Positions 1 to 64,000 of a stretch of 64,000 bases of DNA are shown here, piece after piece; position 1 is the first letter of the stretch; each line of letters starts with the position of its first letter. Origin of the DNA: Selaginella tamariscina. Its lineage: Eukaryota; Streptophyta; Lycopodiopsida; Selaginellales; Selaginellaceae. The stretch covers positions 1 through 64,000 of the forward strand of contig PUQB01000490.1 of the NCBI GenBank assembly GCA_003024785.1, read 5' to 3'. The notes under the pieces are model-generated. The model saw only the letters and a list, made by a program, of their open reading frames with translations, made no database searches and was not told where the DNA came from. The translations under genes were made by a program, and so were the position numbers.

Positions 1-168
1 TCTATGAGCTTTCTATCGGATATACTGTAATTAAAATGTTATTGTATGCATAATATAAAGTGTATATGTGTGTGTACCAACAAAATTCATCAAAACTCAT
101 TCACTTGTATAACATAAATGTTGTTCTGCCATTAAGCTAGAATTCCCGGATTACAATCCGTACCTTGT

Positions 169-534
169 TCAAGCTTCCTCTTCACGTTCCGGAGGCAGCC
201 CACAGGGCTGCAGCATCTTCTGCATGAAATTGTAGCGCTCGCGGCCAATCGATTCATTTTCAGCAATGGCAAAGTACGCGAGCAGCGGGTAATGTCCGAT
301 GTATGACGCATAGCTGTCCCTCTGTATGTTCACTGCCCATTCAAACCTGTTCAGATCCGCATGCCCTGTTCCCACATATTTGGCCTGTAGATGCTCGAGC
401 TGCGAATTGATGTTGAATCGATCGCTTGCCTGCACACAGAACACAGTCTCACCACAAATCTCCCGCTCTCCTTCTTTCTCTCTCTCTTACACGCACACAC
501 AGGCAGCGCCTCAGCACTGAGCTCTTACCTGCAT
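169..534 (-). CDS. Splicing factor 3B subunit 5 (SF3b5/SF3b10)
   Basis: Two exons on the minus strand: 529-534 (Met-Gln only) and 169-429, joined across a 99-bp GT-AG intron. Splicing gives MQASDRFNINSQLEHLQ and continues through YVGTGHADL and ENESIGRERYNFMQKML to a PPEREEEA C-terminus, near-identical to plant SF3b5 (about 87 aa). The family is a small core subunit of the SF3b complex of U2 snRNP, which recognises the branch site in the nucleus. A continuous ORF into the intron would begin MFCVQASDR, but the ATGCAG mini-exon with a GTAAG donor restores the exact family N-terminus, so I chose that start. It lies head to head with the DAR GTPase gene, and a telo-box-like AACCCTAACCCTA sits just upstream of its start. 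No damage is seen. Confidence 0.95.
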
Positions 535-670
535 CTTTGCTCCTCGCCAAAAACCCTAACCCTATTCCCCTTATACTGCCCTTAAATCCGCACCCTTAGT
601 TACCCTTTGTTTAATTACAACTAATGAATCTTAAACCTTAACACATTGTTTTTAGGGTTCATCTTCTTCT
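535..670. promoter_or_regulatory. Short bidirectional promoter with two telo boxes
   Basis: Only 136 bp separate the SF3b5 start (-) from the DAR GTPase start (+). The interval holds AAACCCTAACCCTA near 550-563 and TTTTAGGGTT near 650-659, mirror-placed telo boxes typical of plant genes for translation and growth functions. Shared regulation is inferred. Confidence 0.65.
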
Positions 671-1631
671 ATGGCGCTCGTGAATGCGGACTTAGCGCGC
701 TGGCCGAAGGCGCTACAGTGCAGCAGAATCGATTACAAGGAATGGCGAGCTACAAGCATGCCAAAGGTATGAATACACGCACACAAAGAAAATGTACCGT
801 TGTTGTGAAAATGCGGTATTTTTATGCTAAGATATGACATAAATTGCTTTAATGTTTGTAATTATCAGTCAATTAAGCGTCGAAATTATGTTATTGCATC
901 TTCATCTCTAGCAGTGAAGACTTTCAAGCATGAGAAACCCACATTTGATGTTGATGAACACCGCATGATGACTACGGGCCGATATGTGCAGGTATATACA
1001 TATGCATAGACGTGTGTGTGTGCGTGAGAGAGAGAGAGAGAGTACATGACCATAGAGAATAAAATATAGCACTAACGTGTATATACGAACATATATACTT
1101 AAATATTCAATGTGATAATTTTTCTATAATGTATATAATGCTTGATGATATGTAGTGGTATCCAGGACACATTGCGAAAGCTGAGAGGAATCTAAAGGAG
1201 CAGCTGCTTCTGGTTGACGTTGTTGTTGAGGTGCGAGATGCAAGAATACCACTATCAACTGGCCACCCTCAGGTTCAAGATTTTATATGTTTATTACTTA
1301 GTTGTTTACTTGTTTAGTGTTTATTAAGCTGGACGAGTGGACAGAGGGAAAAAAAAGAGTGCTAGTACTTAACCGGGAGGACATGATATCCACTGCAGAT
1401 AGAAATGCTTGGGCATCCTATTTCGCTAGTAAAGACTTGCCTGTTATTTTTACTAATGGTCAGCATGGGAAGGTACGTAATTGTTGTATCAGTACTAAGA
1501 TATTAATATGTTTGCTAATTTAGTTTTTTGTTATAGGGGTCTATGAAACTCACAAGACAAGCCTCCACTGTAGCTTCGAGCATAAACACAAAGAGAAGAG
1601 CGAAAGGCCTTCTTCCTCGTTCAGTATGGAT

Positions 1632-1677
<46 letters not shown>

Positions 1678-2375
1678 TCACGCCATTGTATACATGTTCA
1701 AATAGATACATATGGTTCACTTGAAATATATATGAAACAGGTTAGAGCAGCAGTTGTTGGCTTTCCAAATGTTGGCAAGTCTTCAATAATTAATCGATTA
1801 TTAAAACGGAGGATATGTGAGGCAGCTCCACGTCCTGGCATCACCCGTCGTCTAAGGTAGGTTTGTGTTCTTTTTTCAGAGTTATAGTAATCCTCATATA
1901 ATGATGCACTTGTGTGAGAGTAGTACATTTATACCAGTGTATATAAATAGCAATATTTATCAAGACAGTAATATGTTCTTCTGGTTTTCACACCATACCA
2001 TATATTAGCGAGTTGAATACTATATCACAGACACACACGCACACACACACACAGAGAATCAAACATTGTGGTTGTAGGTGGTCGACAATCCATGATAGCT
2101 TAGATTTACTAGATTCTCCTGGTATATTACCGATGAAGCTGGATGACCAAGCTGCGGCTGTGAAACTTGCAATATGTAATGACATTGGAGAAGAGTCATA
2201 TGACGTCAATGGAGTTGCTGCTGTGCTTATCGAAAGGATGAAACGCATACCATGTGCAGGTTTTCATCCTCTCCTTGCCAGATTCTCTCTCTCTCTAACA
2301 TATATTTCCCAGGATCAAAAGTCTTGAGCGATCGTTACCACATTTACGCCCAACATTGTTCAGGAGATCTGTAAG

Positions 2376-2410
<35 letters not shown>

Positions 2411-2553
2411 GTTTCTGTATGTTGCAGGTATTTAGAAGAGATAGCCCAAAAACTGTTTAGGGGGATGTAAACCAAGCCGCCACTAGAGTTCTTCGAGACT
2501 TTAGAAAGGGTAAATTTGGATGGTTTGCTCTGGAAAATCCTCCAAAATCATAA
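671..2553 (+). CDS. Chloroplast DAR GTPase 3-like, circularly permuted ribosome-assembly GTPase (one frameshift)
   Basis: Nine exons: 671-766, 869-991, 1156-1272, 1329-1472, 1537-1623, 1741-1856, 2078-2259, 2313-2370, 2428-2553. The first two exons encode a Ser/Arg-rich, transit-peptide-like N-terminus. Then follow [22 protein letters not shown] (the DAR motif), G4 as VLNRED, the P-loop GFPNVGKSS, and G3 DSPG, so the G motifs are in the permuted order G4-G1-G3 of the YlqF/RbgA family. These GTPases act in large-subunit ribosome assembly; the match is closest to plant DAR GTPase 3 of plastids. The last exon has lost one base in a G run at about 2459-2465. Read as written it stops at 2468-2470; with one more G it would continue to the family C-terminus (RDFRKGKFG) and stop at 2551-2553. 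Several introns contain (GT)n or (CT)n tracts. Confidence 0.88.
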
Positions 2554-2772
2554 TATAAAATACTGTGTATTATAAATATATATAAAACATTACATTATAT
2601 GCAGAATAACTGTTTCTCCTACATATTTTATTTCTTAGATAGCCTCTTTTGCAGATACTAGTCCTCTTACTTCCTGTGGCTACAAAAATAATAGTGTGTG
2701 GCGTGTAGTTAGTTAATGCTTTGTCGCGATATTGTAACTAGTTTACAAAATAATACGGGTTTATGTTTAATC

Positions 2773-3291
2773 TTATCCTAAAGAGTTACTCGCAGCTGCT
2801 TCCAGAGCTGCAGTTATCTCTTCTGTTGTGGCACTTATGCCTGGAGTTAGCTGCACAATACACGTCCTAAGTAAGCATTTAACAACATACACACACGCAC
2901 TCATATACTATAATATAGCACGCACAGTATGGTTTGATTGTGTGAATATACCAGTACGTGTGGATCTCTAAACTTTATATAAACCATATATCGATATAAC
3001 TACGTATTCATATACATATAAACATGTAGAAGCATATTGTCAAACAAGTACATATCCTTTTTGGGACTAACCTCTATTGTGAAAAAATGGACAGCAGTAT
3101 CTCCAAGTGTGGTAACATTAGATTGAAGGACTTCGACTTACATTGCTCCAGTGCAGTGAGTATTCTGAGAACGAGCTTAGGTGATTTGCAACATATTAGT
3201 TTGATTACTGCTTGTTCCCCGATAGATTGCACTTCAACCTGGACAGGTATCCTTGGAACCTGTAAGATTTTCCCATTATGACCAACCCCTA

Positions 3292-3328
<37 letters not shown>

Positions 3329-4349
3329 TCTCTCTATATCTCTATGTATGTATGTATGTATGCAATGTGATCAACGTACATATGTACATATCTACATTTG
3401 CGTGCGTGTGTTGTATGTTATACTCACGGTTTCAGCTCTCTGTTCAGTAGACAGGTCTATCTGTTGGGATCCTTTTTTCGCTTTACTAGCTTGAAGCTGC
3501 TTTAATTTCTTCTCAAGCTCCATGACATAGTTTATTGTGTCTCCAACTATTGATGCCTTGTCTTTCTGTGACAAATTATATCTGGTAAGTAATATTTTTA
3601 TATATATATGGACTTATATAAGAGAATGGGTTGTATATTAGAGAGAGGGAATCTTTACTTTTTAACACAAGTATAACGAACCCGTGATAACTTCTCTCTC
3701 TCTTACACACATGTAATTATCACGAGGTTTTATATTGCAATGCGTCAATCCTCTAATATGCACACGTGATGTTAATAAACACAACTAAAACATTGACATA
3801 GTACAATGCTCAAAAGTCCTTAGCACTTTCGAAGATTGCATTATGTGTCACATTCAACACCATACTAACCTTGGAAGATTTAGGAAGCATAGCTCTGAGA
3901 GAGGCAAACTTATCATTCATCTCCTCCCTCCGTTGCCTCTCAGCAATAATATGGCTTTCCCTCTGGAACTGAGTTCTATGGGGAGTCTTGTCAAAGTATT
4001 GGTTACCACGCATACCAAAATCCGTTAAACTGTCTTGAACCAGGAGTGGAGGTGGAGTCACAATGTGCTGAGGGTACATTGGCATGTTGCTGGTCCCCTG
4101 CGACATGAAATCCCTCAGTGCTTGAAGTTGTGCGGAAGACGACGAAGTGGAGGAGTCGCTTCTGTAGAAGCCTACATCCCCCAGAGCTTGAAGTTGATAC
4201 ATATGCTGGCTTGTCAGCGGGTCGATCTGCTGGTGGCTTTGGTGGTGTTGTCCTCCTCCTCCTCCCCAGTACAGGTCGCTTTCCATCTTCATCTGCTCAC
4301 TGTTACCGCTTGTACTTGCATCCGACCTGAAATACGAACTGGGGAGCAT
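2773..4349 (-). CDS. bHLH transcription factor with C-terminal ACT-like domain (frameshifted)
   Basis: Four exons on the minus strand: 3870-4349, 3428-3565, 3072-3259, 2773-2866. Exon 1 encodes a Ser/Gln/His-rich N-terminus with a poly-Gly run, then the basic region SHIIAERQRREEMNDKF and helix 1. Exon 2 gives the loop and helix 2 (KDKASIVGDTINYVMELEKK), the usual intron position in plant bHLH genes. Exons 3-4 encode an ACT-like fold (EQAVIKLICC, PKLVLRILTALEQC, then LQSNVTTLGDTAVHFFTIE). The H-E-R pattern of the basic region predicts E-box DNA binding as a dimer. In exon 3, near 3130, the frame shifts just after LEQC, so about 60 C-terminal residues are out of frame. An AG precedes the ATG, so an upstream non-coding exon is possible. 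The gene is convergent with the DAR GTPase gene. Confidence 0.8.
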
Positions 4350-4469
4350 CTCTGTTCAACTTTCATGACAAAACTCTATGGGACAGACAGGTATTCACTC
4401 CACACCACTCAGGTTGACTCTGTTGCAAAGGTACCACTTTCCATATTGATCCTATTGCAGAGATAACTG

Positions 4470-4860
4470 TCTGTGTTGCAGAGGAACAAGAGAGAATGTG
4501 TTTGTCAGTGAAAGGTGCACTCGAGCTTACTTTGATATTGATGGAGAAGGACGGTTTGCATATTGATATGGACAAGAAGAAGGAGGTACGCAACTATTTC
4601 AACTATCTGGGAGACGAGTGGGAATTGAATTGCAGCCCAAGTGACTCCACAGCAAGTTGGTTTTGGGAGCAGGAATTCAATGTAACAGAAGAGAAAGGAG
4701 CTAAAAAGGCAAGCTGTAGCAGTATCTAATATACTGATTAACCTCTAAACTGTGTGTTTTATTGTGCACTATGACAGCAAGGGCATTTGCTGCAAGAAAG
4801 GAGGAAGAATTGAGAAGTTTTGTGTAATAATGAGGAAACTCGGAAAGATCAACTGAAACT
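4470..4860 (+). other. Unrecognised coding-like segment, two putative exons
   Basis: After a good acceptor (TGTGTTGCAG, near 4480) there is an open frame rich in charged residues, including KKEVRNYFNYLGDEWELN and SASWFW-like aromatic stretches. A second open piece after TATGACAG at about 4780 reads RAFAARKEEELRSFV and then stops. Base composition is coding-like compared with the AT-rich flanks. I do not recognise the family. It may be a remnant or the end of a gene with long introns, and it is divergent from the bHLH gene. Confidence 0.3.
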
Positions 4861-4970
4861 GCTGCAATTCGGGTTGCATTTATTGGTAAGACATTATGGC
4901 AGCTTTGCTGGTTTTTTGTCGCGTTAGTATAACGCCCTCAAGTGAGATTTACCTTAACATACGTATCACC

Positions 4971-5011
<41 letters not shown>

Positions 5012-6003
5012 TGTGTGTGTAAGTGTCATTTTTATACCAGGAGGGTGTATTTTGACTTTGCATATAGCTAATGATTTGTGGAGCTGGATTTGTGGAGGTT
5101 GTTTCTTGGGTGCCAAGCAAGCAAGTATGGTGGTTTTTTATAGGTTTTGACATCGCCAGGTGTGATGAAATCTTCCACCAGTAAGTTTTTAAAGATTTAT
5201 TTATATATTTTGATTATTACAGTAGAGGAGATAATGTCTTAAGTTGCTATTTATTGACAGTGGAATAAATAGCCTTCTGTACAGTTTGATCTTCCTTCAG
5301 GTACACCTATGTATGCGTGTGTGTAATATACACATGCACACGCACGCGCATGTGTGTGTATAAGGGGAAACGGAATACATGGAGGAGATAAGAAGGGGAC
5401 AGGAGACAGATGTGGTGAACACGCTGAGAATTTGCGCAAATATAGAGGGATGATTGGGCTGTATTTGTGTGTAGTTATCCTTGATCAAGGATCCAATCAC
5501 AAAAGTCAGTAAGAAAAAGTCCAAAGCTACCCAAAAACAGAAAGCAAATAGCAAATTAGAATTGACTTAAGGTGAGATTATATATATGGCTATTGTCGTT
5601 AACCATACGTTTAAAAAAACTAATTAAATTTTTATTTTAATATTATGTAAAATATATATATATATTTTATTTTCTGGTGGGTTGGTGGTTTCATGTGTAG
5701 TAGCTGGCTCACAACGGGGACAAACAAATATTGAAGATTTAGCTATGTGAGTGACACATTCTAGATGACAGCTAACATATTTTGCACCCTTCTGTTTTTG
5801 GTGTTTTATGAGGGAAGGCTTCGGGCATTTACAACTGCCTTAAGGTGTGTGCGTGTGTGCGTGTAATTCACACACGTTACCTACGTATACATGCATGTAT
5901 ACACGTATTAATTTAAATATGAATTATATTACCTCTTTAATATTTGCTGACAAAATTCATTTATCAATGGATAATGAAGCATCCAAAAATTTAACCGACG
6001 TGT
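4861..6003. other. Intergenic DNA, microsatellites only
   Basis: I see no supported gene. The stretch contains (GT)n at about 4979-5005, alternating CA/CG-TG blocks around 5310-5360, and (TA)n at about 5650-5670. The part nearest 6004 is probably the 3' UTR of the DnaJ-type gene. Confidence 0.5.
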
Positions 6004-6233
6004 TCAAGTAATGTCCTCTGGCTCAACCGCCTCTCTGCTAGTGTGTTTGTTTACATATCCTGCAATATCACATATATATATATATATATTATGCATATAC
6101 ACGCGTCTCCGTGTGTGTGCGTGTATGGTGGGTAAACTACATACATATATACATTTATATGAAGTTGAGACAACAAATCTCTCATGTGCATATATCACAC
6201 ACACACACACAAAATATATGACATATATGTTGA

Positions 6234-6264
<31 letters not shown>

Positions 6265-7244
6265 CCTATTCCTAAGCAGAGTATGCACTTGCTGATGACC
6301 TTCCTACCCTTCTTTCTGTAAAAGGTCACCAGTCCAGTCCCTTGGCATCTCCTGCATACTCCCGTCCATTGGTAAATCACATTCTTACAGTTCTGTAATG
6401 TTATATTATACACTAATGTTCACATAGGACTTCTGTTTAACTAGAAATTCTTATATGTATATATAATACATAATACTTATTCGCATATATGGCACAATAA
6501 AATATAAACTATGTACTAAAGATGTACCTCTGTTGTTATTGTTCACATAGAAATATATAAGCGTCCTGTTTAACTATAGAATACATAATACCTATACGCA
6601 TATATTGGCACATTCATTATAAGATAATTTAAACTATGTACTAAAGAAGTACCTCTCCACATCCTTAACAGTTCTGTAATGTTATTGTTCACATAGAATA
6701 TATAAGCGTTCTGTTTAACTAGTATATGTGTATATAATACATCATACTTATAAGCATATATGGCACGTTCTTTATAAGAAAATATAAACTATGTACTAAA
6801 GAAGTACCTCTCCACAGTTACAGTTCTGTAATGTTATATTATACGCTATTGTATATATAAGCGTTCATGTATTATATATACATCATACTGATACGCATTA
6901 ACTATGTACTAAAGAAGTACCTCTGTATTAGGGTCGCAACTTGCAATTTTCTCCACTTCTTCTTTGGAGAGTGGCTTAGAATCTGGGTAAGCCATGGAGA
7001 GAGGCAATGCGTCCTCCTTATCTAACACACTCTCCTTATCCTTTTGCCACCACTTCCATTTCCACTTTGCGAACAATTTGGACCTGCTACTACCGTTCTT
7101 CTGAAGGCCTTGGCGCCGCAGATTCTCGCTAAAATCCCATCCGGGCTGCTCGATTACCGCTCCCAATACTCTAGCTACTCTTCTTGGCTGCACATTTCTG
7201 CAGTATGCCGTGCTGCAGCTGAATGAGGCTGCGAATGCCGACAT
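6004..7244 (-). CDS. DnaJ-type cysteine-rich (BSD2-like) zinc-finger protein, probably plastid
   Basis: Three minus-strand exons: 6921-7244, 6266-6392, 6004-6059 (168 aa; phases agree). The N-terminus MSAFAASFSCSTAYCRN followed by basic residues looks like a transit peptide. The middle is Trp/Lys-rich (KWKWWQKD). It is followed by YPDSKPLSKEEVEKI and then a half DnaJ zinc-finger module: VCRRCQGTG and CILCLGIGYV, two CxxCxGxG-type pairs. Plant proteins of this kind are DnaJ-related chaperones in chloroplasts that bind unfolded clients or provide holdase/thiol activity. An upstream ATG at 7278-7280 lies in the other arm of a perfect palindrome. I prefer the ATG at 7242-7244 because it starts the transit peptide and follows a telo box. 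Intron 1 (6393-6920) is swollen by a tandem repeat. Confidence 0.8.
6384..6932. repeat. About four tandem copies filling intron 1 of the DnaJ-type gene
   Basis: Copies at about 6384-6530, 6533-6662, 6665-6820 and 6821-6932 share AGTTCTGTAATGTTAT, CACATAGAA, TATAAGCGTTCTGTTTAACT, ATATATGGCAC and AACTATGTACTAAAG. They end with AAGTACCTCT, which on the minus strand is the real splice donor context (AGAG|GTACTT). The unit therefore carries a copy of the exon-intron junction. Confidence 0.85.
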
Positions 7245-7284
7245 GAACCCTAAAACAGGGGCCCCTGTTTTAGGGTTCATGTCG
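7239..7284. repeat. Perfect 46-bp palindrome over the DnaJ gene start
   Basis: Two 22-bp arms around a central GC. The left arm starts CGACATGAACCCTAAAACAG and the right arm is its exact reverse complement. Each arm carries a telo box (AACCCTAAAA / TTTTAGGGTT) and an ATG. Confidence 0.95.
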
Positions 7285-7628
7285 AACGTGGAAACCCTTT
7301 TTTACGACAGGTTTCAAATGGAAATATTTTGAATTTGTAATATTAACTCCTGTGTACACATGTTTACACTTGTACATATACGTTTTGGTGGTTATACGAC
7401 AGCCACATGGCAATGCCACGTGGTTGGAAAACACACTTGTATATAACCAACTTTTTGAAGTGATTTAGACAGATTTAGATAATAGTAATATATTAATGCA
7501 ATGTGATTGTGCTATAGTTCTTTAATTAAATAAATAATGTACGTGTGTGTGTGTGAGAGAGAGAGAGATGCATACGCTTTATAAACAGCCCCAGAATTCT
7601 CTAAATCATCAACAGGGTTTTAGGGTTT
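7285..7628. promoter_or_regulatory. Divergent promoter region, DnaJ-type gene (-) / exonuclease gene (+)
   Basis: The 344 bp between the palindrome and the exonuclease ATG contain a telo-box-like GGTTTTAGGGTTT directly before the ATG at 7629 and a (GT)n(GA)n tract at 7542-7568. The mirrored telo box for the minus gene is in the palindrome. No canonical TATA box stands out. Confidence 0.5.
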
Positions 7629-10397
7629 ATGGCGGGCATGGTGCAGGGCCGTCTTGTGCTCCATTCATGGCGATCCTGCACGGGACGGGCTCTATTGAGG
7701 CGATCATTCACATCTTGGCTTCCTTCCGTGAGCTTCCCCACATTCAAGCAGCATCCCTTCCTTCACTCTGGAGAAGTATGCAATTCTGTGTGTGTGCGTG
7801 CTATATACTGGCAATGGAATAACAAATACATGTGCATTTCTGCACGCATACACAATATGTGCTCATATAATGTACCTGATAATGTGTTATGGCGTGCGTA
7901 TGTGTAGATATAGTGAATGTTTAACCTGCATTTACTTTTTACTGGGTCTGGTATGTGGAGTGCATCCATATATTATAACTCTCGTGCAATAAAAAGCCAA
8001 TGGAGTAACAGATACACACACATACACATAGATAGATATCTTTGGTGTTGTATATATAATATGGTGGAGATCCTAATGTGTTATGTACATGGACACACAT
8101 AGTTGTTTATCTATGTTTGCATACAGAATATATGGTGAGGATTCTAGAACATTTGCAACACAGTGTATTTAGGTATTTCTGTGTTTACATGTGCAATATA
8201 CATATAATGACATGATGATTCATCATAATTTCTTTTTATTTATTTATTTATCTAGTTGCCAAGGTGTTCAATACGGGATTTGCCTTATGATCAACCAACC
8301 ACAATGCAGAATAAGGTGCAACAGCATATTCCCATGACTCCAACAAGCACATCCAAAGGACGAATTCTCCTCGTGGATGGCAGTGCAGTTATATTCCGAG
8401 CCTATTACAAAATCATGGGTAAATAAGATGTTTTATGTCTCATATAAATACATATATGCATGGACATGTGTTATATACATAATAGATATGTATGACGCTT
8501 TTTATATATTGGAAAATTCACTGCAGCGAAAGTTTACCACGACATGATCCCAGAGTTACACTCTGAAGCAGATTGGGTGTTGACGGTGTTCACAGCTTTT
8601 ACCACGGTGCGTATGCGTGTGTATATACATACACACGCACACACAGAGAGGGAGGGAGGGAGAGAGATTCACTTATCAATCTAAGTTGAAGTTTATAGGT
8701 TAGCAAGTAATAAACAGAAACAAAACTGACGAAGTCTTACAGATCCTGGGGCTGCTAGATTTAAGTCCTTCCCATTTTGTGGTAGGTTTCTATAATTGTT
8801 ATTAGCGAGCGTTAATCACTCTGAATTTTTCAGGTAGTTTTCGATCATAAAGGTGGGTTTGACGGAGATCAGAAACTAAGTAAGATACGTGTGCGTGTGC
8901 GTGTGCGTATGTGCGCTCTTGTGTCTGTGCATGTGACAATTTATATTATACATTTAGACGTATTATACACATAAAATTTGCATCTTTTCTTTGTGGTTAT
9001 TATATGATGTATTCATATCAAAGATTAAATCATGGTATAATATCGTATATACTGCAGGTTTGACATTTCGACATACACTATTCCCTGAGTATAAGAAAAA
9101 CAGACCACCTACTCCGGACGCAATATATCAGGGCCTTGATTATCTTCGGCCAGCACTCGTTGCCATGGGAATCAAAGTGATAGAAGTGCGTAAGCTTTTC
9201 TATGACGTGTGTGCGTGCGTGTGTGTGTGTGTTTGATAATATTCTATGTTGTACAAACCAGGTTCCCGGTGTAGAAGCGGACGATGTCATTGCTACGTTA
9301 GCGGTTTCAGCAGCTGCTTCGGAGATGAAGGTTTTTATTTCCTTTTATATGTGCACAAGTACATCATGCACATTCATATATGAATGACATCAATAAGCTC
9401 ACATTCACTTTTGTAGGTGCGCATTGTTTCACCTGATAGGACTTCTTCCAGATAATATCTCCCGATATTCGGCTTCTGAGATTTGTTCCCAAGGGTGCTG
9501 GGTTAGTGTGTTCTCTCTCTCTCTCTACTAAGTGTATGCATATATTTCTAATTTTATGCATGCACGTTGCTTAATAGGATGGTTTCTTTTGGGATGGAGG
9601 AATTTTCAGAAAGATTTGGCAGTTTAAAACCATCACAATTTGTAGATGTTCTCTCCCTTGTGGGTGACACCTGTGATAACATACCAGGCAAGTTTACTTG
9701 TATTAAATTTCTATGCAGAGTTATAGAATCAGATTATTTGTAATTGTTGCCTTTAATATTTTAAAAGATTTCATCAGGTATACCCGGCATTGGCGAAAAG
9801 ACCGCGATCAAGCTTATCACCGAGTACGGTAAGCGTTATATCTGGTCTATATATAAAAGTAGCACCTTTTGAACGTGCACACACGCACGCACGCACTTTA
9901 GTTTAAGTTCTATGAACTTCCTTGGTATCTTGTATCTGTTATTTTGTATTAGGATCCATGGAGAATTTACTACAACACAGAGAGAAGGTGGTCCAGAAGC
10001 GAGCTTACAAGGGCCTTATGGCTGACAAAGGCGAGGCATTACTTAGCAAGCGTCTGGTATGTATTTGTTCTCTACATACATACATGTGTGTGTGTGATTA
10101 TTTGGTGTTTAGATTTACTTTCTCTTTGCTTTTAGGTGGCTTTGAGGGCTGATCTACCTCCTTACATGGTACCATTCACAATGGACGACTTCAGGTTGCA
10201 AAAACCGCACGTAAGTGCTGTGGTGTGTGTGTGTGTGTGTGTACATGTATATATTACAGGACAATGGGGAGAAATTGTTTCAACTCTTGGATGCAATGAG
10301 CGCTTTCATTGACAGCAATATTCACCTTGAGTTACGAGAACGCATCCTCTGCCAGTGGAATAAGTTAGAAGCCAAATCGAACTCAACCACATTATAG
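7629..10397 (+). CDS. Organellar 5'-3' exonuclease, FEN/T5-type (PIN plus H3TH); one frameshift
   Basis: Thirteen exons: 7629-7775, 8256-8418, 8527-8606, 8743-8781, 8834-8879, 9058-9185, 9262-9330, 9417-9501, 9578-9687, 9778-9828, 9953-10056, 10136-10210, 10260-10397. Exon 1 encodes an Arg/Ser-rich, acid-poor targeting peptide. The nuclease fold follows: ILLVDGSAVIFRAYYK, VVFDHKGG, FRHTLFPEYKKNRPPTP (helical arch/clamp), VPGVEADDVI (metal-binding acids), VRIVSPD, then GDTCDNIPGIPGIGEKTA (the H3TH DNA-binding helix-hairpin). It matches plant 5'-3' exonuclease family proteins related to the bacterial Pol I 5' nuclease domain, with a likely role in organelle DNA replication or repair. At about 9438 one A is missing where family members have DKDFFQ, which truncates the frame in exon 8. 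Intron 9 begins with GC (CCAG|GCAAGT), a GC-AG intron. Confidence 0.88.
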
Positions 10398-11127
10398 CTC
10401 TAAGGTAATCAGTATATATATCCAATTTACATAAAGATGGGCACCACAAGTTTTGTATAAAGTGATGCGGTGAATATATGTGATTAAGATCTCATAATAG
10501 TGATTCTCTCCAAGTAGCATGCTTACAGTGTATGCCGGTATATATTTTAACACCGTTTATAATTAAAAAAACGTGGCAAATGATTAATATATTTGAAAGA
10601 GTTGTGTACCATTATTATTTGAACCTTTATTAAGAAATCTTATTGCATACTTGATTTGTCAAAATGTAAAAATATAATTACAATCTTAGTACTTGCATGC
10701 TTTTGAACAAGATTATGTACATATATATAACAACATCATTTTTTAGAATTGCTATATTAATCATATTTACCAATATGTAACATTGTGTATATATTACATA
10801 CATATAAAAGTATGTCTTTATAAGCGTGATTTGTATGTGTGTGTTTATAAATTATATTTATATATTATAAGGTCCTGCTCTTTAACTTTTGTTATTCCAA
10901 GTAACATAATTTAACAAAATCAAGGTCATAAGTACATTTGTAAAACTAATTTATGTATAAAATGTAATTACATATGTACGTGCAACATACACATATGGGC
11001 TTTATATGTAAGAATGTGGGATTTTAAATGCAAATGTATTGGTACATAATTGATTTAATATCTAAAGATTTAATCATAATATTATGATGTACATAATATC
11101 AGAAATATTGAAGTCTAACATAATATA
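10398..11127. other. AT-rich intergenic stretch
   Basis: About 730 bp of AT-rich DNA with no supported ORF, repeat or RNA gene. The first part is presumably the exonuclease 3' UTR. Confidence 0.5.
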
Positions 11128-13289
11128 ATGTACATACACATGCATACTCACTTTACAATAGAAGTTCGATCAGATAACCAATATGTAAGGTTGCAACATA
11201 CAAGCACAGAAACAAAAGATGACGTTTGGAGGGCATTAGTTGCTGAGCTAAAACAATGCGGAAGAAACTTGAAAGGAGGTAAACTCGTACATACTAATGC
11301 TATTGAAACTGGCTGTCACACCAACAGATACGTCGCACACACGCTCATATCATATGTATAGCAAGTGTGGTAGCATGCAAGATGCCCGGGAAGTCTTCGA
11401 GAACATGCTTCAGCACCACGCTGTTTCATGGAACTCGCTAATGCTTGGATACGTGGAGAATGGGGAAAGCTTAGTGGCATTGGATATGTTTGCCAGGATA
11501 GACTGCACACCGGACAGTGTTACTTTTGTTGCTGCACTCAAGGCATGCTCAGTCTTGGTAAGTGCCAAACAGTTCAACAAGAAGGTATGTCTAGAGAAGG
11601 GGATGGCCATTCATAGACAAGCCAAGGATTACGGGTTCGATCAGCACGAGTTTGTGCCAAGCACGCTCATAGACATGTATAGCAAGTGTGGGAGCATGCA
11701 GGATGCTGTGTATGTCTTCGAGAAAGCCCTCCATCGTGATGCTGTCTGCTGGACAAATCTTATCCAGGGATACGTGGAGAATGGGGAATGTTTGATGGGT
11801 ATTCAGGTGTTCAACAGCATGGACTGCCCACCAGATAGCTACACCTTTGTTGCGGTCTTCAAGGCATGTACAGGCCTGGCAACTGAGAAACACGGGATGG
11901 CCATTCATAGACAAGCCAGGGAGCGTGGGTTCGATAAACACGTATATGTAGCAAACACGTTGGTGGACATGTACAGCAAGTGGGCAGCATGAGGGATTCT
12001 CGATACGTCTTTGACAATATGTTTAAGCACGATGTGATCTCCTGGAATTCACTGATTCTTGGATACGTGGAGAATGGGCAGTGCTTGGTTGCCTTGGATG
12101 TGTTTGCTAGCATGGATTGTTCACCAGATTGCTTCACATTGACTGCTGCACTCAAGGCATGTTCTTGCTTGGCAACTGAGAACGAGTTCGAGAAAAACAC
12201 ATGGTTAGAGAAGGGGATGGCCATTCATAGACAAGCCAGAGAGCGTGGACTTGATAGAAACATAATCGTGGCTACCACCTTAGCGGAAATGTACAGTAAC
12301 TGCGGTACCATGCAGGACGCACGGTATGTCTTTGAGAAGATGGTGCAGCACGACGTTGCTTCTTGGAACTCTCTAATACTTGGATACGTGGAGAATGGGG
12401 AAAGTCTGGTTGCCTTGAGTATATTCACTAGCATGGACTGTGCAGCAGATAGCGGCACGTTTGCTGCCGTGTTGAGGCGTGCGGTAGTTTGGGTGCGTTA
12501 GAAACTGGAGAGAATACACGAAAGGATACGCGAGGTTGGTTGGAACAGGACGAGAAAGTAGGGACATGTTTAGTGGACTTTTACGGAAGATGTGGGAAGA
12601 TGGCTTGTGCTGAGGAGGTGTTTGGTAAGATGCATTTGCGAAACATAGTGACTTGGACTGCGTTGATCGGAGGATACACCTCGCTAGGGACACGTCTGAG
12701 GTGTTTACGGTGGTGAAAAGGATGCAGGAGAGTAATGTGCATATGGATGGTGTAACCGTGCTCCTTGTTCTTACGGCGTGTAGTCACTCGGGGATGGTTG
12801 AGGAGGGGAGAAGTACTTCGGGTATATGTTGAAGTGCGGTATAAAACCGTGTTTGAAACACTACGCTTGTATGGTTGACATGTTGGGAAGGGCAAACAGG
12901 CTGCAGGAGGCACTCTCAGTCCTTACCAGTATGCCTTTTGAAGCAGACAGCGTGGCGTGGATGACGCTGTTAGGAGCGTGTAAGAAGTGGACTAACGTGG
13001 AGATTGGTAAGGTTGCATTTGATGCTTTGGTGGCTAGGAATGAGGACAAGGAACACGTGGCATCTGCGTACGTGTTGATGGGGGAGATATACAGGAGGTT
13101 GGACATGGAACAACCAGAGGAGGAACAGATTGAAGCAGAGAGGGCTTGGAAGAACACTGGGAAGGCCTGCTATGTAATGTGAATGGAACTATGGTCACCG
13201 GAGATCATATGGAAGGCCAGGTCATAGATAAACTACACAGTTTCTGGGTTGAAGGAAAATATGGGTTCATTAGATCCATGAGTGTATGA
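11128..13289 (+). pseudogene. PLS-type PPR protein gene with E-like tail, about six frameshifts
   Basis: An intronless stretch encodes repeated PPR units with the conserved blocks VSWNSLxLGYVENG, PDSxTFVAALKACS, EKGMAIHRQA and TLxDMYSKCGSMQDARYVFE. Four such arrays are followed by TACSHSGMVEEGR, ACMVDMLGRANRLQEAL, VAWMTLLGACKKW and an E-type tail. Plant PPR proteins of this class bind organellar RNA and often direct C-to-U editing. No DYW motif is visible. The frame changes near 11350, 11985, 12480, 12690, 12815 and 13173. Most are one-base losses, such as AAGTG.GGC for AAG TGT GGC. As written no full protein is made. It could be a pseudogene or a real gene with assembly indels; the repeat units themselves are well conserved. 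Confidence 0.8.
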
Positions 13290-13415
13290 CACTGTATGTA
13301 AAGAAAATTCTCCACATGATTCTTGGGATACAGAATAATAATAATAATAGCATATATGTGTGTTTGTAAAAGGGGCACAGGCGCAGGTCAACGAGCTTGA
13401 CCAAGATTTGTTAAT

Positions 13416-13500
13416 ATTCTTGAATATTCCATTGTTCCGTACGATTTCCGTATAGATATTTTGAATATTCTGTACGGAAATTTTTCGTACTACCAACAAT
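13416..13500. repeat. AATATTC/CCGTAC palindromic repeat, left copy
   Basis: The block has TTGAATATTCCATTGTTCCG and TGAATATTCTGTACGGAAAT close together, with internal palindromes GAATATTC and TCCGTACGa. A related block is at 20555-20635. It may mark an element end; the rest of the 13.5-13.9 kb stretch is AT-rich and featureless. Confidence 0.5.
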
Positions 13501-13914
13501 TAGACCTTCCAAAATCTTTGAGAATATTCTAGTGTGGTGGCTATGGTAGTATATTTATGTTGTATTTAAAGGAAATATACATTAAATTACTTAAAAATAT
13601 GTTAAGCATAAATTATCATTAAAATTTATATTGAAAATTATAAATTTGAAATAGCAAGTATAAAATCGAAGTTATTTAAAAACAAACCAATTACACTAAA
13701 TAGATGGTGGAGGATGGAGGTTCCTTGGTAGTATCAATAAAGAACTCAATTCACAGGGTGCAAGTAGGACAAACTTCAAGGCACAATGGATTTCTTTACA
13801 AATAACATGTCAATCCTTTTGCCAGTTTGTCGATTGAAGGTGGAGAAACAATACATCCTTTCCATTAGTACAATTTGGAAAAGCAGGACAGTTTGGGTTG
13901 ATATAGCAAAGGCT

Positions 13915-14912
13915 CCAACACATTTGCTCCTGGACACTGTGGGCGTGGGATCTTGTTTGACAGTTCACATTACCTGGTTCTTGAGGGTTCATTGAGGGGT
14001 TCTAGAGTTAGTATTTAGAGCCACATTTTGGTACTTGGTGCAACTCTTGAATCTAAGGGCTATGGCATGATAACCCACATCATGGAAGGTAGTGTCACAT
14101 GGAGATGTGACACTGGACTAAACGTCACGCGATATAAAGCCCAAGGCATGTCCTTTGGGTTGTGTCATGGGTTTGTCACCAAGGGGTTGAATACTCTAGC
14201 CAACATGTATGCTTGTGCTTGCACTAGGGTGTTAAGCCTTGGGCATCCGCTCAAAGGAGGTTAAGTCTCGTAACTAGGTGTGTTTTGGCACACTTGGCTA
14301 GGGGAGTGTTTCCTTTGAATCCAGGGTTGAACAACCTAAGCTCATTAGCAAAAGCCCTTTCGTAAGGCACTCGCAAGGTCATGTACTTAGGGTTATCCAA
14401 ACCTAGCCTTAAGGAGTTTGCTTAGCAAAACACTCGTGTTCGTCTACAGCACACACTCGTGTCCTCATTAAGTACTAGCCCTTGGTATAGGGTATGACTT
14501 GGCCACTCAAACCCTTGGGGGTTAGTCGTGGTTCAAAGTACCCCTTGTCGCCCTAAAGGGTTGTACTCCCGGATGAGGATGATTCCTCAAAGGTAAGTGA
14601 CGATGCCTTGACTTTGTCATGAGGGTATGTGTGAGACACATCTCCTTTGTGGGGTAGGGCATGAGCTTGTCTAGGTCTACTGGGACAGGATCCTAAAGTC
14701 TACTCGGGTTATCCTCTAGGGTTTAGGGGATGGTCATTCGAGGGGACTTAGGGTAGGACTTTAAGTCTTTTGCCTAATGGGCCCCTGAGTCAGACTCTTA
14801 GGGTTATCTTGGAAAACTTAACATTGCTCATACAGGGTGATGATGCCGAATGGCCACTTAGCAACCACGTGTTGCCATGTGTTGGCCCTTCGGGTTAAAA
14901 CTCTGACAGTAT
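13915..14912 (+). mobile_element. Dispersed repeat, copy 1 (LTR-like, non-coding)
   Basis: About 1 kb with no long ORF. It is homologous in reverse complement to 36250-36905 and 36987-37915 and more weakly to 34710-34910. Shared landmarks are ACCTGGTTCTTGAGG, CTTGGGCATCCGCTCAAAGG, GGTAGGGCATGAGCTTGTCT and the end TTCGGGTTAAAACTCTGACA. In the opposite orientation the element begins TGTTAGA.TTTTAACCC, so the outer end fits a 5'-TG. A retroelement LTR or non-autonomous element is inferred. Confidence 0.6.
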
Positions 14913-15784
14913 TTGTATTCGGAAGGAGGGAGCTCAAAAATGACATCCCCATCATATGCAACAGGCAATTCATTTGTATGAATGATCATGGAGCCCTCGC
15001 CTTTTGCAGGTATTAGAAGTGAAAAGGTCCTTCAATGTTGAGTATTCAAAGTCAGAAGCAATGACAAGCTTAAACAATGGTCCTCCATCCGATAACAAAA
15101 CATATCCCAGATTATCCTTCCCCCAGCATCTTGGTCCTCGTTTATTTCGAACTCTAAAGCAGATTGCCCATAGAGAAGTTTAAAAAGGCAAACACTTTGT
15201 TAATCAAAAATGCCAAAGAACTTTCTGATCTAATTAGTAAGAATGATTCCAACACCATCTATCACAAGAACATTGTGATCCAAATTGCCGTAAACAATCT
15301 TGGCCATTGTGCAAACAGTTACCCAAACATGACAGAAAAACAACAACATTACCTAATCATCTTTTGGTAAATATCGGATATTATCGTTCCAAAAATTCAC
15401 AATCATGGCTCAACGTGGGCGGATATTTAATTCAAGGAAACGTATAGATCTTAGATGCTAATATAGTATAGCACTTCACATAAAGATAGAGCAATCTTTA
15501 TTGTCTTTTAAATAAATGTGTTTAATCTACATTCATCTGACATATTTATTTATGACTTATTTATATTTTTATTACTTTATTTTACCCAGTTATAAATGTG
15601 TACTAATATAGACATTACAAATACATATTTTTACACAAATATTTGTTTAATTATTAATATATATTTTTTTAACATACAAATCTTTACTTAAATATTGTTT
15701 GTATTTGTATCCTTTGTATAGTACATTATTTATCGCAAGCATTGTATTACTGTTGCATGGTTTGATTAAACACAGTTTTATGAT
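14913..15784. other. Repeat-like and AT-rich DNA, no gene
   Basis: The stretch at 15000-15370 has short open frames but no recognisable domain. 15470-15780 is AT-rich. I see nothing that supports a gene. Confidence 0.4.
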
Positions 15785-15952
15785 TAAGGGTCAAAGGGTT
15801 AAGGGTTAGGTTTAGGGCAGCCCACTCTTCTTCTCCATTCTCCATTGTCGAAAGGCACTTTTGTTCTTCTTTTTTGCGGCCGCTCTTGTTCTTTATTTGC
15901 GGCAACATGAGCTAGTGTGAGCATCATGGCGACATGGCTGCATGTAAAATCT
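15785..15952 (+). promoter_or_regulatory. Telo-box promoter and 5' leader of the ParB-methyltransferase gene
   Basis: GGGTTAAGGGTTAGGTTTAGGG (15795-15816) is a cluster of telo-box-type repeats, followed by a pyrimidine-rich tract (CTCTTCTTCTCCATTCTCC) typical of plant transcription starts. A possible donor at about 15950 (GCAT|GTAAAA) and a good acceptor at about 16758 (GTAATTGCAG) would define a 5' UTR intron of about 0.8 kb ending just before the coding start. Assignment to the downstream gene is inferred from position. Confidence 0.45.
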
Positions 15953-16084
15953 TATGTATGTGTGTGCAAATTCAATAGCAATTTCTGTGCATGTATGTGC
16001 GAATTCAGTAGGATTTCTCTCTATTACGAACGCGCGCGCGCGCACACACACACACCTCTCTGATGGCATGAGTTCTGCTGATTT

Positions 16085-16212
16085 TGGCAAACACACACAC
16101 ATTCCCTGCCAAATTGGCAGGAATTTCTGCTGCCTGGATGGTGCGGCGCGCACCATCCTAGCGGCAGAATTCCTACCGAATTCGGCAGGGAATGTGTGTG
16201 GTTGTGTGTGTG
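16085..16212. repeat. Long imperfect inverted repeat (hairpin)
   Basis: Arms of about 55-60 bp meet near 16146. The left arm (ATTCCCTGCCAAATTGGCAG, then CTGCTGCCTGGATGGTGCG) pairs with the right (GCGCACCATCCTAGCGGCAG, then TTCGGCAGGGAAT), and the pairing extends into the flanking CA/TG tracts. It lies in the proposed 5' intron of the ParB-methyltransferase gene. It could be a MITE-like element or a small-RNA precursor. Confidence 0.75.
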
Positions 16213-16844
16213 TTCACACACACACAAATAACATTTTATACACATACACACATACAAGCACATCATACACATACACAACAAGCAACATCATACACATACA
16301 CACACAAGCAACATTTTACACACGAACATTATGATTATACAACATTAGACTTGTATACATGTGTGTGTGTATTATATATATATATAAATATATATATATA
16401 AATATTATATTATATTATAATATATGTATAAGTATATGAATTTAAGACTTGTATATATGAGATGCTTTTTCGTCTGTATATACATGTGAAGAGATATGAA
16501 TATACCCATATTCTCTCTCACACAGACACATCACAAAACACAAACAACCATTGCACACACACACACATAATCAACATTACACACATACACAAGGAACATT
16601 ATATAGTGAGCACACACACAAACAACATTACACGTATAAATATGTGTGTGTGTGCGTGTGTGTCTATATATATTGATAGGTATACATATATAGTAAATGT
16701 GTGTCCATAAATTAAAACAACTCACACACACACTCTTATCAGTTGTTGTAATTGCAGAATGAGACAAAGGCAGAGTAAGAGACTACGAGATAAATACAAG
16801 ACTTTGACACTTCAGAACATATCGTCCAAGAAGCTCTTGCAGAT

Positions 16845-19800
16845 ATGGCTCCAAAACCTCGTGGCAAGAAAGGAGGCCGAGGCGCCAAGCAACAACTGCA
16901 ACACAAAGAGATGATGCCGACGAACAATGAACCTGTGGATAGTTCGCAAGTCATTGATGAACATACTGTGGTGAGTGAATGGATGCCTAGAAATAGGGAG
17001 ATTGCAGGAAGCTCTGCAGAACACGGTAATGCAGAGGAAGTACCGGATATTGATCTTGGTAGTAAAATGTTCAATAAGAAGAGGAAACTGGATGCTCCTG
17101 AGGATGTTGCCGAATCATATGCAATTCCGGAGCGGCTGACACTTGAGGCTCCATCCAAGCTTCTTCGGGATCTTGTTATTCGGTATGACACAGATATTGA
17201 CACATCGCTACAAGGACGAGACCACTACGTTCCAGTTGAGCTTGGTGAGCCTCCGCGTATCCCGGTTCACAGGTTGCTCCCACACCAACGTTTGAGGAAT
17301 GTCACTAAGGACGGCGTGAAAGACCTTGTTGGATGGATTAGAGCTGAAGGATTTTACCAGGAGACGTCAGTGTTCACCTTATCTTTCGGACCACAGCTGA
17401 GTGCAGACGAACGCCGAAGTTGGAATGAGTCAGAAGCACAGGTCGATAGAGAGTTTGAAGCGGATTTGCATAAGCCAGCATTTTCTGCATGGTATCGATT
17501 TCTGAAAGATGCAAAGTGTGGGATGGGAATCATCGTCGGGTTGCTTTGAACACTTTGCTTGCTGAAGAGCCAGGTTTGAAATGGACTTTGCGTGTACGTG
17601 CAACACTCATAGCATCCACAGTGCAAGAGGAGAAGAGACTAATCGCTGCTTGCAATCGGTTGAATGAGTAAGTGACTTGTTTGTTTCATTATTTAAATAC
17701 TAAATAAATGTTGTTTTGTTTTGCAGAGCAACTGCTCGTGTGGTTCCTACAACAATCATTCACACCTTGCAGTTCTTACGGAATTGTTGTGTGAAGTCTG
17801 CAGATCTTTCTACCGATCATGTTCTTCGCGGGATGCCGGAGGAAGATAGAAAAGCTGTGGAAGTGTGGAGATCGAACAGAAAAGAAGACGTTTGGTACGA
17901 GTATCCAAAGACGACATTGGTGAAGATTTTTTGGGAGGTAATCTTTTCTTCTTCTTTTGACTGTTTTTTGATTTTCGGTTTCTTTTGCAGAATCAACTGA
18001 AGCGACAAATCGCTACAAAACTTGCGAACAGAAAACCAAACCAGACAGAATCTCAGATCCTCTCCAGCGTTTACAAGACATTCACAGTTCGGATGAACAA
18101 ATTCCTCACCATTGCTGATCGCGGTCGGTGAAGATTGGTTCAAGGCGATCACAGATATCACTATCAAACCATCAACGAAGCAAATAACTCTGGAGAAGCT
18201 TCAAATGCTCGCGAAGTCCCAGCTTCCTTCCAACGTCAAGGTTGATATCCTTGGAAAGCTTGTGCACATTCAAGAACGTGGCGTTCTTGAGAAGCTGGTG
18301 AACATGACGGAGAAAGACAAGAAGGAAGGTGTCACCGGCTGGCCTGACAAGGACTTCATCAAGTTTTTGCACATCTTTACTTACTGGTTCCAGGTAATTT
18401 AATATTTATATTTTTCATTTTTATTCGTTTTATCGTGCCAGGTCGCGGAGGCAGCTAAAGAGCTTTTGGTCGAGCATGTAGAGGAGTTCATGACATGGTA
18501 TATGAAGATGCACAATGAAATTAAGTTGGATATGTACCAGAACATGCTCGAGAACAAGGAGTTCGGTGCGACAATTCCACCTCTCGACTATTTGAGCTGG
18601 AAAAATCTGCAAAAAGAATGGCATTCAGGCAAGTTTTTTTTTTGTTTCTTTACAGATTTTTATCTATTTTTACAGGTTTTTAAAATGGAAAGATGCACTC
18701 CCTGAAGATTTCAAAGAGTGGATGGATGTTACCAAGGATTCTAGCATGTGGAGCCGGTTGTTACGTGATATCAGTGATTACGAAGTGGAACACTGTCCTT
18801 TCTGGCTGGATTTCCTTCCTGGTGACTGTCCCGAATGGGAGATGGCCAGCTATAAGATACACAAGGATGATCGGCGAGAGCTATTATGGAAGAACGACAA
18901 TGCTGCAAGGAAGCTCCATGTGAAGATGGATATCAGGTATGCTAGATCGGCGAGCAAGGTCAGCAAGGGACAAGCTTCTTCTTCAGCCCCATCCTTCATC
19001 TCGGCTGGATTGGAAGAAGATGATATGTTGAGGATGGTGATGCCTGAGAAGGGAAATGGAAGCTGGGAAATCATTCATGCAGATTCAGAGAACCTTGCAG
19101 TCCAGTACTTCAAAGCCGGAAGGCCTTTTCCGTCAGGATTGAAGGAGCTTGAGGATTGGATCGTGAGTCACAAGTCAAGTTGGACTATTCATGTGTTTGG
19201 TGCGAAGCCTCCACCAAAATGCATCCAGGGAGCTGTTGATCTCGTTGTCATCGACCCGCCTACCGGATGCGTTGCTGAGGCAGGCGGGATGGTGGATCAA
19301 TACACGAAGTTCTCGGATGCTTTGCTGAAGAACTTGGTGAACCTTGCTTTCGGGATATTAGACAGAGCTGGCCATGTGGTAGTGTTTGTGCTACCGGATG
19401 ATGTTCTAGCTTTGAAGAACACTGCAGAAACTTGCAAGCTAAAGTTTCTGCAGATGAGTTTGTGCACACGACAAAGTCATGGAGATACCGTTTCTCTAGA
19501 AAGGTAATTCTTCTTTTGAGAATGTCATTTTTTAATGTTTATTTTTTCAGGAAAGCATCATTGCCATGTGTATTTTGGTTCCCCCTACTCTAAGGTTGCC
19601 AAGAACAAGGAGATCTTGGACACTCGCTACACTCTTCTTTTTGATGAGCCAGAAGATTTCCAGCTCCCATGGTATAATGTTTTTGTTATTTCTCATGTTC
19701 TAATATTGTAACTTTCAGGATTTCAATTGGCCCGAAATCTCCCAAGTTGTTTGCGATGCTAGTGGAGAAGCTCAAAAGCCTGGTGGAACTGTTGTGGATC

Positions 19801-20364
19801 TAACAGTGGGAACCGGTGCTAGTATTCTTGCAGCTTTTCACACAGGGAGACATGGTTATGGAATCGACATCAACAAGGATCTGGTTTTAGCAGCCAGAGA
19901 TGTCTTCAGGAAGGTCATTCCAAGTGTACAGCAGCTGAAGGTGGTGGGGATGATCAAGTTGTTTCCATGATTACTCCTTTTGATGAGTGGAAGAGGGCCA
20001 TGGAAACAGAAGCACAGGATTTGCCTTTGGCTAGCGACAACGATGGAGACCAGGATCCGCCTTCTCGAAACGACAAGGATGTTGTTACGGAGAAGTCCAT
20101 GGAGCACAACGACGAGTCATCAGATGAGTCAGCAGAAGAGAGATCATACGAGTCATCAATGATGAGTGAGATTTGTTTTATCATTTCTTTGGTTTTAAAC
20201 TTTAATATGTTTTCAGTATTGTTCTACCAGACTACGCTAATCAGATGGCAAAGAAAATGGTTGAAGAGTTCGAAGTTTACGTTTGGAGAAACGTTCACGA
20301 CACCGTAACAATGCATTCATTAACGACGAGGCATTGGCTGGTGGAAACGAGTCTTCATGATTGA
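16845..20364 (+). CDS. ParB-like domain fused to beta-class DNA N6/N4 methyltransferase (intron-containing)
   Basis: Probable exons: 16845-17667, 17727-17937, 17991-18393, 18442-18632, 18676-19503, 19551-19671, 19719-20165, 20217-20364, with very short introns of about 42-59 bp. The N-terminus is basic (MAPKPRGKKGGRGAKQ, AT-hook-like). A ParB/Srx-type fold follows: RIPVHRLLPHQRLR, DLVGWIRAEGFYQE and VWDGNHRRVALNTLL. The C-terminal half has the methyltransferase motifs: VDLVVIDPPTGC (motif IV, about 19240-19270) before VVDLTVGTGASILAAF and GYGIDIN (motif I, SAM binding, about 19790-19870). That order defines the beta class (PF01555-like). ParB-methylase fusions are known from bacteria and phages, so the domain set suggests ancient transfer. 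A Ser/Asp/Glu-rich tail (about 20100-20165) follows. Frameshifts are near 17517, 18118 and 19950, and junction phases at 19503/19551 and 19671/19719 do not agree. Motif IV has DPPT instead of DPPY/F/W, so activity is uncertain. Confidence 0.65.
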
Positions 20365-20554
20365 GTTATGTTTTATTGTAATTTTTATTTAGTTTGATGC
20401 AGTATTTATATAAAAATATAATTATAGTTATAAATATAAATATTAAAAAATAAAAACATAAATATAAATATAAATATATAAATATATATGTCAGATTAAC
20501 CCCAAATTTGTGAAACTTTGACACATTACCGTGCCGCCATGATTGCTCCCGCCG

Positions 20555-20635
20555 CACCAGAATATTCTTTATATGAAACGAATATTCTGTACGGAATGGA
20601 ATATTCCGGTATGACGGAAATCCGTACGCTCGGCA
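20555..20635. repeat. AATATTC/CCGTAC palindromic repeat, right copy
   Basis: GAATATTCTGTACGGAATGG, GGAATATTCC and GGAAATCCGTAC cluster here, resembling 13416-13500 both directly (GAATATTCTGTACGGAA) and in reverse complement (GAATATTCCATT.CCGTAC). Confidence 0.5.
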
Positions 20636-20699
20636 AACTGCGCTCGAGGAAATGTCAAACCCATTGAAGCTCACTAAGATTTGCCCCAAAACAGTGATG

Positions 20700-22560
20700 C
20701 ATATTAAAGTCAACTCTCATCATGCCGGGTTTTAGCTTTGAACAGTGTGCCAATTTGCACACTCGGGCTCTTTTTGAGTTCAAAAGCTGAGTCAAGCTTA
20801 GCTGCCCGAGGGTGACAAACCTGGTTATGTTCGTGACGAACCAGTTAAGGTTCGTTGCGAACCACTAAGTCAATATCGGTCAGCAGAACTGGTCAACAAG
20901 ACCGTCACATAATCAAAGATGGGCAATGATTTTTTCAGTGCTAGTATTAACGACATTTCAACGCTGGTAAACAACATTTTAATGTTGGTAGATGAAAATA
21001 CATATGGTCTAACGCCAGTCAAAGTTCAAGTCAACGAATAGTCAGCTTCATGATTGTGAAAAGTCAAGGGTTCGTGTGAACATGGAAAAGTTCACCATGA
21101 ATCTGAAACTGGTTTACAAGAAGGCAAATGACATTATAGTAAATCTTGTGAGGACAAGGATTTTCATTTTGCAATCAAACTAGGGGTTCTAAGGAATGGC
21201 TAGAACAAAAGGTCACGAGGAGACAATAGTAAAATGGGCTTGGGTGTTATTGCGAAGATTCAAAATATTCACAATGTTTTGTAACAATGGCGTATTGCTA
21301 ATTTTTGAGAAATTTGACGAAGGTGGGCTTGGTACATCTGATATGATAGTGAGTTCCTTTCAAAATGAAATATATTCAGGCAAATTGTAATGAATTTTGA
21401 GGGTATATGAAGGTAAGATTCATGAAGCTAGAACTTAGGCACTTTAAAGGGACTAGTTGGAGGGCACCCTATCTTCCAAGAGATTGGTTAGAGGGTACCT
21501 TGCCTAGGTGTGGTGTCCCCAAGGAACAACAAGGTTGTCTGAAAAGTGGAGTAAGAAAACGTGTGTTTTATAGCTTTTGGTCTATATAATTTTGATTGTT
21601 ATTTTTTGAATATGGTTCATAAACGTTATTTTGATTGCAAGGCTATGGTGTAAAGTATGTTATATTGGTATAATTTGAAAAGGTGGCATATATGTCAAAG
21701 TTTTTACTTAGTGCCACAAAGTTGGCTTGCTAGATGCTAACCATGGAATCTCCTTTTTAAAAACCCCTACCAATATGGTAAAGTAACCCATATTAGGAAT
21801 TCATCCCCTAAGAACTTAAACCCCCAATGACTAAGTTCATAAACGAGACTCACCTTGTAAACCCAATCAAGTTACAAGTATCGTTACTAACTTGACGTAG
21901 TTGAGGCAGCCAAAGCAAGGCCTTAACCACTAGTTATATGCAATGTGAACCCGGGCAATGCCTTTGAACTTGCGAGTAGATTTTTTAACTAAGGAATTTA
22001 ACTAACTTTTTGCAAGTGACATAAGGGGTATGTCCTACCTTTGAATTAAACTCCCCTTATCATTGGTAGGATTTACCTTTGTGATTGTCATGTGAAAGCT
22101 AGGTTGGCATAACAAAGGGTTGCGCCTTGAAAACACAAGTTTAACTTACATCGATAGGAGGTCAACTAGCTCTTTTTTAAACCCAAGAAGCCTTAACATA
22201 TACTTTATCTTAATTATGTGATGGAGCCCTTTGTTTTCCTAAAAGAGTAAGTGGGTTGGCATGGAAATGCCAGCCCTTAATGAAAATGAGATGTCCTAAC
22301 CTAACTTAAACTTAACCCCTAAACAAGTTATACTTTGCAAAAAACCTACTTTGGAATGTCAAATTGGGAGAGAGTTTTTTATAAGGTAAGTATTACCTTC
22401 GCCTAGAGTTTTTCGAGGTACCTAATAACAACTAGCTAGACTACCCTTAAATACCTAAGTGCATTAAATGGGGTTATTTCTTATTACATTTAGGGTTCGT
22501 CATATAATCCAGTAACTAATAATAATCAACCTCCAAAGTATCATAGTAAAAACTATAATA
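20700..22560. mobile_element. Degenerate repeat DNA (retroelement-like), no coding capacity
   Basis: It holds short inverted motifs such as GTTCGTGACGAAC. The segment at about 21900-22480 matches 37970-38560 (for example GTCATGTGAAAGCTAGG / GTCATTTGAAAGTTAGG and TACCTAAGTGCATTAAATGG / TACCCAAGTGCACTAAATGG). Short open frames show no domain. Confidence 0.5.
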
Positions 22561-23835
22561 ATATATCAATGAATGAGAGATTGAGTGTATGCATTTAAAA
22601 AATCAATGTCATGTAAGGTATTACTAATATAATTGACTATTAACTAAAATCAAAAGCATGAATCAAGCACAAACTCCAAATTCAATGGCAAACAATGGAA
22701 AGGATTTTAAATAATTGATGTTCTCATGAATCTATGTATTCAAATTCCTAAAAAAGTAAGTATTTGGTAACAACACATTGGATGACTCCATAGCCATATT
22801 ATGCTCATACAATGGCATGACGAACATCCCATCGCACAATGAGGGGATTACAAAATCACAATGAACACTTACCATTCAGACTCTTAAACAATACTTTCAT
22901 TGTTTACTTTCACATTAATCAAATAATTAGGTTCTCTTACCAGTTGTTGAGTTTGTTTACAATGGACACTATGTGTTCATTAGGTAATCATATGAGTTTT
23001 CAGTCATATCAATAGTCAATCTTATAGCAGAATAATGTATCACTCATTTTTGAGAAATTCAAGATGATGTCACTTGTTAGGTGTCTCATGTTAGAGGGTG
23101 TCAACATTAATTTACATATCATTCTTGCACCTCATCTCCTTTGTATTAGCCCAATGATAAGTATGGCTCTATATTGTTATTAGGGTTTCATTTGTCCATG
23201 TGACAAACTTGAGAAACATCCATTTCTTGTGCTCGAATGATTGTCTAATGTTAGATATCATCTTTAACTTCTAGCTTTCCTCCATCTTCATCCGGTTTTC
23301 TTGTCTCATTACTCAAGCCATACTAGGTTCATATGATATGACGCACATCATTCATTCACCACATGAGTCTAAGCATGATGTGGCTGTTATTTTAAACTCC
23401 AAGTTGCATTGCAGTTGTATATACTACTTGGTTAATTGAGTTACTACTTGAGAACAAACATATAATCTTTTTCATACTCAATATTTAATTGCTACTTTCA
23501 TCGATGTTATTTATTCAAACATGGTCTTCATACGTTGGGGGCTCGTTTTATAAGAAGGGATACTATCAAGACTTCATCCATATTGTCACTACTAAATCAT
23601 CGTTACTCATCTTGAGTGGACCATCATCACTACTAACCATTTCATCTTGATCGGACCTAATTGAATGTACTTTGAGTGGATCAATTTCATCTTCTTGTAT
23701 ATAAATTAGGGTTCTACTGATATTTTAATAACACAAGTCTTCACTGGTTTAATCAAATTCTATTTTGATTATTTTTAGTCAGTGGTATGATATATGCACA
23801 CAATATCAACATGCCTACAAATTACACATCAATGA
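22561..23835. other. Non-coding AT-rich DNA
   Basis: No supported gene, RNA or clear repeat. Weakly repeated phrases such as ATGACG(A/C)ACATC near 22820 and 23340 suggest old repeat sequence. Confidence 0.4.
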
Positions 23836-23837
23836 GA

Positions 23838-24040
23838 TAGAGGACACCTACCATACTGCATTAGGTTGACAAGGTAGAGGGACTATGCCATAGTCCCATG
23901 CATTATCAACGTACCCACAAGGTGCACATGACTGAGTCCACATCTGCCACATCGTATTGTGTTGATAAGGTAGAGGGACTATACCACATTCCCATGTACT
24001 ATCAACATGTCTCCAAGGTGCAGAACGACTAGGCCACATG
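23838..24040. repeat. Two tandem copies of an approximately 103-bp unit
   Basis: Copies near 23848-23946 and 23947-24040 share GACAAGGTAGAGGGACTATG / GATAAGGTAGAGGGACTATA, CCCATG..TATCAAC and the CAAGGTGCA..ACGACT block. The copies are about 80 percent alike by eye. Confidence 0.75.
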
Positions 24041-24800
24041 TTTGTTATGCATTACCATGCGGGGACTGCATCATATGCCTGACTGTGTCCACTGACAACG
24101 CAAAGGGTCGAGACCATTTGCCTGCTTCCTTGTATAGCATTGCCAACACTCATTATCTCCTTTAATCGTATTTCTAGCCGTACTGGTATTTTCAATGTTT
24201 ATAAGTAAGACCAAGCTTATGCTGCTCCTTAGATGCATTGGTGATCTCAAATTAGAATAGGAGAGAAAATAAGACAAATTAGAATTGAGAGAATAGAGAT
24301 GAATTAAGAAGAGAGATAATACAACAACTTATTTTTCTTTAAGCCGAACGATGGATATTCCTAGTAAATACTGTGAATATGCACCATTTGAACAGCCTAG
24401 ATCTTCTAAATAGGACAAGTTTAAAATGCTGAGTTAGAAAAAGCTTGATATTTGTCATACTAATTTCTGTTATTATTATTTATAAATGAAAATTTATTGA
24501 TGTTTGTAGCGGTCCTGTTTAATTATTTTATAAGATTTAATCCTCTAGTCTTAGGGATCCAACAGGCATTCAACATGCCGCACAATGGAAAGCATTGGCA
24601 AAAAAAGGGCATGTGGATTAAGTATTTTAGATCCGCACAGCAGTATGCTCTCTAGGCATTTCTCAGTATCACAAAGGCCAAAGCTCTCTTGAGAACCTGT
24701 ACGTTGTTGTATTTTGTAGAAGCAGGAAGTTGACGAAGAAGATAAAAAAGAACTCTAGTGAAGTATAGAATAACAAGAAATATTTGACACCACTAATTAA
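24041..24800. other. No feature seen
   Basis: I find no gene or clear repeat in this stretch. Confidence 0.3.
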
Positions 24801-24899
24801 GTCCTTAAGTATCATCTTGCAACTTATTGGCCCCTGGCGATGACACCACAATAGTCGTGCCCTATGCAGCATCATGTGGATGCATCCAAACGAAGCTAA

Positions 24900-26240
24900 G
24901 CCAATCCTGAACACTCAAGCTCAAAGATTTCAGCTCCTTTATGTTACAAAACCTGCAGTCCCGCAAGCTGCGACACTGCTCAATGTCAAAGGCATAAAAT
25001 CTAGACATAGGCACACATAGACAACGAACACAAGCTCGATCATCAACCCCAGAGGCCCCTCAGCAAGAACGTTCAAGGAGCCGATGAGTAGATCTAGCGT
25101 TAGCGACTTGTGCTCCCAAGCTCAAGATCTAGAGTGACTCCAAAGTCGTAGAGGTAGAAATGCCTACCAATATACCAAGGATTTATGTCTGTATGAGGAA
25201 AACCATGCTTCTGCAGAAAATACAATTGGCTTCTAGATTGGAAAAACCCTAAACGGCTTACATGCAAGACGATCACAGATTTGGTCAGGTCCCTGCAGAG
25301 GTCTTCAGTGGTTGCAGGTTCAACTAGTCGAGGTACACCTTCTAGCTTTGTGACAACGACAGGGTTGCTATTCCAGAGGCCCCAGAAATCTAGTGGGGGA
25401 ACCAAGCAACCCTTGAGTTTTTCCAGTATTCTGCATTTAGTCTCCACCTACACGATCCATCCAAGTCAGAGAATTCTTCTTTAGCAATTGAAAGGCACAA
25501 GTACCTGGTGCCACAGCGAGACTATGCACAGGTCCTCGTGCACCTCCTCAGTGGCACAAGGATAACTGACCTTCATTATCAGCTCCTGGCTGTTTTCATC
25601 GTCAACTTTAAACACCGAGGTCCACAGGGACCTCAAGTCGCAAGAACTCGAACTTGTAGCTTGTCCTCTCCAAGTGTGACCATCTGTTGAAGTTTGAAGC
25701 ATGGCAAGCTAGCTTTCATCTTAAAAATATGGCTGACCCAGAATAAGAAGCCCAGAGACAAGAGTGAGAGGGAATTAGCACAAGCGGAGTGCAATTACCG
25801 TAAAAGAGTCGTACTCGTCCTTCCCTAGAGGTAACCATCTGGACTTCACCGCCAAGGCTATTACGAATGAGAATTTGTCTTCGAAGTCCCTTTTCCGCAA
25901 ACCTGTAGAAAATACAGAGAGAGGAAGTTCAAACAAATGCAATAAACTTACTGGAAAAGCATCACAACACCGTAGCATTTTTCAAAATCTCCAGCCAGAA
26001 CCATTTGAAGAGCAGCATTATTAGTTGTGCCAACCTTGATCAAAAGGTCCAACAACTCAGTGTTTCTCCTCTGGAAGCAGATTCTTCAATGTTAACAAGC
26101 CTCGTTGTGCAGCACTATGTACTCGTGGTGCCCACGGCTCCTTTTCCTCTTTCTGCTCTCATAGGGAAGTAATAGTACTTGTCTCCTCGTTCCACTTGAA
26201 GCGGCAACCATAAGAATTATGAGATGTAAGAATTATTGGC
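24900..26240 (-). other. Unrecognised multi-exon gene or remnant
   Basis: On the minus strand several coding-like pieces are bounded by plausible splice sites. About 26000-26150 includes HSAAQRGLL and LLDLLIKVGTTNNAALQMV. About 25805-25905 has GLRKRDFEDKFSFVIAL followed by KSRWLPLGKDEYDSF, after a pyrimidine-rich acceptor (ATTTTCTACAG) and before a GTAATT donor. About 25585-25700 has VFKVDDENSQELIMK and about 25100-25447 has GLWNSNPVVVTKLEGVPRLV. The first piece faintly recalls an ankyrin repeat (HSAAQRG), but I cannot name the family. Frames do not join cleanly, so this may be a decayed gene. Confidence 0.35.
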
Positions 26241-26999
26241 TGTGGATAGTGATTTGCTACCAAATTTATTTACAAATTAAGTTGCAACATTAAATTAATT
26301 TTAATTAATCATCCAATTAAATTAGTCTTAACTAATCATGATAAATGTTAATTTTGAGTTGCCAGTAAAAATGAATGTGCCTCATTGTACTAACTTGAAG
26401 ACCCAAATCTTCCTCACTAATTCTATGCCACACAAACCAAGACATAAAAATATAAGAAAAGGAGGTGCATGGCCATCATTCTATCTATCGGCTTTACCCA
26501 AATCCCTGTGCACCCTTCTGCCCCATCACAACTTTAGGGGCAGACCTCAATGGACCATCTGACTTTACATTTGGCTCCATCATCCTTCTAAGCATGCCAC
26601 TAAGCAGCAAACCCTAACTATTAATTATAGTATATGTATGTTTAAGCTCCACGGGGTTTTTGTGTATGCTTGATTTATGTGACGGCTAGGGATGTGCAGA
26701 TGTGCATTAGGAGCCCGAGAGGCATTTGAATTGAAATGCTGTGCATCAACTTGTGGTGAGAGTTTTTGTATGTGTGGTATTTCCCTGCCATGTTTTCATA
26801 CGCATTTTTCTGATTAAAAAGGAATTATACACACACACACATATGTATGTGTGTGTGTATATGCATAATATAGAGAAAACCTTGATCAACAACTGGGGAG
26901 GTGATCATCACTTGCTGTGGAAAGAAGAATCTTTGTGGCGGCTATTGGATAATCTAGAGTCATAAATGTTGGTGAGCTTGATAGTGTTGGAACTAAGCT
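26241..26999. other. Non-coding stretch with a CA/TG inverted microsatellite
   Basis: ACACACACACATATGTATGTGTGTGT-like sequence at 26830-26860 forms a short hairpin. Otherwise nothing is supported. Confidence 0.4.
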
Positions 27000-27019
27000 A
27001 AATAACACACATAGCCTGG

Positions 27020-28610
27020 GTAGGCAGCTCAATGTTAGAGCACCTAACACCAATGTAGAAGGTCCTAGCCTCCTCTAGTAGGCAAGTGGTTGGTAAGGAT
27101 TTGTGGGATTTGTGGTGTGTTTAGCTTAGGTGAGGATTTGGGATTTGGGATTTGTGGTGTGTTTAGCTTTGGTAGGCAGGTGGTGGGTGGCCTCTAGTAG
27201 GCAGGTAGGGATTTGTGGTGTTTAGCTTTGGTATGAGTTATTAGCTTTGGTAGGGATTTGTGGGATTTGTGGTGTGTTTAGCTTTGATATTAGAGTTATG
27301 GTGGGTGGCCTCTAGTAGCATGTAGGGATATGTGGTGTGTTAGCTTTGGTATCAGAGTTATGGTGGCAAGTAGGGATGTGTGTTTAGCTTTGCTATCAAG
27401 TTATGGTGGGCCTCTAGTATGCAAGTAGGGATGTGTGTGTTTAGCTTTGCTATCAAGTTATGGTGGGTGGCCTCTAGTATGCAAGTAGGGATGTGTGGTG
27501 TGTTTAGCTTTGCTATCAGAGTTATGTGGGGTGGCCTCTAGTAGGCAAGTAGGGATGTGTGGTGTGTTTAGCTTTGGCCTCTAGTAGGTAGGTAGGGTGT
27601 GTTTAGCTTTGGTATCAGAGTTATGGTTAGCATGTAGGGATGTGTGGTGTGTTTAGCTTTGGTACCAAAGTTATGGTCGGTGGCCTCTAGTAGGCAGGTA
27701 GGGATGCGTGGTGTGTTTAGCTTAGGGGTATTAGAGTTATGGTCGGTGGCCTCTAGTAGGCAAGTAGGGATGTGTGGCGTGTTTAGCTTTGGTATCAGAG
27801 TTATGGTTGATGGCCTCTAGTAGGCAGGTAGGGATGTGTGGTGTGTTTAGCTTTGGCCTCTAGTAGGCAAGTAGGGATGTGTGGTGTGTTTAGCTTAGGG
27901 GGTATCAGAGTTATGGTTGGTGGCCTCTAGTAGGCAAGTAGGAAAATGTGGTGTTCAACTTTGGTCTCTAGTAGGCAGGTAGGGATGTGTGGTGTGTTCA
28001 ACTTAGGAGGTATTAGAGCTATGATTGGTGGCCTATAGTAGGCAGGTAGGGATGTGGTGTGTTCAACTTAGGGGGTATCAGAGCTATGGTTAGAGAGTGT
28101 GATGTGTTCAACTTAGGGGGTATCAAAGCTATGGTTGGATGGCCTCTAGTAGTGTGTGGTGTGTTCAACTTAGGGGTATCAAAGCTGTGGTTGGATGGCC
28201 TTTAGTAGGCATGTAGAGATGTGTGGTGGTTCAACTTAGGGGTATTAGAGCTATGGTTGGATGGCCTCTAGTAGGTAGGTAGGGATGTGTGTTTTAGCTT
28301 AGGGGGTATTAGAGCTATGGTTGGATGGCCTCTAGTAGGCAAGTAGGGATGTGTGGTGTGTTCATCTTAGGAGGTATTAGAGCTATAGTTGGATGGCCTC
28401 TAGTAGGCAGGTAGGGATGTGGTGTGTTTAGCTTAGGGAGTATCAAAGTTATGGTCGGTGGCTCTAGTAGGCAGGTAGGGATGTGTAGTGTATTTAGCTT
28501 AGGGTGTGTGGTGTGTTCAGCTTAGGGGGTATCAGAGCTATGGGATGGCCTCTAGTAGGCAGGTAGGAATGTGTGATGTGTTCAACTTAGGAGGGAGTGT
28601 TGGAACTAAG
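27020..28610. repeat. Minisatellite A, irregular units of about 60-90 bp
   Basis: About 1.6 kb of repeats of GGCCTCTAGTAGGCAGGTAG, GGATGTGTGGTGTGTTTAGC and TTTGGTATCAGAGTTATGGT. Units are truncated and recombined irregularly. The array opens with a partial tRNA-like sequence (AGCTCAATGTTAGAGCAC, about 27025-27045). Confidence 0.9.
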
Positions 28611-30955
28611 CTGAATAACACACACAACTCATGAAGGATGATGTGGTTGCACATGGATGGCCTCTAGTAGGCAAGTAGGATGTGTTAGCTTAGGATCCAA
28701 CACTTCCAACCTCCAGGTACAACTTTGACAAGTTCGAGAGGCTCAAGCCAAAGATGATACAAGGTGTGGACGACATGCTCCCCTAAGCCGAACACACCAC
28801 ACACTACCCCCTAAGCTGGTAAGGATGTGTGGTGTGTTCAGCTTAGGGGGGAGTGTTGGAACTAAGCTGGTAGGAATGTGTGTGTGCAGCTTAGGGGGGA
28901 TTGTTGGAACTAAGATGAATACACACACAGCTTGTGGAGGATGATGTGGCACTTGTATAGAATTTTGTAGAAGTCTAGTCAGCTAGGGAAGTTCAGCTTA
29001 GGATGAGTGGTTGGTGATGTGGCACTTGTATAGAATTTTGTAGAATCTTAGTAGTTGGTAGGCGGCTAGGAAGTTCAACTTAGGGGGTAGTGGGTGTGTT
29101 CAACTTAGGGGGAGTGTTGGAACTAAGCTAAATAACACACACATACTGTGAGAATGGTGTGGCTAGTGATGTGGCACATGTATAAAATTGAATTTTGTAG
29201 TATAGGTAGGTTGGTAGGGAAGTTCAACTTAGGGGGGAGTGTTGGAACGAAGTTGGTACTAAGATGGTAAGGATGTGTGGTGTGTTTAGCTTAGGGTAGT
29301 GTGTGGTGTGTTCAGCTTAGGAGGGAGTGTTGGAACTAAGTTGGTACTAAGCTGGTAAAGATGTGTGGTGTGTTCAGCTTAGGGACTAAGATGAATAACA
29401 CACAACCCGTGGAGGATGATGTGGCTAGTGATGTGGCACTTGTATAGAATTTTGTAGAAGTCTTAGAGTAGGTAGGCAGCTAGGGAATAAGAGTAGACAC
29501 TAAACAGGGAAGACATGCCTCATGAATAAGCTTATAACCTTTTTACATAGCTCGGTAGGTAGCTCAGTGGTAGAGCACTTGGCACTAGTGTAGAGGTCCT
29601 ACACATCCCCTACCTCTAATAGGATGTTGGAAATTAGATCTGAATAGGCCAAAAATTGAACCCAAGACCAAGCTGAATATCAGAGGTAGGGGGATGTGTT
29701 GGAACTAAGTTGAATAACACACACGACCAGGGCGGCAGGTTGCTCTACCCCTAAGGTAGGGGGATGTGTTGGAACTAAGATGTATAACACACATGGCTGG
29801 GGCGGTAGGTTGCTCTACCACTAAGGTAGGGGGATGTGTTGGAACTAGCTAAATAACACACATGGTTGGGGCAGCAAGTTGCTCTACCACTGAGGTAGGG
29901 AGATGTGTGGAACTAAGGTAAATAAAACACATAGCTAGGGTGGGGCATGTAGGGAATGTGTTGAACTAAGCTGAATAACACACAGTGGGCAGGTAGGGAA
30001 TGTGTTGGAACTTAAGCTGAATAACACACAGTGGGGCAGGTAGGGAATGTGTTGGAACTAAGCTGAATAACACCAAGCTAAAAACACACACAGTCGAGGC
30101 GACATGTTGCTCTACCATTGAGCTTGGGGATGTGTTGGAACTAAGCTGTATAACACACATGGCTGGGGCGATAGGTTGCTCTACCACTAAGGTAGGGGGA
30201 TGTGTTGGAACTAAGCTAATAACACACACGGTTGGGGCAGCAAGTTGCTCTACCACTGAGGTAGGGAGAGTGTTAGAACTAAGGTAAATAAAACACACAG
30301 CCAGAGTGGGGCATGTAGGAATGTGTTGGAACTAAGCTGAATAACACACATTGGGGCAGGTAGGGAATGTGGGTTGCTCAATGGGATGTATTGGAACTAA
30401 GTTGAATAACACTAAACTGAATAACACATAGTGGGTAGGTAGGGAATGTGTTGGAACTAAGTTGAAAACTAAGCTAAATAACACACAGTGGGGCAGGTAG
30501 GGAATGTGTTGGAACTAAGTTGAATAACACATGCTAAATAACACACAGTGAGGCAGGTAGGGAATGTGTTGGAACTAAGCTAAATAACACACACAACCTC
30601 GGGGATGTGTTGGAACTAAGCTAAATAACACATACAACCTCAGGGATGTGTTGGAACTAAGTTAAATAACACACACAGTCAAGGCTACAGGTTGCTCTAC
30701 CATTGAGCTTGGGATGTGTTGGAACTAAGCTGAATAGGGGATGTGTTGGAACTAAGCTGAATAGGGATGTGTTGGAACTAAGTTGAATACACAACATCTA
30801 GGGCAGGTACCTTAGTGGTAGGGCATGTTAGTCTACCACTGAGGTAGGGGATGTGTTGGAACTAAGCTAAATAACTAAGCTGAATAACACACACACCGGG
30901 CATGTCGCTCCCTGAGGTAGGGGATGTGTTGGAACTAAGTTGAATAAGACACATG
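28600..30955. repeat. Minisatellite B, TGTTGGAACTAAG units with antisense A-box
   Basis: About 2.3 kb of irregular repeats built on GGGGATGTGTTGGAACTAAG then CTGAATAACACACA, spaced about 45-110 bp. Many units include GTTGCTCTACCACTGAGGTA, the reverse complement of a tRNA A-box-type sequence. Each core has TGTT...AACA ends, like a minimal LTR or target. No ORF here is credible. Confidence 0.9.
29548..29612 (+). repeat. tRNA-like fragment inside the minisatellite
   Basis: AGCTCGGTAGGTAGCTCAGT then GGTAGAGCACTTGGCAC and GTGTAGAGGTCCTA resemble the 5' half of a tRNA-derived SINE (A-box TAGCTCAGTGGTAGAGCA). The B-box half is missing. Confidence 0.55.
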
Positions 30956-30957
30956 GC

Positions 30958-31036
30958 CGGGGCCAGGTAGTTCATTGGTAGAGCAGAGCACCGGTGTAGG
31001 AGGTCCTGGGTTCAATCCTTGGCCTGTCCAGATCCA
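30958..31036 (+). mobile_element. tRNA-derived SINE head (A and B boxes)
   Basis: GGCCAGGTAGTTCATTGGTA, AGAGCACCGGTGTAGGAGG and TCCTGGGTTCAATCCTTGGC give an A-box and a B-box (GGTTCAATCC) at tRNA spacing. It resembles plant Au-type SINE 5' ends. It is not a functional tRNA by eye, because the acceptor and D-arm pairings are imperfect and it joins the minisatellite. Confidence 0.6.
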
Positions 31037-31119
31037 TTTTCAGTGTATCGCAACCAGATCCTGCGCAAACACCAGAACGGTTCCCACGGGCAGTAACAAT
31101 TCCAGTGTATCGCATGGAT

Positions 31120-31262
31120 ATGAGATCAGCAAGAAAGACGTCATGCCCATCGAGTACAAGGCAAGAATGGATAACAAAAAGTAAAGGGATAGATCAGCAA
31201 GAAAGACGTCATGCCCATCGAGTACAAGGCAAGAGAATGGATAACAAAAAGTAAAGTTCATC
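31120..31262. repeat. Tandem duplication of about 71 bp
   Basis: GATCAGCAAGAAAGACGTCA, then CATCGAGTACAAGGCAAGA and GGATAACAAAAAGTAAAG, occurs at about 31122-31189 and again at about 31192-31260. Both copies would read ISKKDVMPIEYKAR in frame. The source gene is unknown. Confidence 0.85.
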
Positions 31263-32754
31263 ACAAGGGCAAGGAAGCTCGCCTCTTTGACCATGGTTTG
31301 TTCCAACTACCACTTGATCTGGACGGTGATCCGATACGGACAACCAGGGTAATGTTTTGCTGGGGCCAGAGCAAATTGTGGGAGGATGAGTGGCCAAGAC
31401 GTATGCTTCTTCCCCCTCATTAAGGATATCATTTCCTCGTAATATGGAGTACGGTTCATACGTAGTTAAGAGATCGACTTCAAGGTTTCTGAGAGTTGCT
31501 GGAGTCTTTTAAAATGTATAGAAGAATTCCTGGCGAACGAAGTATGAACCGTCTCCGTGCATGACCGATGCATGCATAGATCGTGGGAGATCCATAGTTT
31601 GCAGAGTTTCTTGCGATCTTACGATATGCTTCAGCAAGATCCTGCTGGCTTGACAGAAAAGGTTCTACTTACCTTCAGAAAGACGTTAACTGCTCGGTAT
31701 CGGCCAACACACGCTTGCTTGCTCCGGCAGCAGTTCAGCTAGAGCTTCACCACCTAGCGGTTTGCACCGCTACTAAACCAGGTGGCTTGCTGCTAGGGCT
31801 TACCGTGGTGACTTGGTACAGACCCATAATATCAGCAAGGGCCTGGCAGCTTCATCTTCAGATAATGGCTGATCCTTGTCTTTCTTCTGAGTTCTTTTCA
31901 GAAACGCTTGCTTGTACCTCTCCGTTTCTTCTCTTCGTTTGCTGCTATTGTTTCTTGTAGTCCCCAGTCTTGCCTAGTCTCATCGTGTGTCTCCCGCCGC
32001 TATGAACCGTGATTACCTTGACCTCTAATCCACCCTCTTCCTTCGGACCCTGTACACTTAGAGTTGGTTTTATATGTGTGTGTGTGTGTATGTGTTGTGT
32101 AAGAAGCATACTGAGTAGAACTCTTGCATGTCCAATTTTTGTAACCAAACCAACAGGCCTCCTCAGAAATGGCCTCATCAATAATAAACTCATCCAACAA
32201 ACACGCGCCGCAATTCAACCTACATATTTATAAACTTGATGTGTTCAGGAGAACCTAAGGTGCAGGAAGCCTCAAGAATATCCGCTTTGCACTCAAATTC
32301 CAATGTCGCACACGTCTTACTGTTTCACTACACACGCACATACGCTTGTGTTGTTAGAATATATATATATATAACTAACGTTCTGTAGCCCAACAAGTTT
32401 ACAATTTGGTTTCCTTACCATCTTCTTTGAGCCTATAGAACTAATGAGCAACCTTCTTAGCTGCTCTCACTTGGGAAAATCAACATTGCTTAATCCGGGT
32501 TAGATTCAAGTGCTGTATCTTGCACAAATGCACAAATGAGTCACTGTGATGTATTCTATGTTGTGATCCACTACATTACTGCCTGTTTATTATGTTCAGT
32601 GTACTCATATTTAATACTAATTAATTACTGGCGGTTTTATATTTTAAATTTTATTAATCCGAACCGGGAATCCGATGGCACGGCAAGGCCGGCGAGGGTT
32701 CAGGTGCAGGCAGCTGCGGGATCGACGGGGGGAAGACGGGTCGAATGACAACTA
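31263..32754. other. No supported gene
   Basis: Short open frames at 31263-32230 (for example ARLFDHGLFQLPLDL at about 31285) may be gene debris, but I cannot identify them. (GT)n lies at about 32078-32100 and (TA)n at about 32358-32372. Confidence 0.35.
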
Positions 32755-33180
32755 ATGGCAGATTCACTTCAAATCTTGTTGCAGAAGCGGAACAAGTATT
32801 TGAATCCATCGAATATCCCAACGTGTTCTCCTACAGCATGTTGCTGCAGACATACCCACAATGGTGAGATACACCAAGCAAGGCTCCTCTTTGAAAGAAT
32901 GAATCAAAAGGACGTCGTTTCCTGGATCACTATGATAACCGCGTAAACGAGGCATGACTTATGAGGCCGGCCATCTGTTCAGAAGAGCTCCTCTCATCAA
33001 CACAGTCTCGTGAAACTCGGGATTTGCTCTCCGGGAACATTATACTTGCCGGATATACCCGTGAAGGGCATTTCGACCAAGCGAGAGAAATTTTTAACAA
33101 AATGCCAGAGAGAGATATAGTGTCTTACAATGATGAACGTAAGCGAGCTTGAAAATGCAAAGGAAATATTTGACCTCCAC
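32755..33180 (+). pseudogene. PPR gene fragment
   Basis: Frames carry PPR phrases: AEQVFESIEYPNVFSYSMLL, GEIHQARLLFERMNQKDVVS, WITMITA, then GYTREGHFDQAREIFNKMPE with RDIVSYN. The reading frame changes at least three times within about 400 bp and no start or E/DYW tail is present. It is a decayed fragment of a second PPR gene, unrelated in detail to the one at 11.1-13.3 kb. Confidence 0.7.
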
Positions 33181-33464
33181 AAGACTACGATCCGGCATAT
33201 GCAGCAAGCGGGAGAATGCGAGAAAGACAGCCGTTTGGATCTTCCACTTTGAATGAAAAATAATTAGCAAGCCATAACGATGGATAAACTGTCTTCACTG
33301 CCTCAGCAGAAATCAACTCCAAAGTCAAGTTAGAACTGCAACAAATGACATCGATTTTATTGCTGTATATATTAGTAATATATACCATATTACTCAATAA
33401 GAAACTTGTAATATATTATACCTGCGTTCAGTTGTTCCATATTCATTATCATCAACCTAGAAAA

Positions 33465-33502
<38 letters not shown>

Positions 33503-34705
33503 TATATTTAGTCATATAATTTTACTAATAGTATATTATTAATACTTATATCAAGTTACTTACTAAATGCAAGAGACTGTTTGCAGCAGCTAAGGGTCCT
33601 ATATCCCATTTAAGGCCTACGATTGCGTCTTATAATCATTTCTTAATATAGCAACCACTTCAACTACAGGAAGATGGCGAAATTATCCTGATTAATTAGT
33701 TAAGAGGGGATTATGTTGTGGAGGTTAGAACCTTGCAACATTTTCCAAAGTGCATGATCCACTAATGTGTCATTAGCGACATAGTCCGGGTTTCTTGTCA
33801 TTACTAAAGACACCGGAGTGGCTTCTGGCTAGCAACCACTCTTGTAGCAGAAGTCGTGCAGTGCATATATTAGTTAGTCACAAACACACACACACTCACA
33901 CACAGATGTGTGTGGAGTGCATGTAAGTACGCTATGTATGAAATGACTGATGTTTAACAATATAACAATATATGTATGTATATATGATGTATGTATGTAT
34001 GTATGTATATATAACTACAAAATATTGTGTGAATATAATAATTCAGCGTTCTTTTTATATCCAATTGTAAATTGGACTGATTATATATACATATCATATC
34101 TCTCCATTATATCTATATCTATACGTATGTACATACACATGATTCATGTGTGTGTGTTATATAAGACATGAAATGAACAATAGCTTTTCTTTGAAATTTT
34201 TAAACAAAAGTTTATCTTCGACTTTTAAAAGAAATAAAACTAAAATAAACGACAATATTGCTAGTATAAATACTGAGTGTATTTTTAAAAAATTAAATCG
34301 ATAATGTTTGTGTATTACAGTAAATTAATAAAAGTAGTAAATAATTTGATCGCGCACACACACATACACACGTATATAAAGGTATTTAGAATATATTAAA
34401 TATTCAGTTTTTTAAAATAAAATTTATGAAAATAATCACACGGCCTTGAAATATATGATTTACATGACTGCATAAATTCAAATATTAATTTATATATTTT
34501 AATATTTAATAAAAAAATATAAATTAAACAAAAGCTTTACTAGTATAATAATAGTAAAACTTATAAATTAACATGATTATTTAATGTCAAAGTATCTACT
34601 TAAAAAGGGTTAGGCCTTTTAATTATATTCACCTGATTAGGGTTAATCAACCTTAACATTTAAGGGTTTGTTACTCCATAATTTGGTTATATGTGAAAAA
34701 TATGT
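33181..34705. other. AT-rich DNA with microsatellites
   Basis: (TA)n at 33470-33497, TATG repeats at 33972-34010 and CA tracts at 33886-33904 are present. No gene is supported. Confidence 0.45.
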
Positions 34706-34709
34706 CTTT

Positions 34710-34910
34710 ACAGTAGGGTGGGACATGAACTTGTCTAGATCATTAAGGGGGAAATCTTATGGAGTTATCCTTTGGGACTTATTTAAGTTTCTCAATAATT
34801 TGGACATTTGAGCTAGAGCCTAATTTTGTCCTAAAAACTTAAGTATTGATAAATGATGTTAAATAACCATTCACCAGCCATGTGTTGTGTCACAATTTTA
34901 ACAACAAATT
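34710..34910 (+). mobile_element. Dispersed repeat, degenerate partial copy
   Basis: GTAGGGTGGGACATGAACTT, GTCTAGATCATTAAGG, GTTATCCTTTGGGACTT and CAGCCATGTGTTGTGTCACA follow the same order as copy 1 (14650-14910) in the same orientation, but are much diverged. Confidence 0.5.
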
Positions 34911-35434
34911 TTCTTTTTAGAATTTAACATGTGATAAACTTTTTCGAATTTAGCATGTGATATCTGATTAATTTAAACAATAGAGTATCATTTAGAAGTC
35001 TAATTTAGTTATTTAGAAGTCTATTATATATTTTTTTAAAAATGACAATTCAAATCCATATGCTAGTGTCTAAAAGAATCTTTAAATAATAATAAATTTC
35101 TCTAATTTAATTATGAATACAATTATAATTTATTAATTATAAATAAAAGTTTAAAAGGACATTTACACTGTTAGGTGCATCACACCCTTAACCTAAAGTT
35201 TTGCTTTGTCTTTACTATTTTAAATTAAATGGGTCATAAATTATAAATTTTAAAAGCAATTTTTTAATTATTAAATAAATTTTTAATGATATTTAAAATC
35301 TTATAAGCAGTACTTTTAGGTTTATTAAAAGACCTTTAAACCTTAAAAGGTTATTTATTATACAATATTTTAGAATTTTTTAAAAGGTTACAAATACTTT
35401 ATAAAGCAAGTTAGGTTTAGGATTGAGTTATAAT

Positions 35435-36054
35435 ATGATGTGGGGAAGATGCAATAAGATGATGGATTTTTGTGGTCAAGCAACTACAGATGGCTGCATG
35501 CAATTTATGCCTTCTTTAATTAATTCTCTTTGTCATGTTTGTGGTTGTCATCGAAACTTTCACCAACTTCCAAAAGGATTTGTGAGTATTCATGATAGTG
35601 ATGTTGATATACAAAAGGTTACATGTAAGGGTATTGATTTAGCAAGTGCAACTTTAAAGTGTGAAGTTATTGATACACAACAACTAAGGCCGATAGCAAA
35701 AAGAACTTTTATACAATTTGACAAGATTGAAACTAATAAAGCAACGGATGCATTGGTCAAAAGCAAAATCGATACAAAGCAAATAAAACCAGTGGCAAAA
35801 AGAACTTTTATTCAAGTTGAAAAGGCTAGAGTTAAAGATACAACTTTAAAAAGTGAAACAACGGAGAAAACTTTTACACATTAGATATGAAGAGTGCAAT
35901 TCTTGGCAATGAAGTAACAACATCTAAACATGAAAAGGAAATTAAAGTCGGTAATATGCTTAATAAAAAACAATATTTGGAAAAAAAAGAGATTGAAGAT
36001 GTTACAATGGTAAAGAAGAAAAGAAAACTTTATAAGCCTTTCAAGGATGTTTAA
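35435..36054 (+). CDS. Degenerate ZF-HD/MIF-type zinc-finger ORF with internal repeats
   Basis: The ORF from 35435 encodes a ZF-HD dimerisation-type finger: WGRCNKMMDFCGQATTDGC, then MQFMPS and CHVCGCHRNFHQ. Plant ZF-HD/MIF proteins have YKECLKNHA...DGCGEFMPS...CAACxCHRNFH, so the second half is well kept while the first (KNHA) is altered. After the finger come two copies of a motif, QLRPIAKRTFIQFDK and QIKPVAKRTFIQVEK, about 36 aa apart. A stop is met at 35882-35884. In the next frame coding-like sequence (SAILGNEVTTSKHEKEIK, then MVKKKRKLYKPFKDV) runs to a stop at 36052-36054, so a frameshift near 35880 is likely. No homeodomain is seen. The finger would mediate protein-protein contacts. 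The AT-rich codon use and repeat surroundings suggest a decayed or mobile-associated copy. Confidence 0.55.
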
Positions 36055-36249
36055 GAAAGCAAGAAAATTAAAGATAATATTTAACATTTGCAAGTTGTAG
36101 GGAATATAATGTTGAGTAAGTTTGTCAAGGGTTAAAAATCTCACACAAATCATTAACATTGACCAATACAAAAATCTTAAAACTATACACATACGTCAAG
36201 GGTAGGGATGGCTAAGTCTAGATAATGGTACATTTGCACATAAAACACT

Positions 36250-36905
36250 AAATGTTAGAGTTTTAACCCAAAGGGCCAACATGTGTAACACGTGGTTGCT
36301 ACGGCGTCATCATCCTGGATGAGCAACGCTAAGTCTTCTAAGATGACCTCAAGAGTTTGACTCAGATGCTTAATTAGGTGGAAGGTTCAAAGTCCTACTC
36401 TAAGTCCCTTAGACTAATTATCCCTAAACCCTAAAGGATAACCCAGTAGACCTAAACAGACTCATGCCTTAACTTCATTAAGGAGATGTGCCTTACACAT
36501 ACCCCTATGATAGAGCTAAGGCATTGTCACTTACCCCTTAAGGAATCACCCTCATTCAAGCATACAACCCTTTTTGGGTAACAAGGGTAACCTGAACCAC
36601 AACTAACCCTTAAAGGTTTGAGTGGCCAAATTATACCCTAGACTTAGGCTAGTACTTAGTGAGGACATGAGTATGCACCATACGCAAACACAAGTGTTCT
36701 GTTAAGCAAACTCCCCAAGACTAGGTTTGGATAACTCTAAGTACATAACTTTGCGAGTGCCTCATGAAAGGTCTTTTACTAATGAGCTTAGGTTGTTTAA
36801 CCCTTAGATCCTAAAAGAACACCCCTAGCCATGTTTGTCAAAGCACACCTAGTTACAAGACCTAACCTCCCTTGAGCTTATGCCTAAGGCTTAACACTCT
36901 AGTGA
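36250..36905 (-). mobile_element. Dispersed repeat, copy 2
   Basis: In reverse complement this matches copy 1 (13915-14912). Shared blocks include TGTTAGAGTTTTAACCCAAA, GACCTCAAGAGTTTGACTCA, CCCTAAAGGATAACCCAGTA and GTGCCTCATGAAAGG. The copy is truncated near 36905. Confidence 0.65.
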
Positions 36906-36986
36906 GAACAGTCATGGAATGTTTTTTATGAGATCAGTCAATGGAGATGCTATTTCGGAGTAATCTTATATGAATTTATAGTAATA

Positions 36987-37915
36987 TTGTTAGAATTTTA
37001 ACCCAAAGGGCCAACACGTGGCAACATGTGGCCTTTCGATATTAATTCCCTATGTGAGCAATGCTAAGTCTTCTAAGATGACTTCAAGAGTCTGACTCAA
37101 ATGCCTAGTTAAATAAAAGATTTAGAGTCCTACCTTAAGTTCCCTAGAATGACCATCCTCCGAACCTTAAAGGATATCATGAGTAGACTTTAGGATCCTA
37201 TCTTAGTAGACCTAAACATGCTCATGCCCTAACCTTGCAAGGAGATGTGTGTCACACATACCCATGTGATAAAGATAAGGCATTGTCACTTACCCCTTGA
37301 GTAATCACCCTCATCCGGGAATACAACCCCTTTAAGGCGACAAGGGGTACCCTAAACCATGACTAACCCCTAAGGGTTTGAGTGACTAAGTTATAGCCTA
37401 TACCTAGGGCTAGTACTTAGTGAGGACACGAGTATTCTACTAAGCAAACTCCTTAAGGCTAGATTTGGATAACCCTAAGTACATAACCTTGTGAGTGCTT
37501 TATGAAAGGGCTCTTATTAACAAGCTTAGGTTGTTCAACCCCTGGATTCCAAGGAGAACACTCCCCTAGCCAAGTGTGCCAAACACACCTAGTTACGAGA
37601 CCTAACTTCCTTTAAGCAAATGCCCAAGGCTAAGCACCCTAGTGCGAGCACAAGCATGCTTATTTATTAAAGTATCCAACCCCTTGGTGACAAACCCATA
37701 ACACAACCCCAAAGGGCGTGCCTTGTATCATGTGTCGTCTAGCACAGTGTTACATCTCCATGTGACACTGTCTTCCACGATGTGGACTATCATGGCATAA
37801 CCTTTAAATTCAAGAGTTGCACCAAGTGTCATAAATGTGGCTCTTAAATGCCAACTCAAGAACCCCTTAGTAAACCCTTAAGAATTAGGTAATGTGAACC
37901 TGTCAAAAAAGATCT
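36987..37915 (-). mobile_element. Dispersed repeat, copy 3
   Basis: It begins TGTTAGAATTTTAACCCAAA, directly downstream of copy 2 in the same orientation, and runs further than copy 2 through GGTTGTTCAACCCCTGGATT and CCAAGTGTCATAAATGTGGC to TAGGTAATGTGAACCTGTCA. It has no ORF of note. Copies 2 and 3 could be paired LTRs collapsed onto each other, or a tandem duplication. Confidence 0.65.
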
Positions 37916-38620
37916 CATGTCCAAGGACACAAATGTGCCCTGTTTGGCCATGAGTGTTACATCTAACTTGACGTGGAGGAGGAGACTGGAAATAAGCCTC
38001 AACCTCTGCCTCTTGGAACGTGCATTTCGACAAGACCTTTAAAGCATGGATTCGTCAATGTAAATGTGAGCTACCCCGAAGGTGGGACATACCTTTGTCA
38101 TTTGAAAGTTAGGGCGGCACAACAGAGGGTTGTGCCTTAATAACATAAGCTATAGCTTGTACCGAGAAGAATAACAAACTCAATCATGAACCTAGGAATC
38201 CTCACTCCTACATACTGGCTTATAAATGCCACCTCTAGAATCCCTATGTGAATTCTCAAGAATTTGGTAAAGAGAACATGCTAGCCAAAATATTAACAAA
38301 ATTTATTAGTAAAACATTATAAATATGTTTTGACAAAAATGTTGAATAATATGAAATAAAAAAAAACTAGCCCATTATTTAGTTAATGAGATGACCCAAG
38401 TGGGTTAAGTCAACCTTAACTAATCAGCCTAAGTGGGATGTAATTTTCTAAAAGGTAAATTTTAGCTTTGCTTATAGTTTCTTGTAAATACCTATGGCAC
38501 CCGGCCAAACCATCACCAAATACCCAAGTGCACTAAATGGGCATGTTTCCTTAAAGTTCATTAACATGGTATAGTAAGTAACAATAATCAATGTTCAAAG
38601 TAAAAGGTCGAATTGTAATA
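37916..38620. mobile_element. Second repeat family (matches 21.9-22.5 kb)
   Basis: The order of short matches to 21900-22480 is conserved in the same orientation, ending at TACCCAAGTGCACTAAATGG. It is non-coding. Confidence 0.5.
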
Positions 38621-39073
38621 AAACCTATGACAAACACTTTATTAAATTAAAAAATAATCTAACGTTTTTCAAAATCAACCATTCAATAATGACTTAAACT
38701 TTCTTCAAATGCATAACTCTTTTCCTACTTGAGATTGAATGTCTCGAAAAGTTTATATTGACTTAACCAAATACTCACTTGCTTTCCTTAGCATACAACA
38801 AATTCTCTGTTAATTTCTGAAACACTTTTTCTTCATGTTTTATATGTTTCTAAATTGTTAAACTGAAGACCAAAATATCATTATGTACTTGTCTAGATAG
38901 TCTCTATCACCATTGTGCAAAAAGTTAATGAAGAGTTACAAAGCTGTATTTGTGAGTCATTCTAAGATATTCTTTCGATTTGTATAAAGTGATCTTATAT
39001 GTATCTCTGCGTGTATGTATTTAGATAGATAATGGATGAAAAATGTGTAAAACTCACGTGATTAGTGAGTTTA
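38621..39073. other. Non-coding stretch
   Basis: No gene seen. The part nearest 39074 is likely 3' UTR of the transporter gene. Confidence 0.4.
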
Positions 39074-42000
39074 TTAAACTAATTCCTCGTTCTCATGAGA
39101 AAGTTTACCAAGTTTTTTAACAGCTCCCTCGGGTTTTAAGTTAAGAAATGTATAGAATGCCATACCAGTTAATGCCATGGTTGCTCCCGACAGACTCTTC
39201 GACCCTGGGTTTGAATGAAAGAACACATATCCACCGAGTACTATCACGCACGTCTTGAATTGGCCAAGTACGACATGCGTTGTTGCAGACGTCGCCCTGT
39301 GTATTCACATCAGTCTACCCTCTCTCTCTTTCAGCATAGTAATTGTATAATTTTCATGTTTATATCTTTTTATCTAAATCAAGACATACAATAACTAAAT
39401 AGCTGTTCATTAAATTAAGATTAACATCTGTTTATCACATTCATGTAGTTACATCAACGTTTATTCAAGCTATCTAAAACATATTAGTTTTGTAGTATGT
39501 CTGTCAGTGGACACTGAAAACACTAAACTATATATAATGTACATTCACACACACACTAATAACTTTGGAGAAAGATTCGTAACTCGTAACAATAAATATC
39601 CACTTAAAACAGACGTATACTTCAGTATGTATGGATTAACTCATTCACATAGTAATGACAACAATAATAGATAATAGTAACTTGTACGACTGCATCTCTT
39701 TCTCTCACACACACATGCACGCACACGCACAATTTCGGACCTCTCTAACCGATATAGAATATAATAAGTACATATAAAACTTACCCGAGAGCCAGAGCTC
39801 CAGACCATTGTAGGAAGAACCCCAAAACAGCCGAGGAGAAGACAGCCGAAGTGTTAAACAGGTCCCAATTAAAAGTGAGTAAACCAGGTGGATCAAGCCA
39901 AGGCATGAGTAGCAGCAAGGTAGGCAATGTTACAGGTGTAGTTCTCCACATTAAGCTGCAAAATAACAAAAATAAGATATCCCTATATATGCATGTTCCT
40001 GTGTATGTTCATATATCACATAAATATGTATACTACCTATACATATGCACTAATATATACTAGTTGTACGTATTGTATAATTAAGATAAACTACCAATAT
40101 AATCAGGAGGCAGCTTACGCAAGCGCCGTCCAGCCTTCTTGTTGTTGCAGGTTGGACCAAAGAATCTTGTTAATAGCACTTGGGATAATCCACGTGAGCG
40201 CCACGAGGGCTCCAAATAAGTGAAATTGCAAGTCCGTCACTGTAGCAATTGCCACGCCCACAGACACCACAGCCAAAGCTAATACCTTAAACAACACAAA
40301 ACGTAACTATAACTGTACAATTACATCTCATGCGTACAATCGCACATATACATGAATGAATGAATGATATTGTTCTAGCCCAGTAACAAACAATGGACAT
40401 GCAAAGTATGCAACAGTATACATCCCAGAGAGAGAGATGCGTGCCTGTACTGCCTGAGTACTACATGAAGTAAGACATTCACAGCACATACACATTGATG
40501 TTTATGTCGTAGATATGATTGATTAATAGGTTTACCTTTTGAACAGACACTCTTTTTCCAAAAAGCAAGAACTCAGACACAACAATCGTGGGTGTAACTG
40601 CGATTTTAGCCATCTGGTAAAATCCTACACTGCAAAATAACATGTCATGTATATACAATGTATACGAGTCAAGTATACAAAATAGATTTAAACACGCGAG
40701 CGAATGTGTATTGACCCGTTGTGAAGTTGTACATACTAGCGAACAAATAAATATGCATACATATGACAATAAACTGAGAAAGACAAACTACTAAATGCAT
40801 CGACATTGTTACAGTGTAGTAACAGACTCAAATTCTACAGTTACACATCTATCAAAGTCGACAAAACACAGGTGTCATAGCACCACACACATATACATGA
40901 TAATGTAGAAAAGACAAACTAATAAATGAGTCGCATACCCACCTATTATACTTCAAACTGACATTAGCAAGTCCGTTGGAGAAAGCCATGACAACACCAA
41001 GAGCGACAAGAGATGAGAAATTCGTGACTTTAGGGGGTGGAGCAGCCGCCAACAGAGAGAATGCATTCAGGATGCACATGAGCATCCAACTAACTGTGTA
41101 GTGTATGAATGTGAGCGCTATAGGATAGTTAAACCCCACCTTCCCCAGCACCTGTAAAAATACACGCACGTTTCATATATAATATATTCATCACACATAA
41201 CATACAATATGTATGTATATAACAGCTGTCGAAAATTTTAGTATGTGCATATTGCGAATTATCATGTATAGCTCGTTATATCTAATAATATCTTATGTAT
41301 ATCTAATATTTTGATGTGGTATGTATGTCTTAAATGTATACGCCTATACGTTTACATATAATATGCAATAAGTTATGCCGGTTCGTTGTATGAATATGAT
41401 ATATATATATATCTGTGTGTGTGCGTAGATGCGTGTATGCATATACAGTAAAGACATTGATACATTATTATTGTTATTACTATTACTACTACTATATCTT
41501 TTATCATATAGCCGTATATGATAACACAAATATAGGCAACAAAATAACCCACACACACATACACGATAAAGAGAATTACCGATTTGTTCATCAATATGAT
41601 GGCAACTGCAACAAGGAAATTGAATGTCAAGGCAGAAGAAGGGCCACAGAATCGTTGTTGCTGCCGCTTTGCAGCATCAGATGTCCGGAGCTCATTCAAC
41701 AAGCCATCTAGAACACAAACACACACAAGTTAGAAAGAAAAGAAAGCAAAATGCTTAAATTCTAACCGTGTTGTCCTGCATCACTGTCTTTGCGCTTAAG
41801 CATCTTCCGACTAAAGAAATACTTAAGCATGGTGATGCACAGCATGATTTCGCCTAACCCACCAAAATGCCGTATGTTGTCATGTACAAGTCTCTCGTTT
41901 TGGGACAAGTGGAGAATGGGCAAAGCTCAGTGGCTAGAACTTCAAATGTAGGCGTACCATTTGGGATAAGTGGAGAATGGGCAGGGACTTGTCGCATTTT

Positions 42001-42193
42001 GGGATAAGTGAAGAAGAAACACAAGTGGGTTGTCTCATTTTGGGACAAGTGGAGAATGGGCAAAGCTTGGCGGCTAAAATTACAACAAAAAGAAAAAGAG
42101 TAAGATGTACTTAGCTGGGAGAAGGTTGTTAAGAGCGAAAATGGGTACCTGCAGAATTGATTCCTGCACCTGGCCACCTACCTCCTGCATCAT
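39074..42193 (-). CDS. Nucleotide-sugar / triose-phosphate translocator family transporter
   Basis: Eight minus-strand exons with agreeing phases: 42149-42193, 41767-41821, 41580-41707, 40943-41151, 40536-40629, 40119-40285, 39785-39955, 39074-39296 (363 aa). After a hydrophilic cytosolic N-terminus (HDGLLNELRTSDAAKRQ) come about ten hydrophobic segments: ALTFNFLVAVAIILMNKS, FNYPIALTFIHYTVSWML, VGFYQMAKIAVTPTIVVSE, VSVGVAIATVTDLQFHLFG, WIIPSAINKILWSNLQQQ, MPWLDPPGLLTF, LQWSGALALGATS, VVLGQFKTCVIVLGGYVFF. This is the plant DMT-superfamily TPT domain (NST/KT clade), expected in Golgi or ER membrane exchanging a nucleotide sugar for its monophosphate. The substrate cannot be read from sequence. 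The C-terminus is hydrophilic. The gene has no frameshift. It is head to head with the TNO1-like gene, and its first intron holds PPR-like repeats. Confidence 0.9.
41893..42080 (+). repeat. Three to four PPR-like repeat fragments in transporter intron 1
   Basis: GGGACAAGTGGAGAATGGGC occurs at about 41899-41918 and again near 42042, with close variants near 41958 (GGGATAAGTGGAGAATGGGC) and 42001 (GGGATAAGTGAAGAAG). The first copy reads LGQVENGQSSVAR on the plus strand, like the PPR phrase LGYVENGQCLVA at 12.06 kb. Confidence 0.7.
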
Positions 42194-42273
42194 CGAAAGA
42201 ACCCTAACCTAGAACAGGGGACTCATTCTGAGCTCTGTTTTAGGGTTCTTGAGAGGGAAGGGTTTAGGGTGGA
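42194..42273. promoter_or_regulatory. 80-bp divergent promoter with two telo boxes
   Basis: AGAACCCTAACCTAG (about 42199-42213) faces the transporter gene and TTTTAGGGTTCTTGAG (about 42238) faces the TNO1-like gene. Only 80 bp separate the two start codons, so the transcripts share this core. Confidence 0.6.
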
Positions 42274-42837
42274 ATGGATGCGGGGAAGAGCAAGGACAGC
42301 TTTCGATCTGCCGGCAAGAAGCGGGTAAGAATGAATCCGATATTCTCATTTTAGCTATCACATAATCCCGCATTTTTACATACATGGCAAACGAGAAGTT
42401 TATTGTGACAAATCCTGCATTTTTCGATGCTTTTTGCACTCAAATTCTAGATTTTGATCAATCTCTGTTCAAAATCTTGTCTTTAGCTGGAAGAATTTCG
42501 TCTCAGGCGCAAGGGCGAACGACCAGCGAAGAACGCACAGCAAGAAGAGGATGTTGATCGGTCCTCAATCAGTGCTTCACAGCTCGATTCTACTGCAGAG
42601 CGGGTAATTCATTATTCAGGATTCATCATTTATCTGTTTGCATATACATCTTTTAATGGGCTTGATATAATTCAGGTCTATATACATACGTATACAGTCT
42701 TATATATATACGTGCGTGTGTGTATAACATCTGCACGTTATCTGTTCACTTCAATATGCATAACCCATCGGTTTTTCTGCATTGCGTGAACTAAAACCGG
42801 CTAGTTAACATAGACACTTTGTTGCGTTGCTTTCACC

Positions 42838-42888
<51 letters not shown>

Positions 42889-45800
42889 TTATATAAGCTG
42901 ATTTTATGCAGGGATCATTGGAGCAGAACAGAGCAACAGAACACACACAGAAAGAAGATGATAAAGAAGAACGGTTCGAAAGAAGAAAAACCGTCGTCCC
43001 TTACCTTATCTCGCGAACAGATAACCGAGGTTCTTCAATTTCTTTCGGACAAAACGGATACACGCATTAATGATCTGACACCGGAAACCTTCACATCAGC
43101 TATTAGAAGGGTATGAATATATATACGTGGTTATATATATGTTTATATGTTTACGTATTCGTGAAACAGATGGTACAGAAGAGAGATGAGGATAAAAGGA
43201 AAGCTATAGGGGAACTCGAAAGGCAAGTGGAAGTGACTGAATCAGAGAAACATACTTTACAGAATAACTTGCACAAGTCCAAGCAAGAGGAGGAGACTCT
43301 TAGACATATGTTGTTATCTACTTATTTTGGACTACTTTAGTAAGCTTTAGTTTAGCTAAATTATAGTTAGTCTACTTGTTTTATACCTTAAGTAAAATTC
43401 TATTGCGTGCATAGTTCTTCATTGATAAAAGTCCTGCAATACATAGAAAAATCCTCACGCACATGCGCATGTGTGTAATGCACATTCTAGGAGTTAACAA
43501 AATATGCTTTAGCTAGTTGCTTGATGTATAGGCACATATTAATTAGCTTTGTAAAAGCAGCTAGCAGAAGAGATACAGTCGGTGCTTCGTGGGCGTGACG
43601 AAGAAGTTGGCACATTAAAAGTGGAAAACTCTGATTTGTTGAACCGGCTGTCTCAGAAAGTAGATGAGCTTAACGCAATACATGCAAGAATGCAGGTATT
43701 ATGTTAGAAAAAAAGATTATTTACATATCTATATATACATGTGTATATTCAGGCTTTAGAAGCAAATACCAAACAACTCAACGAGCTGCTTGTAGAAGCC
43801 AGGAAACAAGAGCAGAAGTATGTAAGTGAGCTGGATTCAAATCAAATCTCGGGTGTTAGAACAGGAGAAAGAGCTCAAAGATCAATCACATGGGGTTGAA
43901 CACCTTAAGAATCAGCTAAACCTGCTTGAAGATGAGAATTTACGGCTAAAGTCGTCTTATGAAAACATCCAGAAGCTGCTTGAAGCGAAGACTGAAGATC
44001 TAACACAACAATTGGAGAAGAAGGCTTCGGATCTTGCTACAGTACATGCAGAGATGCAGGTAAAAGTCCGGTCTGCTCACGCACATAGACACACAGACAT
44101 GTATGTCTGTGTATATGCGTCATATATGTATCTGTATATGTATATATAGGTTGCACATGTCGATGAAACGCACACACAGACGTACATTATTTGCGTACAC
44201 ACGTATATGCGGAGAAAGTTCTGTATGTATATGTATGCAGGATTTGGATATTACCGTTAAAGATCTAACAGAGCAGTTAAACCACCTTAATGATCAGCTT
44301 AAACTCTTAAACAACGAGAAATTAGAGTTAAAATCGTCTTGTTCAGCCTACGAGGGCAACCAGAAACAGCTTCAAGCTGATATTGAACATCTAAGTCAGC
44401 AGCTGGAAGAATCCAGGGAAAAGGAGCAGGAGGCTTTGAAGCTTTCTGGAGAGATGCAGGTACAACTCTGTGTGTGTGTGTGTGTGTGATGCAACGCATT
44501 CATCATGCTAGCCTGTATTCTGTAACTGCAATCGAATACTACTGCATATGCATACCTATAAATGCAGTATAGGTGATCTTTATCTGTGTACAAGCAGACC
44601 TTCAAATCTCGGTTTTTAGATCATTTAAACATCATTAGTGACCTTAAGTATCAGCTTAAGCTATTAAAGGACGAGAACCTAGAGCTAAGGTCATCTTGCT
44701 TGGCCTATGAAGGCAAGGAAAAACAGCTTCAAGCAGATATTGAACATAAGTTGCAAGAACTGGAGCAAGATAAGGCTACCGAGCTTGCCGGTACATATTC
44801 CAAGATGCAGGTGTTGTCGATCACACGCTTACATACATACATGCGGCTTGTTATCATTCATTTATATTTGTCAAACTATTGTTTATGTACCTTTATGTAT
44901 GTCTTATAATGTCTCAAGTGTTGCATGCAGACTTTAGAAGCACATAGTCAAGATTTAGCACAACAGCTAGAGAAAGCGGAGAAACAGAAGATGGATTTCA
45001 TGGAAGAGCATATATTACTGAAGAATCAAGTGGAGGATATGTCACTTACCCTTAAGAGCCAGCTAAAGCTGGGTGAAGATAAGAACTTAGGTTTGAGAAT
45101 ATTATGTATATGTAACTCGTGTTTATTAATCTTTAATGCTATGCTAAATATAACAACTGCTATACTTACAGCACTGAAGCGTATCCTCAATGAGGAAGCT
45201 TTAGAGTCAGTATTGGAAAGGCTTAGCACTCTCAATAGTTTGGACAAACTGGAACAGTTTGCTGGAAAGCTGAGGAGCTGACTCAGGAAGACGTGTGTGC
45301 GTGTGTGTGGATGCGTCTGCGTGGAGTGTGTGCTTTTATATGTTTGTTATGTGTTCAGATAATACATGGTTATTTCAATGATATACATTAAATGTAATAT
45401 ATACAGGAATTCACGTGTTTACAAACTGCACTTGAAATATTGGAGGACAAAGTCCAAGAGACGGAGCTTCAGAAGGAGAGAAGTTTACTAGAGAGTGGGC
45501 ACACTCTGGTCCACGAATCTAAGGTATTGTTTACTTCATCGAACTATATATTATATTAAAATTTACTTGTGTGTTTTGTCGAGATGTTTAAAATGAATTC
45601 ATATGTAGTGTCAAGATGATGGCTTACGTGAAAAGCTTGAAAGTACCACTTCAAATTACGAGAAACTGTTAGCTGATCGTGAATATATGTTGGAGGCTTT
45701 CCATATTCAATTAAAAGCGCTAGAAGATGATCTGACTAGAGTAACTTTTGATCGGGACCAGCTAAAAACACAAGTACGTCAGCGTGTGTGCATGTGCGTG

Positions 45801-48800
45801 TAGGTGTATCTATGTATGCTTACAGTTGTATTCTTTCCACGTGTAGTGTGAGGCTACAAACAAATTTGTTCAGGAATTGGATGAGTTGAAAAGAAAACTT
45901 GAAGAAGCCACTTCAACATATCAAAACAACTTAAGTGATCGTGAAGCTACGCTGGAAAATTTGAGAAATCGGGTGAAGGAGCTAGAAGATGATCTAGCAA
46001 AAGCAACTCTTAATCGGGAGCAGGTACTTATATCTAAATGTATATATATGTGTGTAATTTATATATTCAAGCTTTTCTTCTCCCTTAGTTTTGATCATAA
46101 TTAGCAGGAATGCGACCGTTTGAGAGGAGAGATTAATTCAACCTATCAAAAAGAGTTGTCTGATCATCAAACTATGATAGACACCTTGAAATTTCAGTTA
46201 AAAGCACTGGAAGATGGTCTAACTAGAGCAAGCCTGGAGCAGGTTCTCTCTGTCTAAACATACGCATACATAAATGGCATTAACATTATTATTGTCACTG
46301 TCATAGGAGTCTGATGACTTGAGACAAAAGCTTGAAGCTGCCACTTCAACTCACGAAAAAGAGTTAGCGGATCGTGACACTTTGAAAACTCGGTTAAAAG
46401 CAATAGAGGATGATCTAGCTAGTGCCAATTCAAACAGAGAGCAGCTTAAGCTACAGGTTTATCCATTGCTTAACATAATTCAGAGTTAATATTCAGATAG
46501 CTATTTATTTAACTACTTATTGTGAACAGATGGAGGTTGATAAAAATGCTTTGACACGAGAGCTTGAAGCTGCCACTTCAACGTACAAAAGGGAAGCAGC
46601 TGATCATGAAACTATACTTCAGAGTTCGCAAAGCCGGGTGAAAGAGCTAGAAGATGGTCTGGCCAGAACTAAACAGGTCTCTCTCTCTCTCTCTCTCTCC
46701 CCCCCCCCCCCCCACACACACACACACACACAGGCACCCCGCTTTGTGTGTATATGATTATTCAAGCTTATGCACCCCTCTATGTGTGTATGATTATTCA
46801 AACCTTCGGTTCCAGTTGGCCATAGTCTTACTTTTGTCATACAGGAATGTGCTAGTTTGAAACAAGAGCTTGAAGCTGTTAGTCTAAGTAATGAAAAGGA
46901 GATAACCCTTCGTGAAACTATGCTGCAGAAGTTCCAAAGTCGGATGAAAGAGCTAGAAGATGATCTAGCTAGAGCCACTTTTGATCGGAAACAGGTTCTC
47001 TCTCCCCCCCCCGGCGTGCCTCTCTCTTTCTAGCTTGTATTTACTGTACAGGAATGTGATGCTTTGAAACGGGAGCTTGAAGTTGCTACCTCTACATACC
47101 AAAAGGAGTTAGCCGATCATGAAATTACGTTGAACACCTTGAAAACACGGTTAAAAGCATTAGAAGACGATCTAGCTAGAGCTACTTCAGATCGGGAACA
47201 ACTGCATTCACAGGTATTTACTGATTAGTTACTCGCTATATCCATCATGACTCGTATTTATTAGTATCATCGATATATGTATACATGTCGAATATGTGTC
47301 GAATTTTAATAAATATATATGATTATACGTGAAAATAATACTAGTATACTGTAGTGTGAACGGGAGAATGTTTTGAGGCACGAGCTTGAAGCGGCCATTT
47401 TAATGTACGAAAAGGAAATAGCTGATCATAAAACTATGTTGGCACAGGTATGCCTTCTTATACCCATGTATGTATTTTCATAAACATGCCCTGTAACACA
47501 CACGCGCGAGCTATCATCAACGCTATTTGTATGTATATAATTAGTCATAAATGTTATTGTTATCGTGCCAGGTGCCAGATTCTAGGGGAAGATCGACCTT
47601 CTAACTCTGGAGCTAAACACAGAAAAGAAGATGAAAGAAGTTGCGGTCAACAGGCTGGAGAACTTGCAATCTAGAATACAAGGAACACTATCTAAAGTCC
47701 AAATGGTGGAAGATCTTTCAAACGAATATATTCAGTAAGTTTTAGCTTATTACATTAATTTAGCATATAGCACTTAACTTTTAAATGTATATGATAATTT
47801 ACATTGCTTATATGCATCTCTGTGTCTCACGTCCTTCTGTGTATGTGCGTGTTAGAGAGAGAGAGGGGGGGTGATATCTTCATGTATCAGCGAGAGGGGT
47901 TGATATCTGCATGTATCATCTCTTTTAGTGTATAATTTTGCTTTGTTCTAGTATATTTCATCAGGACACTGAAAGTCGGTCTTTTAACACAGAGCGGATG
48001 CTATTGGTCAGCTTGACATGTGTATCCAGAAGTTACTTGAACTTCAACAAGTGGAGAACGCAAACATGCAGCTGCAAGCTCAACTTGAACAGGTATGCTG
48101 ATATATATAAATAGTATTAATACAATATGATCCTCTCTTTCAAGAAGGTTAATGAGGAGGCCGCTCGTCTTCGAAGTGACAGAGATTACTTACAAGCAGA
48201 GCTCTCGGAGTCCGAACAGCGGCTTTCTACAGTCAGGGAGAAGCTCAAACTTGCAATAAAAAAGGGGAAGAGTGTTGAACAGCAGCGTGACGAGGTAAAG
48301 CAGCTACTGACACAGAAATCTGCAGAGTACGAATCTACCATCCAAGAGAAGACTTCAGAAATCAACAGGTTGGTTAAGAAACTGGAATCCTCCGAGTCTG
48401 AGAAGACTTCACAAGTCAACAGCTTGACTACGGAGCTGGAAGAGAAGACTTCGCAAGTCATTGTGTTGACGAAAGAAGTAAACGGGTTGACCAAGAAGTT
48501 GGAAGAGAGGGGCTCTTTAATCAAGAGGTATGAATTGACCATTCAAGAGAGGAATTCGGAGGTCAACAGGTTGACTAGGAAGTTGGAGGGGTGCGAGGTT
48601 TATATCCAGCAGCAGACTTCGGAGGCGAGCAGGTTAACTACAGAAGTCAACGAATTGACTAGAGAAGTCAACGAGATGACTAGGAAACTGGAGGAGCTCG
48701 AGATAGAGAAGAGCTCGGAGCTCCGCAGGTTGACTCAACAGAAAAATTCAGAAGTTGAAAAGCTGACTGCGGAGATTGAGAGCTTGAGCACGGAGGTCGA

Positions 48801-50501
48801 CCGTTTGACTTCTGAAGTCGAGAGTTTGACCAGGCAGAGGAGTCTAGAAGTCGGGAGGCTGACCAAGAAGCTGGAGGGTTATGAGTTGACCAGTCAAGAG
48901 CTGAGGAGTCTAAGACAGAAAGTTGGGAATATTCTTGAAGAGAAGCACCTGTTGGAGGAATCTAAGGCGGAGGCTTACGCACATTTGCAGAAGGCTTCTG
49001 AGGAGAACGACTTATTGCAAGGTCAACTTCGGTCGAGGTCAGAGGAGATTGACTTATTGCAAAGTCAACTCAGGTCCAGGTCTGAGGAGGTTGACTTGCT
49101 TCGCGGACAACTTAGGTCAAAGTCTGACGTCATACAAGATCAACTGCGGTCATTGGAAGAGCAAAACAAAGATTTTCAACAGGAGTTCAGTGAATTGGAA
49201 TCAGTTGCAAAGCAGCTTCTGCAAATTATCTCTGGCAATGAGGTATGAACTGCATGCACACACACACATGAGAGAGAGAGAGAGAGCTATCGATGATGCT
49301 CTATAGTAGGTGTACATATGCATGTGTGTGTGTGTTAAGCTGTTTCTGCTTTGTTACCAAGTTGCCTTCTTTGTTAAATAACAGATGCAGATGGTTTCCG
49401 TGAAAGGAAATAATGAATCCGAGCATACTGGTCATTTCAAAAGGCTTTGTTTATAAAAGGCTTCTTGATGAAAGCTTAGCTGAGTTTAAGCAGAGAATTG
49501 AACATTTAACGGTGCTTAAGCGGAAAACTGAAGCACTGGAGCTAAATGAAAAACTACTACTTGGGCAACTTGCTTTCCAAAAATCGGGTAATCTCTCTGT
49601 CTCCCTACCTCCCTCTCTCCCAATGTTGTTGTGTGTGTGTGATGATTACTTATATTAGGTTATCGTGTATAAAAATTTATATATGTAGTCATTATACAAC
49701 ATGACCATCTCTCATGTCATTCTTCAAAATCGAGGAGAAGACACAAGAAGAAGTAAGGTATGAAGAAACTATAGACCCACACGAGGAGAGGGGGAGGAGG
49801 GAGTGAGAGTGGGAGTGGGTGGGGGTAAACATACGTTTTAAGTATTAAACCGACTTTCTGTGAAGGAAGCTCATTATAGTATGATAAAACAGTATATTAC
49901 TAGATTTTCAATTAATATTATTCTTGTTGTTTTATACTTAGGCTTTATGCACGCGTGGAAAGCTGGAGGATATAATAGAGCAAAACCATGTAACCATGGA
50001 AAACATGGAGAGTGCACGTAACAAGGCAATGGAAAGTTCACATTTACACTTAACAAGTTTCAGGAGCTTCAGAAGCAATGCGAAGCTATGTTAGTAGAGA
50101 TCGAAAGCCTTCAAACGAGCTTAGATGGATGCCACGTGGAGATGTCCGCCTCAATTCCAAGGTAGTTTTACTATTTGTTAATAATATGAATTATTGTTAC
50201 AGTCCTAGTTAACAGACGTATAACCTCAGGGAATGTGTATAGAGACCAACCCTGTAAAACGTTAACTTGCATATTATAAGTAATGTGATTTTATGTTTAC
50301 ATAATATTTACGAACAGGTCGAGTCTCTTCAGAAGGACTTACATGAAAAAGATACAAATCTAACAATATTAGAAGGCAAGTTAAAGCTTCTTGGTGCAAA
50401 GGTAACCCAAGAACAGGCTCCCACAAAGGTCAGTTGCCTCTGTGTGTGTGTCTGTGATCTGAATGGTACTAACTAAATTAGCACTATATAACTCCTCTCT
50501 C

Positions 50502-50557
<56 letters not shown>

Positions 50558-51938
50558 AGTTTAATAGACATTGTTTATGTATGTTACCAGCGTATCTTGC
50601 ATTTATCTTGTTTATATACTATGAAGTTCTTAATGTGTTTGTTTGTTCGTTTTTTGTGTGTGCGCGCATGCAGGCGGGCGCTCATACTGCGAGTTATTTA
50701 GCATTGTTTAGAGATAATTTTATATATATATATTATATATATAATATAGTCTTCTCATACATTAATTTATTATATATTTACTAATCACTAAGTGTTTCGA
50801 ACTATTATGAACTGTAAACAGGCTGCTGAGATTCTTGACTCACTGGAGGCTCGAATTCAAAATTTACAACATGAAAATGAAAACTTTCAGTATGTTTTCC
50901 AGCGTAAAGAGGCAGAGCTTCTCAACTTAAGGAGAAAAATGGACGATGCTGTCGCTGAAAATCAAAGATTGACAAACTTAAGGTCTGCCTCGACAAGCGA
51001 GATTTGAGGAATTGTACGTGTGTGTCTGTGTACACGATAATATACATCCTTCACGCTGTGTCTCACAGACAGTGTGTGTGTGGGTTGGGGTATGTGTGAA
51101 GTACATATGCATATGGATGAGTTTCCGTAAATAATATTCCAATACTGACATAACATGATACATGATTCGTATAATATTTTTATTGTGTGGACGGAGCATT
51201 TTAAATTAAGGTAATCTATGTTTGTAGTGTAGTATTTAAATGTGTTCTATTCACATGTAATCTGTATATACTGTATGTGTGTATGTGTATAACAACTCGT
51301 TTACAGGAAGAGCCAAAACATATTAATGTTGTAAATGCTCCACATATACGAAGCCAGAGAAAGACCTCTACACCAGATCAGGTTGTTATAGAAATGGATG
51401 CTCAAACTTTCGCTTTAGAGGAGAAAGGTATACATATAGATTAAGCAGATACTTATACATTTTAATGGTTCTTGAAGTATTTAAATGATTGATACAGGTA
51501 TAACACTTAAAACTAAGCTGCGGTTTAGCAATATTTTTCATTTTTTTGAAGTTAACTATACTGTTACTTACAGGAAACGCCTTCAAACCTTTGCAACTGT
51601 TATCCTTTCTTCCCAAAGCAGGGCATCGTATCAGTGATCGCGTTGACTCCTTAAGGTAAACATATAATTCGTAAGTCATTTCTGTGTGTGTGTGTGCGCG
51701 TGTGTGTATGCAACTTGAAGTACAATTTTAATATTAGTAAAATATTTGATTATATACATATACATATACATGTGTGTGTGTGTGGTGTTGTGTGTTATTT
51801 TTTTTATGTTTGTTTTCTTGCAGTTTATCGACAATAAGAGTTCTTGTGAGGCAGCCTATTGCACGATTGTCTCTTATGGTATACTGGATTGCAGTCCACT
51901 TGTGGATTGCATTTACACTTAGTATGGCAAGAATATAA
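42274..51938 (+). CDS. TNO1-like long coiled-coil trans-Golgi protein with C-terminal anchor
   Basis: About 30 exons, including 42274-42324, 42487-42603, 42912-43110, 43170 to about 43311, 43561-43695, 43753-44059, 44241-44459, 44598-44810, 44931-45090, 45172 to about 45292, 45417-45523, eight repeat exons 45609-47447, 47579-47734, 47952-48092, 48145-49242, 49385-49587, 49942-50163, 50318-50428, 50822-50982, 51307-51427, 51574-51655 and 51834-51938. Together these would encode about 1,800 aa, the size of Arabidopsis TNO1. The N-terminus (DSFRSAGKKRLEEFRLRRK) matches the family opening. The body is heptad coiled coil, with REKLKLAIKKGKSVEQQRD in the large exon, a family hallmark. The C-terminus has FLPKAGHRISDRVDS, QPIARLSLMVYWIAVHLW and a tail-anchor helix. 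TNO1 tethers SYP41 vesicles at the trans-Golgi. Frame breaks occur near 42960, 43840, 45265, 47595, 47998 and 50050. Confidence 0.8.
42839..42886. repeat. (AC)n microsatellite in intron 2
   Basis: An uninterrupted AC repeat of about 24 units lies just upstream of the acceptor of exon 3 in the TNO1-like gene. Confidence 0.95.
45609..47447 (+). repeat. Tandemly duplicated exon array (eight exons)
   Basis: Exons 45609-45773, 45847-46023, 46108-46242, 46307-46456, 46530-46676, 46845-46994, 47052-47213 and 47355-47447 encode variants of one 31-59-aa unit. A common form is LKxELEAATSTY.KELADHE, then TLKTRLKALEDDLARAT and DREQ. Six begin EC, CE or similar after the acceptor. All are phase 0-0 with lengths divisible by three, so the array can grow or shrink without breaking the frame. 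Confidence 0.85.
46681..46733. repeat. (CT)n, C-run and (CA)n composite microsatellite
   Basis: CTCTCT tract, a C run of about 15 and then CACACA follow the donor of exon 46530-46676. A second C run is at about 47003-47012. Confidence 0.9.
49789..49826 (+). other. G-rich tract with quadruplex-type spacing in an intron
   Basis: Runs GGGGG, GGG, GGG, GGG, GGGGG are separated by 1-9 bases within 38 bp, meeting the usual G-quadruplex pattern on the sense strand of the TNO1-like gene. Confidence 0.6.
50493..50557. repeat. (CT)n microsatellite in a TNO1-like intron
   Basis: About 65 bp of nearly pure CT repeat. Confidence 0.95.
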
Positions 51939-54868
51939 TTACCCGATTAAGGTACATGTACTATATAATTAATAATGTTATTATTTGTGAATGAGTCTTA
52001 AAGATTTGCATAAGGCATGTCTAATGCTGATACCGAACGTAAAACAGTACATAGATGTGATTTATTCGATAATAATATGTTACATCTTTTTCACTGCAAT
52101 GATATGAAATATAAAGCTAACTATGAACGTTTTTGCAGGTTAAGCAAATTTTGGATATTATGTAAAAATAATGAAGTAAGCGCTACTAATCAAACGAAAT
52201 TTTTGACGTTCTTTTACGGATCGACTATTTGGTAAGAACTATAATGCATACGTATGCTTAAAACTCCATGCACTCTAATACGTACATACACACGCGTGTA
52301 TTTAATGTAGCGTATGTACTTGTCCATGTGCTAGATATATGCTAATACATTTTATTCATACAGGAGAAGATTTTAGTTTTTTACTCACTGATAATATACA
52401 TCACAGGTTTTATGTCTTTTATCATTAAAACTTAATACAAAATTGAATTCTTAATACACCTTGTTTATCAGCTATGATGTTACGGGAGAATTAACATAAA
52501 TGAGAAACTGTGTTATAATTGTTGGGTGGCAGGGTTAATGCATAAGGCGAAAGGGATATGTGTGGTGGTAAACTCCAGTTTGAAGTCAGAGGTGTTTAAT
52601 GCAGCGTGATGGTGGTACGTTTTCAATATGCATATATGTCTAATATATATATATATAAAATTGGACAGGGAAAGGAGGAGCGTGCGTGATGATTTTGGGG
52701 CTATATAGTGAGATTGATATTTGATAAGCAATTTACCTGCAGAAATGGAAGAAGGGCCAGAAAAGGGCAAGTAGTAGGCATGATGATGAGAAACGGGTAG
52801 GTTATTAGGTAGCTGCAGATCGGACGGTGGCAGAAACAGTGCGTGGATATAGACATGTGGCCCGTTTCCGTTTGAGGTAAACCGACAAGTTGCAGCTGTT
52901 TAACTTCTTTATATCGTACTAACCTCTGTATTATGTACTAATACATATACATATATATGGACATATACATGTACTATGAATACTGTAGTGGGGATTTCCT
53001 GTATTACTTAACCAGGTGAGTTCAACCATGTAGTTAGAGTTTGACTCCTTGGATTTGGGAATTATACTCCAAGGACTCGATATATGTGAAGCTTAGATTT
53101 GTTCAACAGATTTCTAGGTGCCCCTATTCTATCCATGTATATACACATCCATACATGTATATATCTGTGTGTATGTACACATACACATTGGGCAGGGGAA
53201 AGCAAGAATCAAAAGGTTAACGGGTTGCACTTGCACACACTTTCTATGGTTGCCCGGGTCTAAAGCCGACATAAACACAGAATGCCTTTGGCGTGCATAC
53301 ACAGTTTTCAGATGGCTTTTGTTTGTATGCTGCTGTTTAAAATATTTTATACAATACACATATGTGCGTATATATATGTGTATGTTATGTATATATATTC
53401 CTGGTTATGCGTGTCAGGTGCAAGTGCAGGAGATTTAGCATGACATGATTGCAAAGCTGATCGCTAGATACTCTACCCTATGTAATAGTGTGTTGGTTGG
53501 TTGCTTCTCTCTTGAATACAAGCAAAGCCTTATATTTCCACATAGCTCTATGGTTCATTTTATATATTCGAAACCATATAGCTATTATAAAGAATCTTGT
53601 ATATATCTATAATGATGTATAGGGAACTATAGGGCTCTATATATGTAGTGTGTGTGTGTGTGTGTGAAACTATACGATAGTGCCTGTGTATTGACCATAA
53701 TAGAGAGAATCAACAGAAACGTACTAACGCCAAAGTGTGTATATATAGCTACATGCACGCATTACAACTTTCAATCATAATGAATCGACTGCTGCAACAC
53801 ATCAAGGTACCATACCACAAGCTGGCTCTAAGGTAAACTAAGATATATATTAACTATTAAATATATATATTCTAGTCTTTTTGACTAGGTAGTAAGGTTT
53901 GCATGCATCAGTACAAACAGAGTACCATGATGGCAAATTAGGTCTTAACCGAGGTCGGTATTAGATGTTCCTACTCTATAACTAGTATGCATATATTCCC
54001 TACAATATGTTTGGATATGTACATGTGTGTGTGTGTGCGTGTGCGTTCATTATGCATATGGTACTGAACTGTTACTTGTTGCTGTTATGCACTAAATACA
54101 TATAGGGATGAACTGGCCCAAATCTGATAGAAGATATATTGTGTGTGAAGGTAAGTAGAGTGTCGTAATCCATCCAGTAGGCATGAGTATATATCGGTAT
54201 ATTCTCCCTTTAAAGAATATCCGACCTTTTAAATATATGCGTGGAAGTGGAAGTCAGCCAACTTACTACCACCACCTCCCAGCTATGGAGCTATAATAGA
54301 TTTGATCGATGGAAGAATACTCAGTTCTACGAGTCCACGTGTGCAGTGTTTATTGTTATTGTTGTTATAGCAGCATGCATGAAATTTAACTGCCAATAAA
54401 TATTACTTATGTACCTATTATATGGAATTAATTTCTCTATACAGTGGTCATGTAAAACAACTAGAAGACCATGCTTTAAATATGCAAAATACAACACAGA
54501 CGTTTAATTTGTGCGTATGGATGTGTCACGATACGTATATACCCAGACCGCTCTAGAGAGTCTTCTCATACATACGCATATAAGTGTACATATATGAATA
54601 TAACAAGCAAATATACCTCAATTTGCCGTTTCTAAACGAACAATCTAATTTCTAAAATATAATCATTTTCAGATCGTAGAATATCGAGAACTTTGCTTAT
54701 ATATAGTACTTACAATATAGAGATTGCATCTGAGACATTCCGATTAATATAGCATATCCTTTCACTACATTCTAGAGAAAGATATATATATATATATATA
54801 TTCATTTGCTCCATAAAAAAAACATATAATCCGAATAAAAACTGATGAAAACTAACATATCCTGTCAC
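51939..54868. other. Long intergenic region without a supported gene
   Basis: About 2.9 kb. It contains the TNO1-like 3' flank, scattered CA/TG and TA microsatellites (for example 53651-53666) and short open frames with no domain. 52130-52240 has an acceptor-like TTTTTGCAG followed by a short open stretch, not convincing as an exon. Confidence 0.4.
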
Positions 54869-55557
54869 TCAGGGAGCAGCAAGCTCAACCCCGAAGAGAC
54901 GTGTAGAACTGGGAGGAGTATGATGAACTGTGTTCATGTCCATCTTCATCTGTGAGGACGAAGACGATCCATCGTCTTCCTCGTTCCACACGTACCTCTG
55001 CTGCTCGAGAGAGGTGGCCATAGCTAGAGTATCCATCTCCGAGGAAGAAGACGCCCTGGGCCTCTTCCTGCAGCTTATGTAGTAGAAATTCTCCCTCAGG
55101 CTTCGCTCGAACGACACTATGTTCCCGCACAGAGCTTATTCTCCTTCACGAACCGTATCCATCCCTTGGTGAACACATAGCTCTGGGAGCTGTTCCAGTG
55201 AGTAGCGGAACCACCATATCTTACCAGTGACAGTCTCCTGGAAGGACAGAAACCTGCCCTTCTTACGCAGGCAGGGATCCAGGGGAAAGCACCTCTCAGC
55301 GTGCTGCTTGGGTATGACGAGCCTGTTCAGCTTCCCCACGTCGCTGGGGGTCACCACTTTGTAGAACAGATGCTCGTGCTCCTCCTCGCGTATATACTGG
55401 AAACTCTGTGTGGGTACTGCATCGTGGGGCTGATATGGTTCTTTCCAGCCGGGAACATGCTCAGTAGCTGTGTCTGGTGCTGCTCCTGCTCTGCAGTAGG
55501 CAAGAACACTCGCTCGTGTCTTCTTCCGTCTGTATACATGTCTTCACTGAATTCCAT
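54869..55557 (-). CDS. B3-domain transcription factor, NGATHA/RAV type (copy 1, frameshifted)
   Basis: Intronless on the minus strand from ATG 55555-55557. The B3 domain is clear: [52 protein letters not shown], then [19 protein letters not shown] and [20 protein letters not shown]. This is the RAV/NGA group that reads CACCTG-type DNA. A C-terminal [12 protein letters not shown] follows, the RLFGV repression motif of RAV, NGA and class B HSF proteins. There is no AP2 domain. The frame changes at least twice: between the N-terminal Gln-rich part and HLFYK (about 55380-55500), and at FRYS/WNSS (about 55196), where copy 2 has TACTCATACTGG and this copy has TACTCACTGG. It is head to head with copy 2, about 3.5 kb away. 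Confidence 0.82.
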
Positions 55558-56927
55558 AGTTATACACAGATCATATGCAGTGAATGCATACTACCCATGT
55601 AAAAAGAGACCAGATCTTAGAACGACTGCAGTATATAATACACATCAGACTGCAATATATGTAGAGCGTGTTGTTCAGTGAAATACATATATAACGGGGT
55701 ATATATCACTCATGATTTCGAAGGATCTAACGGATAATCTTATGCAATGTAGAGAGATTGGCAGTATATGCAGGAAAGGAGATGATTAAGAGCTCGTGTA
55801 GAAGGTCACGCAACGAATGTTAGATGGAGAAGGACAGTATATATCACTCTCACCCACTGTTCCATCATGATCATATACATTACAAGTAAGCTTATATATA
55901 TATACAACTAAGGAACTGACTTAACAAGAGCATCTTCATGCAAGAGGAACTTTTAAAAAATGAGGCTTTATATATTTATATAAAAGTATCGATCAGAACA
56001 GGGGGAAACATCAGAACAGAGCTTGAAGACCCCACCTTCACATGGGACACCACCAAACACATATACAATATGTACATACAGACGTGTATACACAGACTGC
56101 AGTGCAGTGTGTGTATGTTAAAGCAGACAAAAGTTCTTAACCTTGCAAGTACATGGAAAATTTTCACGAGCAGGCCTACTAGATTCAGACAGCAAACTAC
56201 GTCTGTGACTTCCCAGAATATATATCATAGTCCGCTATAATGCTCATATCTAACTAAAACAAACTATGTAATGGATAAGTATGTGCATTAAATATATATC
56301 TGAGGTGTTGAATACGGCTACTCATACGTATTAAGTACCGTATCTGGGGCTTGTTGAAATGCCCTGATAGGCCAGCAAGTACAAAGATGGCTTTGCTTCA
56401 CGGAATGTAAACTGTAATTAATGCTAAACAGTAAACACACTTCATGTGCCAAAAGATCCTTCTTTATCTGCTGAATGACACATTCAGTACATTCTTTTTA
56501 AACTAAGTCCTGAATAAATTATACGTTAAAAACTAATCATCTCCTCGCTTAATATCAGCTCTAATAAGTTTTAATAACGTAAAATATCCTTAACTATTAT
56601 ATTATTTGAAATAATTACGACTTATGCGCCAGTTTGTTAAGTCCACATGTATGTGTACCAGAGAGAGAAGGAGAGAGTGGGAGAGATTGACAAGTGTCGA
56701 CTATATCCTTTATCAAATAAAGATTGAAAGAGGCTGGTTTTACTTAAATTTTCATGTTTCTAAAACCGTTTAAGTTAAATTTAAGGGAGTTTAAGAGAGT
56801 GGTCAATGGTTTGACTGAGCATTAGTTGACTGGCTGACCCATCCCATCTTATGAGTGGCCTGTTAAGTGTAGCATGATTTCAAAGGAAGGAAATATTTAA
56901 TGCAGAAATTAAAAAGAATATAATATA

Positions 56928-57013
<86 letters not shown>

Positions 57014-59080
57014 CCCATTAGATAGATACCTCTCAGAACTAGTGGGAAAGCTCCATTTCAATCGTTACACGAGTCCTAATCGCCCGGAACTAAGTACTCA
57101 TTTTTAGGTGCGTATGTGTATACACATGTGTGTGACATGTGTATATGTATGTATCCAAATGCCTCAACATCGGCCAAATGAAAATCTAAGCAACAAACTT
57201 AGAGAGTTTGACTATGCAGATCCATAGGCTTGGACTCCTATGTGTTAATTAGATATATAGAATATCAGGTCTCTGCCTTCTGCACACAATTATAGTGTGT
57301 TAGGAGGTGTGTGAATAAGTTTGGTGCATTTATATCTGCCATATGATGACCCTTCTGTACTACTGAAATTTAAACAAACAAAATAAGCTATGCTGAGCCT
57401 CTATACATTCAATTAATATATATAATTTACATTATATTTATTTATATATGAATATTTTAGATCGTTGAGAACCGTCTCGAGAGTAACTAACATAAGAGTG
57501 TACCATTTAGTAAATATATACTATTAGATGGATGCGTGTACCATATTATAATGACATTAGATTAAATTTTATAGTACTAGTTCGTTATATGGTATGCCAT
57601 ATGCTTAGCTAAAATTACAATATACATTGTACCACTGGTTATATAGTTAAACATATGATCATATTAGTGTACCAACATACTATATAACTGCAGTATTTAC
57701 GTACAAAGGGAACAAAATGTAAATAATAATTACACTACCAAGTTAATACTATTATTATTAAACATATGATAAGATGTATATCATGTAATTACACTGGCAT
57801 TATAACAAAGTTAAAGAATCTAAATATTATTATTATTAAGATCATTATAATAATAATATAAGGAAGAAAGTTGGTACTTGGCAATCGCTATCAAAAGCAG
57901 CACGAAGCCGGCGAAGGAGTGATAAATAATAGATTTAGATTAGGGGAGGGCTGATTACATGGGGATATGCAACAGATCTGCTTTTGCAGAGTGTTACAGG
58001 GTAGACAGACGTTTAAAACACACACACACACACACATACACATGTATATGTGTGTACGCACATATATAGACAACTTTTATGAAGCTGGGCTGCTGCCTCT
58101 GCCACCAGGTGTCTGAATGAAAGCACAGCACTTAACTTTGTTGCTGCTGCAATCCAAAGTTCATCTAACTATTGAACTTAACCATTTTTAACCAGTTTCT
58201 TAAATACCTTTAAATGTATAACATTCTCTTTTGTTCAATAAATAGCCTTCTTTTTTATTAAAATTGTCTGTTCCGCTGTTTCATCTCGCTGACCGAGGTA
58301 TGAACTGAATTCAAGAAACCCCCATGACTGCAGCCACCTTACCCTTCTTTACACCCTTAAACACATACATGTACACGTATACATTTTGTATGTTTTTTAC
58401 GTAAACTACACGTGAAAGTGTATAGAGTTTGGTGTTTGGCAGTATGCATCTGTCCGAGTCTCTGTTCAGAAATGCGGTTGACTTAAGGGATTTGGTGACA
58501 GTCATGCATTTCTCACCTCCGTTTAGAAAACTACATGTCACATGTTTGGAGGACATCAACGGAACGGTATGCATGTGTGTATTACATACGTATAAAATGT
58601 ACTTATATACCCTATGCATTTGTAATGCACCAGACACGACCTTAAAGACTGGGAATGTAGCGTAATGAGCAGCACAAGGACACCCCATTGAATACCACCG
58701 CTATCACGCCAAATTCCAGTCCCTTTCTCTATACACAACAAATCGCTTATCCCGCTTAGCAGCTTAATCACGGAATTAAGAGAAAGCATCATTCTATGTA
58801 TAGGAATGTAGGCTCACTAGGTAGACTCCCCGTGGGATCTGTGTATAAGTGTAGTATGTATACCATATCTCAAGCTCTGCTGACACCAGGGGAGTAGTGA
58901 GTAGTGAGTAGTAGGGAATATAATACTTTTATACATTACGTATATCAGTACCTCGCTGCTATATAGCATAGGGGGTATGTTCGTTGCTTATCTCAATAGA
59001 AACATAGACATCCGTAGAACCAAGCTAGAGCTTATTCTTCATATAGCTAGAAGCACTGCAGGTAGTTTTGATTTCTCAAT
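55558..59080. other. 3.5-kb spacer between the two B3 genes
   Basis: It is probably the promoters of both genes plus AT-rich DNA. It contains (TA)n at 56930-57012 and CA tracts at about 58019-58036. An open frame at about 58430-58565 (LSESLFRNAVDLRDLVTVMH) is coding-like but unidentified. Confidence 0.4.
56930..57012. repeat. (TA)n tract of about 80 bp
   Basis: Nearly pure TA dinucleotide repeat with three phase breaks. It is self-complementary and can form cruciforms. Confidence 0.95.
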
Positions 59081-59911
59081 ATGGGATTGTTTGCATTGAA
59101 CTGGGGAGGACTTGGAAGAGAAGGCAAGAGACAGAGGTTCGATATCTTCCCTCACGAACAGAATCAGTCCCCAGTTGTTTACAATCCTGGCGAGATTATT
59201 CGTCCTTCACAGAATGCTGCATTCCCCTGCTGGATCTTGTCCCAGCTGGAACTACCACTGCAGTAGTCTCTCCGGGCAAGCGAGCCCATTGTACACCAGT
59301 GTAAAGCAGCATATGTTGCTCAGCCATCCTCCGGAGGCAGAAAAGAAGCTACACAGCATGTGCAGAGCTACTCTTCAGAGTCTTCCAGCTCCTCACACGA
59401 GCATCTCTTCTACAAGGTGGTGACGCCCAGTGATGTGGGTAAGCTGAACAGGCTCGTGATTCCTAAGCAGCACGCCGAGAGATGGTTTCCCCTCGACCCG
59501 TGCCTCCGCAAGAAGGGCCGCCTCCTTTCTTTCCAAGATGTAGTCACAAAGGAGCTATGGTGGTTTAGATACTCATACTGGAGCAGCAGCCAGAGCTATG
59601 TACTAACCAAGGGTGGATTCGATTCGTCAAGGACAAGGATCTCCAAGCTGGGATATAATTTCGTTCGAGCGCGGAGCGAGAAACGAGCTATACATCAACT
59701 GCAGGAAAAGGCCGACAACGAACAGATCAGGACCAGCATTCAGCCTGGAGCTTCCACATTCCTCCCGTCCTCGGCTTTGCCCAATATCTGCATATCCCAT
59801 TCAGATGAAGATGAAGAGGAGGAAGGAGTGTCTGTTACAACACGGCTCTTTGGAGTGGATCTCAGAGCCAAGCCTACGCCAGTTAGTGAGCACATTCAAC
59901 AGTGTATGTAA
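59081..59911 (+). CDS. B3-domain transcription factor, NGATHA/RAV type (copy 2, frameshifted)
   Basis: The start [20 protein letters not shown] is followed by a low-complexity region whose frame changes near 59270-59310. The B3 domain begins [19 protein letters not shown] and continues through [35 protein letters not shown] and [11 protein letters not shown]. Three one-base losses follow (about 59610, 59652 and 59690-59740); the intervening frames read [13 protein letters not shown] and [19 protein letters not shown]. The C-terminus has an acidic patch (DEDEEEE) and [12 protein letters not shown] with the RLFGV repression motif. The predicted role is a nuclear DNA-binding repressor in organ or leaf development, by family. 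It is a diverged inverted duplicate of 54869-55557. Confidence 0.82.
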
Positions 59912-60225
59912 TCACTGACTACTCCAACTATATAATGTTCTCGATTCACATAACTGAGGATTTATATAGTTGGAGTTCGAGATAGAACATAGTTTTAGTT
60001 TCTTTCTTTTAGTTGCTCATATATCGAGTCTAGCTGCATATCGACATTTCATACTAAATGCCAAAGGACTCATTACAAAATTTGTCTATGTTGAGTAAGT
60101 AAAAGTCGTATCTTCAGGACACATATATCTTTATAACACATACACAGTGTATCTTTGTCCTGTCCTGAATCCTGATGCTCGACAGTTAACAAGCACATGC
60201 ACATTGACACACATAAGTCTGTGTG

Positions 60226-60264
<39 letters not shown>

Positions 60265-60948
60265 GCGTTGTCCAGCTTAATATCTATATATTCAAATAAC
60301 AGAGAAGCATGCATATTTATATGAGTGTATGCTGTGATGTTAAATCAGCCTGTGTCTAAAGTTATCCTAGCTATGTGAATGCATTGTAAGCAATGTTGAC
60401 GAAATTTATGTATATAGACACATGAACATACCCATTCACACTCTAAAACAGCACGCACGCACACACACAAATATGTTAGTGTTGGTGTGTGTATGATGTA
60501 ATGTATAGAGCATTGGACAATTTCAAAATGTGTGTGTAGAGATGATAAGTGCAAACGACTTCAAATATATACAAATAATTTATGATTAATATCAATAAAC
60601 CGAAAATGAATATGCTAATATGATATCGCGGGATGTGATTAAAAATCGAATATATACATATTTATATGTTTTGTCTATAATTCAAAATATTCTCATTATA
60701 AAATTAACACTTGCTGCTCTTCATTCACAATGAAAACATTATCACAGGAACCCCGAATGCAGGATGATATTCATCGTTTTATCAGTGAGTGAATACGTGA
60801 ATAGTCGCTTTTCTTTTATATTTTGTCTATTTTTCATATCCATGAGAAACAATATAAACCATGATTTCAACATTATATAAATTTTATTAAAAAAATAATA
60901 AAACATGAATAAGAAAATCTAAAGAAATGCCTCGTACACTTTCTGGCG
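59912..60948. other. Intergenic DNA
   Basis: B3 copy 2 3' flank, a (GT)n(GA)n tract at 60226-60262, and AT-rich sequence. No gene seen. Confidence 0.45.
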
Positions 60949-61031
60949 TTACACATTACACTTGCCATTTGCCTTCACAGTATATTGTCCTGCGTTATAG
61001 TTCTTTGGACTTTCAACCAGCTTGAAATCTC
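60949..61031 (-). other. Possible terminal exon of an unrecognised minus-strand gene
   Basis: After GGTGTAG (61032-61037, minus strand) an open frame reads DFKLVESPKNYNAGQYTVKA, then NGKCNV and a stop at 60949-60951. Composition is coding-like within AT-rich DNA, but no upstream exon was found and I do not recognise the family. Confidence 0.3.
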
Positions 61032-61037
61032 CTACAC

Positions 61038-63700
61038 CACAATAAATACAAATACATATGGATATACAGATGATATGTGTATATGTCATATATAACCAAG
61101 ATCATATAACCCCGTCTTGCGTCTGTGTGTGTTGCTTCAGTGATCCTGTATATGCCAAGGCCTTCGTCGTGGCATTGTGACTGTGTGTGTGTGTGTGCGT
61201 GCGCGTATGTATATTATGAACTTTCTGTATAAAAACACATCTAATATATTATATCACAATAAGATATATTATGTTTGCATTATATACTGTATATGTAAGG
61301 AGATACTACCTATATAGAATGCATAAATATCATAAATGTTATATTAGCTATAGACATATCTATATAATACACACACACACACACATAAGGGGGTATTGTT
61401 TAAATTATTATCAATGAATTTATTGTAAAACAAACTCTCATGATTTATAACTCTGATATACATCTATAATGTTTATATATGTTATGTGCATATCTAATCA
61501 GAATATATATACTTTTGAAATTTATATTTTTCCATTGAAATTTCAAATTAAACCTTGATGCACTTTAATAAAATATATTTTTAAAAAGTATATAAAACTT
61601 TTCATGTGAGATCACATTATGTATGTCTATTTGTTAATTACATTTTTTCTTTTATATACACAAACACGTTTTTGTTTAGGTACATAACGATACATCTACA
61701 TGGAGTCCGCCAAAAGGAGACTCGGTGTGCACAGAATAGAATATCGATAGAATGTTGATGAAATATATTTGATTGGCAAAATGCTCCCAACTCCTGCATG
61801 TTTTGCGGGCAACATTATGTGAATTACAGCTTGCATAAATATTATACCGTGAATCCATTAAATGCGTATACATTGATAAATGAAATCAGCTTGCATAAAT
61901 AGTGTAGAAAACAATATATACATTAACTAACATCTATTGTAGCCCACAATTGGCTAGCATCATTGCAATTCGTGAACCGCGGGCCTGAGCGCACTAGAAA
62001 CTGGCTTGCCTAACGTCACTTGCGATCCTTGTGTTGGCAATACTTGCTAGCTCGAATGACCTCTCCATTCCCAATGCATTTCTGCCCAACTAGATCACTG
62101 CCACCAAAGATGATCCAGTACTTAACCTTACATCTCAAACAAAATCACCCTACCTTGAAAGCTTGTAGATGACTATTGCATTAGTTGCACCTTCTCTGGT
62201 TGAACATGAAGTCTAGAAGACATTGTTAGGTGAGAACAACCCAAAGAACTCTTACCATGCAGGCTGGTTGGTACGTCGATGAGGATTGTACTCCCTAGCG
62301 GTAGTGGATTATTCACCAGCAGAGTTCTTAATGGTTGGAAAATTGACATAGAAAATGAATTAAGTCAAACAAATTAAGAAAAACAATTGAGAATATTACC
62401 TTCGTCCCACGGTAATATTCTCATCCTTGCCCATAGTGAATGAAATATGTCATTAAATGTCCCAACCCGATAACATCGGCCACTTGTACAATTCTATAGA
62501 TCATAAGGGTGTGGCAAAGACCATTATGTAACCATTTGCGAATAAGTGCATGCCTGCAAATTGAAGAGCTTCATCGTACCTCACCACATTAATATGCAAT
62601 AGGCTATTATCCAAGGATGAAGGCAGAGCTCCAAGAGATTTAGGATGACAAGATTGAAGTTGTATTTACCTGCCTCTTTTGAAAACCTTGTTTGAGAGTC
62701 TACAATGTGGCATCATCAACTAGATTTCGCAATACCACTTCACACCCTCATCGAAGAATCTCTTTAATATCACCCACGATTAAGTCATATGTGCCATGAG
62801 AAAGCCAATGTCGGGATGAAAGCAAAAGATCATCCTTAATATCTAAAGTACCTTTTGTTAGCAACACGTATTAGAGCAGTGATGATGGAGCAAGTGGGGG
62901 CAAACCTAATGTGCTCACAACTCTAAGACATGAGCATATGCCTTTGCTAGAGGTGCAATCTGCATCTGATTCTTGTTTTTAGAACTGCATCTACTTCCTT
63001 GGGTTGCTATATCAATGATGCAATCATTAATGTGTAGCTTATGTAGGCATGTTCCCAAGCTGGTAGTTCTCCCTCCAAAAAGTCTAACAAAAAGGCATGT
63101 GCCGACACTTGAATGGAGTTAGCAAAAATTTTTTTTATGAGGAGAGCTCGTGTGGTCCATCCAAAAGCTTTATTGGTGGTAAGGGTGACTTCTTTTGTTA
63201 CTGCAAATTTATTCTATTCATACACATGTACTTCTTCATCTCAATCTTTCTCATCTCTAAAAAATTTGACCTTATTCACCTTGATCTGCTTGTACTTTGT
63301 TGGGTATTGCTTGCATTCAATATGCTAATTATTTGCGTTCGTAGAAATGGAGCAAGTGTAAGTACCTCCCCAATATTCAACTATATCACAATATGATCTC
63401 TAAGTGGCAATGTTGATGTTGACCCCACAGATTGCTCCATCACTTCATATAGCATAAATCTTTCTTTTCTTTTTACTGTATTTTCTGAATCTAATCCACC
63501 ACTTTTTGCATTGTAACTTTCTCCTTTTCCCAATTCTTGCATATTGGTTTCTTCTTTACTTGTTTTTTTTCGAACCCACTTGTATATGTTTCTATAAAAA
63601 ATAATTCCATATCTTCTTCCCACTTGCATTCGTGATTCTATTCTTCATGGGCACCTTCTTTTAGACTTTAACCCTGTGTGATGCTGGTTTTGGTGATGGT
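61038..63700. other. AT-rich then repeat-like DNA, no supported gene
   Basis: 61040-61920 is AT-rich with CA tracts. From about 61930 the base composition becomes more even and resembles old repeat DNA. Short frames at 63097-63630 show no domain except the knuckle listed next. Confidence 0.4.
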
Positions 63701-63724
63701 ATTCCTAAGTTATTCGTAGTTTAG

Positions 63725-63830
63725 ACATTCAAGTAAATAGTGTCCCCATTCTCCACATGTGTAGCATCAAACATTATTTAGTCTATTACATTTGATGAAG
63801 TAACGTCCCTTCTTCCCACATTTAAAACAC
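63725..63830 (-). mobile_element. Gag-type CCHC zinc-knuckle remnant
   Basis: On the minus strand CFKCGKKGRYFIKC (the His replaced by Tyr) is followed by a stop and then CYTCGEWGHYLLEC, a full CX2CX4HX4C knuckle. Paired knuckles of this sort occur in plant retrotransposon Gag proteins. The stop between them shows decay. The surrounding 62-64 kb may be the rest of the element. Confidence 0.5.
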
Positions 63831-64000
63831 ATCACATTTGAATTCCACTACATTGCATTGATAGGGCGGATAATAATGGTGACCCTATTTGTACATAATG
63901 GTTGCCCTACTTGCAGTAATTCTTCATTGTTGTTCTAATGGTAATACCATCTTGGTCCATGAGGTATCTTATTCCATTCCCGTTTTTTTAATCCTTGTTA

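Follow-up and report, generated by a model that had tools for sequence, protein, structure and literature searches.

The main finding of this work was that the intron-bearing gene at positions 16845-20364 of the window (the whole 64-kb stretch of Selaginella tamariscina DNA analysed here, which is the start of contig C827) makes up the right-hand portion of a transposon. The gene was found in all three element families examined, and these elements number hundreds of copies in this genome. We lean, by a modest degree, towards the explanation that a Mutator-like land-plant transposon with two genes carries it as accessory gene, and that the encoded protein would recognise the octamer GAATATTC and would either modify the element's ends or read SAM there.

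The accessory gene lies on the plus strand, starts at the ATG at 16845 and comprises eight exons and seven introns of 47-59 nt, one of which has a GC-AG donor (Table 1). A reading made earlier from the letters alone, hereafter the sequence-only reading, had described a basic N-terminus, four motifs (WDGNHRRVAL, VIDPPT, DLTVGTGAS and GYGIDIN), at least six short introns and a plant context. All of the motifs are in place, the introns number seven, and the PPR, B3, ZF-HD and bHLH domains found elsewhere in the window are those of a land plant; Rfam gave no match at gathering scores within the window. The reading frame of the window copy is broken in several places. When its eight exons were compared with those of an intact copy on contig C548, 10 indel events and only 4 substitutions were counted, and because indels so outnumber substitutions, uncorrected reads are suggested: error left over from long reads across a repeat seems likelier here than decay.

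Table 1. Features of the transposon copy and of its accessory gene, in window positions (TIR, terminal inverted repeat).
Feature	Positions	Strand	Remarks
Family C transposon copy	13372..20662		5' TIR remnant to 3' TIR; derivative without transposase core
5' terminal inverted repeat, diverged	13372..13400	+	Compared with C548 5' end; TIR-like GGGGCACAGGCGCAGGTCAACGAGC at 13372
Subterminal GAATATTC palindromes	13422..13529		Starts 13422, 13463, 13522
Decayed transposase-like N-terminal region and intergenic part	14909..16101	-	82.6% identity to L035 471-1719, which contains a transposase-like N-terminal ORF at 612-926 (-)
Exon 1	16845..17667	+	7 bases shorter than C548 exon 1; encodes the basic tail and the WDGNHRR-bearing DndB/ParB-like domain
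Motif WDGNHRRVAL	17519..17548	+	
Exon 2	17727..17937	+	100% identity to C548 exon 2
Exon 3	17991..18393	+	Middle region
Exon 4	18442..18628	+	Followed by GC-AG intron 18629-18675
Exon 5	18676..19503	+	Contains motif IV region VIDPPTG
Motif VIDPPT	19247..19264	+	
Exon 6	19551..19671	+	Comparison with C548
Exon 7	19719..20165	+	Contains SAM-binding motif I DLTVGTGAS
Motif DLTVGTGAS	19797..19823	+	
Motif GYGIDIN	19854..19874	+	
Exon 8	20217..20364	+	Runs to stop
Subterminal GAATATTC palindromes	20560..20606		Starts 20560, 20580, 20599
3' terminal inverted repeat	20628..20662	-	87 genome matches at up to 3 mismatches, 44 of them exact including the window copy

Searches of the 300.7-Mb assembly (1391 contigs) revealed many relatives of this gene. 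The profile PF01555 gave at least 150 matches (150 scored of 739 first-look candidates) and the window exon 18677-19505 at least 148 (140 scored of 990 candidates); among the latter, 29 besides the window shared one identical score, all of them free of stops and 99% identical across residues 1-263. Recurrence on this scale shows that the gene is no product of chance. The copies fetched for comparison belong to family A (e.g., L012 and L013), family B (L015 and L018) and family C (L035), the last being that of the window. Similarity among them ends sharply, and the element ends, defined by comparing copies, run from GAGGATTGGCAAAAACC to TTTTTGTCGGGACTC in family A, from GGGTCTCGGCGAAAAGG to CACTC at the 3' end in family B and from GGGGCACGGCGAAATTC to ATGTCAAACCC in family C. 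The TIRs are imperfect; GRGNNNNGGCRAAA is common, by eye, to the 5' ends of all three. Patterns searched across the whole genome located 146 5' ends for family A and, for family C, 98 5' ends and 87 3' ends; the reversed patterns used as controls matched nowhere. Of these ends, 55 of the 58 family C end pairs on one strand are spaced 8.0-9.6 kb (median 8,915). The C548 copy, complete at 8.9 kb, ends in TIRs, is flanked by a perfect 9-bp target duplication and carries an intact gene encoding 1063 aa.

Target duplications were also observed beyond this copy. Both ends were read in 14 family A copies: eight have an exact 9-bp duplication, two an 8-bp one, two match at 8 of 9 positions, in one the match follows three additional T, and C69 has none. 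In family C, the exact 9-bp duplication occurs in five of 11 copies (C548, C646, C771, C838 and C1026); C484 has 8 bp and C1 6 bp, and the remaining four (C550, C608, C701 and C993) have no duplication of any length. One of these five exact duplications, CTCTCTCTC, is of low complexity. Two of the three family B copies read carry an 8-bp duplication, and the third is without a 5' TIR. Assembly joins may lie behind some of the copies lacking a duplication.

The C548 copy is ordered as 5' TIR, minus-strand transposase-like ORFs, the accessory gene head-to-head on the plus strand, and 3' TIR, a layout shared by the family A and B elements. The pattern D..D..CxxH can be made out by eye in the transposase-like ORFs, as can a finger of the form CxCx(n)CxH. 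PF04434 (SWIM) reached E 0.0014 in one family A ORF (18.5 bits, cut-off 19.6) and did not match the family C ORF, where the CxC..CxH pattern is seen by eye; a SWIM finger in this gene is putative. The MULE transposase domain PF10551 gave no match on the transposase-like ORFs searched, whose other matches were chance-level (LST1 and Fer4_2), and none of its at least 77 matches genome-wide (150 scored of 158 candidates) falls inside any fetched element. Target-site duplications of Mutator/MULE elements are 8-11 bp long, mostly 9 bp. The A, B and C families agree with this class in duplication length and in having TIRs, and differ from it in PF10551. Since the target-site behaviour fits and PF10551 has no match, we call the element only Mutator-like and not a proven MULE.

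The window copy is a mosaic: the alignable pieces of its left part are 82.6-86.1% identical to C548, and from 16298 onward the identity is 98%. Its 3' boundary at 20662 is common to three other copies, and no matching target-site duplication was found at its flanks. Contig C528 equals window positions 6500-14500 at 100% identity but has a different right flank beyond the element; as C528 leaves the element into other DNA, the right flank of the window copy, or the join, is doubtful. Likewise, contigs C550 and C838 have the 5' flank in common but not the 3' flank. We suspect, from these alignments, assembly joins inside the repeats in both cases.

Intact accessory proteins have 1063 aa in family C (the C548 copy, eight uninterrupted exons) and 992 aa in family B (L018), and the two are about 30% identical. 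With the splice sites that were applied, none of seven family A copies yields a complete open gene, and A copies also differ from one another by single-base indels; A was compared by exon blocks. The DNA N6/N4 methyltransferase domain proposed by the sequence-only reading was borne out by PF01555, which scored over its cut-off of 26.7 bits on both the C protein (E 3.5e-8, 34.1 bits) and the B protein (E 1.1e-8, 35.8 bits); phrog_67 matched residues 609-992 at E 7.5e-11. Run against solved sequences, the methyltransferase profile matched 13 at E<=0.01, in every case through the motif I half alone; MboIIA, CcrM and two DpnA entries lead the list, and ribosomal-protein methyltransferases and RNA methyltransferases are among those that follow. 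In beta-class amino-methyltransferases, motif IV stands ahead of motif I. This is the order found here, with DPPT at residue 739 and DLTVGTG at residue 890 of 1063. Motif I is kept; motif IV reads DPPT in C and DLPN in A and B, and departs from the catalytic [DNS]PP[YFW]. In the single pairwise alignment available VIDPPTG falls over VIDPPYN of MboIIA, but the score is negative. Because motif IV has no aromatic residue, catalysis by the accessory protein is uncertain. In a bdelloid enzyme, N4CMT, the change from SPPY to APPA abolished activity, according to an excerpt of PMC8885841.

The N-terminal part had been read as a ParB-like domain, and here the outcome was mixed: a motif like that of the ParB superfamily was recovered, in a domain that is weakly DndB-like, but PF02195 (ParB_N) had no match in the genome at E<=1; the same profile matches in 11 of 14 control genomes. 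WDGNHR is invariant among the aligned A, B and C copies and is followed by an N-containing stretch like MFADLN of DndB. PF14072 reached E 4.8e-4 on the C protein (19.7 bits, below the cut-off of 29.1) and did not match the A and B proteins; TIGR03233 and TIGR03187 gave E 0.012 and 0.16 on the C protein, and the DndB profile found nothing genome-wide at E<=0.001. With hhalign, a profile of the A, B and C N-terminal domains scored 73% (E 3e-5) with one plasmid DndB and 0.2% with an unrelated phage protein. Solved structures gave no match to this domain at E<=5, and plasmids and phages contributed two records each, with E of 1-7; a single one of these is annotated as dndB, with a match across 26 residues. 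DndB is counted within the ParB superfamily in the available passages of PMC10853773. The N-terminal domain is probably ParB-like; its resemblance, at scores under the cut-off, is to the DndB/DGQHR branch.

Comparison of families A and B points to constraint on this protein. Synonymous sites are saturated (pS 0.79-0.89), whereas pN is 0.22-0.34 in the domain regions (ParB-like 0.27, middle 0.22, region around motif IV 0.33, motif I exons 0.25) and 0.44 in the N-terminal tail; with dS saturated, infinite by the correction used, a dN/dS ratio is not computable for this pair. Judged from these substitutions, the protein is kept by purifying selection, and it seems to matter to the element. DLPN has been kept between A and B despite the saturation, so that the unusual motif IV looks selected and not decayed.

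Four full elements (one C, two A and one B) contain 23 GAATATTC octamers, none of them more than 300 bases from an end. An unguided 8-mer count was made on one element from each family, with 200 bp taken at each end (1,200 terminal and 23,573 interior bases). Only two 8-mers occur at every one of the six ends: AATATTCT and the overlapping GAATATTC. The former occurs 24 times at the ends and once inside, and the latter 17 times at the ends and never inside. In the window, six of the seven GAATATTC occurrences are at the two ends of the element, the sole other being at 48927. This octamer is a natural candidate binding site for one of the element's two proteins; we infer that the accessory protein is the binder, and the transposase may bind it instead. 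We propose that the N-terminal DndB/ParB-like domain would recognise the GAATATTC palindromes near both ends and that the C-terminal beta-class domain would modify those ends, at N6-adenine or N4-cytosine, or would read SAM there. As a consequence, copies might evade host silencing or become transposase-competent. The working likeness is to VANC of the Arabidopsis VANDALs, the demethylating effect being replaced here by a DNA-modifying domain.

A stronger form of this proposal, which we regard as tentative, makes the protein a self-directed epigenetic writer, with a DndB/ParB-like clamp on GAATATTC and an amino-methyltransferase that would mark the ends with 6mA or 4mC. If true, the element would own a private DNA mark outside plant 5mC, shielding it from silencing or licensing its transposase, and this would account for its recent spread to hundreds of copies. 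It is also conceivable, on the side of the doubtful, that within the same transposon the methyltransferase fold serves as a SAM-binding module without catalytic activity, and that the protein is a DNA-binding cofactor of transposition or anti-silencing and not an enzyme. Maize TNPA and MURB work as cofactors of this kind. The off-consensus DPPT or DLPN, the latter held between A and B over saturated synonymous sites, together with the retained motif I, would suit such a module; against it stand the matches to PF01555, phrog_67 and adenine-methyltransferase structures, and the placement of VIDPPTG over the MboIIA motif, albeit at a negative score.

Other explanations do without a role for the protein in the element, or without the element. 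Mutator-like elements capture genes. The gene could be a passenger with no such role, taken from the host or from a bacterium in the manner of Pack-MULEs, which are mentioned in excerpts of PMC12477816. We consider this improbable: the gene is in all three families, in the same orientation to the transposase-like gene, with about 30% identity between C and B; the constraint between A and B disfavours a neutral passenger; and no relative outside the elements was found in the viral, phage and prokaryote collections covered. The sequence-only reading had favoured an acquired plant gene, which as a single-copy nuclear gene would write 6mA or 4mC for the host. Introns and plant context agree with that idea, but what was found in its place are family A, B and C copies, many of them near-identical, bounded by TIRs and target duplications; a single acquired gene at this locus is refuted by the element structure and the many genomic relatives, and this explanation is very improbable, though a separate domesticated copy may exist elsewhere. 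The same reading had also allowed for a gene carried by a mobile or viral element; the mobile part stood, and for the viral part no relative was confirmed at the sensitivity used. Fusions of ParB with PF01555 are enriched in phages (PMC12704722, in part), which would be in line with contamination by bacteria or with an integrated fragment of a giant virus. Introns and plant flanks oppose this origin. At the sensitivity used, viral contigs (IMG/VR; 4 and 30 pattern matches), prokaryote genomes (GTDB; 42 pattern matches) and a phage collection yielded no confirmed relative; the B protein drew 605 weak phage records at E<=10, and the ten listed, with a lowest E of 9e-3, all match the methyltransferase end only. 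A contaminant or viral insert was rejected on this account, and its probability is close to negligible.

The gene had been put forward as the best candidate for an undescribed system, a description that is too strong, because transposon accessory proteins joining ParB and methyltransferase domains have already been published for algae (PMC12477816, as excerpted). In the excerpts of that paper, Sola1-1_Ec32 of Ectocarpus encodes an accessory protein with a ParB-like and an N4C/N6A methyltransferase domain, proteins of that kind are cited from green and red algal transposons (Iyer 2011; Petroll 2025), and the authors propose that the protein binds and modifies the DNA of its own element. The protein described here resembles them in holding both domains in one chain opposite the transposase, with the ParB-like part weakly supported in our case. 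It differs from Sola1-1_Ec32 in its host, a vascular plant and not an alga, and in its element, which is not Sola but Mutator-like, with its 9-bp duplications and a putative SWIM finger; in comparison by description only, the high copy number, and perhaps the off-consensus motif IV and the subterminal GAATATTC arrays, also set it apart from the algal proteins. To the extent of the passages seen, the published transposon-borne proteins of this kind are algal only, and a high-copy element in a vascular plant makes their function testable in a land plant, for which the terminal GAATATTC arrays are a defined DNA probe in binding or methylation assays. If the ends carry 6mA or 4mC, this would be a transposon that writes its own non-5mC mark. 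In addition, N6/N4 'DNA methylase' annotations in lycophyte genomes may be transposon genes and not host epigenetic machinery.

Functionally, the closest likeness is to the Arabidopsis VANDALs, where, as described in parts of PMC5735166, VANC is a sequence-specific, self-directed anti-silencer: alongside the transposase, the element encodes a second protein, which targets its own family by way of short motifs in clusters. VANC differs in its domains (DUF1985/DUF287) and in its effect, which is loss of methylation, and its motifs, YAGTATTAC/T for VANC21 and AGTTGTCC/AC for VANC6, are found in introns and upstream regions, within tandem repeats (PMC5735166). Transposons that encode a DNA methyltransferase are also known from the DNMT-bearing retrotransposons of Symbiodinium and Klebsormidium and from the Dam-like enzymes of DIRS (PMC5890265, in part). 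Those are C5-cytosine or Dam-type enzymes of retrotransposons, in contrast to the beta-class N6/N4 type of a DNA transposon, with a DndB/ParB-like domain, found here. The bdelloid N4CMT and the Marchantia 4mC methyltransferase are likewise bacterial-type amino-methyltransferases in a eukaryotic nucleus, but they are host genes, and N4CMT has SPPY and a chromodomain, whereas the present gene belongs to a transposon (PMC8885841, in part). Among the titles and abstract openings listed from the open-licence PMC literature, there is no report of such a protein for lycophytes, ferns, mosses or Mutator-like elements. What is new here, in relation to these systems, is the vascular plant host, the Mutator-like element, the high copy number and the palindromes.

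Between positions 6500 and 14500, the window is 100% identical to contig C528 of the same assembly (compared: window 6500-20662 and C528 6500-20674), and the two part ways past the 3' end of the window's family C element. Either the contig is redundant, or sequences were misjoined at the repeat. Two further contigs with family C copies, C550 (L063/L064) and C838 (L073/L074), have a common 5' flank and differing 3' flanks, a combination that again points to assembly joins within the repeat.

The window's element itself includes a repeat (Table) that recurs in two stretches with 73-83% identity; it represents another repeat family. Elsewhere in the window, the PPR frames probably belong to a single gene that is either frameshifted or a copy in decay, and the two B3 frames, on opposite strands, have a 28-residue protein stretch in common.

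Table. Coordinates of repeats and domain matches.
Feature	Position	Strand	Remark
Tandem repeats, family A copy L012	L012 1452-1862		
Tandem repeats, family B copy L015	L015 1607-2189		
PPR repeats	window 11273-12501	+	two overlapping reading frames
Repeat within element	window 13940-14913	+	part without alignment to the full-length C548 copy
Its recurrences	window 36253-37923	-	36.25-36.90 and 36.98-37.92 kb
B3-domain frame	window 55136-55543	-	below B3 cut-off
B3-domain frame	window 59267-59911	+	
Canonical MULE (PF10551)	C1004:211841-212128	+	one of 16 with identical score

The tandem repeats in the family A and B copies separate the head-to-head transposase-like and accessory genes, and possibly constitute a shared promoter. 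On contig C1004, the PF10551 match falls between the 5' end of a family C copy (219262) and its exon 5 pieces (209197-209978), an arrangement that probably reflects nested insertion of an ordinary MULE.
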